Shown one piece after another: positions 1 to 58,417 of a stretch of 58,417 bases of DNA. A program made the position numbers and the translations under genes. The first letter of the stretch is position 1. Each line of letters starts with the position of its first letter. The stretch covers positions 1 to 58,417 of the forward strand of contig CAMDDO010000002.1 of assembly GCA_945892755.1 (NCBI GenBank), given 5' to 3'. The notes beneath the pieces are model-generated. The model was not told the DNA's origin. It searched no databases and saw only the letters and a program-made list of their open reading frames with translations. This DNA comes from Rhizobium sp. Q54. GTDB lineage: Bacteria; Pseudomonadota; Alphaproteobacteria; UBA828.

Positions 1-555
<555 letters not shown>

Positions 556-570
556 GAACGGGAGGCAGGG

Positions 571-1290
571 ATGCGGCTACTGCTCGTCGGCGTTGCGTTC
601 GCGCTGGTCGCGTTAGTGCTCGTTCCGATAAGTCGCACCGCGCGGGCGGATTCTCAGACTCGCGTTTTTCAGATATCGTGCTTGCCCGAGATCAATCTGT
701 TCGAGATTCGTGACTTCGGTTATTCAGATGAACTGAGTGGCCTGGTCAATGATGCGAATTACGATCTAACGAAAATAGGTCACGCATTCTATTCGCCTAT
801 TTTGGCCTATGAAGCCCTTTTTGATCCTTCAAATAAATATCGTGAGAGTCCCACTGAAGCTCCGACAATGTTCGAATGCACCCTTCAAACAGACGCGGTG
901 GCGCTTTACGTCGTCCCGCACGGGTCGCGGGGCCCGCCGGATGATATTTTGGTCTCGCTGAGCATTGGGGGGCGCTGGGTGGTAGACAATGTGCCATTCG
1001 CGTTGTGCGAGGATAGAGGCCCGATCACGCGACTGGCCTATGAGGGAGGCTTAAACCTCGTGAGCTTCGATGGACGTTTTGGCGGCGTTTGGCCCGACAA
1101 GATAGACTCAACAGATGTCACGAAGAATGCACGGCGGACTTTCAGCTACAACGGCTCCACGCTGAGCGTTTGGGATTCTTCCTCTGAGACCATGAAACCG
1201 CTTCCTGGCCCTCTGACCGCGATAGACCTCGACTATTTCCAAAGCACGTCGAGCCAAAGCTATGGCGAGCCGGCGGCCAATTGCTCTTGA
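571..1290 (+). CDS. Exported four-cysteine protein of unknown function, copy A
   Basis: The product has 239 residues and begins with a typical Sec signal peptide: a hydrophobic stretch at about residues 3-20, then a likely AxA-type cleavage near TARADS. A GGGAGG-like ribosome site lies just before the ATG. I do not recognise the family. The mature part has exactly four cysteines also present in the paralogue at 1399-2139: ISCLP, FECTL, LCEDRGP and the C-terminal NCS, suggesting two disulfides. The two copies also share ITRLAYEG and GRFGGVWPD blocks. Base composition is visibly lower in G+C than in the flanking core genes, suggesting transfer or relaxed composition. The product is probably periplasmic or secreted. 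Confidence 0.75.
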   Translation: MRLLLVGVAFALVALVLVPISRTARADSQTRVFQISCLPEINLFEIRDFGYSDELSGLVNDANYDLTKIGHAFYSPILAYEALFDPSNKYRESPTEAPTMFECTLQTDAVALYVVPHGSRGPPDDILVSLSIGGRWVVDNVPFALCEDRGPITRLAYEGGLNLVSFDGRFGGVWPDKIDSTDVTKNARRTFSYNGSTLSVWDSSSETMKPLPGPLTAIDLDYFQSTSSQSYGEPAANCS

Positions 1291-1398
1291 TTATCTGCAA
1301 ACATCAGAAGGGATACGCGGCAATAGCGTCCGAAAATGTTGCGGTCATCCACCAGCTAGACAACCTTCGGCGCGGTGCGCTTGAGGATGGAGTCAATA

Positions 1399-2139
1399 AT
1401 GCGGCTCTGGGTTATCGGCATCGCTCTCATGCTCACGATTCTGGCACTGCTGCCCATGAGCCGCGCCGCGCGGGCGGATGCTCAGACTCAAGTTTTTCTG
1501 GTTTCGTGTTTGCCGGGGGCGAATCTGTTCGAGATTCGCGACATCGGTTCCTTCGACGAGCCGAGCGGCTTGGTCGCGGGTTCAACCCATGATCTGACGG
1601 AGAAAGTTCATGCGCTCTATTCGCCTGCTTGGGCCTATTATCGGCCCGATATTCCTTCGGACGTCCAAGAGGAAACCATCGATCTCGAATTCATGCTTCA
1701 TGTTACGTATTTCGAATGCAGGCTCACGGCGAACGCAGTTAAGCTGACCATCGTTCCGGTTTTTTCTGGCAGGGAATACGGAGGCGCGGTACGGGACATC
1801 AGGGTCTCTCTTCGCATTGCGGATCGCTGGGTCGTCGAAAATGTGCCGTTCGCGCCATGCGAAGACAGAGGCCCGATCACGCGCCTTGCCTATGAGGGAG
1901 ACCATTGGAGCGTCAGCTTCGAGGGGCGTTTCGGCGGCGTTTGGCCCGATAATATGAGTTCGAGCGAGGTCTGGGACAATCGCCAAAGGCGCTATCGCTA
2001 TGGCGACGCCAAACTAATCCTGTGGGATACGATCAAACGAGATCGGAGATCGCTGCCAATCCCGTTGACGGCCAAAGACCTCGACTATTATCAGGACACT
2101 TCGAGAGAAAGTTTCGGACGGCCCATATCGGATTGCTAA
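1399..2139 (+). CDS. Exported four-cysteine protein of unknown function, copy B
   Basis: This 246-residue protein is a tandem paralogue of the gene at 571-1290. The ATG at 1399 is preferred over one at 1375 because the signal peptide then aligns with copy A and GGATGGAG precedes it. The signal peptide spans about residues 1-24 (AARADA). It keeps the four cysteines (VSCLP, FECRL, PCEDRGP, C-terminal DC) and the WVVENVPFAPC and GRFGGVWPD blocks. It diverges mainly in the middle, where it has an insertion of about ten residues. The gap to copy A is about 108 nt with no obvious gene. Function is unknown; paired retention suggests related but distinct ligands or targets. Confidence 0.75.
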   Translation: MRLWVIGIALMLTILALLPMSRAARADAQTQVFLVSCLPGANLFEIRDIGSFDEPSGLVAGSTHDLTEKVHALYSPAWAYYRPDIPSDVQEETIDLEFMLHVTYFECRLTANAVKLTIVPVFSGREYGGAVRDIRVSLRIADRWVVENVPFAPCEDRGPITRLAYEGDHWSVSFEGRFGGVWPDNMSSSEVWDNRQRRYRYGDAKLILWDTIKRDRRSLPIPLTAKDLDYYQDTSRESFGRPISDC

Positions 2140-2217
2140 GGTCGTGGCTCGGGCAGGCTTCCAAAAATAGAGAATTCGCCATGCTTCCGAAACGCTCACT
2201 GTTGAATGGCGAGCAGT

Positions 2218-2868
2218 CTATGAATCCTCGGTGGCGCTCTTAATCAAGTCGTAAATCTCGGTGTTGCGTGTCTCAGGGATCGGCGATGCTCGATGAGATT
2301 CTTCGGCCGCAGCTTCCCAATTGCGTGCCGTCAATGCCGCCCGCAATTTTGGCCAGTCGCCCTTAATGAAGCCCGCCCCGAGGTTCCAACCCATGTCGAA
2401 CATGGCCTCTTGAACAGAACCAGGAAGCTGATCGAAACTGATATCAACCTTTTGGAAATTTTCATTCAATTGGTCGCGTAGCCTCAAGAGCTTCTTCGTG
2501 AGTGCGAAGCCGATTGTGGCATTGGAAAGTTCGAACTCCGTCTCCTCATCGAATTCTTGCGCCTTGATATGCTGCCCATGGGGCAGCAAGGAGACGTAGT
2601 CCCATTCGGCCTTGGCATCGGGAGGCGGAACGGTCCGCTTGGTTTTCTTGTGCCGCCACGAGTAGAACCCGACATCGGGCCGCGGCAGTAGAAACCCCAC
2701 CCCGACCGTGACGTTGCCCTTGGTATCGAGATACATGTGGTTGACCCAGCCTTCGTGACGGCGGAGCCGCTCTTTCACACGCAGCTTCATGCCGGCGGTA
2801 TCGATGCGCTCGCCCTCGTGCTCCGACGTGCGATCGAACGCGACGCTGAGATCAAGGTCCTCGGCCAT
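2218..2868 (-). CDS. GH24 (T4-type) lysozyme-like muramidase
   Basis: The 216-residue product carries a phage-type lysozyme domain. The T4 catalytic triad spacing is exact: Glu39 in RHEGW, Asp48 in YLDTKG and Thr54 in VTVGVG give offsets of 9 and 6, as in T4 lysozyme (E11, D20, T26). A later MGWNLGAG...WPKLRAAL region fits the C-terminal lobe. The start at 2868 is chosen because GGGAG lies 8-9 nt upstream; an upstream ATG at 2937 lacks such a site. No signal peptide is seen, so export would need a holin, a secretion system or lysis. An N-terminal extension of about 30 residues precedes the domain. G+C is lower than in its neighbours. It faces the exported pair at 571-2139. Confidence 0.8.
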   Translation of the reverse strand: MAEDLDLSVAFDRTSEHEGERIDTAGMKLRVKERLRRHEGWVNHMYLDTKGNVTVGVGFLLPRPDVGFYSWRHKKTKRTVPPPDAKAEWDYVSLLPHGQHIKAQEFDEETEFELSNATIGFALTKKLLRLRDQLNENFQKVDISFDQLPGSVQEAMFDMGWNLGAGFIKGDWPKLRAALTARNWEAAAEESHRASPIPETRNTEIYDLIKSATEDS

Positions 2869-2942
2869 AAGCGCTCTCCCTCGGTCGGTTGATGGGAAAC
2901 AATAACTGGAAATATCCCACTGATCAAGCGCGGCCAAGAGCC

Positions 2943-2982
2943 CGAAACGAGCGAGGGGGCCGTTAGGCCCCCTCGTGTTTCA
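2943..2982 (-). terminator. Bidirectional-looking hairpin terminator after petC
   Basis: GAGGGGGCC at 2953-2961 pairs perfectly with GGCCCCCTC at 2966-2974 around a GTTA loop. The outer flanks GAAAC (2944-2948) and GTTTC (2977-2981) extend the pairing. It lies immediately downstream of petC on the minus strand and upstream of the lysozyme gene, and ends in TTT on both strands. Confidence 0.8.
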
Positions 2983-2999
2983 ACCGATGCGCCGTGGCC

Positions 3000-3770
3000 T
3001 CAGGTCACGCGCGACCAGACGCGCACATTGATGGCGTAGAGCACCGCGGTCAGCAGCCCGATGAAGATGAGCACCTTCAAGCCCACCGCCTTGCGCTCTT
3101 CGAGCTCGGGCTCGGCCGCCCAAGCCATGAAGGTGACGACATCGTGCGCCATATTGGCGACGCTTGCCTCGGTGCCGTCTTCATAGGTCACCTGCCCGTC
3201 GCTCAAGGGCGGCGGCATGGCGATCTGATGGCCCGGGAAATACTTGTTGTAGGCCATGCCCTCGCCGAGCGCGAAATCGGCCGGCGGTTCCTCATAGCCA
3301 GTCAAGATGGCATAGATATAGCCCTCGTGCCCATCGCGCCCCTTGGTGACCAACGAGAGGTCGGGCGGGTTGGCGCCATTATTGGACGCGCGCGCCGCCT
3401 TCTCATTGGCGAACGGGTTCGGGAAATGGTCGGAGAGCCGGCCCGGCCGCTCGAACATCTCACCCTCGTCATTCGGGCCGTCCGGAATTTGATAGCCCTC
3501 GGCGATCGCCTTGGCCTCGTCATTGCCGAGGCCGAGGGCGACCAGATTGCGAAAGGCGATGTATTTGAGCCCATGGCACGCCGCGCAGACTTCGCGATAG
3601 ACCTGGAGGCCGCGCTTCAAGGCCGGCTGATCGTATTTGCCAAAGATGCCGACATGCGGGAAGTCGGTGTGCGGCAGGGCGCCGCCTTCGGTCGCGGCGA
3701 ACGCCGCCGGGGTCAGGCCGGCGAGACCGAGCACGAGAGCGGCCGAGGCCGCGGCGATGAGCCGGCGCAT
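3000..3770 (-). CDS. petC: Cytochrome c1 of the cytochrome bc1 complex
   Basis: This 256-residue periplasm-facing haem protein passes electrons from the Rieske centre to soluble cytochrome c. The signal peptide covers about residues 1-25 (ending PAAFAA). The haem-c attachment site CAACH is at residues 62-66 and the axial methionine is in AMPPPL at about residue 185. A single C-terminal membrane anchor lies at about residues 228-247. It is the last gene of the petABC operon: its ATG shares one base with the petB stop (TGATG). A strong hairpin follows it. Confidence 0.96.
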   Translation of the reverse strand: MRRLIAAASAALVLGLAGLTPAAFAATEGGALPHTDFPHVGIFGKYDQPALKRGLQVYREVCAACHGLKYIAFRNLVALGLGNDEAKAIAEGYQIPDGPNDEGEMFERPGRLSDHFPNPFANEKAARASNNGANPPDLSLVTKGRDGHEGYIYAILTGYEEPPADFALGEGMAYNKYFPGHQIAMPPPLSDGQVTYEDGTEASVANMAHDVVTFMAWAAEPELEERKAVGLKVLIFIGLLTAVLYAINVRVWSRVT

Positions 3771-5020
3771 CAGTGCTTCTCCATCGCTGCGGCGGGTTGC
3801 GCCGGACCGCGCTTCTTCAAGACCGCCTCATGAATGCTTTCCGGCAGTGGCCGAGGCCGCTCGAGCTTGCCGAGGATCGGCATGATGATCAGGAAATGCG
3901 CGAAATAGTAGGCGGTGCAGATCCGGCTGATGACGATATAGACGCCCTCGGCCGGCTGCGCGCCGACCCAGCCGAGCACGATGCAATCGGCGAGGAAGAC
4001 CCAGAACAGCTGCTTGTAGATTGGCCGGAAGCGCGCGCTGCGAACCTTTGACGTGTCGAGCCAGGGCAAAATGAACAGCACCAGGATCGAGACCAGCATG
4101 GCGATCACGCCACCCAGCTTGTCCGGGATCGCACGGAGGATCGCGTAATAGGGCAGGAAGTACCATTCCGGCACGATGTGTGACGGCGTTTGCAGCGGAT
4201 TCGCCTCCACATAATTGATCGTCTCGCCCAGCATGTTCGGCACGAAGAAGACGAAGACGAACAACACGAACAACATCGCGCCCATCCCGAACATGTCGCG
4301 GATCGTGTAATAGGGATGGAAGGGAATAGTGTCCTTGGCGCTCTTGATGTCGATGCCGAGCGGGTTGTTCGAGCGGCGGTGGTGCAGCGCCCAAATGTGC
4401 AGGATCACCACGCCGACGATGATGAACGGCAGGAGGTAGTGCAGGGCGTAGAACCGGTTGAGCAGCGGGTTGTCGACGCCGAAGCCGCCCCACAGCCACT
4501 CGACCACGCCGCCGCCGATCCACGGGATCGCCGAAAACAAATTGGTGATCACGGTGGCGGCCCAGAAGCTCATCTGGCCCCAGGGCAGCACATAACCGGT
4601 GAACGCCGCGCCCATCATGAGGAAAAGAAGGACGATGCCGAGCCACCACAAGATCTCGCGCGGCGATTTATACGAGCCGTAATAGAGGCCGCGGAAGATA
4701 TGGATATAGACCACGGCGAAGAACATCGAGCCGCCGTTCATGTGGGCATAGCGCATCAGCCAGCCCCACTCCACCTCGCGCATGATGCGCTCGACCGAAT
4801 CGAACGCCATGTCGACGTGCGGCGTATAGTGCATCGCCAGCACGATGCCGGTGACGATCTGCCAGACCAGCATGATCCCGGCGAGCGAGCCGAAATTCCA
4901 CCAATAGTTCAGATTCTTCGGCTCGGGAAAATCGGTCAGATTGTGGTTCATCCAGCTGAACACGGGCAGCCGGTATTCGATCCACTGGGCAACCTTGTTG
5001 CGCGGCACCGGGGTGCTCAT
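3770..5020 (-). CDS. petB: Cytochrome b of the cytochrome bc1 complex
   Basis: This polytopic membrane subunit of 416 residues carries the two b haems and the Qo and Qi quinone sites. Recognisable blocks include the N-terminal WIEYRLPVF, the haem-ligand helix with [24 protein letters not shown], the Qo-loop PEWYF and a long run of hydrophobic helices. The frame is open upstream to 5251, but the start at 5020 ([10 protein letters not shown]) is right: it has a GGAGG-type site, matches the family N-terminus, and avoids overlap with petA. It sits between petA (17 nt upstream) and petC (1-nt overlap). Confidence 0.96.
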
Positions 5021-5037
5021 GAACGTTCCGGCCTCCC

Positions 5038-5598
5038 TCAGCCGATCTTGACGAGAGTGTCGGAGACGAATTGATAGGCCGGCACTTCGAGGTTCTTCGG
5101 CGCCGGTCCTTTGCGGATGCGCCCCGAGGTATCGTAATGCGAGCCATGGCAGGGGCAGAACCAGCCGCCGAAATCGCCGCGCGGATCGCCCTTCTTTGTC
5201 CCCAGCGGAATGCAGCCGAGATGGGTGCAGACACCCACGAGGACCAGCCATTCCGGCTTCGGCGCGCGTTCCTCGTCGGTCTGCTTGTCGCCCAGATCAT
5301 CGAGGCTGACCGCGCGCGCCGCATCGATCTCTTCTTGCGTCCGGCGCCGGACGAAGACCGGCTTGTTGCGCCACACCACGGTGACCGACTGGCCAACCTC
5401 GATCGCCGAGAGATCGACCTCGGTCGAGCTCAACGCCAGGGTATCCGCCGCCGGGTTCATCGTTTCCAAGAGCGGCCAGACGACCGCGATGGTCGCGATC
5501 GCGCCCATGGCGCCCGCGGTCAGGATCAGAAAATCCCGTCGCGTCTCGCCGGACGGCGGCGCCCCGGGCACGCCGTGTTGGTGGGATGTCTCCGCCAT
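5038..5598 (-). CDS. petA: Ubiquinol-cytochrome c reductase Rieske iron-sulfur subunit
   Basis: This 186-residue subunit takes the first electron from ubiquinol. A twin-arginine-like TRRDFL at about residues 19-24 precedes a single membrane anchor (about 25-45), the usual Tat-inserted topology. The [2Fe-2S] ligands are visible as CTHLGC (Cys124, His126; Cys129 disulfide) and CPCHGSHYD (Cys148, His151; Cys150 disulfide). It is the first gene of petABC. The operon promoter should lie in the roughly 240-nt gap shared divergently with trmL; no convincing -35/-10 pair was found there by eye. Confidence 0.96.
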
Positions 5599-5842
5599 TG
5601 GTCCACCTTCGCTATCGTGGGAACTAGGCGCGTCTGGCGCCCCGAGAAATGCGGCATGCGGTCACACATCGCCTTTGGACGGGTCGGTCAGCCAGCCCCA
5701 CGACCACCCGCCCGCACGCGACTCAGCCCGTGCGGCCGGCGGTTGGCGTAGCACGGGCGCTCATTTTGAGCAAGATTGAACGGAGCCCCGCGGTGGCCGC
5801 CCGGTTGGCGGCTAATTGCTTCCTACTATTCATGAATCAGCC

Positions 5843-6316
5843 ATGCGACTCGCGCTTTATGAGCCGGACATCCCGCCCAATGTCGGCACCATGCTGAGGC
5901 TTTCCGCCTGCCTCGGGGTGGCCGTCGACATCATCGAGCCATGCGGCTTCCCGCTCGACGACCGCCGGCTGCGCCGCGCCGGCATGGATTATCTCGACCA
6001 TGTGTTGCTAACCCGCCACGCTTCGTTCGCTGCGTTTCTGGAGGCGCACGGTTGCGCCGAGCCACCGGGCCGGCTCGTGCTACTCACGACGCAGGGCGAT
6101 CTCGACTATCGTGCCTTTCGATTCGCGCCCTCGGACTGTCTTATGGTAGGGCGCGAGAGCGCGGGCGCGCCGCCGGCGGTGCACGAGGCGGCTTTCGCGC
6201 GGCTTCGAATCCCGATGCGCGCGGGTTTGAGATCGCTCAATGTCGCGCTGGCCTGCGCCATTGTATTGAGCGAGGCCTTGCGACAAACCAATGGCTTTCC
6301 GGGAGACGATGCATGA
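5843..6316 (+). CDS. trmL: tRNA (cytidine/uridine-34 2'-O)-methyltransferase, SpoU family
   Basis: This 157-residue trefoil-knot methyltransferase should 2'-O-methylate the wobble nucleotide of certain tRNA-Leu species using S-adenosylmethionine. Family signatures are the N-terminal [16 protein letters not shown], the cofactor-knot motif VGRESAGAP and the C-terminal [15 protein letters not shown]. The start at 5843 is preferred over 5816 because the family begins directly with this beta strand. The last four bases (ATGA) overlap the hemF start, indicating translational coupling. An intact tRNA-Leu(CAA), a plausible substrate, lies in this window at 54503. Confidence 0.9.
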
Positions 6317-7212
6317 ACGACGCGACCGAGCGGGATGCTGGGCGCCGGCCGAATCTGCCGCCAGGCGCTTCGTCCGAGGCGGACAAGGCGCGCGCCAGGG
6401 CCTGGTTCGAGCATTTGCGCGATGCCATTTGCGCGGCCTTTGAAGCCATCGAGAGCGATTATGACGGCCCCTTGAAGGTTCACGCGCCTGGCCGCTTCGA
6501 GCGCACGGCTTGGACCCGGCCGGAAGGCGGCGGTGGCGTGATGGCGCTGATGAAGGGCCGCGTGTTCGAGAAGGTCGGCGTCAACGTCTCGACCGTGCAC
6601 GGCGAATTTTCACCCGCCTTCCGCGCCCAGGTGCCCGGCGCGACGGAGGACCCGCGCTTCTGGGCGAGCGGCATTTCGCTGGTCGCGCATCTCTGCTCGC
6701 CCAAGGTGCCGGCGGTCCATATGAATACGCGGCACATCGTGACCACGACGCGCTGGTTTGGCGGTGGCGCCGACTTGACCCCCATGGTGGCGGACGCCGC
6801 CGATAGCGCCGTCTTTCACGCCGCGCTAAAACAAGCCTGCGATACCCATGATCCGGCCTATCACGCGCGCTACAAGGCCTGGTGCGACGACTATTTCTTC
6901 CTGCCCCATCGGGCTGAGCCGCGCGGCGTCGGGGGCATTTTCTACGACTATCTCAACACCGGCGATTTCGAGCGCGACTTCGGCTTTACGCGCGATGTCG
7001 GCCTCGCCTTTCTCGCGGTCTACCCCCAAATCGTGCGCCGGCACATGAACGACGCCTGGAGCGCCGCCGAGCGCGAGCACCAGCTCATCCGGCGCGGCCG
7101 CTATGTCGAATTCAATTTGCTTTATGACCGCGGCACCCAATTCGGGCTCAAGACCGGCGGCAATACCGAGGCGATCCTGATGTCGCTGCCGCCCGAGGCG
7201 CGTTGGCCTTAA
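6313..7212 (+). CDS. hemF: Oxygen-dependent coproporphyrinogen III oxidase
   Basis: This 299-residue cytosolic enzyme oxidatively decarboxylates coproporphyrinogen III to protoporphyrinogen IX in haem synthesis. Conserved blocks include [39 protein letters not shown], the acidic [22 protein letters not shown], and [16 protein letters not shown] followed by [17 protein letters not shown]. Length matches the family. It is translationally coupled to trmL by a 4-nt overlap. It requires molecular oxygen, consistent with the aerobic bc1 chain encoded nearby. Confidence 0.96.
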
Positions 7213-7298
7213 TGCACCGGCGCGGTTGGCGGCGGGTTCGTCGCTCGCTACCATGTCAAAGCGGTGCCGCGATCGAAGGGCGCTCAAAGGGGGAAATC

Positions 7299-7856
7299 AT
7301 GGCGGGAATGAAACAAATGCTGTTCGGCGCCGTTATCGCGGGCGCGGTCATGATCGGCACCACGCTCTCGAGTCTCGCGGCCGATCTGCCGCTCAAGGCG
7401 TTCTTTGGCGTCTGGTCGGGCTCGGGCCTGGCGCGCAATGAGGAGAGCGACTATTTCGGGCTCACCATTCGCGACCTCGACGTCACCATCCAGGGCAACG
7501 GCAAGGGCTTCACGCTCGGTTGGACGACGGTCTTGCGCGAGGGCGGCGATCCCAAGAACGCGAAGGTCAAGCGCAAATCGGAAAGCCTGAATTTCCAGCC
7601 GACCGCGCGGCCCGGCATTTATGCGCCGAGCGAAAGCTCGCGCGATCCGGTCGGCGGCGGGCGCACCATTTGGGCGCGCGTCAAGGACCAGACCATCACG
7701 GTGAACACGCTCTCGGTGCTCGACGATGGCGGCTTCGAGCTGCAACGCTATGACCGCACCTTGACCGACCTCGGCCTCGAGCTCGACTTCATCAGCGTCC
7801 GCGACCACGGCATCGTGCGCCGCGTCACGGGGCGGCTCACCAAGCAGGCGAATTAA
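7299..7856 (+). CDS. Conserved exported protein of unknown function
   Basis: The 185-residue product has a signal peptide at about residues 1-25 (hydrophobic core, then SSLAADLP). The mature part reads as a beta-rich domain beginning LKAFFGVWSGSGLARN, a lipocalin-like GxW start, with later charged strands such as QTITVNTLSVLDDGGFELQRYDR that suggest a small barrel. The start at 7299 follows AAAGGGGGAAATC; an upstream frame extension to 7203 overlaps hemF and lacks a signal peptide. No catalytic motif is recognised. Its stop interlocks with that of the convergent gene in the 4-nt palindrome TTAA at 7853-7856. Confidence 0.75.
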   Translation: MAGMKQMLFGAVIAGAVMIGTTLSSLAADLPLKAFFGVWSGSGLARNEESDYFGLTIRDLDVTIQGNGKGFTLGWTTVLREGGDPKNAKVKRKSESLNFQPTARPGIYAPSESSRDPVGGGRTIWARVKDQTITVNTLSVLDDGGFELQRYDRTLTDLGLELDFISVRDHGIVRRVTGRLTKQAN

Positions 7857-9091
7857 GCGAGGCTCTTGCGCGCCAGCGCCGCGAGCTTCTCCAGCAGGTC
7901 TTTCCGATCAGGCACGAAGTCCTGCTCGATCCACCATTGCTCGATCTCGGCGAGCAACTGGCCGACCTGGGGGCCGGGCGGCACGCCGAGCTTGAGCGCG
8001 TCGGCACCCTTGATCGGCAATTCCCTCGGCACCCAGCGCGCGGCTTCATCGAGCATGGCGCGCCAGGGCGCGTCGTCGGTCGCGCCGGCTTCGGCCCAAG
8101 CGAGCAGCACGAGATCGCGCGTGAGCGCGGCGCCGCGCCGATAGAGCACGGGGCGAAGCGCGCGCGCATCGAAGCCGGCATCGAGCCGCTCGATCGGTCC
8201 GGCAAGGGCCGCAAGCCGCGCGGCGTCGGCGTTCGAGAGGCGCCAACGCACCGCGAGCTCATCGGTGACGCGCCCACGCACCAACGCGGCTAAACGGCGG
8301 ATCGCGTCGGCGGACTGATCGCCGGCCCGTTCTCGCGCGACCAGCGCGCGCAACCGGTCGAGCGCGCCATCTTCCGGCAGCACGTGGGCGAGCGCGCCGC
8401 ACTCGCGCATGCCGCGAAGCGCCTTCAGGGGCTCGGGCGCGGCCAGCAGCTTCTTCATTTCGGCCTGAACGCGCTCGCCCGAGAGCTTGGGCAAAAGATG
8501 CGCGCTCGCCTTGGCCGCCGCGAAGCCATCCTCATCAAACGCACCACGCCCGAACCAGGCGTAGAAACGAAAGAAGCGCAAAAGGCGCAAATGATCCTCG
8601 AGGATGCGTTGGCTCGCCTCGCCGACAAAGCGCACGCGGCCCGACTCAAGATCGGCGAGCCCGTTGAACGGATCATAAAGCGCGCCATCGGGCGCGAGGC
8701 TCATCGCGTTGAAGGTGAGGTCGCGCCGCGCCGCATCCGCCATCCAATCATCGGTGAAGGCGATGGTGGCGTGGCGGCCATGGCTTTCGACATCCACCCG
8801 AAGGGTTGTGATTTCGAAATGCTTGTGATCGATCACGGCCGTGATGGTGCCGTGCGCGATGCCGGTCGGCACGGCGCGGATATAGTCGCGCGCCAAGAGC
8901 GTCATCACCTTTTCAGGCGCATCGGGCGTCGCGATGTCGATGTCGGTGATGGCGCGTTCGAGCACGGTATCGCGCACACAGCCGCCGACGAAGCGGACCC
9001 GCGCACCGTCGGCTTGCAGCGCGCGCACCACGGCGATCGTCTCGGGCGCGCTCATCCAAGCGGTGGGCGCGATGCGTCGGACGGGCTCCAT
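7853..9091 (-). CDS. CCA tRNA nucleotidyltransferase / poly(A) polymerase family protein
   Basis: This 412-residue class II nucleotidyltransferase either adds the CCA end to tRNA or adenylates RNA. The head domain shows RFVGGCVRDTVL, the metal-binding carboxylates DIDIATPD, and the RRDLTFNAM motif that positions the base. The RNA-binding part follows with ILEDHLRLLRFFRFYAWFG. CCA is encoded in the tRNA-Leu of this window, so end repair is its likely job if it is a CCA enzyme; poly(A) polymerase activity cannot be excluded. The start at 9091 (MEPVRR) avoids overlap with the preceding DUF6111 gene; MSAPETIAVV at 9055 is an alternative. Confidence 0.88.
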   Translation of the reverse strand: MEPVRRIAPTAWMSAPETIAVVRALQADGARVRFVGGCVRDTVLERAITDIDIATPDAPEKVMTLLARDYIRAVPTGIAHGTITAVIDHKHFEITTLRVDVESHGRHATIAFTDDWMADAARRDLTFNAMSLAPDGALYDPFNGLADLESGRVRFVGEASQRILEDHLRLLRFFRFYAWFGRGAFDEDGFAAAKASAHLLPKLSGERVQAEMKKLLAAPEPLKALRGMRECGALAHVLPEDGALDRLRALVARERAGDQSADAIRRLAALVRGRVTDELAVRWRLSNADAARLAALAGPIERLDAGFDARALRPVLYRRGAALTRDLVLLAWAEAGATDDAPWRAMLDEAARWVPRELPIKGADALKLGVPPGPQVGQLLAEIEQWWIEQDFVPDRKDLLEKLAALARKSLA

Positions 9092-9104
9092 GAGCCAGCG
9101 TGTC

Positions 9105-9380
9105 CTATTCGAAATGGCCGGGCACGATCTTGCCGTCTTCGAAACGCGGCGGCACATAGGGTCGATCGCTGTCGCCGCCGGTCGAAAGACTATAGATCGC
9201 GAGACTGATCGCCATCAGCGCGACGCCCGCGGCGAGCAACCAGAGCCACGGCACGCGACGCAGATGCGCGGCCAGATCGCCTCGCCCCGCCATGATGCGC
9301 CGCGCCGCGATGACGTAAAGCACATAGAGCGCGGCCGGCAGCAGCAGCGGTACGACATAGGTCAGGAGAATGCGGATCAT
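9105..9380 (-). CDS. DUF6111-type small membrane protein
   Basis: This 91-residue protein has two hydrophobic helices, about residues 3-26 and 44-67, and a polar tail PYVPPRFEDGKIVPGHFE, the pattern of the DUF6111 family seen in alphaproteobacteria between NUDIX and tRNA nucleotidyltransferase genes. Its ATG overlaps the stop of the upstream NUDIX gene by four bases, so the two are probably co-translated. The function of the family is unknown. Confidence 0.8.
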   Translation of the reverse strand: MIRILLTYVVPLLLPAALYVLYVIAARRIMAGRGDLAAHLRRVPWLWLLAAGVALMAISLAIYSLSTGGDSDRPYVPPRFEDGKIVPGHFE

Positions 9381-10042
9381 CGTCCGGTCAGGGCAAAGCG
9401 CAGATTAACCAGGATCGAGGCGGTCGCGCCCCAAACATAATGCTCGCCAAAGGCGAGCACATTAAAGCGCCGCTCGACCGAATTCACCAAGCGCGAATCC
9501 TTCCGGTAGTTGGCCGGCTCGAGCGCGAAGTCGAGCGGCAGCTCGAAAATCTCGGCAACCTCATGAGGATCGGGCGCAAGCGCCAGCGGCGGCGCCACCA
9601 AGCCCAGAATCGGCGTGATGCGATAGCCGGTGCCGACCAGATAATTGTCGAGGCGCGAAAGCACGCGGATCCGCGCGCGGCCGAGCCCGATTTCCTCCTC
9701 GGTCTCGCGCAGCGCGGTGTCGAGCGGCGAGCGATCGCCATCGTCATAGCGCCCGCCGGGAAAGCTGATCTGTCCGGCATGAGCGGCAAGATGATCGGTA
9801 CGTCTGGTAAGCAGAATGGTAAGGCCCTCGGGCCGATCGACGAACGGCACCAACACGGCCGAGGGAACGATTCGCGTCGCCGGCGGCAGCGCGGGCAGCT
9901 CTTCGAGATGACGGAGCGAGCCCGGCACGCGGGCGAGCGGCGCCGCTTCGGCCGCCTGAGTCACGCTGTCCCAGGGCTCATCGGGCCTGCCGAAATCGAG
10001 CGCGGCGGCGCGCGCCAAGAGATCCTCGCGCAGATCGATCAT
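9377..10042 (-). CDS. NUDIX hydrolase, CoA pyrophosphatase type (NudL-like)
   Basis: This 221-residue NUDIX protein probably hydrolyses coenzyme A or a related nucleotide diphosphate. The CoA-pyrophosphatase preface LLTRRTDHLAAHAGQISFPGGRYDDGD precedes the NUDIX box, where the LRETEEEIGL core supplies the metal-binding glutamates. The C-terminal part (EIFELPLDFALE) also fits this subfamily. It lies in a minus-strand run DUF1285-NUDIX-DUF6111-nucleotidyltransferase with 4-nt overlaps at both ends. Confidence 0.9.
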   Translation of the reverse strand: MIDLREDLLARAAALDFGRPDEPWDSVTQAAEAAPLARVPGSLRHLEELPALPPATRIVPSAVLVPFVDRPEGLTILLTRRTDHLAAHAGQISFPGGRYDDGDRSPLDTALRETEEEIGLGRARIRVLSRLDNYLVGTGYRITPILGLVAPPLALAPDPHEVAEIFELPLDFALEPANYRKDSRLVNSVERRFNVLAFGEHYVWGATASILVNLRFALTGR

Positions 10043-10584
10043 GAGGCGGCGTCTGCCTCCAGCGGGAAGAACGCGCCATCGCTATGAACGCCGAGGCGCG
10101 TCCGGCCGTCGAGCCGGTCTTCGAGTGCGCGCTCGGCGAGTTCGTAGTAGACCGTGCGTGTCAATCGCGCCTCGAGCCCGTCGCGCACCATGATATAGGG
10201 CGCCGCCTCGCGTCCGCAGGGTTGCGGCCTGAACGTGATGGGGCGCGCCGGGCCGGCCGTCACCCATTCATCGAGGTTGGTGCGAAACGACAGGCGCTGT
10301 GCCTTGTCCACGCCCTCGGCCTTGAGCTCGACCGCAAGGAACGGTACGTCATCGACCTTGATGCGCGCGCGCTCGACCGGCGTGACGAGCCAATAATCAC
10401 CCGTCGCCTCGCGCCGCAAGACGCCAGCGAACAATCTGACCAAAGCGGGCCGGCGGATCGCGACGCCCTCGTGATACCACGTGCCGTCGGCGGCGATGCG
10501 AATGTCGAGATCGCCGCAAAACAAAAGTGGGCGCTCCGCTTGCGCGGCATCGTCGGGTCGCCCGATCCTGGAATTGCCGCTCAT
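10039..10584 (-). CDS. DUF1285 family protein
   Basis: The 181-residue cytosolic protein matches DUF1285 by its pattern: CGDLDIRIAADGTWYHEG near the start (residues about 24-41), RRPALVRLFAGVLRRE, and a second half with PYIMVRDGLEARL and YYELAE. The start at 10584 follows GGAGG at a spacing of about nine bases; an ATG at 10602 is upstream of that site and less likely. It is the first gene of the run that continues into NUDIX and DUF6111. The family has no established function. Confidence 0.82.
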   Translation of the reverse strand: MSGNSRIGRPDDAAQAERPLLFCGDLDIRIAADGTWYHEGVAIRRPALVRLFAGVLRREATGDYWLVTPVERARIKVDDVPFLAVELKAEGVDKAQRLSFRTNLDEWVTAGPARPITFRPQPCGREAAPYIMVRDGLEARLTRTVYYELAERALEDRLDGRTRLGVHSDGAFFPLEADAAS

Positions 10585-10664
10585 CACCCGTCGCCTCCGC
10601 ACCCGAATATGGGCATGGTTTGTGGCGAGGGGAATATGAAGCTTGGTGCTCTCTCAATCGGCAT

Positions 10665-10748
10665 GCCCGGGAGAAGACCCGGGCGTCCAGCCATCCGAAG
10701 GACGCCGCGACGACGTCAGCGCTGGATTGCCGGATCAAGCCCGGCAAT
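10665..10748. repeat. Composite palindromic intergenic element (REP-like)
   Basis: Three consecutive inverted repeats lie between acoC and the DUF1285 gene: GCCCGGG (10665-10671) with CCCGGGC (10678-10684); GGCGTCC (10682-10688) with GGACGCC (10700-10706); ATTGCCGG (10726-10733) with CCGGCAAT (10741-10748). The last hairpin, with its GGATCAAG-type loop, resembles dispersed intergenic palindromes common in alphaproteobacterial genomes. On the minus strand it follows acoC and may terminate or stabilise that transcript. No second copy was seen in this window. Confidence 0.6.
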
Positions 10749-10788
10749 GACGAAAGAGAGACCGATGGTTCATGGTCACATTCAGGCT

Positions 10789-11904
10789 TCAGCCCAATTG
10801 TGCCTCGATCAGTTTGTTGACCTCGGCCGCCGCCTCCATTTGCGGCATGTGGCCGGCGCCCTTGAGCACCGACACTTTGACGCTGGCCGGCAGGCCTTGC
10901 GCGTGCTTCGCCGGCACGATCGCATCGCCTTCGCCCCAGATCACCTGGATCGGCATAGAGAGCGAGCCGAGCCTGTCGCGCAGCACGGTCGCCTGCTTGC
11001 CGCTGGGGAAGATCTTGTCGCGCAACCCACGGAGCGCGGCATCCACGCCATCGAGCCGCTTATAGGCCAGGATGTCGTTGATCATCTGACGCGACACGAG
11101 TTCGGCATTGGCGAACAATTGTTCGAGATGCGGCTTGATGTCGCGCCGCCCGGTCGCCTCGATGAAGCCGTCGATATAACCGCCATTGATCTCAGGGCCT
11201 AGACCGGCGGACGCGATGAGGGTGAGCGAGGCGACCCGACCGGGATGCGCCAGCGCGAATTCGAGCGCGACCGCACCGCCCATCGAATGGCCGGCGAGAT
11301 GCGCCTTGGTCACGCCGAGCGCGTCCATCACATCATGCACGACTTGCGTGAGCTCACCGAGATTGGCGTTGCCGACCTGCTTCGAGGATTGACCATGGCC
11401 CGGCAGATCGAACGCGATCACCGTACGCTTGGCCGCCAGCGATTCCTGGTTGAACAACCAATTATTGAGATCGCCGCCAAAGCCGTGAATCAGAATCAAC
11501 GGTGTGCCGCCATCGCCCTGCTTGAGATAGCGGATGGCGCGGCCCTTGATCTCGACGACCTCAGTCTTCGGTCCCGCATCATCATCGCCATCGGCTGGCG
11601 GCACGTAGTTCTTCTGAAACTCGGCGACGAACGCATCGATCGCTTCGCTCGTGTCGTTCGCGCCCGCAATCACGCCGAGGAGCGCGCCCACGGGAAGGGT
11701 TTCGCCCTCCTGCGCCACGATGCGGCGCAGCACGCCGCCTTCCGATGCCTCGACCGCGCTCGAGATCTTTTCGGTCTCGACCTCAAGCACTTCATTGCCG
11801 GGCGAGATCGCGGTGCCTTCCTGCATCAACCATGAGGCAACCTTGCCCTCTTTCATGGAGAGCCCCCATTTCGGCATGGTGAGGGCCTTGATCGCTTCGG
11901 ACAT
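10789..11904 (-). CDS. acoC: Acetoin dehydrogenase E2 component: lipoyl domain fused to alpha/beta hydrolase
   Basis: The 371-residue product has an N-terminal lipoyl domain (about residues 5-80) with the lipoylated lysine in ETEK (Lys46), then an alpha/beta hydrolase domain (about 120-371) with the oxyanion loop HGFGG, nucleophile Ser207 in GHSMGG and a late GAGHMPQME histidine. This architecture, without the usual E2 catalytic domain, is the known AcoC form. It should accept the acetyl group from the E1 subunits and pass it to CoA. It is the last gene of acoX-A-B-C. No dihydrolipoamide dehydrogenase (E3) gene is in the window. Confidence 0.9.
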   Translation of the reverse strand: MSEAIKALTMPKWGLSMKEGKVASWLMQEGTAISPGNEVLEVETEKISSAVEASEGGVLRRIVAQEGETLPVGALLGVIAGANDTSEAIDAFVAEFQKNYVPPADGDDDAGPKTEVVEIKGRAIRYLKQGDGGTPLILIHGFGGDLNNWLFNQESLAAKRTVIAFDLPGHGQSSKQVGNANLGELTQVVHDVMDALGVTKAHLAGHSMGGAVALEFALAHPGRVASLTLIASAGLGPEINGGYIDGFIEATGRRDIKPHLEQLFANAELVSRQMINDILAYKRLDGVDAALRGLRDKIFPSGKQATVLRDRLGSLSMPIQVIWGEGDAIVPAKHAQGLPASVKVSVLKGAGHMPQMEAAAEVNKLIEAQLG

Positions 11905-11908
11905 CAGC

Positions 11909-12922
11909 TCAGCCCTTCTTGCCCATGACCGAGCGTACGGCGGCCTCGATCTTTGCCGCGTTCGGGATATAGAGATCCTCGAGCACGTCGGAGAACGGCA
12001 CCGGCACGTGCGGCCCGGTCACCATCTTGATCGGCGCCTTGAGTGAATCGAACGCCTTGTCGGCAACCAGCGCCGACACGTCGGTCGCGATATTGCAGCG
12101 CGGGTGCGCCTCGTCGACCACGACAAGCCGGCCGGTGTTTTCGACGCTTTCCAGGATGGTGTCCTCATCGATCGGCGAGGTGGTGCGCAGATCGATCACC
12201 TCGCACTTGATGCCCTGCTTGGCGAGGTTGTCGGCCGCGTCGGTTGCCATGTGCACCATGCGCCCGAGCGTGACGATGGTGACATCCTTGCCCTCGCGCA
12301 CCACGCTCGCCTCGCCGAACGGGATGGTGTAGGGCTCCTCCGGCACGTCGCCTTCGAGCGTATAGAGCACCTTGTGTTCGCAGAAGATCACCGGGTCGTT
12401 GTCGCGGATCGCCTGGATCAGAAGCCCCTTGGCGTCATAGGGCGTCGCCGGCATGACGACCTTGAGACCCGGAATGTGCGTGAACACGGGATAGAGGCAC
12501 TGCGAGTGCTGCGCCGCCGCGCGGAAGCCCGCGCCGTACATGGTGCGAATGACGACCGGAGTTTCGGCCTTGCCGCCGAACATGTAGCGGAATTTGGCGG
12601 CCTGGTTGAAAATCTGGTCGAGGCAGACGCCCATGAAGTCGATGAACATGAGTTCGGCCACCGGCCTGAGGCCCGCCGTCGCCGCGCCGACCGCCGCGCC
12701 GATGAAGGCCGATTCGGTGATCGGCGTATCCATCACGCGGTCGCCGAATTTCTTGTAAAGACCCTTGGTGACGCCGAGCACGCCGCCCCAGGCTTCTTGC
12801 TCGCCGTCGGTACCGGCACCACCGGCGACGTCCTCGCCCATGATGATGACGGTGGGGTCGCGCGACATCTCCTGGGAGAGCGCTTCGTTGATCGCTTGCT
12901 GATAGGTAATCTTGCGCGCCAT
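11909..12922 (-). CDS. acoB: Acetoin:DCPIP oxidoreductase / dehydrogenase E1 beta subunit
   Basis: The 337-residue beta subunit of a thiamine-diphosphate E1 heterotetramer shows MGEDVAGGAG near the start, DTPITESAFIGAAVGAA (the family cofactor-proximal glutamate region), FRAAAQHSQ, and PGLKVVMPATPYDAKGLL. The start at 12922 (MARKITYQQ) is internal to a longer frame and follows GGAGGG. It lies 14 nt after acoA and 4 nt before acoC. Membership in the acetoin rather than pyruvate branch rests on the neighbouring acoX and the AcoC-type E2. Confidence 0.9.
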   Translation of the reverse strand: MARKITYQQAINEALSQEMSRDPTVIIMGEDVAGGAGTDGEQEAWGGVLGVTKGLYKKFGDRVMDTPITESAFIGAAVGAATAGLRPVAELMFIDFMGVCLDQIFNQAAKFRYMFGGKAETPVVIRTMYGAGFRAAAQHSQCLYPVFTHIPGLKVVMPATPYDAKGLLIQAIRDNDPVIFCEHKVLYTLEGDVPEEPYTIPFGEASVVREGKDVTIVTLGRMVHMATDAADNLAKQGIKCEVIDLRTTSPIDEDTILESVENTGRLVVVDEAHPRCNIATDVSALVADKAFDSLKAPIKMVTGPHVPVPFSDVLEDLYIPNAAKIEAAVRSVMGKKG

Positions 12923-12936
12923 GACGCCCGCCCTCC

Positions 12937-13905
12937 TCAATAGCTCACATAAACGTCGGTCATGAGATCGGCCGCGGTCGGCTTGGGCGCCGCCTTGGCT
13001 TTTTTGACCGCATTTTCGATCTGCGCGAGCACATCGGCGTCGATCTTGTTCAGCTCCGCCGCATCGACCAGCTTGGCGCCCTCGACGCGTTTCCGGAACA
13101 GCATCAGGCAGTCCTTCGTGGCTCGAATGTTCTTCACCTCGTCGACGCCGCGATAGGTCTGCGCGTCGCCTTCGAAATGGCCGTAATAGCGATTGAGCTT
13201 GACCTCGATGAGCGACGGCCCGCCGCCCGAGCGCGCGCGCTTGATGGCTTCGCCCGCCGCCTCGTAGACCGCGAAGAAGTCATGCCCATCGACCGCGATG
13301 CCGGGCATGCTATAGGCCGCCGCGCGATCGGTGAAATCGTCGCACGAGACCGAGTATTTGCTCGAGGTCGCCTCGGCATAGCCGTTGTTCTCGACCACGA
13401 AGAGGCAAGGCAGACGCCAGACCGAAGCGAGATTGAGGCTCTCGGCCGTGGTGCCCTGGTTGAAGCCGCCATCGCCCACGAACGCGATCGCGACGCCACC
13501 GGTCTTCAAGACCTTGGCCGCGAGCCCCGCGCCGCAGATCAGCGGCGGGCCGCCACCCACGATGCCATTGGCGCCGAGCATGCCCTTGTCGAGATCGGCG
13601 ATGTGCATGGAGCCGCCTTTGCCGCCGCACAGACCCGCCTTCTTGCCATAGATCTCGGCCATCATGGCGTCGACGTCGCAGCCCTTGGCGATCGAATGGC
13701 CATGGCCACGATGCGTGCTGGCGATCTTGTCGCGGCCGTCGAGGTGCATGCAGAAGCCGGTCGCGCTGGCCTCTTCGCCAGCGTAAAGGTGCACGAAACC
13801 CGGAATCTCGCCGGTCGCGAATTCGACGTGAAGCCGTTCCTCGAATTCGCGGATCGTCTTCATCATGCGATAGGCCCTCAAGAGATCGGCCTTGCTGAGC
13901 TGCAT
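12937..13905 (-). CDS. acoA: Acetoin dehydrogenase E1 alpha subunit (TPP-dependent)
   Basis: This 322-residue E1 alpha subunit binds thiamine diphosphate: the GDGGFNQG motif and the VVENNGYAEA end of the same motif, about 28 residues later, are clear. HRGHGHSIAKG and GGKGGSMHIAD are also typical. The start at 13905 (MQLSKAD) follows AGGGAGGAAG; a frame extension to 13977 would run into acoX. It cleaves acetoin to acetaldehyde and an acetyl group transferred to E2. It stands 13 nt after acoX, in operon. Confidence 0.92.
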   Translation of the reverse strand: MQLSKADLLRAYRMMKTIREFEERLHVEFATGEIPGFVHLYAGEEASATGFCMHLDGRDKIASTHRGHGHSIAKGCDVDAMMAEIYGKKAGLCGGKGGSMHIADLDKGMLGANGIVGGGPPLICGAGLAAKVLKTGGVAIAFVGDGGFNQGTTAESLNLASVWRLPCLFVVENNGYAEATSSKYSVSCDDFTDRAAAYSMPGIAVDGHDFFAVYEAAGEAIKRARSGGGPSLIEVKLNRYYGHFEGDAQTYRGVDEVKNIRATKDCLMLFRKRVEGAKLVDAAELNKIDADVLAQIENAVKKAKAAPKPTAADLMTDVYVSY

Positions 13906-13918
13906 TTCTTCTTCCTCC

Positions 13919-14989
13919 CTATGCGGTTCGAGCGCCCACGCCGCGTAGTGCGTGCGTCTCGCGTACAAATAAGCCATGTTGTGCGGCTAGCGTCATGGTT
14001 CGTTCGATATCGATGCTGAGTGGGCCGTCCTCAGCGAGCCGAACCATGACCTGATCAGCCGGGGCGAACTCTACCTCCCGCTCGCCGTCGAGAGCAACCA
14101 CCCCGCGCCGGAGCCGGAGCGGTACCGAATCGCCGGTCGAAAGCGCGCTCACCGCCTCGATCCCGACCTCGACGATGATGCCGGGCGCGATCGGCGCGGC
14201 GACCACATTGGCGGCCCGCGCCGGCGGGCACAGATCGAGCTTGAGGCCAAAGGGCGCCCGGCGCGAGACCGGTCGGATCAGGCCCGCGATCGAGGATAGA
14301 CCGATCGCATCCGCCTCGGCAAAGCTGACGAACAACTGGTCGAGGCCCTCGGCGCGCCAGAGCGCCTTGGAGCCGACGAAGAGTTCATCGCTGATGCAAA
14401 GATCGACCAGCGCGAGGTCGCTCACTGCCCCATTGACCACGAGGCGGAGCGCCTTGTTGCGGTAGCAAGCCTCCTTGAGGTCGACCCGGCCGGTGGCGAC
14501 CAGACCGGCGGCCAGACCCGCGATCGTCGCCTCGCGTACCGCAGGGAACACATTGTTGGTTCCGGTCGAGAGCGAGAGCAGCGGCACATCGCCCGCCACG
14601 CGAGCGACCAGGCGGTTGGTGCCGTCACCACCCAACACCATGATCGCACCGACACCCTGCTCGACCATGAAGCGCACCGCGCGCAGCGTATCGGCCGGCG
14701 AATCCTCGGGCTCGAAGTCGATGAACGTGACCTTTGGCCAGACCTGGCCCTCCGGCAGCGGCAGTTTGAGAGCATGCCGGATACGATCGTTCAGCCCGGA
14801 GCCATCGGGCATCAGCATCACTTCGTCGACCCCGGTCATGCCAAGGGCCGAAAATGCGCGCGTCATCATGTTGCGCTTCTCGGCGATCGGAAACACCGAG
14901 GCCTGCGCGACCAGCCGGCGAATATCGCGCCCGGCCGCCGGATTGGCGACGATACCGACCTTAGCGCCGCGCGGCTGACTATTGGCCAA
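13919..14989 (-). CDS. acoX: AcoX-type ATP-NAD kinase-like protein
   Basis: The product of 356 residues has the diacylglycerol/NAD-kinase-like nucleotide loop GGDGTN at residues 120-125 and LSTGTNNVFP after it, as in AcoX proteins that accompany acetoin dehydrogenase genes. The likely start is a TTG at 14989: AGGAG lies five bases upstream and it gives the short N-terminus ANSQPRGAKVGIVANP. A longer TTG frame to 15019 lacks a ribosome site. The biochemical role of AcoX is not firmly established; a nucleotide-cofactor kinase role is inferred from the fold. It begins 40 nt after the ABC ATPase gene and 13 nt before acoA. Confidence 0.85.
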   Translation of the reverse strand: MANSQPRGAKVGIVANPAAGRDIRRLVAQASVFPIAEKRNMMTRAFSALGMTGVDEVMLMPDGSGLNDRIRHALKLPLPEGQVWPKVTFIDFEPEDSPADTLRAVRFMVEQGVGAIMVLGGDGTNRLVARVAGDVPLLSLSTGTNNVFPAVREATIAGLAAGLVATGRVDLKEACYRNKALRLVVNGAVSDLALVDLCISDELFVGSKALWRAEGLDQLFVSFAEADAIGLSSIAGLIRPVSRRAPFGLKLDLCPPARAANVVAAPIAPGIIVEVGIEAVSALSTGDSVPLRLRRGVVALDGEREVEFAPADQVMVRLAEDGPLSIDIERTMTLAAQHGLFVRETHALRGVGARTA

Positions 14990-15029
14990 ATTGGCTCCTT
15001 GTTCCGCAAGCCCGCCCAATCAAAGGCCG

Positions 15030-16124
15030 CTAGAAATACGCGATCCCGTTCGACGCTGCAAAGAGATGAACCCGCGACGCGTCAAACCCGATGGTGCAGG
15101 GATCGTCCAAATTGGCGGACGGGCCGATCTTAGTCTTGACGGTCAGGCGATCGGCGCCGAGCTGGACCTCGACGATCATATCGCCGCCCAAGGGTTCGGT
15201 GACGTAGACCTTGGCCGGAACGTCGAGCCCGGAATTGGCGCCCGGCCGATAGGCGATCGTGTCGGGGCGCGCGCCAAGTCGCACCTCGACCTCGGCGCCC
15301 TTTTCCTCCAGGAGGCGGCGCTGCACGTCGTTCAATATCAGCCGGAAGCTTGGGTGGACCACCGCGACGCCCGAAGTCCCCTGTTCGATCCGACAATTCA
15401 GGAAATTCATCGGTGGCTCGCCGACAAAGCCCGCGACCCACTCATTGGCCGGGTGATTATAGATGTCGGAGGGCGTGCCGAATTGCTGCAACACGCCCTC
15501 GTGCATGACCGCGATGCTGTCGGCCATCGACATGGCCTCGAGCTGATCGTGCGTGACGTAGATGGTCGTGGTTTCGAGCCGGCGCTGCAAATGCTTGAGC
15601 TCGCCGCGCATATGGGCGCGCAACTTGGCGTCGAGATGCGCGATCGGCTCGTCGAACAGGAACACCTTCGGCTCGCGCACGATGGCGCGGCCGATCGCGG
15701 TGCGTTGCTTCTGGCCGCCGGAGAGCTGCATAGGCTTGCGATCAAGCAGCATGTCGATTTGCAGGAGCTCGGCGGCCCGACGCACCCGTTTGTCGATCTC
15801 CTCGCGATTGACGTTCCGGAGCCTGAGCGGGTTCGCCATGTTCTCGAACACGGTCTTATGTGGATAGAGCGCGTAATTCTCAAACACCATGGCGATGTCG
15901 CGCTCTTTGGGCGGCAGTTGATTGACGCGCACAGCGCCGAAGAAAATCTCGCCGGCCGATATGTGCTCGAGCCCGGCCAACATGCGAAGCGTCGATGATT
16001 TGCCGCAGCCGGACGGCCCCAGAATGGCGAGAAACGAGTTCTCCGGGCATTTGAGGTTGAGGTCCTTCACCGCGGCGGTCTTGCCGTAATATTTCCAGAC
16101 GCTCTGGATGTTGACCTCTACCAT
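15030..16124 (-). CDS. ABC importer ATP-binding protein, CUT1 (MalK/UgpC) type
   Basis: The 364-residue ATPase has Walker A GPSGCGKSS, signature LSGGQKQR, Walker B VFLFDEP, the H-loop in YVTHDQLEAM, and a C-terminal TOBE regulatory extension (from about residue 240), all typical of carbohydrate or polyol importers. One oddity: the Q-loop position reads MVFENYALYPH, with Glu where nearly all family members have Gln. In known two-ATPase glycerol-type importers a second ATPase partner exists; only one is present here. It is downstream of two permeases and a binding protein, and upstream of acoX on the same strand. Confidence 0.93.
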   Translation of the reverse strand: MVEVNIQSVWKYYGKTAAVKDLNLKCPENSFLAILGPSGCGKSSTLRMLAGLEHISAGEIFFGAVRVNQLPPKERDIAMVFENYALYPHKTVFENMANPLRLRNVNREEIDKRVRRAAELLQIDMLLDRKPMQLSGGQKQRTAIGRAIVREPKVFLFDEPIAHLDAKLRAHMRGELKHLQRRLETTTIYVTHDQLEAMSMADSIAVMHEGVLQQFGTPSDIYNHPANEWVAGFVGEPPMNFLNCRIEQGTSGVAVVHPSFRLILNDVQRRLLEEKGAEVEVRLGARPDTIAYRPGANSGLDVPAKVYVTEPLGGDMIVEVQLGADRLTVKTKIGPSANLDDPCTIGFDASRVHLFAASNGIAYF

Positions 16125-16176
16125 GTGATCCCTGCTCCGTCCGCGCCGCGCGCTTGCCTTGGTTTGAAACCGGCGA

Positions 16177-17055
16177 TCATTCGCGCACCGCCCCCATCGT
16201 CAAGCCGGCCACCAGATAGCGCCGGATCAGGACTCCCAGAAACAGCATCGGCACCGTGGTCACCGCGCCCGCGGCCATGATGCTGCCCCATTGGATGTTT
16301 TGCGGCTGCACCAGGGCGATGGTCGCCGCCGGCAGGGTCTTGGCGCCGCCCGAGCCGATGATCGAAGAGAACAAATAGTCGTTCCAGCCGAACAGCACGC
16401 AGAGCACGATAAAGGCACCGATGCCCGGCGCGACCAGCGGCATGATCATGCGCAACGCCTGAAGGCGCGTCGAGCCGTCGCACATCGCCGCTTCCTCGAT
16501 CGCATAGGGCACGTTGTCGAAGAAGCCTTTCAGGATCCAGATCGCGAACGGCAGGTTGAAGGTGGTGTAGGCGAGGATGAGGCCGGGCAGCGTGCCGATC
16601 AGGTCGAGCGAGCGAAAGATCGCGTAGAGCGGCACCAGAACCGCGACGACCGGCGCCATGCGCGTCGAGATGATCCAGAAGAACAGGTCGTTCTTGCCGC
16701 GAAAATCGAGCCGGCTGAGGGCGTAGGCGGCGGTCGAGCCGAGCACGACCGAAACCAGCGCCGAGCCGAGCGAGGCGATCAGGCTGTTGCCCAGATAGGT
16801 GCCGAAATTGAGATCGAGGAACAGGTTCTGATAGTGCTTGGTGGTCGGCTCGAAGGTGAAGAGGAGCGCGGCGCCGCCCCAGTCGCCGGTCGCCGGCAGC
16901 TGGAAGGCGTCGAGCAAATCCTTGAACGACGAAAGGAACATGATCAGAAGCGGCAGCAGCGTCCAAATCAAATAGAACGCGACGAACAGGATCGTTGCGA
17001 CACCGAGGACGCGGCGCGTCGCGGTCGGGTATTGGGCGATCTCGCGTGAGGCCAT
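16177..17055 (-). CDS. ABC importer permease, CUT1 family (MalG-like)
   Basis: The 292-residue inner-membrane permease has about six hydrophobic helices and the cytoplasmic EAA loop EEAAMCDGSTRLQALRMIMPL that docks the ATPase. The start at 17055 (MASREIAQY) lies 8 nt after the upstream permease gene; the open frame extends far upstream but reads into that permease as nonsense. The substrate is unknown; neighbours suggest a sugar, polyol or small diol. Confidence 0.92.
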   Translation of the reverse strand: MASREIAQYPTATRRVLGVATILFVAFYLIWTLLPLLIMFLSSFKDLLDAFQLPATGDWGGAALLFTFEPTTKHYQNLFLDLNFGTYLGNSLIASLGSALVSVVLGSTAAYALSRLDFRGKNDLFFWIISTRMAPVVAVLVPLYAIFRSLDLIGTLPGLILAYTTFNLPFAIWILKGFFDNVPYAIEEAAMCDGSTRLQALRMIMPLVAPGIGAFIVLCVLFGWNDYLFSSIIGSGGAKTLPAATIALVQPQNIQWGSIMAAGAVTTVPMLFLGVLIRRYLVAGLTMGAVRE

Positions 17056-17063
17056 GGCGCTCT

Positions 17064-18077
17064 CTAGCCTTCCTCGCGGCCGTGCACTTTGATCTTCCGG
17101 CGCGGATCCTCGAACAGTTTGACCAGCACCATGCCGAGCACGATGGTGACCAGGAGGAGCGTCAACGCCACGGCCGCGCCACGCCCGAGTTTGAAGTATT
17201 GGAACGAGACGTCGAACAAATAGACCGGCAGCATGTTGGTCGCGTCGGCTGGTCCACCGCCGGTCAGAATCAAGATTGCGTCGATGAATCTGAAATTGTC
17301 CATGAAGCGCAGCAGAACCGCGATCAGGAGGAAGGGGTAGATATTCGGCAGCGCGACCGAGATGAAGTTGCGCAGCGGCCCGGCGCCGTCGACCATGTTG
17401 GCCTCGAGCTGATCCTGCGGCACACGCTTCAAGCCGGCGAGCGTGATCAACGTGATCAGCGGCGTCCATTGCCAGACGTCGACCGCGACGAGGCCGAACA
17501 TCGCGATGTCGGAATCGCCCAAGACCGAGGTCGGCCCCAATATGCCGATGCTCTGCAGCAGCCAGTGATACCAGCCAAACGCCCCGTTATAGAGGAAAAG
17601 CCAAACCAGTCCGGCGATGATTGGCGCCATCATCATCGGCATCAGGATGATCGTGACGAGAAACTTTTCCAGCTTGGAGCGGTTCAGAATGACCGCGAGC
17701 AGCACGCCAAGGCCGACTTCCAGCACCATACACATGGCGCTGTATTTGATCAGCAGCAGCCAGCCGTTCTGGAATTTGCCGTCGGTCGCGAAGCGCGTGA
17801 AATTCTTGAAGTCATTCCAGACATCCGGCTGTCCCGCTTCGCCGACGGTGTGCAGGCTCATATAAATCAGCCAGATGAACGGATAGATCGAGATGCCCGC
17901 GAGCAGAACGATCGACGGTGTCATCATCAGGAAATAGAAACGGCGCGACGGCGCCGGGTTGAAAGCGTCCGGCCGATAATCGATCTGCCGCACGCCCGTG
18001 GGCCGAGCCGCGTCTACGACCGCCTGGGGCGACACGGCGGGTCGGCCCGCGCCAGTGTTGATGGCCTGATCCGTCAT
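17064..18077 (-). CDS. ABC importer permease, CUT1 family (MalF-like)
   Basis: The 337-residue permease has a polar N-terminal tail of about 45 residues, then six or more membrane helices beginning FYFLMMTPSIVLLAGISIY. The coupling loop EANMVDGAGPLRNFISVALP carries the EAA-type motif. It follows the binding-protein gene after 188 nt that include a strong hairpin, and is directly followed by the second permease. Confidence 0.92.
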   Translation of the reverse strand: MTDQAINTGAGRPAVSPQAVVDAARPTGVRQIDYRPDAFNPAPSRRFYFLMMTPSIVLLAGISIYPFIWLIYMSLHTVGEAGQPDVWNDFKNFTRFATDGKFQNGWLLLIKYSAMCMVLEVGLGVLLAVILNRSKLEKFLVTIILMPMMMAPIIAGLVWLFLYNGAFGWYHWLLQSIGILGPTSVLGDSDIAMFGLVAVDVWQWTPLITLITLAGLKRVPQDQLEANMVDGAGPLRNFISVALPNIYPFLLIAVLLRFMDNFRFIDAILILTGGGPADATNMLPVYLFDVSFQYFKLGRGAAVALTLLLVTIVLGMVLVKLFEDPRRKIKVHGREEG

Positions 18078-18148
18078 TCCGAGCGATCTTCCACGGCGAG
18101 CGGTGAGCCGGCCAAACCGATTGTATGCGGGAACGGTGTCGAGATCAC

Positions 18149-18179
18149 AGGGTCGGCGACGCGCTTCGCCGCCGACCCT
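18149..18179 (-). promoter_or_regulatory. Intercistronic hairpin between binding-protein and permease genes
   Basis: AGGGTCGGCG (18149-18158) pairs perfectly with CGCCGACCCT (18170-18179) around an 11-nt loop. It sits in the gap after the solute-binding gene and before the permeases. Hairpins at this place in importer operons often protect the upstream mRNA or attenuate read-through, giving excess binding protein. There is no T-run on the minus strand, so full termination is unlikely. Confidence 0.55.
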
Positions 18180-18265
18180 AGATCCACCTGTCTACGAACC
18201 GCCATTGCCATCAGCCGGCGAGTCCGCCGCAGCATCGCCGAACCGATCGGTGCGACCGAAAAGGC

Positions 18266-19792
18266 TCAGACGTCGTGCATATCGTCGAGTTGCGCCTTGA
18301 TGCTATTGCAGCACTCCTCGGCCGACTGCTTGCCGGCCACGAGCTTCTGCGCCTCGGTCGCCATGATCTGATGATATTCGTTGGTATTCGGAATCTTCGG
18401 GCCGAGCACGAAGTGCGGGTCCTTGATACCGAGGTCATAGACCGCGTCGAAGGTCAGCGCGTTCGGCATGGTGGTCGGACGCTTGCGCGCCGCCGCCACC
18501 TCGGGTACCGCGAGCACGGACTTGCGGGTCGGCGTGCCGCCAAGGCCCTTGAGCACCTCGAGCTGGTTGTCTTTCGAGACCGACCAGATCGCGAAAATGT
18601 AGGCAGCCCGCTTCAGATCGTCGGACGCGTTGCCGTTGATGCCGATGCCGCCGATGCCGCAATTGGTGCCATTCACCGCCTGCCCGCCATTGACGATCCA
18701 GCTCGCCTCGCCCTTCGGGCAGGGCGCATAGGCAGTTTTGCCGCCGGCCGCCGCCGAGGTCTTCTCGTCTTCGATCGAGGCGGCGAACTCGTGATACTGC
18801 ACTTGCGAGGCCACCTTGCCGGCCTGGTAGACGCTGTTCAGCTCGATCGTGCCATTGGCCAAATTGTCGGGATGGCAAACGTCCGCGTGTTCCTTGTATT
18901 TCTGCATGATCAGCACCGACTGCTTATCGCCCCAATTGGTCGGGCCGGGGGTCTTGCTGCCGATCTTGTCGTCGACCGAGAAGTCCTGCCAACGCCCGTT
19001 CGCGAACATCATGCGCTGAATGTCGAGCTGGGTGGTCCAGGCGAACGAACCATGATGCTGGGCGTAGCCATAAGGCACGTCCGTACCGCTCTCCTTCAGC
19101 TTCTTGAAGAACGCGGTGAACTCGGTGAGGTTCTTCCAGGTCGTGTCGGCCGTGAATTCCATCCGATAGCCATGGTCCTTCTCGAAGTCCTTACTGTACT
19201 TCTCGAACAGATCCTGGCGGTAGAATGTGCACGCGACCGCCGCATCGTATGGCAATGCGACGAGACGCTCGCTTGAGTAATAATGGCCGCAGGCGTCGAG
19301 GAAGTTCTCGAACCAAACGTCCTTGCCATAGCCCTCGGGGTCTTGCGGCAGGGTATCGTCAGTGAGGTATGGCGTGTAATCGGCATAGTAGTCGGCGAAA
19401 GGCGATCCAATCGGCTTGTCTTGCACATAGTTCAGATGGAAGTCGGACTTGCCGCTTCTGAGATCGATGCCGACCTTCTGCTGCACGGTCGGCAGCTGGT
19501 CGGTCAGGATTTCGACCTCGATGCCGGTTAGATCGTAGAAGACCTTGAGCTTCTCCTTGATCGCGAAGGACGGCGGCGTGTTCTCCGACATGAACACGAG
19601 CTTCGAGCCGCTGTACTGCTTCCACTTCGCATCGTCCGACGACGCGGCGTAAACCGGCCGGCGCGTGATGACCGAGTTCAGCCCGACCGCGATCGACCCC
19701 GCGCCAAGCGCCACGGCGGCGCTGCCGCCAAGCTCGAGGAACTTGCGACGGCTGATCGTCTTGTAGAGCGCATTCTTTGGCTTATAGAACAT
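18266..19792 (-). CDS. ABC importer extracellular solute-binding protein (family 1), Tat-exported
   Basis: The 508-residue periplasmic receptor begins with a twin-arginine signal: SRRKFLELGG at about residues 14-23, then a hydrophobic stretch and YAASSD as cleavage region. The mature protein looks like a family 1 (sugar/polyol) binding protein, with VFYDLTGIEVEI, DFHLNYVQ and a long C-terminal lobe. The ATG at 19792 follows AGGGGG; a TTG one codon earlier is possible. Tat export implies folding or cofactor binding before export. It is the first gene of the importer and probably of the importer-aco operon. Confidence 0.9.
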   Translation of the reverse strand: MFYKPKNALYKTISRRKFLELGGSAAVALGAGSIAVGLNSVITRRPVYAASSDDAKWKQYSGSKLVFMSENTPPSFAIKEKLKVFYDLTGIEVEILTDQLPTVQQKVGIDLRSGKSDFHLNYVQDKPIGSPFADYYADYTPYLTDDTLPQDPEGYGKDVWFENFLDACGHYYSSERLVALPYDAAVACTFYRQDLFEKYSKDFEKDHGYRMEFTADTTWKNLTEFTAFFKKLKESGTDVPYGYAQHHGSFAWTTQLDIQRMMFANGRWQDFSVDDKIGSKTPGPTNWGDKQSVLIMQKYKEHADVCHPDNLANGTIELNSVYQAGKVASQVQYHEFAASIEDEKTSAAAGGKTAYAPCPKGEASWIVNGGQAVNGTNCGIGGIGINGNASDDLKRAAYIFAIWSVSKDNQLEVLKGLGGTPTRKSVLAVPEVAAARKRPTTMPNALTFDAVYDLGIKDPHFVLGPKIPNTNEYHQIMATEAQKLVAGKQSAEECCNSIKAQLDDMHDV

Positions 19793-20097
19793 CAATACCC
19801 CCTGATTTTAAGTGCCCGTTGTCCCAATCTCGCCTCTGTGCGGCCGCCGCTTTGCTCAGCATGCCAGCGCATTTCTCGGCGCGGACCCGAGCCAGGAAGT
19901 CCGCGACGGCGCGCCCTTTCTCGTGGCGCAATGCTTCGATGGGCGCACTAAATCATTGCCGGGGCGGGCGTGTCAATTCGCCACTGGCCCGTAATTCGCC
20001 AGTTAAATTCGTTCAGCCTGAGGAAAGTCCAATAGAGGCAAGAAGGCCGGGGAACCGGGCCTCGTCGTGTTTACGCGCCCAAGTCGGAGCGCCACGG
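19793..20097. other. Intergenic region upstream of the importer operon
   Basis: About 305 nt without a gene. It should contain the importer promoter on the minus strand, but no good -35/-10 pair was identified. A near-direct repeat TTCGCCA(C/G)T occurs at about 19976 and 19994. A hairpin near 20044-20062 is listed separately. Confidence 0.4.
20044..20062 (-). terminator. Possible terminator after the SDR gene
   Basis: On the minus strand AGGCCCGG and CCCGGCCT form a stem with one mismatch and a three-base loop, about 36 nt after the SDR stop. The following bases are pyrimidine-rich (TCTTGCCTC) but not a clean T-run. Confidence 0.4.
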
Positions 20098-20847
20098 TCA
20101 GAACATGACCTGTCCCCGGTCGTAGCCGAGCGCTTGGCCGGTGATGTCCTTGGCCGCGGGCGAGGCGAAAAACAGGAACACACCCGCCATATCGTCCGGC
20201 TCGATCCAGCCGCGATGAACCACCATCTGGGCGAAATAGGTCTTGCGCACCTCGGGCGTGATGCCGGTCTCGTTCATTTCGGTGCGCGTGGTGCCGGGGC
20301 AGACCGCATTCACCGTGATACCGCGCGGGCCGAGCTCGTGGGCCAGCGCGCGCATCATGCCGATCAGACCATGTTTCGACGCGCAATAAGCGGCGTAATC
20401 CGCTCCCGCCGCCTTCGACCAGACCGAGCCGGTGAATACGATGCTACCGCCCGAGCCCATATTGGGCACGACCGCGCGCGTGACATAGAATTGGCCGCTC
20501 AGATTGATCGCCATGGTGCGCTCGAAAATCTCATCGACCTCGTCGCGCGGCCCGGCGGTCGGCGTTTGGACGCAGATGGCCGCGTTGTTGATCAGCACGT
20601 CCAGCGGCCCGAGCGCGCCGACCTTGTCATAGACCTCGGCGCGGTTGGCGATATCGCAGCGCACGGCGCGAACAGCGCGCCCGGTCGCGCGTTCGAGCGA
20701 AGCCGCCGCCGGCACGACCTGTTCGCCCGAGGCCAGGATCGCGACCTCCGCCCCCGCCTCGGCAAAGGCTTTGGCCAACGCATAGCCGATCCCGCGCGAC
20801 GCGCCGGTGATCAGCACGCGCTTGCCCGCCACATCGAATGGACCCAT
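20098..20847 (-). CDS. Short-chain dehydrogenase/reductase (SDR)
   Basis: This 249-residue classical SDR has the NAD(P)-binding TGASRGIG near residue 14, NNAA at the end of strand 4, the catalytic serine in TGSVWS and the YCASK active-site Tyr/Lys pair. The C-terminus ends ITGQALGYDRGQVMF, a usual SDR tail. The start at 20847 follows GGGAG. Co-orientation with the importer and aco genes suggests oxidation of an imported alcohol (for example a diol or polyol) but substrate cannot be read from sequence. It is divergent from the NUDIX gene at 20930. Confidence 0.88.
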   Translation of the reverse strand: MGPFDVAGKRVLITGASRGIGYALAKAFAEAGAEVAILASGEQVVPAAASLERATGRAVRAVRCDIANRAEVYDKVGALGPLDVLINNAAICVQTPTAGPRDEVDEIFERTMAINLSGQFYVTRAVVPNMGSGGSIVFTGSVWSKAAGADYAAYCASKHGLIGMMRALAHELGPRGITVNAVCPGTTRTEMNETGITPEVRKTYFAQMVVHRGWIEPDDMAGVFLFFASPAAKDITGQALGYDRGQVMF

Positions 20848-20929
20848 ATGAGCATCTCCCTCGACGAGCCCGAGCTTGCCCAAGGTGCCGACCCCTGGCA
20901 AGTATGGCGCGGTTGGCCCCGGAGGACCT

Positions 20930-21331
20930 GTGTACGGACCTGAAAATCTGCGGACTTATGGCATCTTGCTGCGTGCGAGCCGCGTGCTGATCAGTGCCGA
21001 GCGCGTGGCGGGCCGCGAGATCTTGAAATTCCCCGGCGGCGGCACCGAAGCCAACGAGACCCCGGAACAAGGCCTCATTCGTGAGTTCCACGAGGAATGC
21101 TCGATTCTGATCAGGCCACTCCGGCTGCTCCATGCGCCGGGCACGCTCTTGAGCCCGTGGACCCACACCAATTACACGCCGATGTACTATCTGGTGGAAG
21201 GCGAAGGCGAAGTAAGCACACCCGCGCACGAACCGGTCGAGATGCGCTTTTTGACACCTGACGAGGCCATCGCCAGCGGCCTGATGGCCGATCCCGAGAT
21301 CCTCGCGCTCAAGCGTGCGCTGGTTCGGTGA
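20930..21331 (+). CDS. NUDIX hydrolase
   Basis: The 133-residue protein has a NUDIX box [20 protein letters not shown] whose glutamates match the metal-binding pattern; the usual Gly after EEx is replaced by Ser (EECSI). A GTG at 20930 follows GGAGG with short spacing and is preferred over an in-frame TTG at 20876, which would add a Gly/Pro-rich tail. Its last four bases overlap the GTG start of the copper ATPase (GTGA), which is unusual company for a NUDIX gene. Substrate unknown. Confidence 0.8.
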
Positions 21332-23643
21332 ACGCCTCGCACAAGGTCAAGGATCCGGTTTGCGGGATGAGCGTTGATCCGCTCACCGCAAAACACAAAG
21401 CGGCACACGACGGCACGAGTTATTTTTTCTGCGGCGCCGGCTGCCGGACAAAGTTCATGGCCGCGCCCTCGCGTTATCTGAGCCCACAGCCGGCCAAGCC
21501 GAGCCCGGCGCCGGCCCCTAAGGGCACCGTCTACACCTGCCCGATGCACCCCGAAATTCGCCAGATCGGCCCGGGCGCCTGCCCGATCTGCGGCATGGCG
21601 CTCGAGCCCGAGCAGGCGAGCGCGGAAACCGGCCCCAACCCCGAGCTCGCCGACATGACGCGGCGCTTCTGGATCGGGCTCGCGCTGACGTTCCCGGTGA
21701 TCGCGCTCGAAATGGGCGGCCACCTCACCGGGCTTCACATGCTGGTGCCGAAAAACATTTCGCTCTGGCTCCAGCTCGCGCTCGCGACGCCCGTGGTGCT
21801 GTGGGCGGGCTGGCCCTTCTTCGTGCGCGGCTGGCATTCGATCGTCAGGCGCCGGCTCAATATGTTCACGCTGATCGCCATCGGCACCGGGGTGGCCTGG
21901 GCCTATAGCGTCGTCGCGGTGCTGGCGCCTAGCGCCTTCCCCGCCGCGTTCCGCGCTCATGACGGCACGGTCTCGGTCTATTTCGAGGCCGGCGCGGTGA
22001 TCACCGTGCTCGTGCTGCTCGGTCAGGTGCTCGAGCTCAGGGCGCGCGAGCGCACGGGCGGCGCGATCCGCGCGCTGCTCGGCCTCGCGCCGAAAACCGC
22101 GCGGCGCCTGAACAGCGACGAGACGGAAACCGAGATCGCGCTCGAAGCGATCGCGGTCGGCGATCGGCTCCGCATCCGTCCCGGCGAGAAGGTGCCGGTC
22201 GATGGGCGCGTGATCGAGGGTCGCTCCGCGCTCGATGAATCGATGGTCACCGGCGAATCCATGCCAGTCACCAAATCGGTCGGCGATGCGCTGATCGGCG
22301 GCACGATCAATCAAAGCGGCGCGCTGATCATGCGGGCGGAAAAAATCGGCCGCGACACCATGCTGGCGCGTATCGTGCAGATGGTGGCCGAGGCGCAAAG
22401 AAGTCGCGCGCCAATCCAGCGTCTCGCCGACCTAGTCTCTTCCTGGTTCGTGCCGGCGGTCGTCGCGGTCGCCATGCTCGCCTTCGCCGGTTGGTCGAGC
22501 TGGGGGCCATCGCCCTCGCTTGCCTATGGACTGGTCACGGCGGTCGCGGTCTTGATCATCGCCTGCCCGTGCGCGCTTGGTCTCGCGACGCCGATGTCGA
22601 TCATGGTCGGCGTCGGGCGCGGCGCGTTGATCGGCGTTCTGATCAAGAACGCCGAGGCGCTCGAACGGTTGGAAAAGGTCGATACGCTGGTGGTCGACAA
22701 GACCGGCACGTTGACCGAGGGCAGACCGGTCGTGACCGCGATCGTGCCCGCCGCCGGAATCGACGAGACCGAGCTTCTGCGCCAGGCGGCCAGCCTCGAG
22801 CGGGCGAGCGAGCATCCTCTGGCGCACGCCATCGTCGCGGCGGCTGAGGCACGCGGGCTCGCGCTCGCGCCGGTTACGGCATTCGATAGCCTGAGCGGCA
22901 AGGGCGCCAAGGGCACGATCGAGGGCCGCGCCATCATGCTCGGCAATGCGGCGTTCCTCGCCGAGCACGGCATCGAGACGCGAGCCATGGCCGAGCGGGC
23001 CGATGCGCTGCGCGCCGATGGCGCGACCGCGATCTTCGCCGCGCTCGAAGGAAGGCTTGCCGGCATTTTCGCGATCGCCGATCCGATCAAGGCGACCACG
23101 CCGGCGGCGATCGACGCGCTCACGCGCGCGGGCCTTCGCATCGTCATGCTGACCGGCGACAACCTCAGAACCGCGCAAGCGGTTGCGCGCCGGCTCGGCA
23201 TCGCCGAGGTCGAGGCCGAGGTACTGCCCGATCAAAAGAGCGCCGTGGTCGAACGGCTGAAGCGCGCCGGGCGCGTGGTCGCCATGGCGGGCGATGGGGT
23301 GAACGATGCGCCGGCCCTGGCCGCGGCCGATGTCGGCATCGCGATGGGTTCGGGAACGGACGTCGCGATCGAAAGCGCGGGCGTCACGCTTCTCAAGGGC
23401 GATCTCAACGGCATCGTGCGCGCGCGCCTCCTCTCGCGCGCCACCATGCGCAATATCCGCCAGAACCTCTTCTTCGCCTTCGCCTACAACGCGGCGGGCA
23501 TCCCGATCGCGGCGGGCGTGCTCTACCCCTTCTTCGGCATCACGCTCTCGCCGATCATCGCCGCGGCGGCCATGGCGCTCTCGTCGGTCAGCGTGGTCGG
23601 CAATGCGCTCCGCTTGAGGCTGGCGGCAAGCGCGCGGGATTGA
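21328..23643 (+). CDS. Copper-translocating P1B-type ATPase with N-terminal YHS and heavy-metal-binding domains
   Basis: This 771-residue pump should export Cu(I) from the cytosol. In order: a YHS domain ([10 protein letters not shown], about residues 9-50), a Cys/His-rich metal-binding module (YTCPMHPEI ... [10 protein letters not shown]), membrane helices, the actuator TGES, the ion-path motif CPC at residues 413-415, the phosphorylated Asp457 in DKTGTLTEG, the SEHP loop and the hinge [16 protein letters not shown]. It lacks the usual CxxC MBD ferredoxin-like repeats. The GTG start overlaps the NUDIX stop. The stop faces that of the methyltransferase in the palindrome TGAGCGCTCA (23641-23650). 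Confidence 0.93.
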
Positions 23644-23647
23644 GCGC

Positions 23648-24268
23648 TCAGACCGGCACGCGCGCGACGATCAGCTTGATCATATCGCGAAAAAGGAACC
23701 GCTCCTCGATCATGATCAATCCCGCCTCGCTCACATGGCGCGCGGTCTCGCGGTCAAAGCCTGCGCCATAAGCAAAGCGCACCCATGGCGACCAGAGCCA
23801 TTGCACGAAGCGGCGAACCGGGTGTCGGGAATAGACATATTCGAGCAAGCGGATCTCGCCACCCGGGCGCACGATGCGCTTCAATTCCAACAACGTGGGG
23901 TGCTGATCGTCGGGCGCGAGTACGCAAAATAAGAACGTCGCGACCGCTGCATCGAAGCCCGAATCGGCGAATGCTGTATGCCTGATATCCATTTGCGCCA
24001 GGCGCGCGACAATGCCGAGAGCGGCGGCCTTGGCCTTGGCCCGTCCCAGCATGGCGCGCGACAAATCGATGCCGACGACCCAGGTGCCCGGCGCATAGAA
24101 CGGCATGTTGCAGCCCGTGCCGACGCCCGCATCGAGCACGGCGCCATTCAAACCTGCGAATAGGACGGGACGGAGCGGACGATAGCGCTTGGTTTCAAAC
24201 GACCGGTCGAGCCGATCATAGAAACGCGCTATGCGCTCATATTTGGCGCGGATCGAGCCATGACGCAT
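23648..24268 (-). CDS. Class I SAM-dependent methyltransferase
   Basis: The 206-residue protein has motif I LDAGVGTGCNMPFY, an acidic VGIDLS after strand 2, and PGGEIRLLEYV, typical of UbiE/phosphatidylethanolamine-type methyltransferases. Its substrate is not evident. It is the last gene of the minus-strand copper cluster, 86 nt after the Met/His-rich gene, so its membership in that operon is likely but unproved. Only four bases separate its stop from that of the convergent copper ATPase. Confidence 0.85.
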   Translation of the reverse strand: MRHGSIRAKYERIARFYDRLDRSFETKRYRPLRPVLFAGLNGAVLDAGVGTGCNMPFYAPGTWVVGIDLSRAMLGRAKAKAAALGIVARLAQMDIRHTAFADSGFDAAVATFLFCVLAPDDQHPTLLELKRIVRPGGEIRLLEYVYSRHPVRRFVQWLWSPWVRFAYGAGFDRETARHVSEAGLIMIEERFLFRDMIKLIVARVPV

Positions 24269-24354
24269 CGTCGTGCTCCATCTCCGCGCCGATCAGCCCG
24301 CCCGACGCGCGGTCGCGATTGACCGCGCCAACATAGCGAAGTCTCGACCTGGAA

Positions 24355-24939
24355 TCAGTCGACTTCCCAAGTCTGGCCGTCGCGCCGATCGATCATGAGT
24401 TTGTGCACCAGGCTGCCATCCGCCGTCGTGATCTCGGCCGCGAATGAAAAATCGCCGCCGGGCTCGAGCTTGCCAATCTTGAGACGCTTATTGTTGGCGA
24501 TCAGCGCCGCGAGTTTTTTCGTCACCTCGTCGGCGGTGAGCAAGCGGGCGAAGCCATGCCGCGCCATGCCGGCCTTGCCGTGTTTTCCTGCCTCATCGCC
24601 ACCCATCATGCCCGAATGACCTTTCATCATGCCGTGCATGTCATGGCCCTTCATGCCGCCTTGCGGAGGATGTGCGCCGCCCCCTTTCATCATCTCACCC
24701 ATCATCGCCATCATGCGGCCACACATCATCGTGTTCGTGCCGTCCATCTGCATGGCCTCGGCGGCGGCTTCGTCGTCGCCGACGGCGGGCGCCGGCGTGC
24801 TGGAATCGGGACTCGTCGCAGCACCTTCATCCGGGTGGTGCGCGTCGGCCTGCTGATCCTTGTCCTGCGCGAACGCGCCGCCTGAGAACGCGAGGCCAAA
24901 GGCCAGCGCGGAGATCAATGCGAGTTTGCGAGCATTCAT
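24355..24939 (-). CDS. Exported Met/His-rich protein, probable periplasmic copper binder
   Basis: The 194-residue product has a signal peptide (about residues 1-24, ending GAFAQ). The middle is extremely rich in Met, His and Gly (MMCGRMMAMMGEMM, then repeated GMKGH/GMM units to about residue 125), a pattern that binds Cu(I). The C-terminal 60 residues are a folded-looking domain with KLEPGGDFSFAAEI and a final QTWEVD. It lies between the cupredoxin and the methyltransferase. The family is not recognised; the copper role is inferred from composition and context. Confidence 0.75.
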   Translation of the reverse strand: MNARKLALISALAFGLAFSGGAFAQDKDQQADAHHPDEGAATSPDSSTPAPAVGDDEAAAEAMQMDGTNTMMCGRMMAMMGEMMKGGGAHPPQGGMKGHDMHGMMKGHSGMMGGDEAGKHGKAGMARHGFARLLTADEVTKKLAALIANNKRLKIGKLEPGGDFSFAAEITTADGSLVHKLMIDRRDGQTWEVD

Positions 24940-25053
24940 GACGCACTCCTATCGTAATATGCGCACCGGAAATCGCGGCTCGCGCCGGCGCGCGGTTGAT
25001 CGGCAGGATCGAAGCGTGCCGCCGCCCAGGCCTTGACCTGGCGCAAACGCGCC

Positions 25054-25071
25054 GATCACGTCTCGGTGATC
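25054..25071 (-). promoter_or_regulatory. Hairpin between cupredoxin and Met/His-rich genes
   Basis: GATCAC (25054-25059) pairs with GTGATC (25066-25071) around a 6-nt loop, flanked by GC-rich GGCGCA and TGCGCGCC that can extend the stem imperfectly. It lies in the 169-nt intercistronic gap. It could be a partial terminator or mRNA stabiliser. Confidence 0.35.
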
Positions 25072-25108
25072 ATGCGCGCCAGAGCCGGCTCTCATGCTTG
25101 GTCATGGC

Positions 25109-25675
25109 TCAGTTCACCTCGATCGGACCCTTCATGCCGACCTCGGGATGGCCGGGCATGTTGCACGAGAACTCGAAGCTGCCGGCCTTGCTGAAGGCCC
25201 AGACGATCTCCTTGGTCTCGCCGACCTGGATCACGACCGTATTGCCGGCCGAGGCATGCTGGGCGGCATGTTCAGGCGATGTCATGTCCATATCCATCTC
25301 GGCCATATGCGTCATCATTTCGCGCGCGACTTCCTGATAGGCCGGGTCGCCGATCGTCAGTTCATGCGGCTGCTCGCCCTTGTTTGTGATGACAAGCCGG
25401 ATGGTCTCGCCGGCCTTGGCATCGATTTTCTCGATGTCGAATTTTATTTCCGACGCCTCGACAGTGATGGTTCGCGACACCTTGGCGGGATCGCCCTTCA
25501 TGCCGAAAGCCGAGGTGTCGGCCAATTTGGTCTCGAATTTCTCCATGCCGGCCATGTGGCCCTTATCATGGGATTTCTTGCCATCTTCATGGCCGCTGCT
25601 GCCGGCGAACGCACCGCCCGAAAGCAATGCGACAAGGCTCAGCGCATAGAACGAAAATAAAATCGATCGAATCAC
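25109..25675 (-). CDS. Periplasmic cupredoxin-domain protein (copper resistance)
   Basis: The 188-residue exported protein has a signal peptide (about 1-24, GGAFAG), a His/Lys-rich linker, then a plastocyanin-like domain. Type-1 copper ligands are visible: His in QPHELTIG, and Cys, His, Met in CNMPGHPEVGM near the C-terminus. Met/His-rich EMMTHMAEMDMDMTSPEH adds extra copper sites. It is close to CopI-type cupredoxins that protect the periplasm. It sits 34 nt downstream of copB on the same strand. Confidence 0.88.
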   Translation of the reverse strand: MIRSILFSFYALSLVALLSGGAFAGSSGHEDGKKSHDKGHMAGMEKFETKLADTSAFGMKGDPAKVSRTITVEASEIKFDIEKIDAKAGETIRLVITNKGEQPHELTIGDPAYQEVAREMMTHMAEMDMDMTSPEHAAQHASAGNTVVIQVGETKEIVWAFSKAGSFEFSCNMPGHPEVGMKGPIEVN

Positions 25676-25709
25676 GGATACTCTCCATCAAGGATGTGGG
25701 TTACCAACG

Positions 25710-26429
25710 TCAAAACCAGAAGCGCAGGCCAAGGCGCACTGTCGCTTCCGATGGGTCTTCGCCGTCGTCGCGGGCGAGCCTTCCGGTTTCGCCAAGCTTC
25801 CGAGCCCAGACGAGATCGACATAGGGCGCGAACTTGCGCGCGATCTCGTAGCGCAGCTGCAAGCCGAGCTCGATCTCGCTGAGTCCGGCGCCGATGCCGG
25901 CCTCCTCGACATCCTGGGCGAACAGATTCGCTTCGAGATGCGGCTCGGCGATCAGCCGCTGCGTGATCAAGAGATCGAAGCTCTGTTCGAGGCGAAGCGA
26001 GACATCGCCTTCGGTCGAGACAAACAGGCTGGCCTCGGTCTCGAAGAAATAAGGCGCGAGGCCAACCACGCTGGCCGCGAGATAGGTTTCATCGATCGGC
26101 TCGAAGTCGTGGCGCAAACCAACAAGCGCGTCCCAGAAATCGTCGAAATTCCAGCCATAATAGAGCTGCGCCTCGGCGTCCTCGACATCGCCGTCGGGCA
26201 CGTGACCCTCCGAGCGCAGCCAGACCCGCTCATAGTCGCCACCGACCCAGCCATCGATATCCCAGGTGAACAGGCCGTCATCCTGCGGCGAATAATCGAG
26301 CTCGGTCTTGATCATGTTAAAGATCGAGGCGTCTTCGGCGTGTTGCACCAGGCCGGGTTCTTCCGCCGCGACCGATGTGGCGGCGAGCGCGATAACGCCG
26401 ACCGCGACACTGAAAAGAGCGCGCCGCAT
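25710..26429 (-). CDS. copB: Copper resistance outer-membrane protein CopB
   Basis: The 239-residue product has a signal peptide (about 1-22) and a beta-barrel pattern of alternating strands ending in LRLGLRFWF-type aromatic C-terminus (final Phe), as expected for an outer-membrane protein. Family blocks include DIDGWVGGDYERVWLRSEG, QLYYGWNFDDFWDALVGLRHD and GLSEIELGLQLRYEI. The usual Met/His-rich N-terminal repeats are absent. Its ATG shares a base with the copA stop (TGATG). Confidence 0.92.
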   Translation of the reverse strand: MRRALFSVAVGVIALAATSVAAEEPGLVQHAEDASIFNMIKTELDYSPQDDGLFTWDIDGWVGGDYERVWLRSEGHVPDGDVEDAEAQLYYGWNFDDFWDALVGLRHDFEPIDETYLAASVVGLAPYFFETEASLFVSTEGDVSLRLEQSFDLLITQRLIAEPHLEANLFAQDVEEAGIGAGLSEIELGLQLRYEIARKFAPYVDLVWARKLGETGRLARDDGEDPSEATVRLGLRFWF

Positions 26430-28150
26430 CAGCTCCCCCCGTGGCCGGCGTGCGCTTTGCCGCTCTTGCCCGGCGAGAGCGAGACCTCGCCGCCATCCGG
26501 CGTGAGCTCGCTCGATGCCACGCCCGGCGGCTCGACGATGAAGGCCGTCATCATGCCCGAGACCATGTGATAGAGCAGGTGACAGTGCAGCGGCCAGGCG
26601 CCGACCTCGCGCGCGGTCAATACCACGGACACGGTTTGCCCCGGCGGCACGATGACGGTGTCCTTCAGCGGCTTACGGTCGGCCTGGCCATTCTCGACTT
26701 CGAAGAACTGGCCATGCAGGTGCATCGGATGCGCCATCATGGTCTCGTTGACCAAGGTCAGGCGCACGCGTTCGCCAAAGCGCACGCGGATCGGCTCGGC
26801 CTCCTCGAAGCGCGCGTCGTCGAGCGTCCAAACATAGCGCTCCATATTGCCGCTCAGGCGCATGGTGATCGTGCGCGTCGGTTCCGCCGTATCGGCGTTC
26901 TTGCGGAGCGCGCGCAGGTCCTTGTAGGCCAGCACCTTGGTGCCGGGCGGCGCGCCGGCGGCCCAGCCGAGCGGGCGCCCCGTCACCGCATCATTTGCGC
27001 TTGCGCCATGATCCATGCTGGCCATCGCGCCATGGTCCATGCCCGCCATCGCCCCATCGTCCATGCCCGCCATCACGCCGTGGTCCATCCCAGCCATGTC
27101 ATGGGCGGCACCCATATCGGCCATGCTCAGCAGCGCGCGCGGACGCCGCTCGGGCATGGTGCCTTGTTGACCTTCGGCGGTCGCCAGCGTGGCTCGCGCA
27201 TAGCCCATGCGGTCGATCGATTCGGCGAAGAGGGTGTAGGGAATGTCCTCCTTGGGCTCGACGATCACGTCATAGCGCTCGGCGACACCCATTCGGATCT
27301 CATCGACCGGCACCGGGTTCACGTCGTTGCCGTCGGAAGCGACCACGGTCATCTTCAAGCCCGGAATGCGCACGTCGAAGAACGTCATCGCCGCGCCGTT
27401 GATCAAGCGCAGGCGAACGCGCTCGCCTTTCTTGAAGACAAAGGTCTCGTTCTCCTCGGGCGTCTTGCCGTTGACCAGAAACGAATAGCCGGTGACATCG
27501 GCCAAGTCGGTCGGGTCCATCAGCATGTCGCCCCAATCCAGGCGATCGTTGAGCGCCGCGCCGAATCCTTGTGTCTCGGCATCCCGGGCGAAGTCGATCA
27601 GCGTGCGCTTGTTGACATTGTAATAGCCCGGGTCTGCCTTGAGATTGCGCAGCACCGCGTCCGAATCCTCGGCCGTGATATCGCCCAGCAGCACGACATA
27701 GTCGCGGCTGGCCTTGAATGGCGTGGCCTTGGCCGGCTCGATCACGATGGCGCCGAGCACGCTCTGGTCCTGCGTGCCCGAATGGCTGTGATACCAGTAG
27801 GTGCCGCTCTGGCGCAGCTTGAAGGTGTAGCTGAAGGATTCGCCCGGCTTGATGCCGAGAAAGCCGTTGAAGCCGGGCGCGCCGTCCATCACCCCTGGCA
27901 AAAGGATGCCGTGCCAGTGAACCGAGGTCTCTTCATCAGTCTTGTTGATCACGATGACGGTCGCGTCCTCGCCCTCGCGCCAGCGGAGCGTTGGCCCCGG
28001 CACGCCGCCATTGATGGTCAGCTTATCGGCGGCTTGTCCGTCGACCGTGATGGTCGCTTCCTCGACCGTCAATTGATAGGTGCCGGCAGAAGCCGGCGCG
28101 ACGCTCAGCACGCCAGCCGTGAGCGCGTACGCCGCGTAACGACAAATCAT
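26429..28150 (-). CDS. copA: Periplasmic multicopper oxidase CopA (copper resistance)
   Basis: The 573-residue oxidase probably oxidises Cu(I) in the periplasm. Four copper-ligand clusters are visible: SVHWHGILLPG, WYHSHSG, HPMHLHGQFF and HCHLLYHMVSGM. A signal peptide covers about residues 1-22 (PASAGTYQ). Before the third domain is a Met/His-rich insert with four 8-residue units of the type MAGMDHGA, expected to deliver Cu. It lacks an obvious RR Tat motif in the first residues, unlike many CopA proteins, so the export route is uncertain. It is followed by copB with 1-nt overlap. Confidence 0.95.
   Translation of the reverse strand: MICRYAAYALTAGVLSVAPASAGTYQLTVEEATITVDGQAADKLTINGGVPGPTLRWREGEDATVIVINKTDEETSVHWHGILLPGVMDGAPGFNGFLGIKPGESFSYTFKLRQSGTYWYHSHSGTQDQSVLGAIVIEPAKATPFKASRDYVVLLGDITAEDSDAVLRNLKADPGYYNVNKRTLIDFARDAETQGFGAALNDRLDWGDMLMDPTDLADVTGYSFLVNGKTPEENETFVFKKGERVRLRLINGAAMTFFDVRIPGLKMTVVASDGNDVNPVPVDEIRMGVAERYDVIVEPKEDIPYTLFAESIDRMGYARATLATAEGQQGTMPERRPRALLSMADMGAAHDMAGMDHGVMAGMDDGAMAGMDHGAMASMDHGASANDAVTGRPLGWAAGAPPGTKVLAYKDLRALRKNADTAEPTRTITMRLSGNMERYVWTLDDARFEEAEPIRVRFGERVRLTLVNETMMAHPMHLHGQFFEVENGQADRKPLKDTVIVPPGQTVSVVLTAREVGAWPLHCHLLYHMVSGMMTAFIVEPPGVASSELTPDGGEVSLSPGKSGKAHAGHGGS
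27005..27100. repeat. Four tandem 24-nt repeats inside copA
   Basis: Units start at 27005, 27029, 27053 and 27077, each about 24 nt and 70-90% alike by eye. They encode the 8-residue Met/His units of CopA. The reading frame is kept, so copy number can change without loss of function. Confidence 0.75.
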
Positions 28151-28191
28151 GACCTGACCTCGAACCTAGAACAAACAAGTGCCAAGGCGCC

Positions 28192-28247
28192 GCGCGCGCG
28201 TCTCTAGGCGCGCGCAACGCATGAGGAGCCGGTCCAACAGGGCCGGC
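28192..28247 (-). promoter_or_regulatory. Two hairpins in the leader between the small His/Cys gene and copA
   Basis: GCGCGCGC (28192-28199) pairs with GCGCGCGC (28208-28215), loop GTCTCTAG. GCCGGTCC (28228-28235) pairs with GGGCCGGC (28240-28247) with one G-U. The octamer TCTCTAGG occurs twice, in the first loop (28201) and just past the second stem (28251). They lie between the stop of the upstream small gene and the copA start, and may control read-through. Confidence 0.45.
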
Positions 28248-28253
28248 GCTTCT

Positions 28254-28631
28254 CTAGGTTCGCGGTGGGCCGAGTAGCGGGGGAAGGTCGAGACCGCTCA
28301 CAAGCCGGCTTTCAGCCGGGGCGAAACGGGTGCTTCGGGTCGCAGGCACGACGAGCACGGGGCTCACCGGCACCGCGAACGAACTCAACACGACATGGCA
28401 CGAAACGGCTCCGCCTGCGCCGTCATGAGCGCCAGCGCCTTTCGCCTCATCCCCATGACAGGGGCCGGCGACGCCATCGTCCGGATGCGCCGATCCGGCG
28501 TGATGCGAGAGCGGCGGACCCTCGGCATGGCCAATCGGGCCAAGAGGCGCGAGCAACAGCGCAAACACCGCCAGCACGACGCTCAAGCGTCGCACAATTC
28601 GAAGCGGGTGAAGCGTGAATCCCTTCAGCAT
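28254..28631 (-). CDS. Small exported His/Cys-rich protein upstream of copA (CopL/DUF2946-like)
   Basis: The 125-residue protein has a hydrophobic N-terminal segment (about residues 14-32), then a His/Cys/Asp-rich loop containing [17 protein letters not shown] and SCHVV, and a second hydrophobic stretch. This resembles small DUF2946/CopL-like proteins found before copAB genes, though the match is by pattern only. It may sense or bind copper before copA is expressed. AGGA precedes the ATG. It is divergent from argH. Confidence 0.6.
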
Positions 28632-28765
28632 CGGTCCTAAGAATGGGGAGCCATATCGGCCGGGTCAATCCCCGGTCTTGGAAGCGTCCGCGTTTCGGGT
28701 CACAATGCGCCCGCTCCGCCACGCCGGCGGACCTTGACCGAGCCCGCATTGCCGGACCCCTCCCG

Positions 28766-30190
28766 ATGAGCCGCAAACCGCAAGCGCCCGAGCCCGCGCC
28801 CGCCAAGGATTCCGCCAACCCGCTCTGGGGTGGCCGGTTCGAGGCGGCGGCGGCCGATATCTTGCAGGCAATCAACGCCTCGATCGATGTCGACAAGCGG
28901 CTCTATGACGAGGATATCGCCGGTTCCAAAGCGCATGCGGAGATGTTGGTGGCGACCGGCATCATCGCCGTCGCTGACGGCGCCGCGATCCTCCAGGGCC
29001 TTGAAACCGTACGCCAGGAGATCGCGGGCGGCCGTTTCGCCTTCGATGTCGGGCTCGAAGACATCCATATGAACGTCGAGGCTCGGTTGGCGCAGCTGAT
29101 CGGCGCGCCGGCCGGGCGACTGCACACCGCGCGGTCACGCAACGACCAGGTCGCCACCGATTTTCGGCTTTGGGTGCGCCGCGCGCTTGAGCGCACCGAC
29201 CTCGAGCTCAAGGCCCTGCAAGCCTCGCTCATCGAGCGGGCCGAAGAACAGGCCGATACGATCATGCCCGGTTTCACCCATCTTCAGGCGGCCCAGCCCG
29301 TGACCTTCGGCCACCATTTGCTCGCCTATGTCGAGATGTTCGGGCGCGATCGTGGCCGCATGAGGGATTGCGCGGCGCGGCTCAATGAGTGCCCGCTTGG
29401 CGCCGGTGCCCTGGCCGGCACCTCGTTCCCGATCGACCGGCACGGAACCGCGACCGCGCTCGGCTTCGCCGCTCCGTGCGAGAACTCGATGGATGCGGTC
29501 TCGGCGCGCGATTTCGCGCTCGAGGCGCTGGCGGCGTGTGCCATCGCGGCGACGCATCTCTCGCGCATCGCGGAAGAGATCGTGTTGTGGTCGAGCGCGC
29601 AATTTGGCTTCATCAGGCTCTCCGACCGCTTCACCACTGGCTCCTCGATGATGCCGCAAAAGCGCAACCCGGACGCGGCCGAACTGGTGCGCGGCAAGGC
29701 GGGGCGCATTCTCGGCGCCTTTGTCGCGCTGGCCGCGACGATGAAAGGCCTCGCGCTGACCTATTCGAAGGACATGCAGGAGGACAAGCCGCCGGTGTTC
29801 GACGCCTTCGATGCGCTTTCCCTATGTGTGCGCGCGAGCGAGGGCATGGTGCGCGACCTCGTGGTCAATCGGGACGCGATGGAAGCGGCCGCCGGCACGG
29901 GCCATTCGACCGCGACCGACCTCGCCGACTGGCTGGTGCGCGCGCTCGGCCTGCCGTTCCGCGAGGCGCATCACGTCACCGGGCGGATCGTGCGCGCCGC
30001 CGAGGTGAAAGGGCTTGCACTCGCGGCGCTTTCGCTCGATGACATGCGCGTGATCGAACCGCGCGTCACCGCCGATGTCTTTGGCGTGCTTACCCCGGCG
30101 CGCTCGGCCGCGAGCCGCACGAGCTATGGCGGCACGGCGCCGACCCAGGTTCGCAAACAAATCGCACGCGCGAAGGAGAGGTTCCTGTGA
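28766..30190 (+). CDS. argH: Argininosuccinate lyase
   Basis: The 474-residue cytosolic enzyme splits argininosuccinate to arginine and fumarate. Blocks visible are LWGGRFEA near the start, [34 protein letters not shown], and the mobile signature loop [12 protein letters not shown] with the catalytic serine. The start at 28766 (MSRKPQ) is chosen because the upstream in-frame extension to 28643 overlaps the divergent promoter region and has no homologous look. It overlaps the lptM GTG by four bases. Confidence 0.95.
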
Positions 30191-30330
30191 TCCGCAAGCT
30201 CAGCCTCTTGCTGACCATCGCGCTCGCGCTCGGCTTATTCATCGCCCTGAGCGGCTGCGGCAAGAAGGGCCAGCTCGAACGGCCGCCGAAAGAGGCGTCG
30301 GCGTTTGCGCTCGATCGCCGCTCCGCCTGA
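30187..30330 (+). CDS. lptM: LptM-like small lipoprotein
   Basis: This 47-residue lipoprotein starts at a GTG that overlaps the argH stop (GTGA). A hydrophobic signal of about 20 residues ends in the lipobox LSGC, and the mature peptide begins [11 protein letters not shown], the pattern of LptM, which assists maturation of the LptD lipopolysaccharide translocon. It lies between argH and lysA, the usual place in proteobacteria. Its small size makes it easy to miss in automatic annotation. Confidence 0.85.
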
Positions 30331-30339
30331 GCCATCGGC

Positions 30340-31614
30340 ATGGACGCCTTTACCTACCGCGGTGAAAGCGGCGCGCGCGAGCTTGGCGCCGATGGCCTCG
30401 CGCTGCGCGCGGTCGCCGATTCGGTCGGCACGCCGTTCTATTGCTATTCCTCTTCTGCGCTCGAGGCGCGCTACGGTGCCTTTGCCGCCGCGCTAAGCCC
30501 CGCTCGCGCGCGCATCTGCTTTGCCGTCAAGGCGAACGACAACCTCGCGGTGATCCGCACCCTCGCCCGCCTCGGCGCCGGCGCCGACGTGGTCTCCGGG
30601 GGGGAAATGTTGGCCGCGCTCAAGGCTGGCGTTGCGCCGGCCAACATCGTCTTTTCCGGCATCGGCAAGACCGCCGCCGAGATGGCGGCAGCGCTCGACG
30701 CCCGGATCGGTCAGTTCAACGTCGAATCCGAGCCCGAGCTTGAGCGCCTGGCCGAGGTCGCGGCGGCGCGAAACCAGCGTGCCTCGATCGCGCTCCGCAT
30801 CAACCCCGACATCGACGCCGGCACGCATGAAAAAATCGCGACCGGGCGGAAGCGCGACAAATTCGGCGTGCCCTATGATGAGGCGTCCGCGCTTTATGCG
30901 CGCGCCGCGGCGCACGCGTCGCTGCAGATCGTCGGCATCGCCATGCATATCGGCTCGCAATTGACCCGGCTTGACCCCTTCGAGGCGGCGTTCGAGCGCG
31001 CGGCCAAACTGGTCGAGACGCTGCGTCGCGAGGGTCGTGCGATCACCCGGCTCGATCTTGGCGGCGGGCTTGGCATTCCCTATCACAATGAGCTGCCGCC
31101 CTCGCTCGAGGCCTATGGCGCGTTGATCACGAGGATCGAGAAGCGCCTCGGCATCGAGATCACGGTCGAGCCCGGGCGCTGGCTGGTCGGGCCGGCAGGC
31201 GTGTTGATCGCCCGCGTGATCTATGTGAAGCACAATGGCGAGAAAACCTTCGTGATCGTCGACGCGGCGATGAACGATCTGATCCGCCCAACCCTCTATG
31301 GCGCGCATCATCGCATTCTGCCGCTGCGCGAGGCCGCGGCCGACGCGCCGCTCGAGACGGTCGATGTCGTCGGCCCGGTCTGCGAGAGCGGCGACGTGCT
31401 CGCATTCGGCCGACCACTGCCAAAGCTCGAGGCCGGCGACCTGATCGCGCTGATGGATGCCGGCGCCTATGGCGCGGTGATGTCGTCGGCCTATAACGGC
31501 CGCCCGCCCGCGCCCGAGGTGATGCTCAAGGACGGCCGCCATGCCGTGGTCCGCCCGCGCCTCACGATCGATGCGCTGCTCGCGCGCGACGTGCTGCCGG
31601 CGTGGCTAGGTTAG
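30340..31614 (+). CDS. lysA: Diaminopimelate decarboxylase
   Basis: The 424-residue PLP enzyme converts meso-diaminopimelate to lysine. The PLP lysine is in FAVKAN near residue 65; HIGSQ, DLGGGLGIPY, EPGRW and the dimer-interface VGPVCESGD are all present. It is 9 nt after lptM in the argH-lptM-lysA unit. Its TAG stop interlocks with the convergent receiver gene in TTAG at 31611-31614. Confidence 0.96.
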   Translation: MDAFTYRGESGARELGADGLALRAVADSVGTPFYCYSSSALEARYGAFAAALSPARARICFAVKANDNLAVIRTLARLGAGADVVSGGEMLAALKAGVAPANIVFSGIGKTAAEMAAALDARIGQFNVESEPELERLAEVAAARNQRASIALRINPDIDAGTHEKIATGRKRDKFGVPYDEASALYARAAAHASLQIVGIAMHIGSQLTRLDPFEAAFERAAKLVETLRREGRAITRLDLGGGLGIPYHNELPPSLEAYGALITRIEKRLGIEITVEPGRWLVGPAGVLIARVIYVKHNGEKTFVIVDAAMNDLIRPTLYGAHHRILPLREAAADAPLETVDVVGPVCESGDVLAFGRPLPKLEAGDLIALMDAGAYGAVMSSAYNGRPPAPEVMLKDGRHAVVRPRLTIDALLARDVLPAWLG

Positions 31615-31979
31615 CGCCGCCTTGCCTTCAGCGTCGCCTCGATGGTGCGCGCAAGCTCATCGAGCGAGAACGGCTTGGCGATGACATGATTCACGAGGGC
31701 GCTTAGATTGCGCGCGCGCGCCTGCTGGTCGGCAAAGCCGGTCATCAGCACGATCGGGAGGCCGGGCCACTCCTTGGCCACTTTGAGCGCGAGGCTGACA
31801 CCGTCGAGCTCTGGCATCACGATGTCGGAAAGCAGAAGGTCGAACGCGTCCCCTTCCAGCGCCTGGAGCGCCTCGATGCCATCGGCGACCGCGGTGACCT
31901 CATGGCCGGAGGCCGTGAGGCCGCGAACGAGAACCTCGCGGAGCGGCGCTTCATCCTCGGCGACCAGGAGCTTGGCCAT
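31611..31979 (-). CDS. Single-domain response regulator, CpdR-like
   Basis: The 122-residue protein is a bare receiver domain: acidic pocket AEDE at residues 7-10, phospho-acceptor Asp in LLLSDIVMPELDG (about residue 53), Thr in MTGFADQ and Lys in IAKPFSLDEL. There is no output domain. CpdR proteins, which control ClpXP-dependent proteolysis in alphaproteobacteria, have this length and motif arrangement (MTGFAxQ). The start at 31979 (MAKLLVAEDE) is clear by homology; the frame extends upstream without meaning. No histidine kinase is nearby. Confidence 0.8.
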   Translation of the reverse strand: MAKLLVAEDEAPLREVLVRGLTASGHEVTAVADGIEALQALEGDAFDLLLSDIVMPELDGVSLALKVAKEWPGLPIVLMTGFADQQARARNLSALVNHVIAKPFSLDELARTIEATLKARRR

Positions 31980-32016
31980 GACGCCTTCCTCTACCGCAAG
32001 GTCATGCCCTGCCGGC

Positions 32017-32679
32017 TCAGCCTTGCCCGTTCTGGGCGAAACGGATCGACAGATTCTTGGCGCCTTGTGGCGGCCCGGTAAGGCGGGTGGTGAAGGCGGT
32101 CGCGCCGCCCGCATCGAGCGCGTCGTGCTCGGCGGCGAAGGTCCAATGATGCAGCTCTCGGTCATCGGCGTCGAGCAACGCGACTCGAATTGCCGGCACC
32201 GCTTGGAGCTCGGGCGAGATATTCTCGATTTCACCCGTTATGACCAGGATCGCGACGCCGCTCTCGACCGTTTCCCGCCGCTCGACATTGCGGAAGCGAA
32301 GCCCGTGCGCCTCGTTGCTCGCCATCTGAAAGCCGAGCGCGTGGTAAAGACGCGCCGCCGCCGGCCACGCCGAAACGATCGATTCGCGCGCCGCCAGCCC
32401 ACCCGCCACCACGATCAGGAGCGCGAGCGCGAGCGCCATCCAGCCAACCCGGTCGGCGCGGCGTCGCCGCTCGACCAGGACCGGCAGGTTGGAGCCGGCC
32501 GGCATGGCGCGTGGCCCGCTCAAGGGCGGCAGGACGTCGACGCGCCGAGGCATGTCGGCCGGCGGCTCCTGGCGCCATGTGTTCGCGCACTTGGCGCAGC
32601 GGACCGTCCGGCCGTTTTGTCCGAGTGCCGACGGGTCCACCAGATATCGCGTCCCGCAGGACGGACAACTCAAGATCAT
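32017..32679 (-). CDS. Zinc-ribbon (MJ0042) membrane protein with DUF3426-like domain
   Basis: The 220-residue protein begins with a zinc ribbon MILSCPSCG ... VRCAKCANTW (two CxxC pairs, about residues 5-31). A single membrane helix is at about 80-100, followed by a periplasmic DUF3426-like domain. It is divergent from ftsE, a common alphaproteobacterial arrangement, and shares the promoter region. Its cellular role is unknown, though the context hints at envelope growth or division. Confidence 0.85.
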   Translation of the reverse strand: MILSCPSCGTRYLVDPSALGQNGRTVRCAKCANTWRQEPPADMPRRVDVLPPLSGPRAMPAGSNLPVLVERRRRADRVGWMALALALLIVVAGGLAARESIVSAWPAAARLYHALGFQMASNEAHGLRFRNVERRETVESGVAILVITGEIENISPELQAVPAIRVALLDADDRELHHWTFAAEHDALDAGGATAFTTRLTGPPQGAKNLSIRFAQNGQG

Positions 32680-32703
32680 GCGCTCAGGTCCGATTTTGCG
32701 TAA

Positions 32704-32732
32704 GTTATAGGAATACATCTCGCGGCACGCAA
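32704..32732 (-). promoter_or_regulatory. Probable sigma-70 promoter for the zinc-ribbon gene
   Basis: On the minus strand TTGCGT (32732-32727) and TATAAC (32709-32704) are separated by exactly 17 bases. The expected transcript start is a few bases before the ATG at 32679, giving a short leader. Confidence 0.5.
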
Positions 32733-32768
32733 GGCAACGCCGCGACTGCTACGCATAGGTGAACGCCA

Positions 32769-33485
32769 GTGTTGTTCCGCCGTCCAGTCAAACCACCTGC
32801 GGCCGAGGGGGCCTTCATCCGATTCGAATCGGTTGGCCTGCGCTACGGTCTTGGCCCCGAAGTGCTGCACGATATCAGCTTCTCGCTCGAACCAGGCGAG
32901 TTTCGCTACATTGTCGGGCCGAGCGGTGCGGGCAAGACCTCGCTGCTCCGCCTGCTCTACCTGGCGCACCGCCCAACGCGCGGCCTGATCGGGGTGTTCG
33001 GCCACGAGATCGCGACCGCCTCGCGCGCCGACCTGGCCGGGCTGCGCCGGCGCATCGGCGTGGTGTTCCAGGATTTCCGACTGCTCGACCATCTGACCGC
33101 GCACGAGAATGTCGCGCTGCCCTTGCGCATCGCGGGCGCGAACGAAGCCGAGGCGCGCGAGCACGTCACCGAGATTCTGACCTGGGTCGGCCTGGCCGAT
33201 CACATGCACGCGCGACCGGCTACGTTGTCGGGAGGCCAAAAGCAGCGCGTCGCGATCGCCCGCGCCGTGATTACCCGCCCTGACCTCCTGGTCGCCGACG
33301 AGCCGACGGGCAATCTCGACGACACGCTCGGCTTTCGCCTCATGCATCTTTTCGAGGAACTCAATCGAGTCGGCACGACCGTATTGATCGCCACGCACAG
33401 TGAAACCCTGATCGCACATAACCCGCACCCGGCCATGCGTCTTTCGGCGGGCATGCTGGACGTGCCGGGGTCACTCGCGGCATGA
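32769..33485 (+). CDS. ftsE: Cell division ATP-binding protein FtsE
   Basis: The 238-residue ABC ATPase works with FtsX to activate periplasmic cell-wall amidases at the septum. Walker A is GPSGAGKTS, the signature LSGGQKQR, Walker B LLVADEP followed by TGNLD, and the H-loop THSE. The GTG at 32769 follows AGGTGA at good spacing. It overlaps ftsX by four bases. Confidence 0.93.
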   Translation: MLFRRPVKPPAAEGAFIRFESVGLRYGLGPEVLHDISFSLEPGEFRYIVGPSGAGKTSLLRLLYLAHRPTRGLIGVFGHEIATASRADLAGLRRRIGVVFQDFRLLDHLTAHENVALPLRIAGANEAEAREHVTEILTWVGLADHMHARPATLSGGQKQRVAIARAVITRPDLLVADEPTGNLDDTLGFRLMHLFEELNRVGTTVLIATHSETLIAHNPHPAMRLSAGMLDVPGSLAA

Positions 33486-34363
33486 CGCGCAAGCGCAGCC
33501 CGATCGTGCCGCTCGGCCGCGATGCCGCGAGCCGGTTTCTGCCCGTCGTGTTCGGTTTGATGGTCTATTTGGCCGGCCTTTCGCTCGCCGCCGTGCTGGT
33601 GCTGAGCGGCGCGGTCGAGCAGATCAGCCGACAGGGCATCGACGTGCTGACGGTCGAGGTGCCGCCCGACGAAGCGGGCGAAACCGCCGAGCGTGCGGCG
33701 CGCGTGCTCGCACGCTTGGAAGCGAGTCCCGACGTTGCGGCGGCGCACCTCATTTCGGACTTCGAGGTGCGCGCCTTGCTGCGCCCTTGGCTGGGCGCCG
33801 ACCCCCTGCCCGACGACTTGGCCATACCGCGGTTGATCGACGTAACGCTGAAGCCGAACGCCGAGATTACCGCGAGCGCCCTTGCCGAATCGCTCGCGGC
33901 CGAGGTGCCTGGCGTCCGCATCGACGACCCAAAAATCTGGCTCGACCGGCTCGGCACGTTCGGACGTTCACTCGCCTTGGTCGCCGGCATCATTGCGGCG
34001 CTGGTGATCGCCGCCACCGCGGTCATGGCGGTGGTCTCGACACGCATGGCGATTTCGGTTCATCGCGATCTGGTCGAGCTCCTGCACCTCATGGGTGGGC
34101 GCGATACGTTCGTCGCGCGCCTGTTTCAGTTCCAGGCGTTTCGCGTCGGGCTGATCGGTGGCGTGATTGGCGCCGCGCTCGCCGCGCTCACGCTGCTCGG
34201 TCTGGAACAGGCCGGGCGCCGACTCGACGGCCTGCTCTTCATCGAAGCCGGGCTCGATCCAATTGGCTTCGCCGCGATCGGCGCCCTGCCAATCCTTACC
34301 GCCGCGCTGGCCATGCTGACGGCGCGCATGACGGCGCTCGGCGCGCTGCGCCGATTGCCATGA
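33482..34363 (+). CDS. ftsX: Cell division protein FtsX (permease-like)
   Basis: The 293-residue protein has four membrane helices, one at about residues 22-45 and three in the C-terminal half, with an extracytoplasmic domain of about 115 residues between helix 1 and 2. It lacks ATP-binding motifs and depends on FtsE. It is translationally coupled to ftsE (ATGA at 33482) and to the DUF218 gene (ATGA at 34360). Confidence 0.9.
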   Translation: MTRKRSPIVPLGRDAASRFLPVVFGLMVYLAGLSLAAVLVLSGAVEQISRQGIDVLTVEVPPDEAGETAERAARVLARLEASPDVAAAHLISDFEVRALLRPWLGADPLPDDLAIPRLIDVTLKPNAEITASALAESLAAEVPGVRIDDPKIWLDRLGTFGRSLALVAGIIAALVIAATAVMAVVSTRMAISVHRDLVELLHLMGGRDTFVARLFQFQAFRVGLIGGVIGAALAALTLLGLEQAGRRLDGLLFIEAGLDPIGFAAIGALPILTAALAMLTARMTALGALRRLP

Positions 34364-34989
34364 CCCGCACGCCCGGGCGCCCACACCTCGTGGCCCGTGC
34401 GCTGCTGCTCACGCTTGGCCTGCTCGTGCTGATCTGGTGCGGCGGCCTCGCGGCCTTCGCGTTCTCGATCCCAACCGAGCCCACGGACCGCACCAGCAGG
34501 GCGGATGGCATCGTGGTTCTGACCGGCGGCAGCGAACGGATCGAGGAAGGCCTCCGGTTGCTGCGCAGCGGCCTTGGCCGCAAGCTTCTGGTCAGCGGCG
34601 TGGCCGAGGGGCTGACGCTCGAGGACGTGCTCGGCGCCGCTGAGGCGGGGGCCGAAGAAGTGGCGTGCTGCGTGGAGTTGGGCCATACTGCCGAAAATAC
34701 GGCGGGCAATGCGAGCGAAGCCGCACGCTGGATGACGCAGCAAGGCTTCAAGAGCCTCTGGCTCGTCACCGGTAGTTATCACATGCCTCGCAGCCTGCTT
34801 GAGTTTCGCCGCGCCATGCCCGAAGCGCGGGTGATCGCCAATCCGGTGTTCCCGGGACATGTCAAGGTCGAGCAATGGTGGCGCTTTCGCGGAACGGCGA
34901 GATTGATCGCAAGCGAGTACGCGAAGTACCTGGGGGCGAGCTTGAAGGCCCTCCTGCCGAACTCGCCTACGCCAAGCAAGGCTTCGTGA
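34360..34989 (+). CDS. DUF218/YdcF-like membrane-anchored protein
   Basis: The 209-residue protein has one N-terminal membrane helix (about residues 10-34) and a DUF218 domain beginning ADGIVVLTGGSERIEEGLRLL. HTAENTAGNASEAARWM, LVTGSYHMPRSLLEF are family blocks. DUF218 (ElyC/YdcF) proteins influence cell-envelope polymer or lipid-carrier metabolism, with roles not fully defined. It sits between ftsX and plsC with 4-nt overlaps at both ends. Confidence 0.88.
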   Translation: MTRTPGRPHLVARALLLTLGLLVLIWCGGLAAFAFSIPTEPTDRTSRADGIVVLTGGSERIEEGLRLLRSGLGRKLLVSGVAEGLTLEDVLGAAEAGAEEVACCVELGHTAENTAGNASEAARWMTQQGFKSLWLVTGSYHMPRSLLEFRRAMPEARVIANPVFPGHVKVEQWWRFRGTARLIASEYAKYLGASLKALLPNSPTPSKAS

Positions 34990-35723
34990 CCACGATCCGT
35001 TCGGCCCTGTGTACCGCGGCCTTCTATACGTGGGCCATTCTGATCGGCACGGTCATGATCCCGATGATGCTCCTGCCTCGGCCGATCTTTGGTTGCTTCG
35101 TGCAGGCTTGGTCCCATGGCAATCAGCTTCTGCTGCGCTACATCACCGGGATCCGGGTCGAAATTCGCGGGCGCGAATACATTCCAACCGGCGCGGCCAT
35201 CGTCGCGTCGAAGCATCAGTCGGAGTGGGAGTCGAACGCCTTTCTCCACCTGCTGCACGACCCGGTCTATGTCATCAAGAAAGAGCTGTTCTACGTCCCG
35301 TTTTACGGCTTCTTCGCGATGCGAATGGGCATGATCTTCATCGACCGGCGCGGCCACGCAAAATCGCTGCGTCACCTCGTGAAATTGGCCCAGGACCGTG
35401 TCGCACACGGTCGGCCCATCGTGATTTTTCCCGAGGGCACGAGAATCACGCCCGGGCGCAGGGCCGGCTATCGGCCAGGTGTCGCCGCGCTCTACACCGG
35501 GCTGAACATACCGGTCGTCCCGGTAGTGCATAATTCCGGCCTCCATTGGCCGAAGAAATCATTTCGTAAATATTCCGGCACCATCATTCTCCAGTTCCTG
35601 CCACCGATTCCTCCAGGACTACCGCGGCAGGACTTCATGCAACGACTGGAGGCAGAGATGGAGGCGGCCTCGGCGCGGCTTTTGGCGGAGTGTGTCGAAC
35701 GGCGCAAGACGCGAACCGCCTGA
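34986..35723 (+). CDS. plsC: 1-acyl-sn-glycerol-3-phosphate acyltransferase
   Basis: The 245-residue membrane-associated acyltransferase makes phosphatidic acid from lysophosphatidic acid. Motif I reads SKHQSEWE (a His-x4-Glu variant of the usual Hx4D), motif II/III has FIDRRGHAKSL and FPEGTRITPG. A hydrophobic helix is at about residues 10-30. The GTG at 34986 overlaps the DUF218 stop; a longer frame to 34875 runs through that gene. Confidence 0.9.
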   Translation: MTTIRSALCTAAFYTWAILIGTVMIPMMLLPRPIFGCFVQAWSHGNQLLLRYITGIRVEIRGREYIPTGAAIVASKHQSEWESNAFLHLLHDPVYVIKKELFYVPFYGFFAMRMGMIFIDRRGHAKSLRHLVKLAQDRVAHGRPIVIFPEGTRITPGRRAGYRPGVAALYTGLNIPVVPVVHNSGLHWPKKSFRKYSGTIILQFLPPIPPGLPRQDFMQRLEAEMEAASARLLAECVERRKTRTA

Positions 35724-35852
35724 TTCCAGCCGCTCGATTTCGAACAAAATAAGAACATATGCTTGACGATACCGAGCCTCGGAGCCAGACTTTTTGGCCC
35801 GGCACTTGACCGCCCCTGAGCCCGAGTCACCGCTATTCGACCGGAGAATGCC

Positions 35853-38234
35853 GTGTCGACAACCCTGATGACCCCGATCGCCAATCAGATCTGGGACATG
35901 AAATACCGCTTCAAGGCCGCCGACGGCGCGCCGATCGATCGGACTGTCCAAGATAGCTGGCGGCGGGTGGCGCGCGCGCTGGCAGCACCCGAGGCCGAGC
36001 CCGAACGTTGGGTCGAACCCTTTTACCGGGCGCTCGACGGCTTCAAGTTCCTGCCGGCGGGGCGCATCATCGCGGGCGCCGGCACAGAACGGAACGTCAC
36101 GCTTTTCAATTGCTTCGTGATGGGCCGCATTCCCGACGACATGTCGGGCATTTTCGAGCATCTCAAGGAAGCCGCCCTGACCATGCAGCAGGGCGGCGGC
36201 ATCGGTTACGACTTTTCGACGCTCAGGCCCAAGGGCGCGCCAGTCAAAGGCGTCGGTGCCGATGCCTCGGGCCCGCTCTCGTTCATGGACGTGTGGGACG
36301 CGATGTGCCGCACCATCATGAGCGCCGGCCATCGGCGCGGCGCGATGATGGCGACGATGCGTTGCGATCACCCCGATATCGAGGCCTTCATCGAGGCCAA
36401 GCGCGACCCTGGCCGGCTGCGCATGTTCAACCTCTCGGTCCTGGTGACTGATGCCTTCATGGCGGCGGTCAAGGCCGACGACTCTTGGCCGCTTAGCTTC
36501 GACGGCGCCGTGTTCAAGACCGTGCAGGCGCGCGAGCTGTGGCAGACCATTATGCGTGCGACCTATGCCTATGCCGAGCCGGGCGTCATCTTCATCGACC
36601 GCATCAACCGCGCCAACAACCTCAATTATTGCGAGGAAATCTTCGCGACCAATCCGTGTGGCGAGCAACCGCTCCCGCCCTATGGTGCGTGCCTATTGGG
36701 CTCGATCAATTTGGCCGCGCTGGTCGAGCGCCCCTTCGAGCCCGACGCCGCCGTCGATGATGCCGCATTGGGGCGGCTCGTCGCCGTCGCGGTTCGGATG
36801 CTCGACAACGCGATCGAGGTGTCGCGCTTTCCGCTGCCGCAGCAGGCCGCCGAGGCGCGCGCCAAGCGGCGCATCGGGCTCGGCGTTACCGGCCTCGCCG
36901 ACGCCCTGATCATGTGCAATGTGCGCTACGGCCGGTCCGAGGCACTCGCCCTGACCGAACGCTGGCTCGGCACGATTCGAAGCGCCGCTTATCGCGCCTC
37001 GGTCGAAATCGCCAAGCAGAAGGGCGCCTTCCCGCTATTCGACGCGGCGCGCTATCTGGCAGGCGAGACGATCAAGGCGCTGGAGCCAGAGCTGCGTGAG
37101 GCGATCGGCCGCCACGGCATTCGCAACGCGCTGCTGACCTCGATCGCGCCGACTGGGACGATCTCGCTGCTTGCCGGCAATGTCTCGTCGGGTATCGAGC
37201 CGGTGTTCAGCTACAGCTATACCCGCAACGTGTTGATGCCGGACGGCTCGCGCAAGGCCGAGATGGTGACCGACTACGCGATTCGCCTGTTCCGGCAGTT
37301 GAAAGGTGAAAGCGCCGCCCTTCCGGACGCCTTCGTCAACGCGGAGCAATTGGCGCCGCTCGATCATCTGAAGGTCCAGGCGGCGGTGCAGAAATATGTC
37401 GACAGTTCGATTTCGAAGACGATCAATTGCCCCGAGGCGATCGATTTCGAAGCCTTCAGGGAAATCTATCGTCAGGCCTTCGAGTTCGGCTGCAAGGGCT
37501 GCACCACCTACCGGCCCAATCCGGTAACCGGCGCGGTGCTCGAGGCGCCGCCGAGCCCGTCGAAGGCGCAGGCCGTGGCCGGCGGCGCGTATCAGGACAC
37601 TCGCATCGCGGCGCTTGCTCCGGCACGCCAGGCGGAGCTGCCCTTGAAGGCGCCGGCGGCGCGGCCACGCGATCAATTCGAGGCCGGCGGCGTGGTCTAC
37701 ATGACTCAGCCACTCGAACGCCCCGAAGCCCTGGTGGGCGCGACCTACAAGCTGCGCTGGCCGGAAAGCGATCACGCGATCTACATCACGATCAACGACG
37801 TGGTGCGTGACGGCCGGCGCCGGCCATTCGAGATCTTCATCAATTCGAAGAACACCGAACACTATGCCTGGACGGTGGCGTTGACGCGCATGATCAGTGC
37901 GGTGTTCCGGCGCGGCGGCGACGTCTCTTTCGTGGTCGACGAGCTGAAGGCGGTATTCGACCCGCGCGGCGGGCAATGGCTCGGCGGGCACTACGTACCC
38001 TCGCTTCTGGCGGCGATCGGCGGCGTGATCGAGCGGCACTTGATCGAGATCGGATTCCTGCCCTCCACGGCCAAGGAGGGCGACGAAGATCGGGAGGCCA
38101 AGAGGCTGGCCGCCGGCGAGCGGCCGGGCACGACCTTTCGGCTCGATCCCTGCCCACGTTGCGGCCAAGCAGGGTTGTTGCGCCAGGAAGGGTGCGACAT
38201 CTGCACCACCTGCGGCTATTCCAAATGCTCCTGA
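35853..38234 (+). CDS. nrdJ: Adenosylcobalamin-dependent (class II) ribonucleoside-diphosphate reductase
   Basis: The 793-residue enzyme makes deoxyribonucleotides using adenosylcobalamin, without oxygen requirement. FLPAGRIIAGAGT, MQQGGGIGYDFSTLRPKG and FNCFVMG fit the radical-bearing core; NPCGEQPLPPYGAC contains the active-site Cys and Glu; a Cys-rich C-terminal tail (CPRCG ... CTTCGYSKC) provides the redox thiols. A GTG start follows CCGGAG. No cobalamin riboswitch is apparent in the 130-nt leader. It converges on chaC with a 19-nt overlap. Confidence 0.95.
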   Translation: MSTTLMTPIANQIWDMKYRFKAADGAPIDRTVQDSWRRVARALAAPEAEPERWVEPFYRALDGFKFLPAGRIIAGAGTERNVTLFNCFVMGRIPDDMSGIFEHLKEAALTMQQGGGIGYDFSTLRPKGAPVKGVGADASGPLSFMDVWDAMCRTIMSAGHRRGAMMATMRCDHPDIEAFIEAKRDPGRLRMFNLSVLVTDAFMAAVKADDSWPLSFDGAVFKTVQARELWQTIMRATYAYAEPGVIFIDRINRANNLNYCEEIFATNPCGEQPLPPYGACLLGSINLAALVERPFEPDAAVDDAALGRLVAVAVRMLDNAIEVSRFPLPQQAAEARAKRRIGLGVTGLADALIMCNVRYGRSEALALTERWLGTIRSAAYRASVEIAKQKGAFPLFDAARYLAGETIKALEPELREAIGRHGIRNALLTSIAPTGTISLLAGNVSSGIEPVFSYSYTRNVLMPDGSRKAEMVTDYAIRLFRQLKGESAALPDAFVNAEQLAPLDHLKVQAAVQKYVDSSISKTINCPEAIDFEAFREIYRQAFEFGCKGCTTYRPNPVTGAVLEAPPSPSKAQAVAGGAYQDTRIAALAPARQAELPLKAPAARPRDQFEAGGVVYMTQPLERPEALVGATYKLRWPESDHAIYITINDVVRDGRRRPFEIFINSKNTEHYAWTVALTRMISAVFRRGGDVSFVVDELKAVFDPRGGQWLGGHYVPSLLAAIGGVIERHLIEIGFLPSTAKEGDEDREAKRLAAGERPGTTFRLDPCPRCGQAGLLRQEGCDICTTCGYSKCS

Positions 38235-38797
38235 ACGACGTTCGCTTCGATCGTCTCCAATAGCGCCGCGAGATTGGGATCGGGTAGGCCCAGCGCATCG
38301 AGATGCGCCACCGTATTGCGCAGATATTCGAGGCAGCGGCCGCGTTCGCCTTGACCCTGACGCACCAGTTCGATCATGCGTTCGGGCGCGAGCCTTCCGG
38401 TGTATTGCGGGCTCGCACGATTGACCACATAGGCATGGGCGAACAGGCGCCTGCCGCCCTCGCCCATGCCGAGGCGAATCGGCAGAAGCCGTCGGTGGTA
38501 GACGTCGTATTGGAGTTCGCGTCGGTCGACATGCTCAAGCACCGGGCCGGCATCCTTGGCCGCGACGCGAAAGGCCAAGCCCCAGCACGAGCCGCCACGG
38601 TCAAGCCCAAGCACCAGGCCGGGCACCTCGCGTGTGCCGCGATACACATAGGAATACAGGCAGAGACGACGGTGATAGCCTGAAAGCCGCGCTGGAAGTG
38701 CATCGAGATAGGCGAAATCCGGGCGCCACATCAGCGAGCCATAGGCGAACAACCAGCAGGCGCCGTCGTCGGCCGAAGATGTCGTGCTCGTATTCAC
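38216..38797 (-). CDS. Glutathione-specific gamma-glutamylcyclotransferase, ChaC-like
   Basis: The 193-residue enzyme would cleave glutathione to 5-oxoproline and Cys-Gly. The N-terminal substrate loop is AYGSLMW, and VDRRELQYDVY holds the catalytic glutamate. Length and the GLDRGGSCWGLAFRV strand match ChaC. Its 3' end lies inside the nrdJ coding region by 19 nt. It is divergent from the DUF2125 gene. Confidence 0.88.
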   Translation of the reverse strand: MNTSTTSSADDGACWLFAYGSLMWRPDFAYLDALPARLSGYHRRLCLYSYVYRGTREVPGLVLGLDRGGSCWGLAFRVAAKDAGPVLEHVDRRELQYDVYHRRLLPIRLGMGEGGRRLFAHAYVVNRASPQYTGRLAPERMIELVRQGQGERGRCLEYLRNTVAHLDALGLPDPNLAALLETIEANVVQEHLE

Positions 38798-38944
38798 CGC
38801 CGCCGTCTCAAAAACCTGTTCGATTCGAGAACAATCCGCGATGCTCCTCCCGATCGGGCCAGAGATCGAGAATTAACCGTGCCCACATCAGTTTTATTTT
38901 GCTCAGATCGGTCATCTAGAACACCCAGATTTACTTGGTCGACT

Positions 38945-38957
38945 TGGTAAATTACCA
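38945..38957. promoter_or_regulatory. Palindromic site TGGTAAATTACCA (possible operator)
   Basis: A perfect 13-nt palindrome with central A/T lies in the divergent region between chaC and the DUF2125 gene. The region is clearly AT-rich compared with its surroundings. Which regulator might bind is unknown. Confidence 0.35.
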
Positions 38958-39029
38958 GACCCGACCACCAAGAGATCACGGCCCTCGTCACCGCGCCCCT
39001 TGAATACCGCGACCGGGATGGTTACTCTT

Positions 39030-39042
39030 TTATTGACAATAA
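39030..39042. promoter_or_regulatory. Palindromic site TTATTGACAATAA overlapping a TTGACA box
   Basis: A second perfect 13-nt palindrome, 85 nt from the first, contains TTGACA at 39033-39038, a perfect -35 hexamer on the plus strand. No good -10 follows at 16-18 nt, so promoter status is uncertain. It stands 38 nt before the DUF2125 start. Confidence 0.35.
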
Positions 39043-39080
39043 CAGGGGGGTCAACTCCTCGGAGAGATGGGGAATGAGCC

Positions 39081-40139
39081 ATGCGCACGGTTCAATTTAC
39101 AGGTGCAGTGGTCGGCGGCATCGCCATCGCAGCGGCCGGGTATACGGCCTATTGGTACATCGCGGCTGACGCGATTGAAGGTCGGATTGCCGACTGGTCG
39201 GAAAACCAGAGAGAGAATGGCTGGCAGCTCGCGGCTGCGGACACCGATGTCGCGGGCTTCCCAACGCGCTTTTCCGTTACCCTCCGCGACCCCGTTATCA
39301 GCGCGGAAGCCGATGGCTGGTCGTGGCGCGGCGACAATCTGCTCGCCGAACTGAGGCCATGGAACTTCCAAAACATCACGCTTTACGTCAATGGCAAGAG
39401 CAATGTCCGGATCAGAGACGGCGAGATCTGGCGCGACACGGCCTGGCAGATTGAGGACGGACGCGCGAACCTCGTGCTATCCGACGACCGCCGGGTCACG
39501 GATGTCGCGCTCGACATGACCAGCGTGCGTGTCGAAGGCCTGCTCGCCGGCGGGCCAGCCTCGTTCCGCCGTCTGCGCGCCCAGAGCCTGCTTTCAACCA
39601 TGGCGCAGGACAACGGCGCGGCGGCCGGGGTCGAGAGCGAAGTAATCAATGCAGCGCTTAACCTTGAGGATGTCGAACTGCCTGAAGACGTGAGCGAAGG
39701 CCTCGGCCCGAGCATCGAGCACCTGACGCTCGATGCCAGCCTGGTTGGGCCGATGCCGGGCGAGGCCAAACGAGACGCCATCATGGCGTGGCGCGACGCC
39801 GGCGGCACGGTCGAGCTGAATTCGCTCAGTTTGCGTTGGGGCCCGCTTGGCCTCAGCACGCAGGGTACGCTGGCGCTCGACAAGGAGCTGCGCCCTATGG
39901 GCGCGTTGACCGCCGACATTGTCGGTTATGGCGACGTCATCGACGCGCTGATCTTGAGCGACGTGATCCCGCTCGGCGACGCCTTCATGGCCAAGGTCGC
40001 GTTCAATGTAATGGCCGAAAAGCCGGCCGATGGCGGACCGCCGGTGCTGCGCCGCGTGCCGCTGACCGCCCAGGGCGGCGATCTGTTCGTCGGTCCCGTG
40101 GCGTTCGCCAAGCTGCCGCCGCTCGACATTCCGCAATAG
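39081..40139 (+). CDS. DUF2125 family exported/membrane-anchored protein, first paralogue
   Basis: The 352-residue protein has an N-terminal hydrophobic anchor (about residues 7-25) followed by a long beta-rich domain of the DUF2125 type. Shared blocks with the next gene include DTDVAGFPTRFSVTL, IMAWRDAGGTVELNSL and the later LGLSTQGTLALDKELRPMGAL. Such domains resemble envelope proteins that carry lipid between membranes, but the family function is not established. The start follows GGAGAGATGGGG. Confidence 0.8.
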   Translation: MRTVQFTGAVVGGIAIAAAGYTAYWYIAADAIEGRIADWSENQRENGWQLAAADTDVAGFPTRFSVTLRDPVISAEADGWSWRGDNLLAELRPWNFQNITLYVNGKSNVRIRDGEIWRDTAWQIEDGRANLVLSDDRRVTDVALDMTSVRVEGLLAGGPASFRRLRAQSLLSTMAQDNGAAAGVESEVINAALNLEDVELPEDVSEGLGPSIEHLTLDASLVGPMPGEAKRDAIMAWRDAGGTVELNSLSLRWGPLGLSTQGTLALDKELRPMGALTADIVGYGDVIDALILSDVIPLGDAFMAKVAFNVMAEKPADGGPPVLRRVPLTAQGGDLFVGPVAFAKLPPLDIPQ

Positions 40140-40197
40140 CCGTCGGCCACACGACTATCGCTCGACGGCAGCGGCCGTTCCGGCTAAACCAGCCGGC

Positions 40198-41373
40198 GTG
40201 GCAATCGTTAACAGCGCATCGTTACGCCGCCTGCTTTGGCCGGCTGGTTGGCGTGGCCGCGTCGCGGCCGTCGGCATTCTTGTGCTTGTCGTGCTCGCGG
40301 CGGCCTATGCCATTCTTTGGGTGGTCGCGGCGGGCGCACTTGAGGCGCGCTTTCGCGCGGCGGTCGCCAGCCGTGGCAACGCGCACCTGGTCATCAGCCA
40401 TGGCGAAATTCGCCGCTCGGGCTTTCCCGGTGCGCTCAAACTTGACGTCGCAGAGCCGTCCTACGCCTACACTTGGACGCGCGATGACGGATCGATCGCG
40501 ACCCTAACCTGGTACGATTCGAGCATGGCGGTGCGTGCCAGCCCGTTCCGGCCGAGCGTGCTCCGGCTCGATTGGCCGAAACAGGCGCTGTTGGAGGTCA
40601 AGGTCCTCGATGGATCGAGCCCCGAGCCCATCAGCCTCCGCGCCGAGACGGCGCGGGTCGACATTTGGCTGAGCGACGGGCACGCTTTGCCGATCGAGGG
40701 CGAGCTTCGGCATGTCGGCGCGCTCAAGGGCTTCGAGGGCACGCCGGCGGAACTTCTCGAGCGTCTCAGCTTCACTGGCGATTATGGCAACGGCATCAGC
40801 GAGCCGTCGGCGGCTTGGCGGTTCGACGCGCTCAACCTGACGGGAATTGATCTCAAGAGCGGCATGCTCCTGCCGCACGACGCACCTGATCAAGCACGCA
40901 TCGACCGCATTAGCGGTCGGATCGAGATTTTCGGGCCCTTGCCCGAACCCGATTCGAATGCCGCGATGGCGGCCTGGCGCGATGCCAATGGTCGCGTCGA
41001 AATTCATGACGGGCGCATCGAGTCGCCGAAGCTTGTGGCCGTTTTCGAAGGCACGCTCGCACTCGATGGCGAGATGCGCCCGCTCGCGCGCCTCGATATG
41101 TCGGTCAACGGCCTCGGCAGCGCGGTCGAGCAGGGCCGGATCGGCCTGCTGGGCGAGGACGGCGAGGGCGAGAGCCTCCTCGTCGTACTGCTTGGCCTGC
41201 TATCGGGCCAAGACGATCCGAACGGTCCGGTCGAATTGCACTTCGAGACGCGCGACGGACGCGCCCATCTCGGCTCTGCGCTGGGCTCGATCCGCATCGG
41301 CAAGGTCGGCCCGATCGACTTCGAGGCCACCAACGGCCCGCACATCCCGTTCAGCTTCCGATTCAAGGGTTGA
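40198..41373 (+). CDS. DUF2125 family membrane-anchored protein, second paralogue
   Basis: The 391-residue product has a hydrophobic anchor at about residues 20-45 and a DUF2125 domain with SHGEIRRSGFPGALKLDV, AMAAWRDANGRVEIHDG and VFEGTLALDGEMRPLARLD, clearly related to the gene before it. A GTG at 40198 is the likely start. Tandem DUF2125 genes are 58 nt apart and probably co-transcribed. No catalytic residues are recognised. Confidence 0.8.
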   Translation: MAIVNSASLRRLLWPAGWRGRVAAVGILVLVVLAAAYAILWVVAAGALEARFRAAVASRGNAHLVISHGEIRRSGFPGALKLDVAEPSYAYTWTRDDGSIATLTWYDSSMAVRASPFRPSVLRLDWPKQALLEVKVLDGSSPEPISLRAETARVDIWLSDGHALPIEGELRHVGALKGFEGTPAELLERLSFTGDYGNGISEPSAAWRFDALNLTGIDLKSGMLLPHDAPDQARIDRISGRIEIFGPLPEPDSNAAMAAWRDANGRVEIHDGRIESPKLVAVFEGTLALDGEMRPLARLDMSVNGLGSAVEQGRIGLLGEDGEGESLLVVLLGLLSGQDDPNGPVELHFETRDGRAHLGSALGSIRIGKVGPIDFEATNGPHIPFSFRFKG

Positions 41374-41391
41374 GGCGGCGCGCTCCGCTCG

Positions 41392-42279
41392 CTACGCCTG
41401 CTTGGCCTCGATGATCGAGCGGCGCACGGCGCGGGTACGGGTAAACAGCGCCTCGAGCTTGTCGCCCTCGCCCCAGCGGATCGCGCGTTGCAGCGCGGTC
41501 AGGTCCTCGCTGAAGCGGCCAAGCATTTCGAGCACGGCATCCTTGTTGTTCAGGAATACGTCGCGCCACATCACCGGGTCCGACGCCGCGATGCGCGTGA
41601 AATCGCGAAAGCCGCTCGCCGAATAGCGAATCACTTCGCTTTTTGTCGCGGTCTCCAGATCGTCGACCGTGCCGACAATGGTGTAGGCGATCAGGTGCGG
41701 CAGATGCGAGGTAATGGCGAGCACCCGGTCATGGTGCTCGACGTCCATCACTTCAACCATCGAACCGGCGCGCTGCCAGAACGCTTGGACCTTGGCCAGC
41801 GCCTCGGGCGTCGTGCTTTCGACCGGGGTCAGAATGCACCAGCGGCCCTGGAACAATTCGGCGAAGCCCGCTTCCGGCCCCGAATGCTCGGTGCCTGCGA
41901 TCGGATGACCCGGCACGAAAAAGACACCCCTCGGCAAATGGGGCGCGATGTCGTTGACCGCGGCGCGCTTGACCGAGCCGACATCGGTGACGATCGCGCC
42001 GAGCTTTAGACTTGGCGCCATTGCCTTGGCAATTTCGCCATAGGCGCCGACCGGCGTGCCGAGCACGATCAGATCGGCGCCCTTGACCGCCTCGGCGGGA
42101 TCGTGCGTCGTCTCATCGACGATGCCAAGGGCCTGCGCGGTTTCGAGTGTTTTCGCATTGCGCGCGCAGGCGATGATGGTGGTCGCAAGCTTGTCGCGCC
42201 GCATCACGCGCGCGATCGATGAGTTGATCAGGCCGATACCGATCAGCGCGACCCGCCCGAAGTGAAGTGTCTGGTTCAT
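41392..42279 (-). CDS. tyrA: Prephenate/arogenate dehydrogenase
   Basis: The 295-residue NAD(P)-dependent enzyme makes hydroxyphenylpyruvate or tyrosine. The nucleotide fold starts with ALIGIGLINSSIARVMRR; HPIAGTEHSGPEAG is the signature with the active-site His. Start at 42279 overlaps the hisC stop (ATGA). The open frame upstream of it is hisC read in another phase. It ends a chorismate mutase-hisC-tyrA operon. Confidence 0.95.
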   Translation of the reverse strand: MNQTLHFGRVALIGIGLINSSIARVMRRDKLATTIIACARNAKTLETAQALGIVDETTHDPAEAVKGADLIVLGTPVGAYGEIAKAMAPSLKLGAIVTDVGSVKRAAVNDIAPHLPRGVFFVPGHPIAGTEHSGPEAGFAELFQGRWCILTPVESTTPEALAKVQAFWQRAGSMVEVMDVEHHDRVLAITSHLPHLIAYTIVGTVDDLETATKSEVIRYSASGFRDFTRIAASDPVMWRDVFLNNKDAVLEMLGRFSEDLTALQRAIRWGEGDKLEALFTRTRAVRRSIIEAKQA

Positions 42280-43373
42280 GGTGCCGCCATCAACTCCTCG
42301 AGAGCGTCCGCCACCGCTTCCATCTCGTGATCGAGCCCGATCGTGATGCGCAAACAGTGCGGTAGGCCGTAGTTTGTGACATTGCGAACGATGATGCCGC
42401 GTGCGTTCAAAAACGCTTCGGCGGCCTTGGCGTTGCGCTTCGCATCGTCGGGGAAATGCACCAGTACGAAATTGGCGACGCTGGGCGTCATCTGAAGCCC
42501 GCGCTGGCGCAGCATATCGGGTAGGCGGTCCAACCAACGACTATTGTGATCGCGCGCGCGCGTGACGTGCGCCTGGTCGCGCACCGCCGCGACGCCGGCG
42601 AATTGCGCGGGCGAGGCCACATTGAATGGCCCGCGAATCCGGTGCAACACATCGGCGATCGAGGGCGGGCAATAGGCCCAGCCCAATCTCAGACCGGCGA
42701 GACCATAGATTTTTGAGAACGTGCGGGTCATCACCACGTTCTCGCCGTCATCGACCAGCGCCACGCCAGCGCTGTAATCGGCCGCGGTGACAAACTCGGC
42801 ATAAGCCGCATCGATGACGAGGAGCACGCCTTCCGGCAGGCCGGCGCGCAGGCGCTTCAGCTCGACGGTCGAGACATAGGTGCCGGTCGGATTGTTTGGG
42901 TTGGCGAGAAAGACGATTCGCGTTCGCGCCGTGACGCACGCCAGAATCGCGTCGATATCGGCGGTCAGCGCGCGCTCTGGCACCACGACCGGTATCGCGC
43001 CGACCGCGCGCGCGGCGATCGGGTAGACCAGAAAACCGTGTTGCGTGTACAGCACCTCATCGCCCGGCCCGACATAGCCACGCGCGAGCAATTGCAATAG
43101 CTCGTCCGAACCCGCGCCGCAGACGATGCGTGCCGGGTCGAGCCCGTGGGCCGCGCCGATCGCCTCGGTAAGCACGCTTGAGCCGCCATCGGGATAGCGA
43201 TAGAGCTGCTGATCGAGCGCCCGATAGGCCTCAAGCGCATGCGGGCTCGGCCCGAGCGCTGACTCGTTCGATGATAATTTGATCGCCGTGTCGCGGCCCT
43301 CAAGGCGCGAGCGCCCGCCGACATAGGGCGAGATCTCAAGAATACCGGGACGCGGCGTGAGCGCAGACACCAT
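42276..43373 (-). CDS. hisC: Histidinol-phosphate / aromatic amino acid aminotransferase
   Basis: The 365-residue class I/II PLP aminotransferase shows KLSSNESALGPSP near the start, ANPNNPTGTY, the PLP lysine in TFSKIYGLAGLRLGW and the C-terminal LRITIGLDHEMEAV. Located between chorismate mutase and tyrA, it probably acts on phenylpyruvate, prephenate or hydroxyphenylpyruvate as well as, or instead of, histidinol phosphate. Start at 43373 (MVSALTPRPG) fits the family. Confidence 0.93.
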   Translation of the reverse strand: MVSALTPRPGILEISPYVGGRSRLEGRDTAIKLSSNESALGPSPHALEAYRALDQQLYRYPDGGSSVLTEAIGAAHGLDPARIVCGAGSDELLQLLARGYVGPGDEVLYTQHGFLVYPIAARAVGAIPVVVPERALTADIDAILACVTARTRIVFLANPNNPTGTYVSTVELKRLRAGLPEGVLLVIDAAYAEFVTAADYSAGVALVDDGENVVMTRTFSKIYGLAGLRLGWAYCPPSIADVLHRIRGPFNVASPAQFAGVAAVRDQAHVTRARDHNSRWLDRLPDMLRQRGLQMTPSVANFVLVHFPDDAKRNAKAAEAFLNARGIIVRNVTNYGLPHCLRITIGLDHEMEAVADALEELMAAP

Positions 43374-43410
43374 GGCAGGAAGCCTTCGCCGATGAAGGCC
43401 GGGTCTTACA

Positions 43411-44313
43411 TTATGGCGAGGTTGGCGACAACCCGGTGCCGGCCGGGGTCCGCGGATAGGCACCGAGCACGACCAAACGCTTGAGCGAGTTTCCGAGCGC
43501 GCCCTGAAACTGGCCGAGCCGGGGATCAGCCTCATCAAAGAAGCCGCTCAGTTCGATGAGGTGCCAGCGCAAGGCGCGGTCGGCGCCCTGCCAACTGACC
43601 GCTCCGACAAGCTCGAGCCCGGCCTGGGCGAGCGCGCCATGCAATCGGGTGCGGCTGGTCTGGTCGAGCAGCTCGAGCGCGATCAGGCCAAGGTCGTCGC
43701 CGGTCTGCTCGGGCGGGGCATTCGCGATGGCGAGCGCGGTAAGCCCCTGCCGCCCATCGACCGGCGTGCGGATCCAGGGCAGACCGAACACGATCTTCGG
43801 CCCCTGTTCGCCGGAACAGGCGAGCGTCACCCACCAGGGTTCCTTGCGGACTTCGCCGGGCGGTTCATCGACCGGCACGGGTAGGACGCCGATCGAGGCC
43901 TTGCGGTCGCGCACATTGCGCAAGACCCCCGCTTCGGTCCGCGCCGGCCGCAGGGTGGTCTCGACGCCGAAATAGGCGCGCGCCATGGCCAGATAGCTTT
44001 CGCCCTCGCTTCCCGGCTCGGGCTCGAACACCGAGACCAGAAACGGCGTCTCAAGCCTGAGCGTTGCGCATATGATCTCGCGCCAAATGCGCGCCACCAC
44101 GGCGCGCGGAAACTTGCCATTGGGGCGTTCGAGCAAACGGCGCAACACCTGGGCCTCGCGGCCCGGCCGCAGGAAGACCGGAGTCGCGCTGGTCGAGCGC
44201 TTCAGCTCACCGACCTCGAGCGCGATCTGCGCGCGCTTGTCCAGGAGATCGAGGATCGCGTCGTCGATCCGGTCGATCTCGCGCCTGAACTCGTCGAGGG
44301 TTTTGCCAGACAT
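43411..44313 (-). CDS. Chorismate mutase (AroQ) domain fused to a diverged prephenate-dehydratase-like region
   Basis: The 300-residue protein has a clear AroQ domain (residues about 1-90: [34 protein letters not shown] and [15 protein letters not shown]). The rest (about 95-300) keeps a PDT-like trace ([12 protein letters not shown]) and a [24 protein letters not shown] strand, but the catalytic Thr-Arg-Phe motif of PDT is not apparent. So it may be a mutase with a regulatory or degenerate PDT portion rather than a bifunctional P-protein. It starts the operon with hisC and tyrA and is divergent from metX. Confidence 0.8.
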
Positions 44314-44384
44314 AGGGACCGGGTGGCTCGTGAGGAGGGCTTTGGTAGAGCAAGGACCAAGCTTTTGCAAAGGAAACATGGGGA

Positions 44385-44413
44385 TTGTCCCTGTCGGTCC
44401 ACGGTCCTATTTA
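44385..44413 (+). promoter_or_regulatory. Probable sigma-70 promoter of metX-metW
   Basis: TTGTCC (44385-44390) and TATTTA (44408-44413) are separated by exactly 17 bases, 49 nt before the metX ATG. TATTTATAC gives a good melting region. No SAM riboswitch of the SAM-II type was recognised in this leader. Confidence 0.5.
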
Positions 44414-44461
44414 TACGCCTCTTTCGCCATACGCGTCGCGCGCCCAGGAAACCGACCGACC

Positions 44462-45640
44462 ATGAGCATGAGTGCGAGCGAACCCAAGCCGGCTGCAGCC
44501 GCGGTCATTACCGCGCCGCACGGCCACAAGGTCGAACTCGGGCAAGACGAGCCGCTCGAGCTCGATTCGGGACAGAAGCTCGGTCCGTTCACCTGCGCCT
44601 ATCAAACCTATGGCCGGCTCAACGCCGCCAAATCGAACGCCGTCCTGGTTTGTCACGCGCTGACCGGTGATCAGTTCGTGATCGGTCAGAACCCTTTTAC
44701 CGGGCGCGAGGGTTGGTGGCCGCTCATGGTCGGGCCCGGCCTGCCGCTCGACACCGAGCGCTACTTCATCATCTGCGCGAACGTGCTCGGCGGTTGCATG
44801 GGCACGGTCGGCCCGCAGGACCCCGACCCCAAGACCGGCCAGCCCTATGGCTTGAGCTTTCCATTCATCACGATCGGCGACATGGTCAAGGCGCAGGCCA
44901 TGCTGATCGATCATCTCGGCATCGATCAATTGTTTTGCGTCATTGGCGGCTCGATGGGCGGCATGCAGGTGCTGCAATGGGCAGTCAGTTTCCCGGAGCG
45001 CGTGTTTGCCGCGGTGCCGATCGCCTGCGCGACCTATCACACCGCGCAGAACATCGCGTTTCACGAGGTTGGCCGGCAGGCGATCTTCGCCGATCCGGAT
45101 TGGCGGAATGGCAGCTATTTGGCCGAGAACACCAAGCCGCGTCGCGGCCTGGCGGTCGCACGCATGGCGGCGCACATCACCTATCTCTCCGAGGCCGCGC
45201 TGCACGAGAAATTCGGCCGGCGCCTGCAAAACCGCGACCAGCTTATCTATGACCTGCAGGATCTGTTCGCGGTCGAAAGCTATTTGCGCCACCAGGGCGA
45301 GGCATTCGTCGAGCGCTTCGACGCCAATTCCTACGTCTATATCACCCGCGCGATGGATTATTTCGACCTCGCCGCGCGCCATGACGGCAAGCTCGCGGAA
45401 GTTTTCAAAGGCACCAAGACGCGTTTTTGCGTGATTTCGTTCACCGGCGATTGGCTCTACCCGACCAGCGACAACCGCGAGATCGTGCGAGCGCTGAATG
45501 CCGTGGCGGCCAATGTCAGCTTCGTCGAGGTCAAGAGCGACAAGGGCCACGACGCCTTCTTGCTCAACGAGCCGGTGATGTTCGAAACGCTACGCGGCTT
45601 CCTCAATGGCGCGGCGCGCCGACGCGGGCTGATCGCCTGA
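44462..45640 (+). CDS. metX: Homoserine O-acetyltransferase
   Basis: The 392-residue alpha/beta hydrolase-fold enzyme acetylates homoserine for methionine synthesis. [26 protein letters not shown] and the nucleophile elbow [12 protein letters not shown] (catalytic Ser) are present, with the later Asp in FTGDWLYP and the His in DKGHDAFLL. The ATG at 44462 is used; a second ATG is two codons later. Its stop shares one base with the metW ATG (TGATG). Confidence 0.95.
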
Positions 45641-46281
45641 TGAACGCCAAACGCAGCACCGGCCCGTCGCACGCGATCCGGGCCGATCAGCGCCTGATCG
45701 CCGCCATGGTCGAGCCGGGCTCGCGCGTGCTTGACGTCGGTTGCGGCAATGGCGAGTTGCTCGAGCTTTTGACGCGTGAGAAGAACATCGATGGCCGCGG
45801 CATCGAGATCGAGCAGGACCGGGTCAACGCCGCCGTGGCGCGCGGCCTCTCGGTGATTCATGGCGACGCCGAAGCCGATTTGATCGACTACCCGAATAGC
45901 GCGTTCGACTACGTCATCCTCGGGCAGACCCTGCCCGAGGTGCGCAACCCGCGCGACGTGCTCTCGGAACTCCTGCGCATCGGCGCGCACGCCATCGTCT
46001 CAATTCCGAATTTCGGGCATTGGCGTCATCGGTTGCATTTGTTGCTGACCGGCGAAGTGCCGAGCGTCGGTTTTGTCAACGCGCGCTGGTACACCAACCC
46101 GAACATCCACCCCTGCACGATCAGGGATTTTGTCGATCTCTGCGAAGAGATCGGCGTCGTCGTCGAGCGCTCCGTGCTGCTCGGGCAACGCGGCCGCGCC
46201 TCGCGCTTTCTCGGCTCGGGCTGGATCGCCAATCTATTCGGCGAACAGGCGATCTTTCTGTTGAGCACGCGCGCGCGCTGA
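45640..46281 (+). CDS. metW: MetW methionine biosynthesis protein
   Basis: The 213-residue protein is a methyltransferase-fold partner of MetX. LDVGCGNGELLELL, GRGIEIEQDRV and FDYVILGQTLPEVRNP are the MetW hallmarks. It is needed with MetX for methionine synthesis in many alphaproteobacteria; it is translationally coupled to metX. Length matches the family. Confidence 0.94.
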   Translation: MNAKRSTGPSHAIRADQRLIAAMVEPGSRVLDVGCGNGELLELLTREKNIDGRGIEIEQDRVNAAVARGLSVIHGDAEADLIDYPNSAFDYVILGQTLPEVRNPRDVLSELLRIGAHAIVSIPNFGHWRHRLHLLLTGEVPSVGFVNARWYTNPNIHPCTIRDFVDLCEEIGVVVERSVLLGQRGRASRFLGSGWIANLFGEQAIFLLSTRAR

Positions 46282-46328
46282 GCGCCTGCTTGTCGCCACC
46301 GGCCCGGCATGCCAAGAACTAGCCGGCC

Positions 46329-47438
46329 ATGGAGACCCTCGACCTGTTCTTCCGCTTCGCTGCGCTCGGCGTGCTCACGCTGAGCGCAGCGCGATTCCTG
46401 AAGGATTTCGGCGGGCGCCTGCTCGGCGTGCTGGGCGCGCTATTTGGCCTCGGCATCGCAGCCTATCTGGTGGTTTCCTCGCCGATGCTTCGACCGCTGC
46501 TCGGCGACTTCTCCTACGCCTTGGTTTTCGCTTCGATCGCCAATCCGCTGACCTTCTATCTTCTGTCGCGCGCTCTGTTCGATGACGAGTTTCGCCTGGC
46601 GCCCTGGCACGGTGCGGTGCTAGTCGCGCTCGAACTGTCGGTGTTCTTGCGCCACACGGTGCTCGATCGTGCCGACACGCTGTCGCTCGCGCTCGAGATC
46701 GTTCATTGGACGCTCGCGGTCGGCATCGTCGTGCTCGCGCTCTTCCAAGCGACCCAAGGTCGAATGGGCGATCTCATCGAGCAGCGTCGGCGCTTTCGAC
46801 TGATCTTCGTCGCGGTGATCGGCGCCTACACGATCCTGGTCATGGGATCGGAGATTGCGCGCGGCGCGGAATCCGCTTCCCGTGCGCTCGAAGCGGCCAA
46901 TGCCGGCGCGATATTGGCGATCAGCGCGACGATCGCCTTTTGCCTGCTCGTTTTGCGCACTGACCTGCTGCGCTTCGAGACGGCGCGGCCGGCGCCGGAT
47001 TTACCGGTCGATGCCGGAGAGACAGCACCCGCCAGCTGGGGCGCGCGTACGCCCGATCCGTTGGAGCAGCGGCTGATCGAGGCGCTCGACCGCGCCATGA
47101 CGGTCGGACGGCTGTATCGGCAGGAGGGGTTGACTGTTCCGGCACTGGCCGATCAGCTCGGCACGCAAGAACACAAGCTCCGTCGGATCATCAATCAGCG
47201 GCTCGGCTATCGGAATTTCGCGGCGTTTCTCAACCACTACCGCATCGCCGAGGTGCGCTCGGCGCTGCTCGACCCGGCGCAGGCGCGTCTGCCGATTCTG
47301 ACGATCGCGATGGACGCCGGCTATCGCTCGCTCGGCCCGTTCAATCAGGCGTTCAAACAGGCGACCGGTCAGACGCCGACCGAGTTCCGGCGCAACCATG
47401 GCGTACCGACCAGCGGCGAAGCGCCCGCGCCTGACTAA
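46329..47438 (+). CDS. AraC-family regulator with N-terminal membrane domain
   Basis: The 369-residue protein combines about six or seven hydrophobic helices (residues about 10-220) with a C-terminal AraC-type double helix-turn-helix (about 245-360): VPALADQLGTQEHKLRRIINQRLGYRNFAAFLN, then ILTIAMDAGYRSLGPFNQAFKQATGQTPTEFRRN. This suggests a membrane-bound transcription factor that senses an envelope or lipid signal. The ATG at 46329 has a weak ribosome site. The following gene (fatty acid hydroxylase) may be its target. Confidence 0.9.
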   Translation: METLDLFFRFAALGVLTLSAARFLKDFGGRLLGVLGALFGLGIAAYLVVSSPMLRPLLGDFSYALVFASIANPLTFYLLSRALFDDEFRLAPWHGAVLVALELSVFLRHTVLDRADTLSLALEIVHWTLAVGIVVLALFQATQGRMGDLIEQRRRFRLIFVAVIGAYTILVMGSEIARGAESASRALEAANAGAILAISATIAFCLLVLRTDLLRFETARPAPDLPVDAGETAPASWGARTPDPLEQRLIEALDRAMTVGRLYRQEGLTVPALADQLGTQEHKLRRIINQRLGYRNFAAFLNHYRIAEVRSALLDPAQARLPILTIAMDAGYRSLGPFNQAFKQATGQTPTEFRRNHGVPTSGEAPAPD

Positions 47439-47454
47439 AGACGCGCAAAATCTG

Positions 47455-47472
47455 GCTGATTTCGGAATCAGC
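47455..47472 (+). terminator. Hairpin terminator after the AraC-family gene
   Basis: GCTGATT (47455-47461) pairs with AATCAGC (47466-47472) with a TCGG loop, 16 nt after the stop, followed by GAGCCTTTGTT. Stem perfect; T-tract modest. Confidence 0.55.
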
Positions 47473-47572
47473 GAGCCTTTGTTCGATCCTGATAGGACGC
47501 TGGCACCCCGAAGCTCTATGGCTCCATCGAGGACACCATTGACGGCGTCCGCCCGATGCCATGGAGGGATCG

Positions 47573-48394
47573 ATGTGCGCCTTCGAGAAGATCGCGGAGC
47601 TGTTTACCACCGTTTGGCCGGTCATATTTGCCTTCGATCTCGGTCGCTACGCCGTCGCGGCGCTCGGCGTGTTTGTTCTGGTCTATGTCGCCTTGCGACC
47701 ATGGCTGCGCGGTCGCAAGACTCAAGCGCGTCTGGCGAGCCGCGCTGATATCCGCCGCGAGATGCTCTTCTCGGCTCTGACCGCCGTGATCTTCTCGCTC
47801 AACGGCCTTGGCATCTATGCCGGCGTCGAAGCGGGGATCATGAAGGTCTATTTCGACATGGCTGATTATGGCTGGGGGTGCTTCGCGATCAGCCTGGTGC
47901 TCCTCATCCTGGTGCACGATGCGTACTTCTATTGGACGCATCGGATGATGCATCAGCCCCGGCTGTTCCGTCTGTTCCACCTAACGCACCATCGCTCACG
48001 CACGCCGACGCCTTTTGCCGCCTATGCCTTCGCGCCGGCGGAGGCCGTGGTACAGGCGATTTTCCTGCCGCTGTTCCTGCTCGTCGTCCCGACCCACGAC
48101 GTGGCGATCTTCATATTCATGACTCATATGATCATTCGCAACGCGTTCGGCCACGCGGGCTACGAATTGTTCCCGCGCGGCGCGCCGTCGAGCCGCTGGC
48201 TCGGCTGGCTCACGACTACGACGCACCACGACATGCACCACGAGAACCTGCGCGGGAATTTTGGGCTCTACTTCACCTGGTGGGATAGGCTTGTGGGCAC
48301 AGAGCACCCCGACTATCGCGCGCGCTTCGATCAAGTGACAGCGCCAAGGCCGACGGAGCCCGCCAACACGCGACCGGCCGGCAACCAGAACTAG
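47573..48394 (+). CDS. Sterol desaturase / fatty acid hydroxylase family membrane protein
   Basis: The 273-residue di-iron membrane enzyme has four or five hydrophobic helices and the three His clusters HDAYFYWTHRMMH, HLTHHRSRTPTP and THHDMHHEN that bind the metals. Substrate (fatty acid, carotenoid, hopanoid or sterol) cannot be read from sequence. The ATG at 47573 follows GGAGGGATCG; an earlier ATG at 47561 is less likely. Its TAG stop interlocks with the CaiB gene in CTAG at 48391-48394. Confidence 0.87.
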   Translation: MCAFEKIAELFTTVWPVIFAFDLGRYAVAALGVFVLVYVALRPWLRGRKTQARLASRADIRREMLFSALTAVIFSLNGLGIYAGVEAGIMKVYFDMADYGWGCFAISLVLLILVHDAYFYWTHRMMHQPRLFRLFHLTHHRSRTPTPFAAYAFAPAEAVVQAIFLPLFLLVVPTHDVAIFIFMTHMIIRNAFGHAGYELFPRGAPSSRWLGWLTTTTHHDMHHENLRGNFGLYFTWWDRLVGTEHPDYRARFDQVTAPRPTEPANTRPAGNQN

Positions 48395-49641
48395 ACAACC
48401 GCCGCTCGCCGCAACACCTCGACCTCGCTCTCGGCCATCCCAAGCCACTCGGCGAGCACCTCTTCGGTGTGTTCCCCGAGCAAGGGCGCGGCGTTCCGAT
48501 ATTGCACCGGCGTGCCCGACATCTTGATCGGGCTCGCCACGCTCGGCACCGGAAAGCCGAGGCTGTGCATTACGTTCACCACCATCTCGCGCGCCTTCAC
48601 TTGCGGATCGGCGAACACGCGGTCGAGCGTGTTGATCGGCCCGGCGGGAACGCCGGCGGCATCGAGCGGCGCGATCCATTCATCCATCGTGCGGCCGCGG
48701 GTGATCGCCTCGAGCATGGGCTCAAGAATGGCGCGGTGCGCGACCCGATCGCGATTGGTCAAAAACCGTGGGTCATCGGCGATCTCAGGCCGCCCGGCGA
48801 TCTCGAGGAACTTCCTGAACTGACCCTCATTGCCGATGCCGAGCACGATATAGCCATCGCTCGCCGGATAGGCGCCATAGGGCACGATGTTGGCGTGAGC
48901 ATTGCCGACCCGGTCTGGGATCATGCCACCGATCAGATAATTCGCCGATTGGTTGGCGAGCCAGGCGACCTGGCAATCCAACAGGCACATGTCGAGGTGC
49001 TGGCCTTTGCCGGTAAGCGCACGGCTGAGCAACGCCGCAAGCACCGCGACCGTCGAATACATGCCGGTCATCAGATCGGCGACCGCGACGCCGGCCTTTT
49101 GCGGCCCGCCGCCCGGCTTGTCGTCGCGCTCGCCGGTGATCGACATGAAGCCGCCCATGGCCTCGACGATCAGGTCATAGCCGGCGTGATCGGCATAGGG
49201 CCCGGTCTGGCCATAGCCGGTGATCGAGCAATAGACGAGACGCGGATTGAGGGCTTGCAGGGTTTCGTAATCGAGGCCGAATTTCTTGAGACTCCCGGCC
49301 TTGTAATTTTCCAGCAGCACATCGGCCTCGGCGGCCAAACGGCGCACCAGTGCCTGCCCCTCCGCGCGCGTGAAATCGACCGTGATCGAGCGCTTGCCGC
49401 GATTGGTCGAGAGGTAATAGGCGGCCTCGGGGATTTCGCTGCCATCGGGGTGCTTTAAGAAGGGCGGGCCCCAGGCGCGCGTGTCATCGCCCACGCCCGG
49501 CCGTTCGACCTTGACCACATCGGCGCCGAGATCGGCGAAAATCTGCCCGCTCCAGGGCCCCGCCAGCACGCGGCTTAGATCGAGCACGCGCAAATGGGCG
49601 AGCGCGCCCACGCGCGGCTTCAGGCTCGAAGGCTCGGACAT
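48391..49641 (-). CDS. CoA-transferase, CaiB/BaiF (class III) family
   Basis: The 416-residue class III CoA-transferase has LRVLDLSRVLAGPWSGQIFADLGADVVKVERP at the start, the nucleophile-region ADVLLENYKAGSLKKFGLDY, GGFMSITGE and the C-terminal GEHTEEVLAEWLG. These enzymes move CoA between organic acids by a glutamyl/aspartyl anhydride. Substrate not evident. The start at 49641 (MSEPSSLK) follows GAGGGG. Confidence 0.9.
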   Translation of the reverse strand: MSEPSSLKPRVGALAHLRVLDLSRVLAGPWSGQIFADLGADVVKVERPGVGDDTRAWGPPFLKHPDGSEIPEAAYYLSTNRGKRSITVDFTRAEGQALVRRLAAEADVLLENYKAGSLKKFGLDYETLQALNPRLVYCSITGYGQTGPYADHAGYDLIVEAMGGFMSITGERDDKPGGGPQKAGVAVADLMTGMYSTVAVLAALLSRALTGKGQHLDMCLLDCQVAWLANQSANYLIGGMIPDRVGNAHANIVPYGAYPASDGYIVLGIGNEGQFRKFLEIAGRPEIADDPRFLTNRDRVAHRAILEPMLEAITRGRTMDEWIAPLDAAGVPAGPINTLDRVFADPQVKAREMVVNVMHSLGFPVPSVASPIKMSGTPVQYRNAAPLLGEHTEEVLAEWLGMAESEVEVLRRAAVV

Positions 49642-49871
49642 GCGCCCCTCCTGGGACTTCGAAAAGCCCGAAACCATACCGAACGCCTCTTGGGCTTTGA
49701 AGCGATCCTTAACCTTGGGTCCGTCAAAATGACCCCTGAACGCACGCCATGACCGCGAAGATCCGCTGGCGATTCGTTCTTAGGCCTTGAACCGACTTGC
49801 GGTTGTCATGGGGCAGGGCTAAGGATTGGGGGCGCCTGCGGTCCGGAGGCCCGAGAGATCGTATCGTGTCG

Positions 49872-50429
49872 ATGCCCTTGGAGAGTTGCCACGCACTCGT
49901 CCTGAACGCCGATTACCGGCCGCTCAGCTACTTTCCGCTCTCGCTGTGGCCCTGGCAGGACGCGCTCAAGGCGGCCTTCTTGGACCGGGTCGACATCGTT
50001 TCCGAGTACGACCGCGTGGTGCGCTCGCCCAGTATCGAAGTCCGCCTGCCGAGCGTCGTGGCGCTGCGCCAGTATGTGCCGCTGTCGCGCCGGCCAGCCT
50101 TCACCCGGTTCAACGTGTTTCTGCGCGATCGTTTCAGCTGCCAGTATTGCGGCTCGAATCGTGCGGTCGAGGATTTGACGTTCGACCATGTGGTGCCACG
50201 CTCACGTGGCGGCCGCACGGTATGGACCAACGTGATCACCGCGTGCACGACCTGCAATCTCGAAAAGGCGGACAGGCTGCCGCGCGAATGCGGCCTCTAT
50301 CCGCGCCAAGCGCCGTTCCCGCCGACCACGCATCAATTGCACGAAGCGGGGCGTGCCTTTCCGCCACGTTATTTGCACGAGAGCTGGCGCGACTATCTCT
50401 ATTGGGATTCCGAGCTGGAACCGAGCTAG
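49872..50429 (+). CDS. HNH endonuclease family protein
   Basis: The 185-residue protein has an HNH nuclease core (about 85-140): CQYCG, the catalytic LTFDHVVPRSRGG, WTNVITACTTCNLEKADR with a second CxxC pair, so a zinc-bound HNH fold. An N-terminal domain (VLNADYRPLSYFPLSLWPWQDA) is typical of chromosomal HNH proteins common in alphaproteobacteria, whose role is unclear. Start ATG at 49872, with GTG at 49866 as an alternative. Confidence 0.85.
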   Translation: MPLESCHALVLNADYRPLSYFPLSLWPWQDALKAAFLDRVDIVSEYDRVVRSPSIEVRLPSVVALRQYVPLSRRPAFTRFNVFLRDRFSCQYCGSNRAVEDLTFDHVVPRSRGGRTVWTNVITACTTCNLEKADRLPRECGLYPRQAPFPPTTHQLHEAGRAFPPRYLHESWRDYLYWDSELEPS

Positions 50430-50433
50430 TTCG

Positions 50434-51027
50434 CTAGACTCGCTCCGACAACCAGATCGCGAGCCTGGTGCCCGCCTTGATCGCGCGTGTCAGCGGCTGA
50501 TAGGCAGGCGCCAGCTCGGCCTCGTTGGCGATCGCAGTCTCGCGGTGGTGGGCTTCGTCGGCACCATATTCCTCGAGCTTCGCGCGCAGCGTGGCCTCAT
50601 CATCGCCGAGCTGATCGGCCTGGCGCGCATAATGCCCCTCGATGACCTCCTCGACCGCAACCGTGCAGGCCATCGCCGCGCGCTCGCCCATCAGCGCGCT
50701 CGCCGCTCCGAGCGCGAAGCCCGCGACATGCCAGACCGGCGAAAGCAAGGTCGGGCGCACGTGGCGCTCGACCATCAAGCGATTGATTTCATCGAGATGG
50801 CGCACCTCGGCCTCGGCCATGGCGCGGATTATCTCGGCCTTGGGCGAGCGGCCGAGTACGGCGAGTTGGCCCTCATAGATGCGCCGCGCGCCATATTCGC
50901 CGGCCTGATCGACGCGGATCATGCGGGCGACCATCTCCTCAGGGCTAGGATCGCCAGGCAGTCGCCGCTCGCCGGTGACCTGGGGTCGCGCCGCCTTGTT
51001 GGATGCCGGATCTTGAGGCTGATTCAT
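50434..51027 (-). CDS. coq7: Demethoxyubiquinone hydroxylase Coq7
   Basis: The 197-residue di-iron protein performs the last ring hydroxylation in ubiquinone synthesis. Ferritin-like helices show RVDQAGEYGARRIYEGQ, EAEVRHLDEINRLM, AVEEVIEGH and YGADEAHHRETA (iron Glu/His ligands). Start at 51027 (MNQPQDPA) overlaps the dsbB stop (ATGA). Its product feeds the bc1 complex at 3000-5600. The stop lies four bases from the convergent HNH stop. Confidence 0.92.
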   Translation of the reverse strand: MNQPQDPASNKAARPQVTGERRLPGDPSPEEMVARMIRVDQAGEYGARRIYEGQLAVLGRSPKAEIIRAMAEAEVRHLDEINRLMVERHVRPTLLSPVWHVAGFALGAASALMGERAAMACTVAVEEVIEGHYARQADQLGDDEATLRAKLEEYGADEAHHRETAIANEAELAPAYQPLTRAIKAGTRLAIWLSERV

Positions 51028-51566
51028 CGCACGCGCTTTCTCGAGTCGCACAAGGCAAGCACTGCAGCATAGAGCGCGGCGAGGCCCAGCACCACGCCGA
51101 GGATGCCGTTCCAGCCCGCCATCGAGAGGCCGAGGAGCGTCCACGGCACGTCATCGCAACGCGCGAGTGGTGCATTCAGAATGCGCTGGCGTAATTCCTC
51201 GATCGAGCCGGCGCCGCCGCCTGCGCCGGCGCATGCCGAACGGAAATAACCGGCCTCGACGCCAACATGAAAAGCCGCATAGCCCGCGCCGGTCAGATAG
51301 GCAGTCGCGATCGCGGCGAGCAGCCCGGTCATCAGCCATGGCACGCGCTGACCAAAAAGAAGCGCGACAAGCCCAAGACCGAGCACGGCAAAATGCGGAT
51401 AACGTTGCGCCACGCAGAGCGGGCATGGCTCAAGCCCGCCGACATGCTGGAAGAGATAGACGGTCAGTAGCAGCGCCGCGCTGACGACAAGGAAAAGTGC
51501 CGGCGCAAAGCGCGGCACGAGAGCGCGATAAGTCTCCCTCACCATCATGCGTCTCGGTCCGTTCAT
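51024..51566 (-). CDS. dsbB: Disulfide bond formation protein B
   Basis: The 180-residue inner-membrane protein reoxidises DsbA and passes electrons to quinone. Four helices are visible, with the periplasmic Cys pairs CPLC (in GLEPCPLCVAQR) and SACAG/LARCDDVPW. Start at 51566 follows GGAG; ATGs at 51548 and 51545 are alternatives. It is in operon with coq7, consistent with its use of ubiquinone. Confidence 0.9.
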   Translation of the reverse strand: MNGPRRMMVRETYRALVPRFAPALFLVVSAALLLTVYLFQHVGGLEPCPLCVAQRYPHFAVLGLGLVALLFGQRVPWLMTGLLAAIATAYLTGAGYAAFHVGVEAGYFRSACAGAGGGAGSIEELRQRILNAPLARCDDVPWTLLGLSMAGWNGILGVVLGLAALYAAVLALCDSRKRVR

Positions 51567-51574
51567 CGCTCCGC

Positions 51575-52373
51575 TCACTTGTGCCGCGGGCGTTGGCGAC
51601 GCAATGACCATAGCGCAAAGGCGGCCAAGGCAAGCGCCGCCAGGCTGGCGCCAAACAAGAACGTCGCTTGCGCCCCGTCAAATGACCAAAGCACGCCGGC
51701 GATCGCGCCTGCCGGCAAGGCGGTGAAGCCAACCACCAGATGATAGGCGCCAAAGGCCGTGCCACGCCGATCGGGCGGCGCGAGATCGGCGACAATGGCC
51801 GGCATCAAACCCTGTGTCATGCCAAGATGAATGCCCCACAGTATCGCCGCAAGATAGAGGTGCCAGGCCTCGCTCGCCACGGCGAGCGCGAGATAGGCCG
51901 CGATCAGCGCCACGAAGCCGGCATAGATGAGTTGACCGCGCCCGCGTCCCTTGGTGTGGCGCCGAGCGTATGCCCTTGCCGATGCGATCGACGAAGCGCG
52001 CCGCCATGACCCAGGCGAGGCTCGCCGCCGGCGCGAAAAACGGCTTGGCGCAGGTCGCGATGCCATAGCCGATGAGGGCCAGCGTCTTGCGCCGGCCGAT
52101 CACGTCGCTAAGCCAGCCCGAGCCGATTTTAGTCAAAGCGGCGGTCGCTTCCGCCATGCCCGAGACCAGACCGACCGAGACCGCGCCAAGACCCAAGACC
52201 GAGACCAGAAAGACCGGCATGAGCGATTCGATCATCTCGGTCGAAACGTCCATCAACAGGCTGACCAGTCCGAGCACCCAAATCGACGTCGGCAAGCCGG
52301 CAAGCGTGCGCTTCGTACTTGCCTTGTCGGATGGATTTCCCTTAGGCGACAGGCTCGGATCGTTTGCGCTCAT
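51575..52373 (-). pseudogene. MFS transporter remnant with internal deletion and frameshift
   Basis: The 5' part (from 52373) encodes helices 1-4 with MFS signature SGWLSDVIGRRKTLALIGYG and DRIGKGIRSAP. Near 51945-51965 the frame jumps: the downstream half continues in another frame as QLIYAGFVALI ... LWGIHLGMTQGLMPAIVADLAPPDRRGTAFGAYHLVVG, which is the later half of the same family. The central helices are missing, and total coding length is about 266 codons versus 400 or more for the family. So it is not a simple sequencing frameshift but a deletion. It sits directly upstream of dsbB. Confidence 0.8.
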
Positions 52374-52421
52374 TGGCCTATCGTAGCAGGCTCCTTCCAG
52401 CAGCGGCGACCGGAGGGAAGA

Positions 52422-52613
52422 ATGTCCGACATCAGCATCGAGTTCGGCCCAATCGAGCTGATCGCGCTGGTCTTCATCGTGGGTTGGCCGGGCCTGCTGA
52501 TCGGCGCGGCGATTGGCTTGGTGGTGTGGCGCAGGCGGCGCGCGATGGGAGCAGCGGTCGGCGCGCTTCTCGGCCTCTGCGCCTGGGCCGGTATCGCGTT
52601 CACGCGACTATAG
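52422..52613 (+). CDS. Small membrane protein, unknown
   Basis: The 63-residue product is mostly hydrophobic, with two helices (about residues 9-33 and 42-60) separated by WRRRRAMG. GGAGGG precedes the ATG by 5 nt. No family recognised. It is divergent from the MFS remnant. Confidence 0.55.
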   Translation: MSDISIEFGPIELIALVFIVGWPGLLIGAAIGLVVWRRRRAMGAAVGALLGLCAWAGIAFTRL

Positions 52614-52616
52614 GGC

Positions 52617-52663
52617 GTGCCGGATCGGCACCGCGCCGGTCGGTATAGTCAGGTTCCGACCGG
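52617..52663 (+). other. Two GC-rich hairpins after the small membrane gene
   Basis: GTGCCG (52617-52622) pairs with CGGCAC (52626-52631), and CCGGTCGG (52636-52643) pairs with CCGACCGG (52656-52663). No T-run follows. Possible terminator or structured RNA. The rest of 52664-52711 shows nothing identifiable. Confidence 0.35.
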
Positions 52664-52711
52664 GGCGAAGTCAGCACGGCCTTGGCGGCGCTCAGGGTTT
52701 CGTGATAACCG

Positions 52712-52779
52712 TCGGCCGCATCGTTCGACCTGCCCCTAGCCCGGGTGGCGGAATGGTAGACGCACCGGACTCAAAATCC
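52712..52779 (+). repeat. Left direct repeat: tRNA-Leu 5' half plus upstream flank
   Basis: This matches 54475-54543 apart from a 2-nt gap, a 1-nt insertion and one substitution. The tRNA part 52739-52779 (41 nt) is identical in both, ending in the 3' anticodon stem. The two copies lie about 1.76 kb apart. Confidence 0.85.
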
Positions 52780-52826
52780 CGTTCCCCCTAAGGGCAGTGT
52801 GAATTTGAGCCTCCCCGCCCGCACCA
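52739..52826 (+). pseudogene. Degenerate tRNA-Leu(CAA) copy
   Basis: The first 41 bases equal the intact tRNA-Leu at 54503, then the sequence diverges: the anticodon stem is left with a mismatch, the variable arm reads CCCCTAAGGG, and the T-arm is lost. Weak resemblance continues to a final GCACCA at 52821-52826, giving almost the right total length, but only about four of seven acceptor pairs can form. It is therefore not a working tRNA. Confidence 0.7.
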
Positions 52827-52903
52827 TCGGCCAGAGGAGTCTGAAGGGCTTCCGATTTCCGGCCTCCCATTCTTGTCGTTCATCGAAGGAAGCCTTCCGT
52901 ACT

Positions 52904-52925
52904 ACTGCTTTGTGCCAGAAGCAGT
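52904..52925 (+). repeat. Hairpin ACTGCTT / AAGCAGT (possible dispersed repeat fragment)
   Basis: ACTGCTT (52904-52910) pairs with AAGCAGT (52919-52925); loop TGTGCCAG. The sequence around it (GCTTCTGGCACAAAGC on the minus strand) resembles a motif widely repeated in alphaproteobacterial intergenic DNA. The remainder of 52827-53076 has no gene; it is relatively AT-rich near 53010-53060. Confidence 0.4.
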
Positions 52926-53076
52926 CATCGGATCGTTCAGCCCAAAGATTGTTCGCGAAACCCGGCACTCGGTATCTGTTTGGCTGCCGCCATCCAGCTT
53001 TCCGACATTCCAGAAAGATGATCAAGATGATAGCATTTGGTAAACTTGGGGAATGACTAGTCAATAGGGGTAGCGG

Positions 53077-53427
53077 ATGCCCGAATTTTCGCTGAAAGTG
53101 TTCGAACGGCCGGATGAGGTTCGCGAATTTCCGTTTGGACGGTTTGAGATCATCCATATTGCCGGCATCACGTTGGGGCGTGCCACCTATCAGCCTGGAT
53201 GGAAGTGGTCCGTCCACAATGCCCCATCCGCCGGAACCAAGCTTTGCCACGCGCCGCACACTGGCACCGTGCTCTCGGGCCATGGCGCCATCCAATATGA
53301 GGATGGGCGGCACCTCGATCTGCTGCCGGGCGCGGTATTTCACATTACGACGACCCCACATGACAGCTGGGTGGTCGGCGACATACCGTATGTTTCCCTG
53401 CATGTCTTGAAGCCGCCTACTCATTGA
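53077..53427 (+). CDS. Cupin-fold protein
   Basis: The 116-residue protein is a single cupin barrel: HAPHTGTVLSGHGAIQYEDG is motif 1 and LLPGAVFHITTTPHDSW is motif 2, with His at metal-ligand positions. The start codon follows GGGGTAGCGG. It is 26 nt before the cysteine-synthase-like gene and probably co-transcribed. Substrate or sensing role is unknown. Confidence 0.8.
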   Translation: MPEFSLKVFERPDEVREFPFGRFEIIHIAGITLGRATYQPGWKWSVHNAPSAGTKLCHAPHTGTVLSGHGAIQYEDGRHLDLLPGAVFHITTTPHDSWVVGDIPYVSLHVLKPPTH

Positions 53428-53453
53428 TTTGACTATTGAATTTTGGTTCCACA

Positions 53454-54389
53454 GTGCCTGACCAGAAACATATCCTCGATGCGATCGGCAATACGCCCCT
53501 CGTCGAGTTGCGACGCATCGTTCCAAAAGGCAGCGGACGAGTTTTCGCCAAACTCGAATCCGCCAATCCCACCGGCAGCATGAAAGACCGGCTTGCACGA
53601 ACCCTCATCGAGCGCGCCGCCGCAGCGGGTTTCCTTCCCCCAGGCGGCACGGTGGTCGAGTACACGGCCGGCACCACCGGCATATCCTTGGCCTTCGTCG
53701 CGCGCGCACTTGGCTACAAGACGCATTTCGCCTTCTCGGACGCTTTCAGCGACGAGAAACGCCGGACGATGCGGGCCTATGGCGCCGAGATCACCGATGT
53801 GCCAAGCGACAATAAGAAGATCACCAAGGAGCTGATCCAGGCGATGATCGCCAAGGCTGGCGAAATCAGTCGACGGCCCGGCCACTGGTGGGCCGATCAA
53901 CTGAAAAATGAGGACGGTGCGGCGGGTTATTTCGGGCTGGGCGAGGAAGTATGGCGTCAGACGGACGGCAAGATCGACGCGTTGGTGCACACCGTCAGCA
54001 CCGCGCATTCGATCCACGGAATGAGCAGGGCTCTCAAGCGCGAGAAGCGCGATCTTCTGGTCTTCGCCGTGGAGCCAGAGGAATCGGCCGTGCTGTCGGG
54101 TAAGCCGCCGGGCTCCCATAAGATCGAAGGCATCGGACTCGGCTTCTTGCCGCCGCTATGGAAACCAGATGAAGTCAGCGAAGTCCTCACCGTCTCGACC
54201 GACGAGGCCAAGGCGATGGCGCGGCGTCTCGCCCGGGAGGAGGCGATCTTCGCCGGTACCTCAACGGGCGCCAACATCGTGGCGGCACTCAGGGTGGCTG
54301 AGCGGCTTGGCGCCGGTGCGACCGTCGTCACCCTCATTGTCGATTCCGGCTTGCGCTATCTCAGCACGGATGTCTTTGGCGAGCCATGA
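53454..54389 (+). CDS. PLP-dependent cysteine-synthase-like enzyme
   Basis: The 311-residue fold-type II PLP enzyme has AIGNTPLVELRRI, the PLP lysine in NPTGSMKDR, and the phosphate-loop GTSTGANIVAAL. The substrate loop is TAGTTGIS, where classical O-acetylserine sulfhydrylase has TSGNTG, so substrate preference may differ. GTG at 53454 is the best start by homology; a TTG at 53436 is possible and neither has a strong ribosome site. With the cupin it forms the cargo of the tRNA-bounded segment. Confidence 0.82.
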   Translation: MPDQKHILDAIGNTPLVELRRIVPKGSGRVFAKLESANPTGSMKDRLARTLIERAAAAGFLPPGGTVVEYTAGTTGISLAFVARALGYKTHFAFSDAFSDEKRRTMRAYGAEITDVPSDNKKITKELIQAMIAKAGEISRRPGHWWADQLKNEDGAAGYFGLGEEVWRQTDGKIDALVHTVSTAHSIHGMSRALKREKRDLLVFAVEPEESAVLSGKPPGSHKIEGIGLGFLPPLWKPDEVSEVLTVSTDEAKAMARRLAREEAIFAGTSTGANIVAALRVAERLGAGATVVTLIVDSGLRYLSTDVFGEP

Positions 54390-54474
54390 CCCGCCCACTC
54401 ATTCGTGGTCACGATCGCTAATGCGACTCGAGCGCATCTCGCGGCGATTGCACACGCGGCGCACCTCGCTATGA

Positions 54475-54543
54475 TCGGCGCCGCATCGCTCGACCTGCCC
54501 TAGCCCGGGTGGCGGAATGGTAGACGCACCGGACTCAAAATCC
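54475..54543 (+). repeat. Right direct repeat: tRNA-Leu 5' half plus upstream flank
   Basis: Second copy of the repeat at 52712-52779; it covers the upstream flank and first 41 bases of the intact tRNA-Leu. Confidence 0.85.
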
Positions 54544-54588
54544 GGCGGTGGCAACACCGTGCGAGTTCAAGTCTCGCCCCGGGCACCA
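54503..54588 (+). tRNA. tRNA-Leu(CAA)
   Basis: A complete type II tRNA with encoded CCA. Acceptor GCCCGGG pairs with CCCGGGC; the anticodon stem CCGGA/TCCGG holds loop CTCAAAA with anticodon CAA; a long variable arm CGGTGGCAACACCG and T-stem GCGAG/CTCGC with TTCAAGT loop follow. Discriminator is A at 54585 and CCA at 54586-54588. Confidence 0.95.
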
Positions 54589-54628
54589 GCGAAAGATCGG
54601 CCTACGCCGCCACTACTACCCTATTGCT

Positions 54629-55102
54629 TCAGGTGCGCCATTCCGGCAGGCGGTTCGGGCTGTTCAGTTTGAGGAACAAATCGATCTTGCTGAAGCGCCA
54701 TTGGCCGCGCTCCTTGCGGAAATTCGAATCATACCAGCCGCCGATCCAGGTCGATTCCGGTTCGGCTCCGGGCTTGGGCCGAAATTTTGCGAGCTCCCAC
54801 AAATAATAGTGCGCCTTGGCGGTTTTGCCGTTGGCCGCAACCTTGACGACCGGCTGGGTCATGTAATGCAGCGCCCACGGAATTTTCACCGTGGACGTTT
54901 CGCGCACGCCTTTGACCACCGCGGCGCGCCCCACCCATTTGCCAATGCCCTTTGATTGCCAAACGACATCGGCCGTGAAGCATGGCGTCAACATTTTGGG
55001 GTCGCCATTGTGATCGACCGCGTCGGCATAGGCCGCGATCACGGCGCGGATTGCCTCCTGGTCTTCGAGCCGCTGCAGCCGCTTGAGAACGTCATCCGCC
55101 AT
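54629..55102 (-). CDS. SnoaL/NTF2-like protein
   Basis: The 157-residue cytosolic protein has an NTF2-fold pattern: a helical start LQRLEDQEAIRAVIAAYADAVDHNG, then strands with CFTADVVWQSKGIGKWVGRAAV, HYMTQPVV and a conserved late ESTWIGGWYDSNFRKERGQWRFSKI. Such SnoaL_4-type proteins are hydrolase/isomerase-like or binding proteins; substrate not known. Begins immediately beyond the tRNA-Leu. Confidence 0.82.
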   Translation of the reverse strand: MADDVLKRLQRLEDQEAIRAVIAAYADAVDHNGDPKMLTPCFTADVVWQSKGIGKWVGRAAVVKGVRETSTVKIPWALHYMTQPVVKVAANGKTAKAHYYLWELAKFRPKPGAEPESTWIGGWYDSNFRKERGQWRFSKIDLFLKLNSPNRLPEWRT

Positions 55103-55142
55103 CGTTCAATCCCTCCTCTTGGTTGGCCGTTGCAACGCCACA

Positions 55143-56024
55143 CTATCCCAAGGCCGGCCGGCTCGGCCAGCGCCATAGGCCGGAAAGCGCATTGCCGAAC
55201 ACGGCGAGCAAGACAAGCGCCGCACCCGCGAGTGTCAGGCCGACGGGTGTTTCGTCGGCGCCAATCCAGACCCAGAGCACGCCGCCGACCGGCTCGATCA
55301 ACATGATCAAACTGAGCGGCGCCGCCGACAAATGCCGACTGGCGACAGTGAACAAGATCAGCCCGCCACCGAGTTGGACGGCGCCGAAGGCCAGAAGAAA
55401 CGGCAAGTCCTCCGCGTTGATTTCGAAGGGCAGCCCGAACGGCAACGATATGATTCCGGCGATCAGCGTCGCGAGCAACGCGGCCGGCATCATGTCGTGC
55501 GAGCGTGCGCGCCGCATCATCACGATATATGCCGCGAACACCGCCGCGAGCGAAAGCGCGAGCAGATTACCCAAGAGGGCGCCGCCGCCGATCGATTGCG
55601 CTACGATCAACACGATACCGGCGAACGCGAGGCTCATGCCAAGCCAGGTGGCGAGCGCGATGCGCTCGCGCATCAACACCCAGCTGAGCACGGCGGTCAA
55701 AAATGGCGTGACGCCGAGGCAAGCGACGACGTTGGCCACCTGCGTGACGTCCAGCGCCAGACAAAAAGCGGTCAGCGAATAGGCCATCGCGACGGCGGCG
55801 AGCACGCCCCCGATCCCGACCGTGCGGAGCGCGGCAAGCGTGCGCCCGCGATGTTGCGCGAGCACGAAAACGCCGATCGTGAGTGCCGCGAACACGCAAC
55901 GCCAGAACACGATCTCCCACGCGTCGAGCTCGATCCGACGCATGAGCAGCCCCGCCGTCGAAAAGCACAGCGCCGAGGCGACAGCGCATGAGATGCCGAG
56001 TTTGTAGTGCTGCGGAGCGGACAT
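55143..56024 (-). CDS. EamA/DMT-family transporter
   Basis: The 293-residue inner-membrane protein has about ten hydrophobic helices in two EamA repeats (about 10-140 and 155-285). Typical segments: FWRCVFAALTIGVFVLA and AAPLSLIMLIEPVGGVLWVWI with the family Pro in helix 9. It likely exports a metabolite or amino acid. Located 40 nt upstream of the SnoaL-like gene on the same strand. Confidence 0.88.
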   Translation of the reverse strand: MSAPQHYKLGISCAVASALCFSTAGLLMRRIELDAWEIVFWRCVFAALTIGVFVLAQHRGRTLAALRTVGIGGVLAAVAMAYSLTAFCLALDVTQVANVVACLGVTPFLTAVLSWVLMRERIALATWLGMSLAFAGIVLIVAQSIGGGALLGNLLALSLAAVFAAYIVMMRRARSHDMMPAALLATLIAGIISLPFGLPFEINAEDLPFLLAFGAVQLGGGLILFTVASRHLSAAPLSLIMLIEPVGGVLWVWIGADETPVGLTLAGAALVLLAVFGNALSGLWRWPSRPALG

Positions 56025-56145
56025 TGGTCTCGGCCTAGAACGCGGAGCGCCAAGCCTGATCAGCCGCCGAGCGCCGCGTCAAGCGCGGGCTGGGGCAGTC
56101 GGTCACGTCAACCCGCTCGTTGGGACGGCCGCGGTCCGTGCCAAA

Positions 56146-56853
56146 CTAGTCGTCGTCCCGGTCAGGCGCGGCAAGCATGCGCAAACGGTCGAGATCGAGG
56201 ACACGAACACTACGACCCTTACGCGCGAGAATGTCGCCCTTCATGAGCTGAGACAGCACGCGCGCGACCGTTTCGCGTGAGGTGCTGGCGCGCCGCGCCA
56301 GCTCGCGCTGGGTCGGCACCGGATTGATGACATAGCCTCCGGCTTCGCTTGGCTGATCGGGGATCAACCGCATCACTTCGACATAGACCCGCTGAACCGC
56401 CTTCAACGTGCTCAGATCCATGATGCGCTCGTCGGCGGTACGAACAATATGGGTGAGCCGCCGCAACACGTGCAGCGCGATCGTGGGATGCTCCGTCAAC
56501 ATTCCAGTGAAGACGTCCGGCGGCATGGCCGCGACCAGACTTGGCTGAGAGGTCACCACATTGGCCGAACGGCGCCGGCCGTCGATCGCGGCGAGCTCGC
56601 CGAAATAGCCGCCCGCCCTGACCTCGCCGAAGGCCACTTCGCGGCCCGTGATCGAGTAGTTCACGACTTCGACGGCACCCTCGATCACCATGAAAACGTC
56701 GCGCGAGTCGCTGTCGCGGTCGAGGATCTGCTCATTCGCACCATAGCGCCTGAGCGTGCAGCGACGTTCGAGCAACTGCAGCACCTCGGGCGCGAGGTTG
56801 CGAAGCAGGCGGATACCGCCAAGTTTTCCGGCCGATGTTTGGCTGTTCGCCAT
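56146..56853 (-). CDS. Crp/Fnr-family transcriptional regulator (Crp-like)
   Basis: The 235-residue protein has an N-terminal cyclic-nucleotide-binding barrel (about residues 15-130) and a C-terminal helix-turn-helix, PTQRELARRASTSRETVARVLSQL. The ligand pocket keeps the Glu, Arg and Ser of the Crp phosphate-binding cassette (FGELAAIDGRRRSANV). Only one Cys (about residue 32) is present, so it cannot hold an Fnr-type [4Fe-4S] cluster. The target genes are unknown. It is divergent from the PAS-array gene. Confidence 0.88.
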   Translation of the reverse strand: MANSQTSAGKLGGIRLLRNLAPEVLQLLERRCTLRRYGANEQILDRDSDSRDVFMVIEGAVEVVNYSITGREVAFGEVRAGGYFGELAAIDGRRRSANVVTSQPSLVAAMPPDVFTGMLTEHPTIALHVLRRLTHIVRTADERIMDLSTLKAVQRVYVEVMRLIPDQPSEAGGYVINPVPTQRELARRASTSRETVARVLSQLMKGDILARKGRSVRVLDLDRLRMLAAPDRDDD

Positions 56854-57131
56854 GGCCTATCCTACGCAATCCGACGCGATCCAAGGAACCACAATCCCGG
56901 CGTGACCGTGCCGGTGTATCGATGCCGCCTTCTATGCTGCCATGCTTAAGCTATTGTTCATACATTGTGGCCAGAGTTTTGGTCAACGCGCCTTTGGGTT
57001 AACGCCTGTGTTCGATCGGTGGCGCAGGCGTTGTTGAGCCGATGTTCTGGCGAGGGACCAAGTTCAGCCGAGGGTCAACATCTTGGCGGAAAGACCGCGC
57101 ATGCCATTCCGTATCGGACACGAGCCCAGAC
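56854..57131. other. Divergent intergenic region, Crp regulator / PAS array
   Basis: About 278 nt. The stretch 56940-57005 is distinctly AT-rich (CTATTGTTCATACATTGTGG, then GGTCAACGC and GGTTAACGC in tandem), likely promoter DNA. No hairpin terminator or RNA identified. Confidence 0.4.
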
Positions 57132-58417
57132 ATGCCGCTCGGCCGTAAGGGCGGCGCCATGGATAGTGCCCCGGTGGCGGCGACCGCTACCCTCGCCAAC
57201 AGCGCACACGAACTGCGCGAGCGCGAACTGCGCCGCATCAACGACACGCTGCCGGCGCTGGTTGGTCAACTCGATACCGCCTTGCGCTTCCGCTACCTCA
57301 ACGCGTTCTATCGGGAGCTGCTTGGCCCGGCCGCCGATAACGCCGTCGGTAAGCACATGTCCGAGGTTCTCGGCGAAACGATCTTCCAGAAACGCCAGCC
57401 TTATCTGACTCGTGCCCTGGCAGGCGAGATCGTCCGATTTGAAGCCTCGATACAAGACCGGACGGGCGCCGCGCGGCTGCTCTCGCACATCTACACACCC
57501 GAGATCGACGATCGAGGTCGGGTGAGCGGCATCTTCGTGTACGCGATCGACGTCACCGAGCAGCGAGCGGTGGAGCGCCGTCTCGAGCTTCGCGAGAACG
57601 ATCTACGCCGGCTCATGGATTCGCTGCCGGCCTTCATCGCGCGCATCGATCGCAATTTCCGCTATCTCTATTTCAACGAGCGCTATCGCAAGTTCATCGG
57701 GCCGAAGGCCGACGATACGGTCAGCAAGACCGCCGCCGAAATCATTGGCGCCGACGCATTGGAATCCCGGAGACCGCGTCTCGAATGCGCCTTTGCCGGC
57801 GAGACGGTCGCCTTTGAAAAGACCATGCTCGACGCCGCCGGCCGGGAACGCCTGCTATCGCAGGTCTACACGCCCGAAATCGATTCAAATGGCACCGTCC
57901 AGAGTCTCGTGGTGTTCTCCGTCGACATTACGGATCAACGTGAATCAGAGGAGAAGACCCGCCGCGCCGAACACGACCTGCGCGTCATCAACGATTCCGT
58001 GCCGGTGACGATCGTTCGTCTCGACCGCGAGCTGCGCTACTTGTATGCCAATGCCTGCTTTGCGCGCCTGCTTGGAAAGCTGCCCCAAGATATTATCGGA
58101 CGTCACGTCAAGGAAGTGCTTGGGCCGCGGGCGGACGCGGAGCGTCGTCCCTTTTATGAACGCGCCCTGAACGGCGAAATCGTCAATTACGAGGGCGCGA
58201 TTCACTCGGCTCACGCGGGCGAGCGCATCATCGCTCGCAGCTATATTCCCGAGTTCGGGCCAGACGGCCAAGTCGAGAGCTTCATCGCGATCGGCGTCGA
58301 TGTCACCGAGCAGCGCAAGGCCGAAAGCAAGATTCGCGAGAGCGAGCAGGAAATCCGGCTCATCAACGATTCCGCGCCGATCATCATCGCGCGCCTCGAT
58401 CGCGGGATGCGCTATCG
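57132..58417 (+). CDS. Multi-PAS sensor protein, 5' part (continues beyond window)
   Basis: At least 428 residues, open to the right edge. After about 35 residues come three full and one partial PAS domains with strongly conserved starts: INDTLP (residue 36), LMDSLP (161), INDSVP (286), INDSAP (411). The spacing is exactly 125 residues each time. Every unit has an RxRYLYxN strand and ends with YTPEID/IPEFG ... VxxDVTxQR/VDITDQR. Such PAS_4 arrays usually precede a histidine kinase or GGDEF/EAL output domain, which is not visible here. No membrane helix is seen, so a cytosolic sensor is likely. An ATG at 57159 is an alternative start. Confidence 0.85.
   Translation, partial: MPLGRKGGAMDSAPVAATATLANSAHELRERELRRINDTLPALVGQLDTALRFRYLNAFYRELLGPAADNAVGKHMSEVLGETIFQKRQPYLTRALAGEIVRFEASIQDRTGAARLLSHIYTPEIDDRGRVSGIFVYAIDVTEQRAVERRLELRENDLRRLMDSLPAFIARIDRNFRYLYFNERYRKFIGPKADDTVSKTAAEIIGADALESRRPRLECAFAGETVAFEKTMLDAAGRERLLSQVYTPEIDSNGTVQSLVVFSVDITDQRESEEKTRRAEHDLRVINDSVPVTIVRLDRELRYLYANACFARLLGKLPQDIIGRHVKEVLGPRADAERRPFYERALNGEIVNYEGAIHSAHAGERIIARSYIPEFGPDGQVESFIAIGVDVTEQRKAESKIRESEQEIRLINDSAPIIIARLDRGMRY

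Follow-up and report, generated by a model that had tools for sequence, protein, structure and literature searches.

A probable integrase-less scar at the tRNA-Leu(CAA) locus of Rhizobium sp. Q54, and breaks in the same tRNA in other alphaproteobacteria

Islands in tRNA genes are common. The stretch of the Rhizobium sp. Q54 genome analysed here (58,417 nt, contig CAMDDO010000002.1; hereafter the window) raises the question of how the 5' half of a tRNA-Leu(CAA) gene came to stand upstream of an intact copy, with a small gene-bearing segment between the two. A first-pass annotation of the window considered the end of identity at the anticodon region typical of tRNA-targeted recombination, and named a residual or very small integrative module and a segmental duplication as possible outcomes.

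The direct repeat and its two tRNA copies

Comparison of repeats within the window identified an identical core of 46 nt, at 52734-52779 and 54498-54543, with a spacing of 1764 nt. Upstream of the core a further 21 nt are repeated with one mismatch and a 1-nt offset (52715-52735 and 54480-54500), and the whole repeat, flank included, comes to ∼67–68 nt, which confirms the ∼68-nt direct repeat with 41 nt of tRNA 5' half, and the separation of 1.76 kb, noted in the first-pass annotation. The repeated flanks, which lie at 52715-52738 and 54480-54502 on the forward strand, differ by one mismatch and one 1-nt indel. An exact repeat of 46 nt in 58 kb is far beyond chance. Upstream of the ∼22-nt flank, comparison of the two tRNA copies revealed no similarity above that of shuffled sequences, and a shared promoter 5' of both copies was rejected on this basis.

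The right copy (54503-54588, forward strand) is a full tRNA-Leu(CAA), as previously annotated; it is detected by ARAGORN, scores 61.3 bits with Rfam and is the only tRNA-Leu(CAA) found in the genome, whose other leucine tRNAs have the anticodons TAA, TAG, GAG and CAG. The pattern of the CAA 5' half occurs twice in the genome, both times inside the window. No displaced 3' half was found after the right copy, either in the window or at the corresponding tRNA of a sister genome, G002.

The left copy is of a different nature. Its 5' half (52739-52779, forward strand) is identical to positions 1-41 of the intact tRNA, an identity that takes in the anticodon loop and stops 3 nt into the 3' anticodon stem. 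The remainder (52780-52826, forward strand) is a decayed 3' half of tRNA-Leu(CAA) such as related genera possess, matching the 3' halves of genera g5 and g3 of the family at 36 of 47 positions (none of 500 shuffles was as good) and its own twin, the right copy, at only 27 of 49; genus g5 has the same final 11 nt, CGCCCGCACCA. ARAGORN does not detect the left copy, and in the Rfam tRNA model it scores 21.3 bits, under the 29-bit cut-off. Four of the seven acceptor-stem pairs are formed and three are broken, and pairs of the T-stem are broken as well. By these alignments the left copy is a tRNA pseudogene of full length in which a 5' half of the right copy's type and a 3' half of the family type form a hybrid, and this joining accounts for the poor pairing of its acceptor stem (4/7). 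The description of the left copy as degenerate past the anticodon stem thus holds insofar as the two copies diverge there, but the diverged part is not featureless. The hybrid make-up argues against a simple duplicate that decayed, and a plain segmental duplication, one of the outcomes considered in the first-pass annotation, is disfavoured because it leaves the foreign-type 3' half of the left copy unexplained.

Chromosomal site, enclosed segment and sister locus

To the left of the repeat lie coq7 (PF03232) and a DsbB-like gene (50434-51611, reverse strand), a pair that in Alphaproteobacteria is conserved to the left of tRNA-Leu(CAA); the names DsbB-like here and Crp-like below were given by sequence inspection, without an HMM match. 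A span of ∼2 kb holds coq7, a DsbB-like gene and a single tRNA-Leu(CAA) in the family's genera g3, g4 and g6, and a DsbB-like gene is found upstream of tRNA-Leu(CAA) in 38 of 96 sampled alphaproteobacterial loci, typically ∼800 nt away. In the comparison with relatives that had been suggested as a check, related genera carry one tRNA-Leu(CAA) at the place of the left copy, and it is of another type than the right copy of the window. Judged by gene order, the left copy occupies the ancestral tRNA-Leu(CAA) site behind coq7-dsbB. The genes downstream of the tRNA vary among genera, which fits the expectation for an insertion hotspot.

Two further features of the surroundings were observed. An MFS gene (51678-52373, reverse strand) separates the dsbB-like gene from the left copy; it is frameshifted or deleted compared to the sister genome, with an internal deletion of ∼470 nt relative to it, and is probably a pseudogene. 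On the right, the tRNA is followed by a SnoaL-like gene (PF13577), an EamA transporter gene (PF00892) and a Crp-like regulator gene (54629-56853, reverse strand). The EamA and Crp-like genes also lie 3' of the tRNA in the sister genome; the SnoaL-like gene, which in the window stands between the tRNA and EamA (54629-55102), is on another contig there, and is possibly a second insertion 3' of the tRNA.

The segment between the copies begins with a non-coding stretch of low GC content (52827-53076; GC 0.535 over 52780-53076), and positions 52780-53429 are among the lowest 2.4% of the window's 650-nt stretches in GC. It encodes two open reading frames on the forward strand. The first (53077-53427, 116 aa) is cupin-like by eye only and matched nothing in Pfam or NCBIfam at E≤0.001, and the second (53436-54389) encodes a PLP-dependent enzyme of the cysteine-synthase family (PF00291, E 1.8e-64). 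Among 20 other genomes of the family, no orthologue of the PLP enzyme was matched at E≤1e-95; its best match, from a search of plasmids, is a Deinococcus plasmid protein with 65% identity, and identity in the sampled alphaproteobacteria is at most 55%. No cupin-like gene was found next to homologues of the PLP enzyme. Composition and protein matches together mark the enclosed cargo as foreign DNA. The segment contains no integrase or integrase remnant, and neither of two integrase queries matched within the window, in agreement with the earlier statement that no integrase is present; the segment also has no visible phage genes.

The nearest well-covered relative is the sister genome G002, a MAG of the same genus (record VGET01000001.1), with a tRNA-Leu(CAA) of the same type and 98% identity. 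The two loci are alike in the tRNA type, in the EamA and Crp-like right neighbours and in having an insertion between dsbB/MFS and the tRNA. In G002, however, the insertion measures ∼12 kb (L041:5400-17200, G002:C1) and encodes a response regulator, a phosphate-binding protein, a TonB receptor, CopC/CopD, TonB and a tyrosine integrase (PF00589, Phage_integrase), the last 57 nt upstream of tRNA-Leu(CAA), on its 5' side; in those relatives of this integrase next to which a tRNA was found, it is the 3' side that the integrase adjoins. The TonB receptor has no counterpart in any of the 20 other family genomes. The 5' flank of the tRNA in G002 differs from that in the window, and neither the left tRNA copy nor a native 3' half was found, so that the two loci cannot be matched end to end. 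Since the MFS gene of G002 lacks its 5' part, the left end of the insertion there may have been deleted. By eye, this MFS gene appears to form a fusion with the beginning of a low-molecular-weight phosphatase/ArsC-like gene.

Breaks in tRNA-Leu(CAA) of other alphaproteobacteria

A genome-wide scan for the CAA 5' half in 385 alphaproteobacteria, most of them draft genomes, identified at least two copies in six genomes, and in four of the six, the window's genome counted, an intact gene follows shortly after the half. Across the fetched loci, 138 pattern matches correspond to 132 intact genes and 6 halves, the latter in the window and in G025, G048, G182, G285 and G329. In the five other alphaproteobacteria, the break in tRNA-Leu(CAA) likewise falls at the anticodon loop, and a tRNA-Leu(CAA) that is intact and differs from the broken one stands downstream. 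One of the loci inspected (L199, G054:C48) contained a dense cluster of nine tRNAs that does not look like the stated alphaproteobacterial genome, and this contig is perhaps a contaminant.

The clearest case is G329, in which a complete prophage of 40.5 kb with T7-like genes (L130:4128 to L202:19153, G329:C1:77627-118253) splits the host tRNA-Leu(CAA) at AGACTCAAAATCTG in the anticodon loop. The prophage encodes a primase/helicase, a DNA polymerase, a head-tail adaptor, tail and internal virion proteins, a terminase and an integrase; a complete tRNA-Leu(CAA) of another type follows the integrase at a distance of 38 nt, and 8 nt beyond this tRNA the 3' half of the host gene starts. In G048 (L098:9404-10100, G048:C68) the host 5' half, a foreign intact tRNA-Leu(CAA) and the host 3' half are found in this order within ∼0.65 kb, which is apparently a decayed element whose tRNA took the place of the native one. 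When the host halves of G329 and G048 were joined in silico, both gave a normal tRNA-Leu(CAA) with 7/7 acceptor pairs.

The remaining halves are those of G025, G182 and G285. In G025 (L177, G025:C1, ∼83.8 kb, minus strand) the first nucleotide of the 5' half is 56 nt ahead of the first nucleotide of an intact tRNA-Leu(CAA) of another type. In G182 and G285, which belong to two families (L099:8757-9038 and L100:7920-8203), a half-tRNA-Leu and ∼150 nt of common sequence precede the intact gene; this common stretch includes TTTGTCTACC, which is complementary to the D-arm. The sequence after the half is not tRNA-like in G048, G182 and G285, and of the post-anticodon parts only those of G182 and G285 have anything in common. 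Gene conversion from the intact gene was rejected as the general origin of the halves, because those of G048, G182 and G025 differ from the intact gene in the acceptor stem.

Two known systems invite comparison. In the Islander survey a 5' tDNA fragment was present in 159 of 3919 islands (∼4%), and intervals that are shorter than 2 kb or without an integrase are rejected (PMC4383910). The window resembles these 5'-fragment islands in its 5'-half fragment upstream of the intact copy on the same strand, in the break at the anticodon stem-loop and in the foreign genes between the copies. It differs in that the interval has no integrase and, at 1764 nt, is below 2 kb, and the terms scar or remnant therefore suit it better than island; another difference is that its left copy continues as a tRNA half of another type. 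The second system is tRNA-dependent lysogeny, in which the host tRNA is split and not rebuilt and the element, joined through a short common core, brings a tRNA of the same isotype; it is described for Mycobacterium phage Gaia at tRNA-Leu-CAA (PMC10865867). A search of phages matched tRNA-Leu genes, Gaia's among them, and no viral contig contained the same 5' half. The target tRNA is the same here, and in G002 and G329 an integrase is closely followed by an intact tRNA-Leu(CAA). In G329 and G048 the host tRNA is split with a short common core and left unrebuilt, and the element encodes the same isotype; their layout is that of tRNA-dependent lysogeny. No prophage is present in the window, and its upstream 5' half is of the intact gene's type rather than the native one; with the same 5' half in both copies, it is not a case of a host tRNA split and left unrebuilt.

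Origin of the locus

The arrangement in the window is most likely an integrase-less scar at a tRNA-Leu(CAA) hotspot, left by a mobile element in the anticodon loop and arranged in the rare 5'-fragment configuration. The best explanation, for which we estimate a probability of roughly 0.58, is that an element with its own tRNA-Leu sequence became linked to the resident tRNA at the coq7-dsbB site. Such an element would have carried the tRNA-Leu sequence together with the PLP-enzyme gene and the neighbouring ORF, and crossing over at the resident tRNA's anticodon loop would have left a dead hybrid on the dsbB side and a working tRNA 1.76 kb downstream; the integrase would since have disappeared, or would have acted from another place. 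In the preferred order of events, an element bringing a family-type tRNA-Leu would have generated two mismatched hybrids with 4/7 acceptor pairs each, and the right hybrid would then have been repaired by copying of the left 5' half and ∼22 nt of its flank, giving 7/7 pairs. The action of an integrase at this crossover, the way in which the two copies came by one 5' half and the order of events behind the hybrid are inferences. Counted against integration are the lack of an integrase, a length below the 2-kb floor of Islander and the need for a second step, the copying, and no relative shows an empty right-type site or an intact element. The missing left copy in G002, which prevents an end-to-end match of the two loci of the genus, and the 3'-side position of those relatives of its integrase that were found next to a tRNA also count against it.

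The same products would result if DNA of a related bacterium, with a family-type tRNA-Leu(CAA) and the two genes, had entered by homologous recombination through the stretch from the D-arm to the anticodon loop, with no integrase involved. This route, which we consider rather improbable, would suit the absence of an integrase, the family-type left 3' half and a hybrid junction within the most conserved stretch of the tRNA; yet that junction falls at the anticodon stem-loop, the usual site of integrases, as in five other lineages, the sister genome has an integrase at the same tRNA, and the available homology is short (∼40 nt with mismatches). The G329 and G048 loci suggest another course, in which a prophage tRNA-Leu(CAA) replaced the split native one and later recombination made the hybrid, with only cargo left. 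The succession of integrase and tRNA-Leu(CAA) in G329 (at 38 nt) and G002 (at 57 nt), the order of native 5' half, foreign intact tRNA and native 3' half within ∼0.65 kb in G048, the native-type 3' half near a new-type tRNA in the window and the described case of Gaia at tRNA-Leu-CAA (PMC10865867) all speak for such a fossil of lysogeny. It predicts a leftover native 5' half, however, and the left 5' half of the window is of the new type; nor does a displaced 3' half follow the right copy in the window or G002, or the segment contain visible phage genes. We regard this course as unlikely, including the recombination that it requires of the new tRNA, at its anticodon loop, with the native 3' half that had been displaced.

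An old vertical duplication of the tRNA, in which the left 3' half decayed and the intervening genes arrived later, would account for a left copy that is both full-length and decayed. It is very unlikely, because the 3' half is nearer to the tRNA of other genera (36/47) than to its twin (27/49), from which the 5' half does not differ at all, and because the family-wide pattern scan found the arrangement in no other genome; relatives with both tRNA copies and the same genes had been named beforehand as the sign of such a duplication. That the left half was retained as a regulatory RNA is hardly credible: halves are kept in six lineages and G182 and G285 have common downstream sequence, but the other halves differ after the anticodon loop, halves make up only 6 of the 138 pattern matches in the fetched loci, and no Rfam family was matched above the cut-off. 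A conserved half-tRNA sRNA was rejected since the post-anticodon parts are unlike, G182 and G285 excepted.

Integration at the anticodon loop thus remains the preferred reading, and the tRNA-targeted recombination proposed in the first-pass annotation is well supported by the end of identity at the anticodon stem-loop, the single tRNA in related genera, the PLP gene without a family orthologue, the integrase of the sister genome and the break in five other lineages, which in one of them encloses an entire prophage. The overall interpretation given there is partly supported; the hybrid of two tRNA types, the rare 5'-fragment geometry and the replacement by a foreign intact tRNA elsewhere were not foreseen in it.

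Integration into a tRNA is a known kind of event, and the notable part is its repetition at tRNA-Leu(CAA) across a large bacterial group. Six alphaproteobacterial lineages have such breaks in one tRNA, often at one conserved chromosomal place, and intermediate states are represented by a whole prophage (G329), a 0.65-kb remnant (G048) and single halves. Tentatively, the alphaproteobacterial tRNA-Leu(CAA) may have been cut repeatedly at its anticodon loop by elements bringing a complete tRNA-Leu(CAA), with the foreign tRNA staying as the sole copy once the element decays, and the window may show a replacement caught half-way, in which a native 3' half is still close to the new tRNA. The recurrence of the break and its intermediates make this locus a good place to test permanent replacement of a host tRNA by mobile elements.
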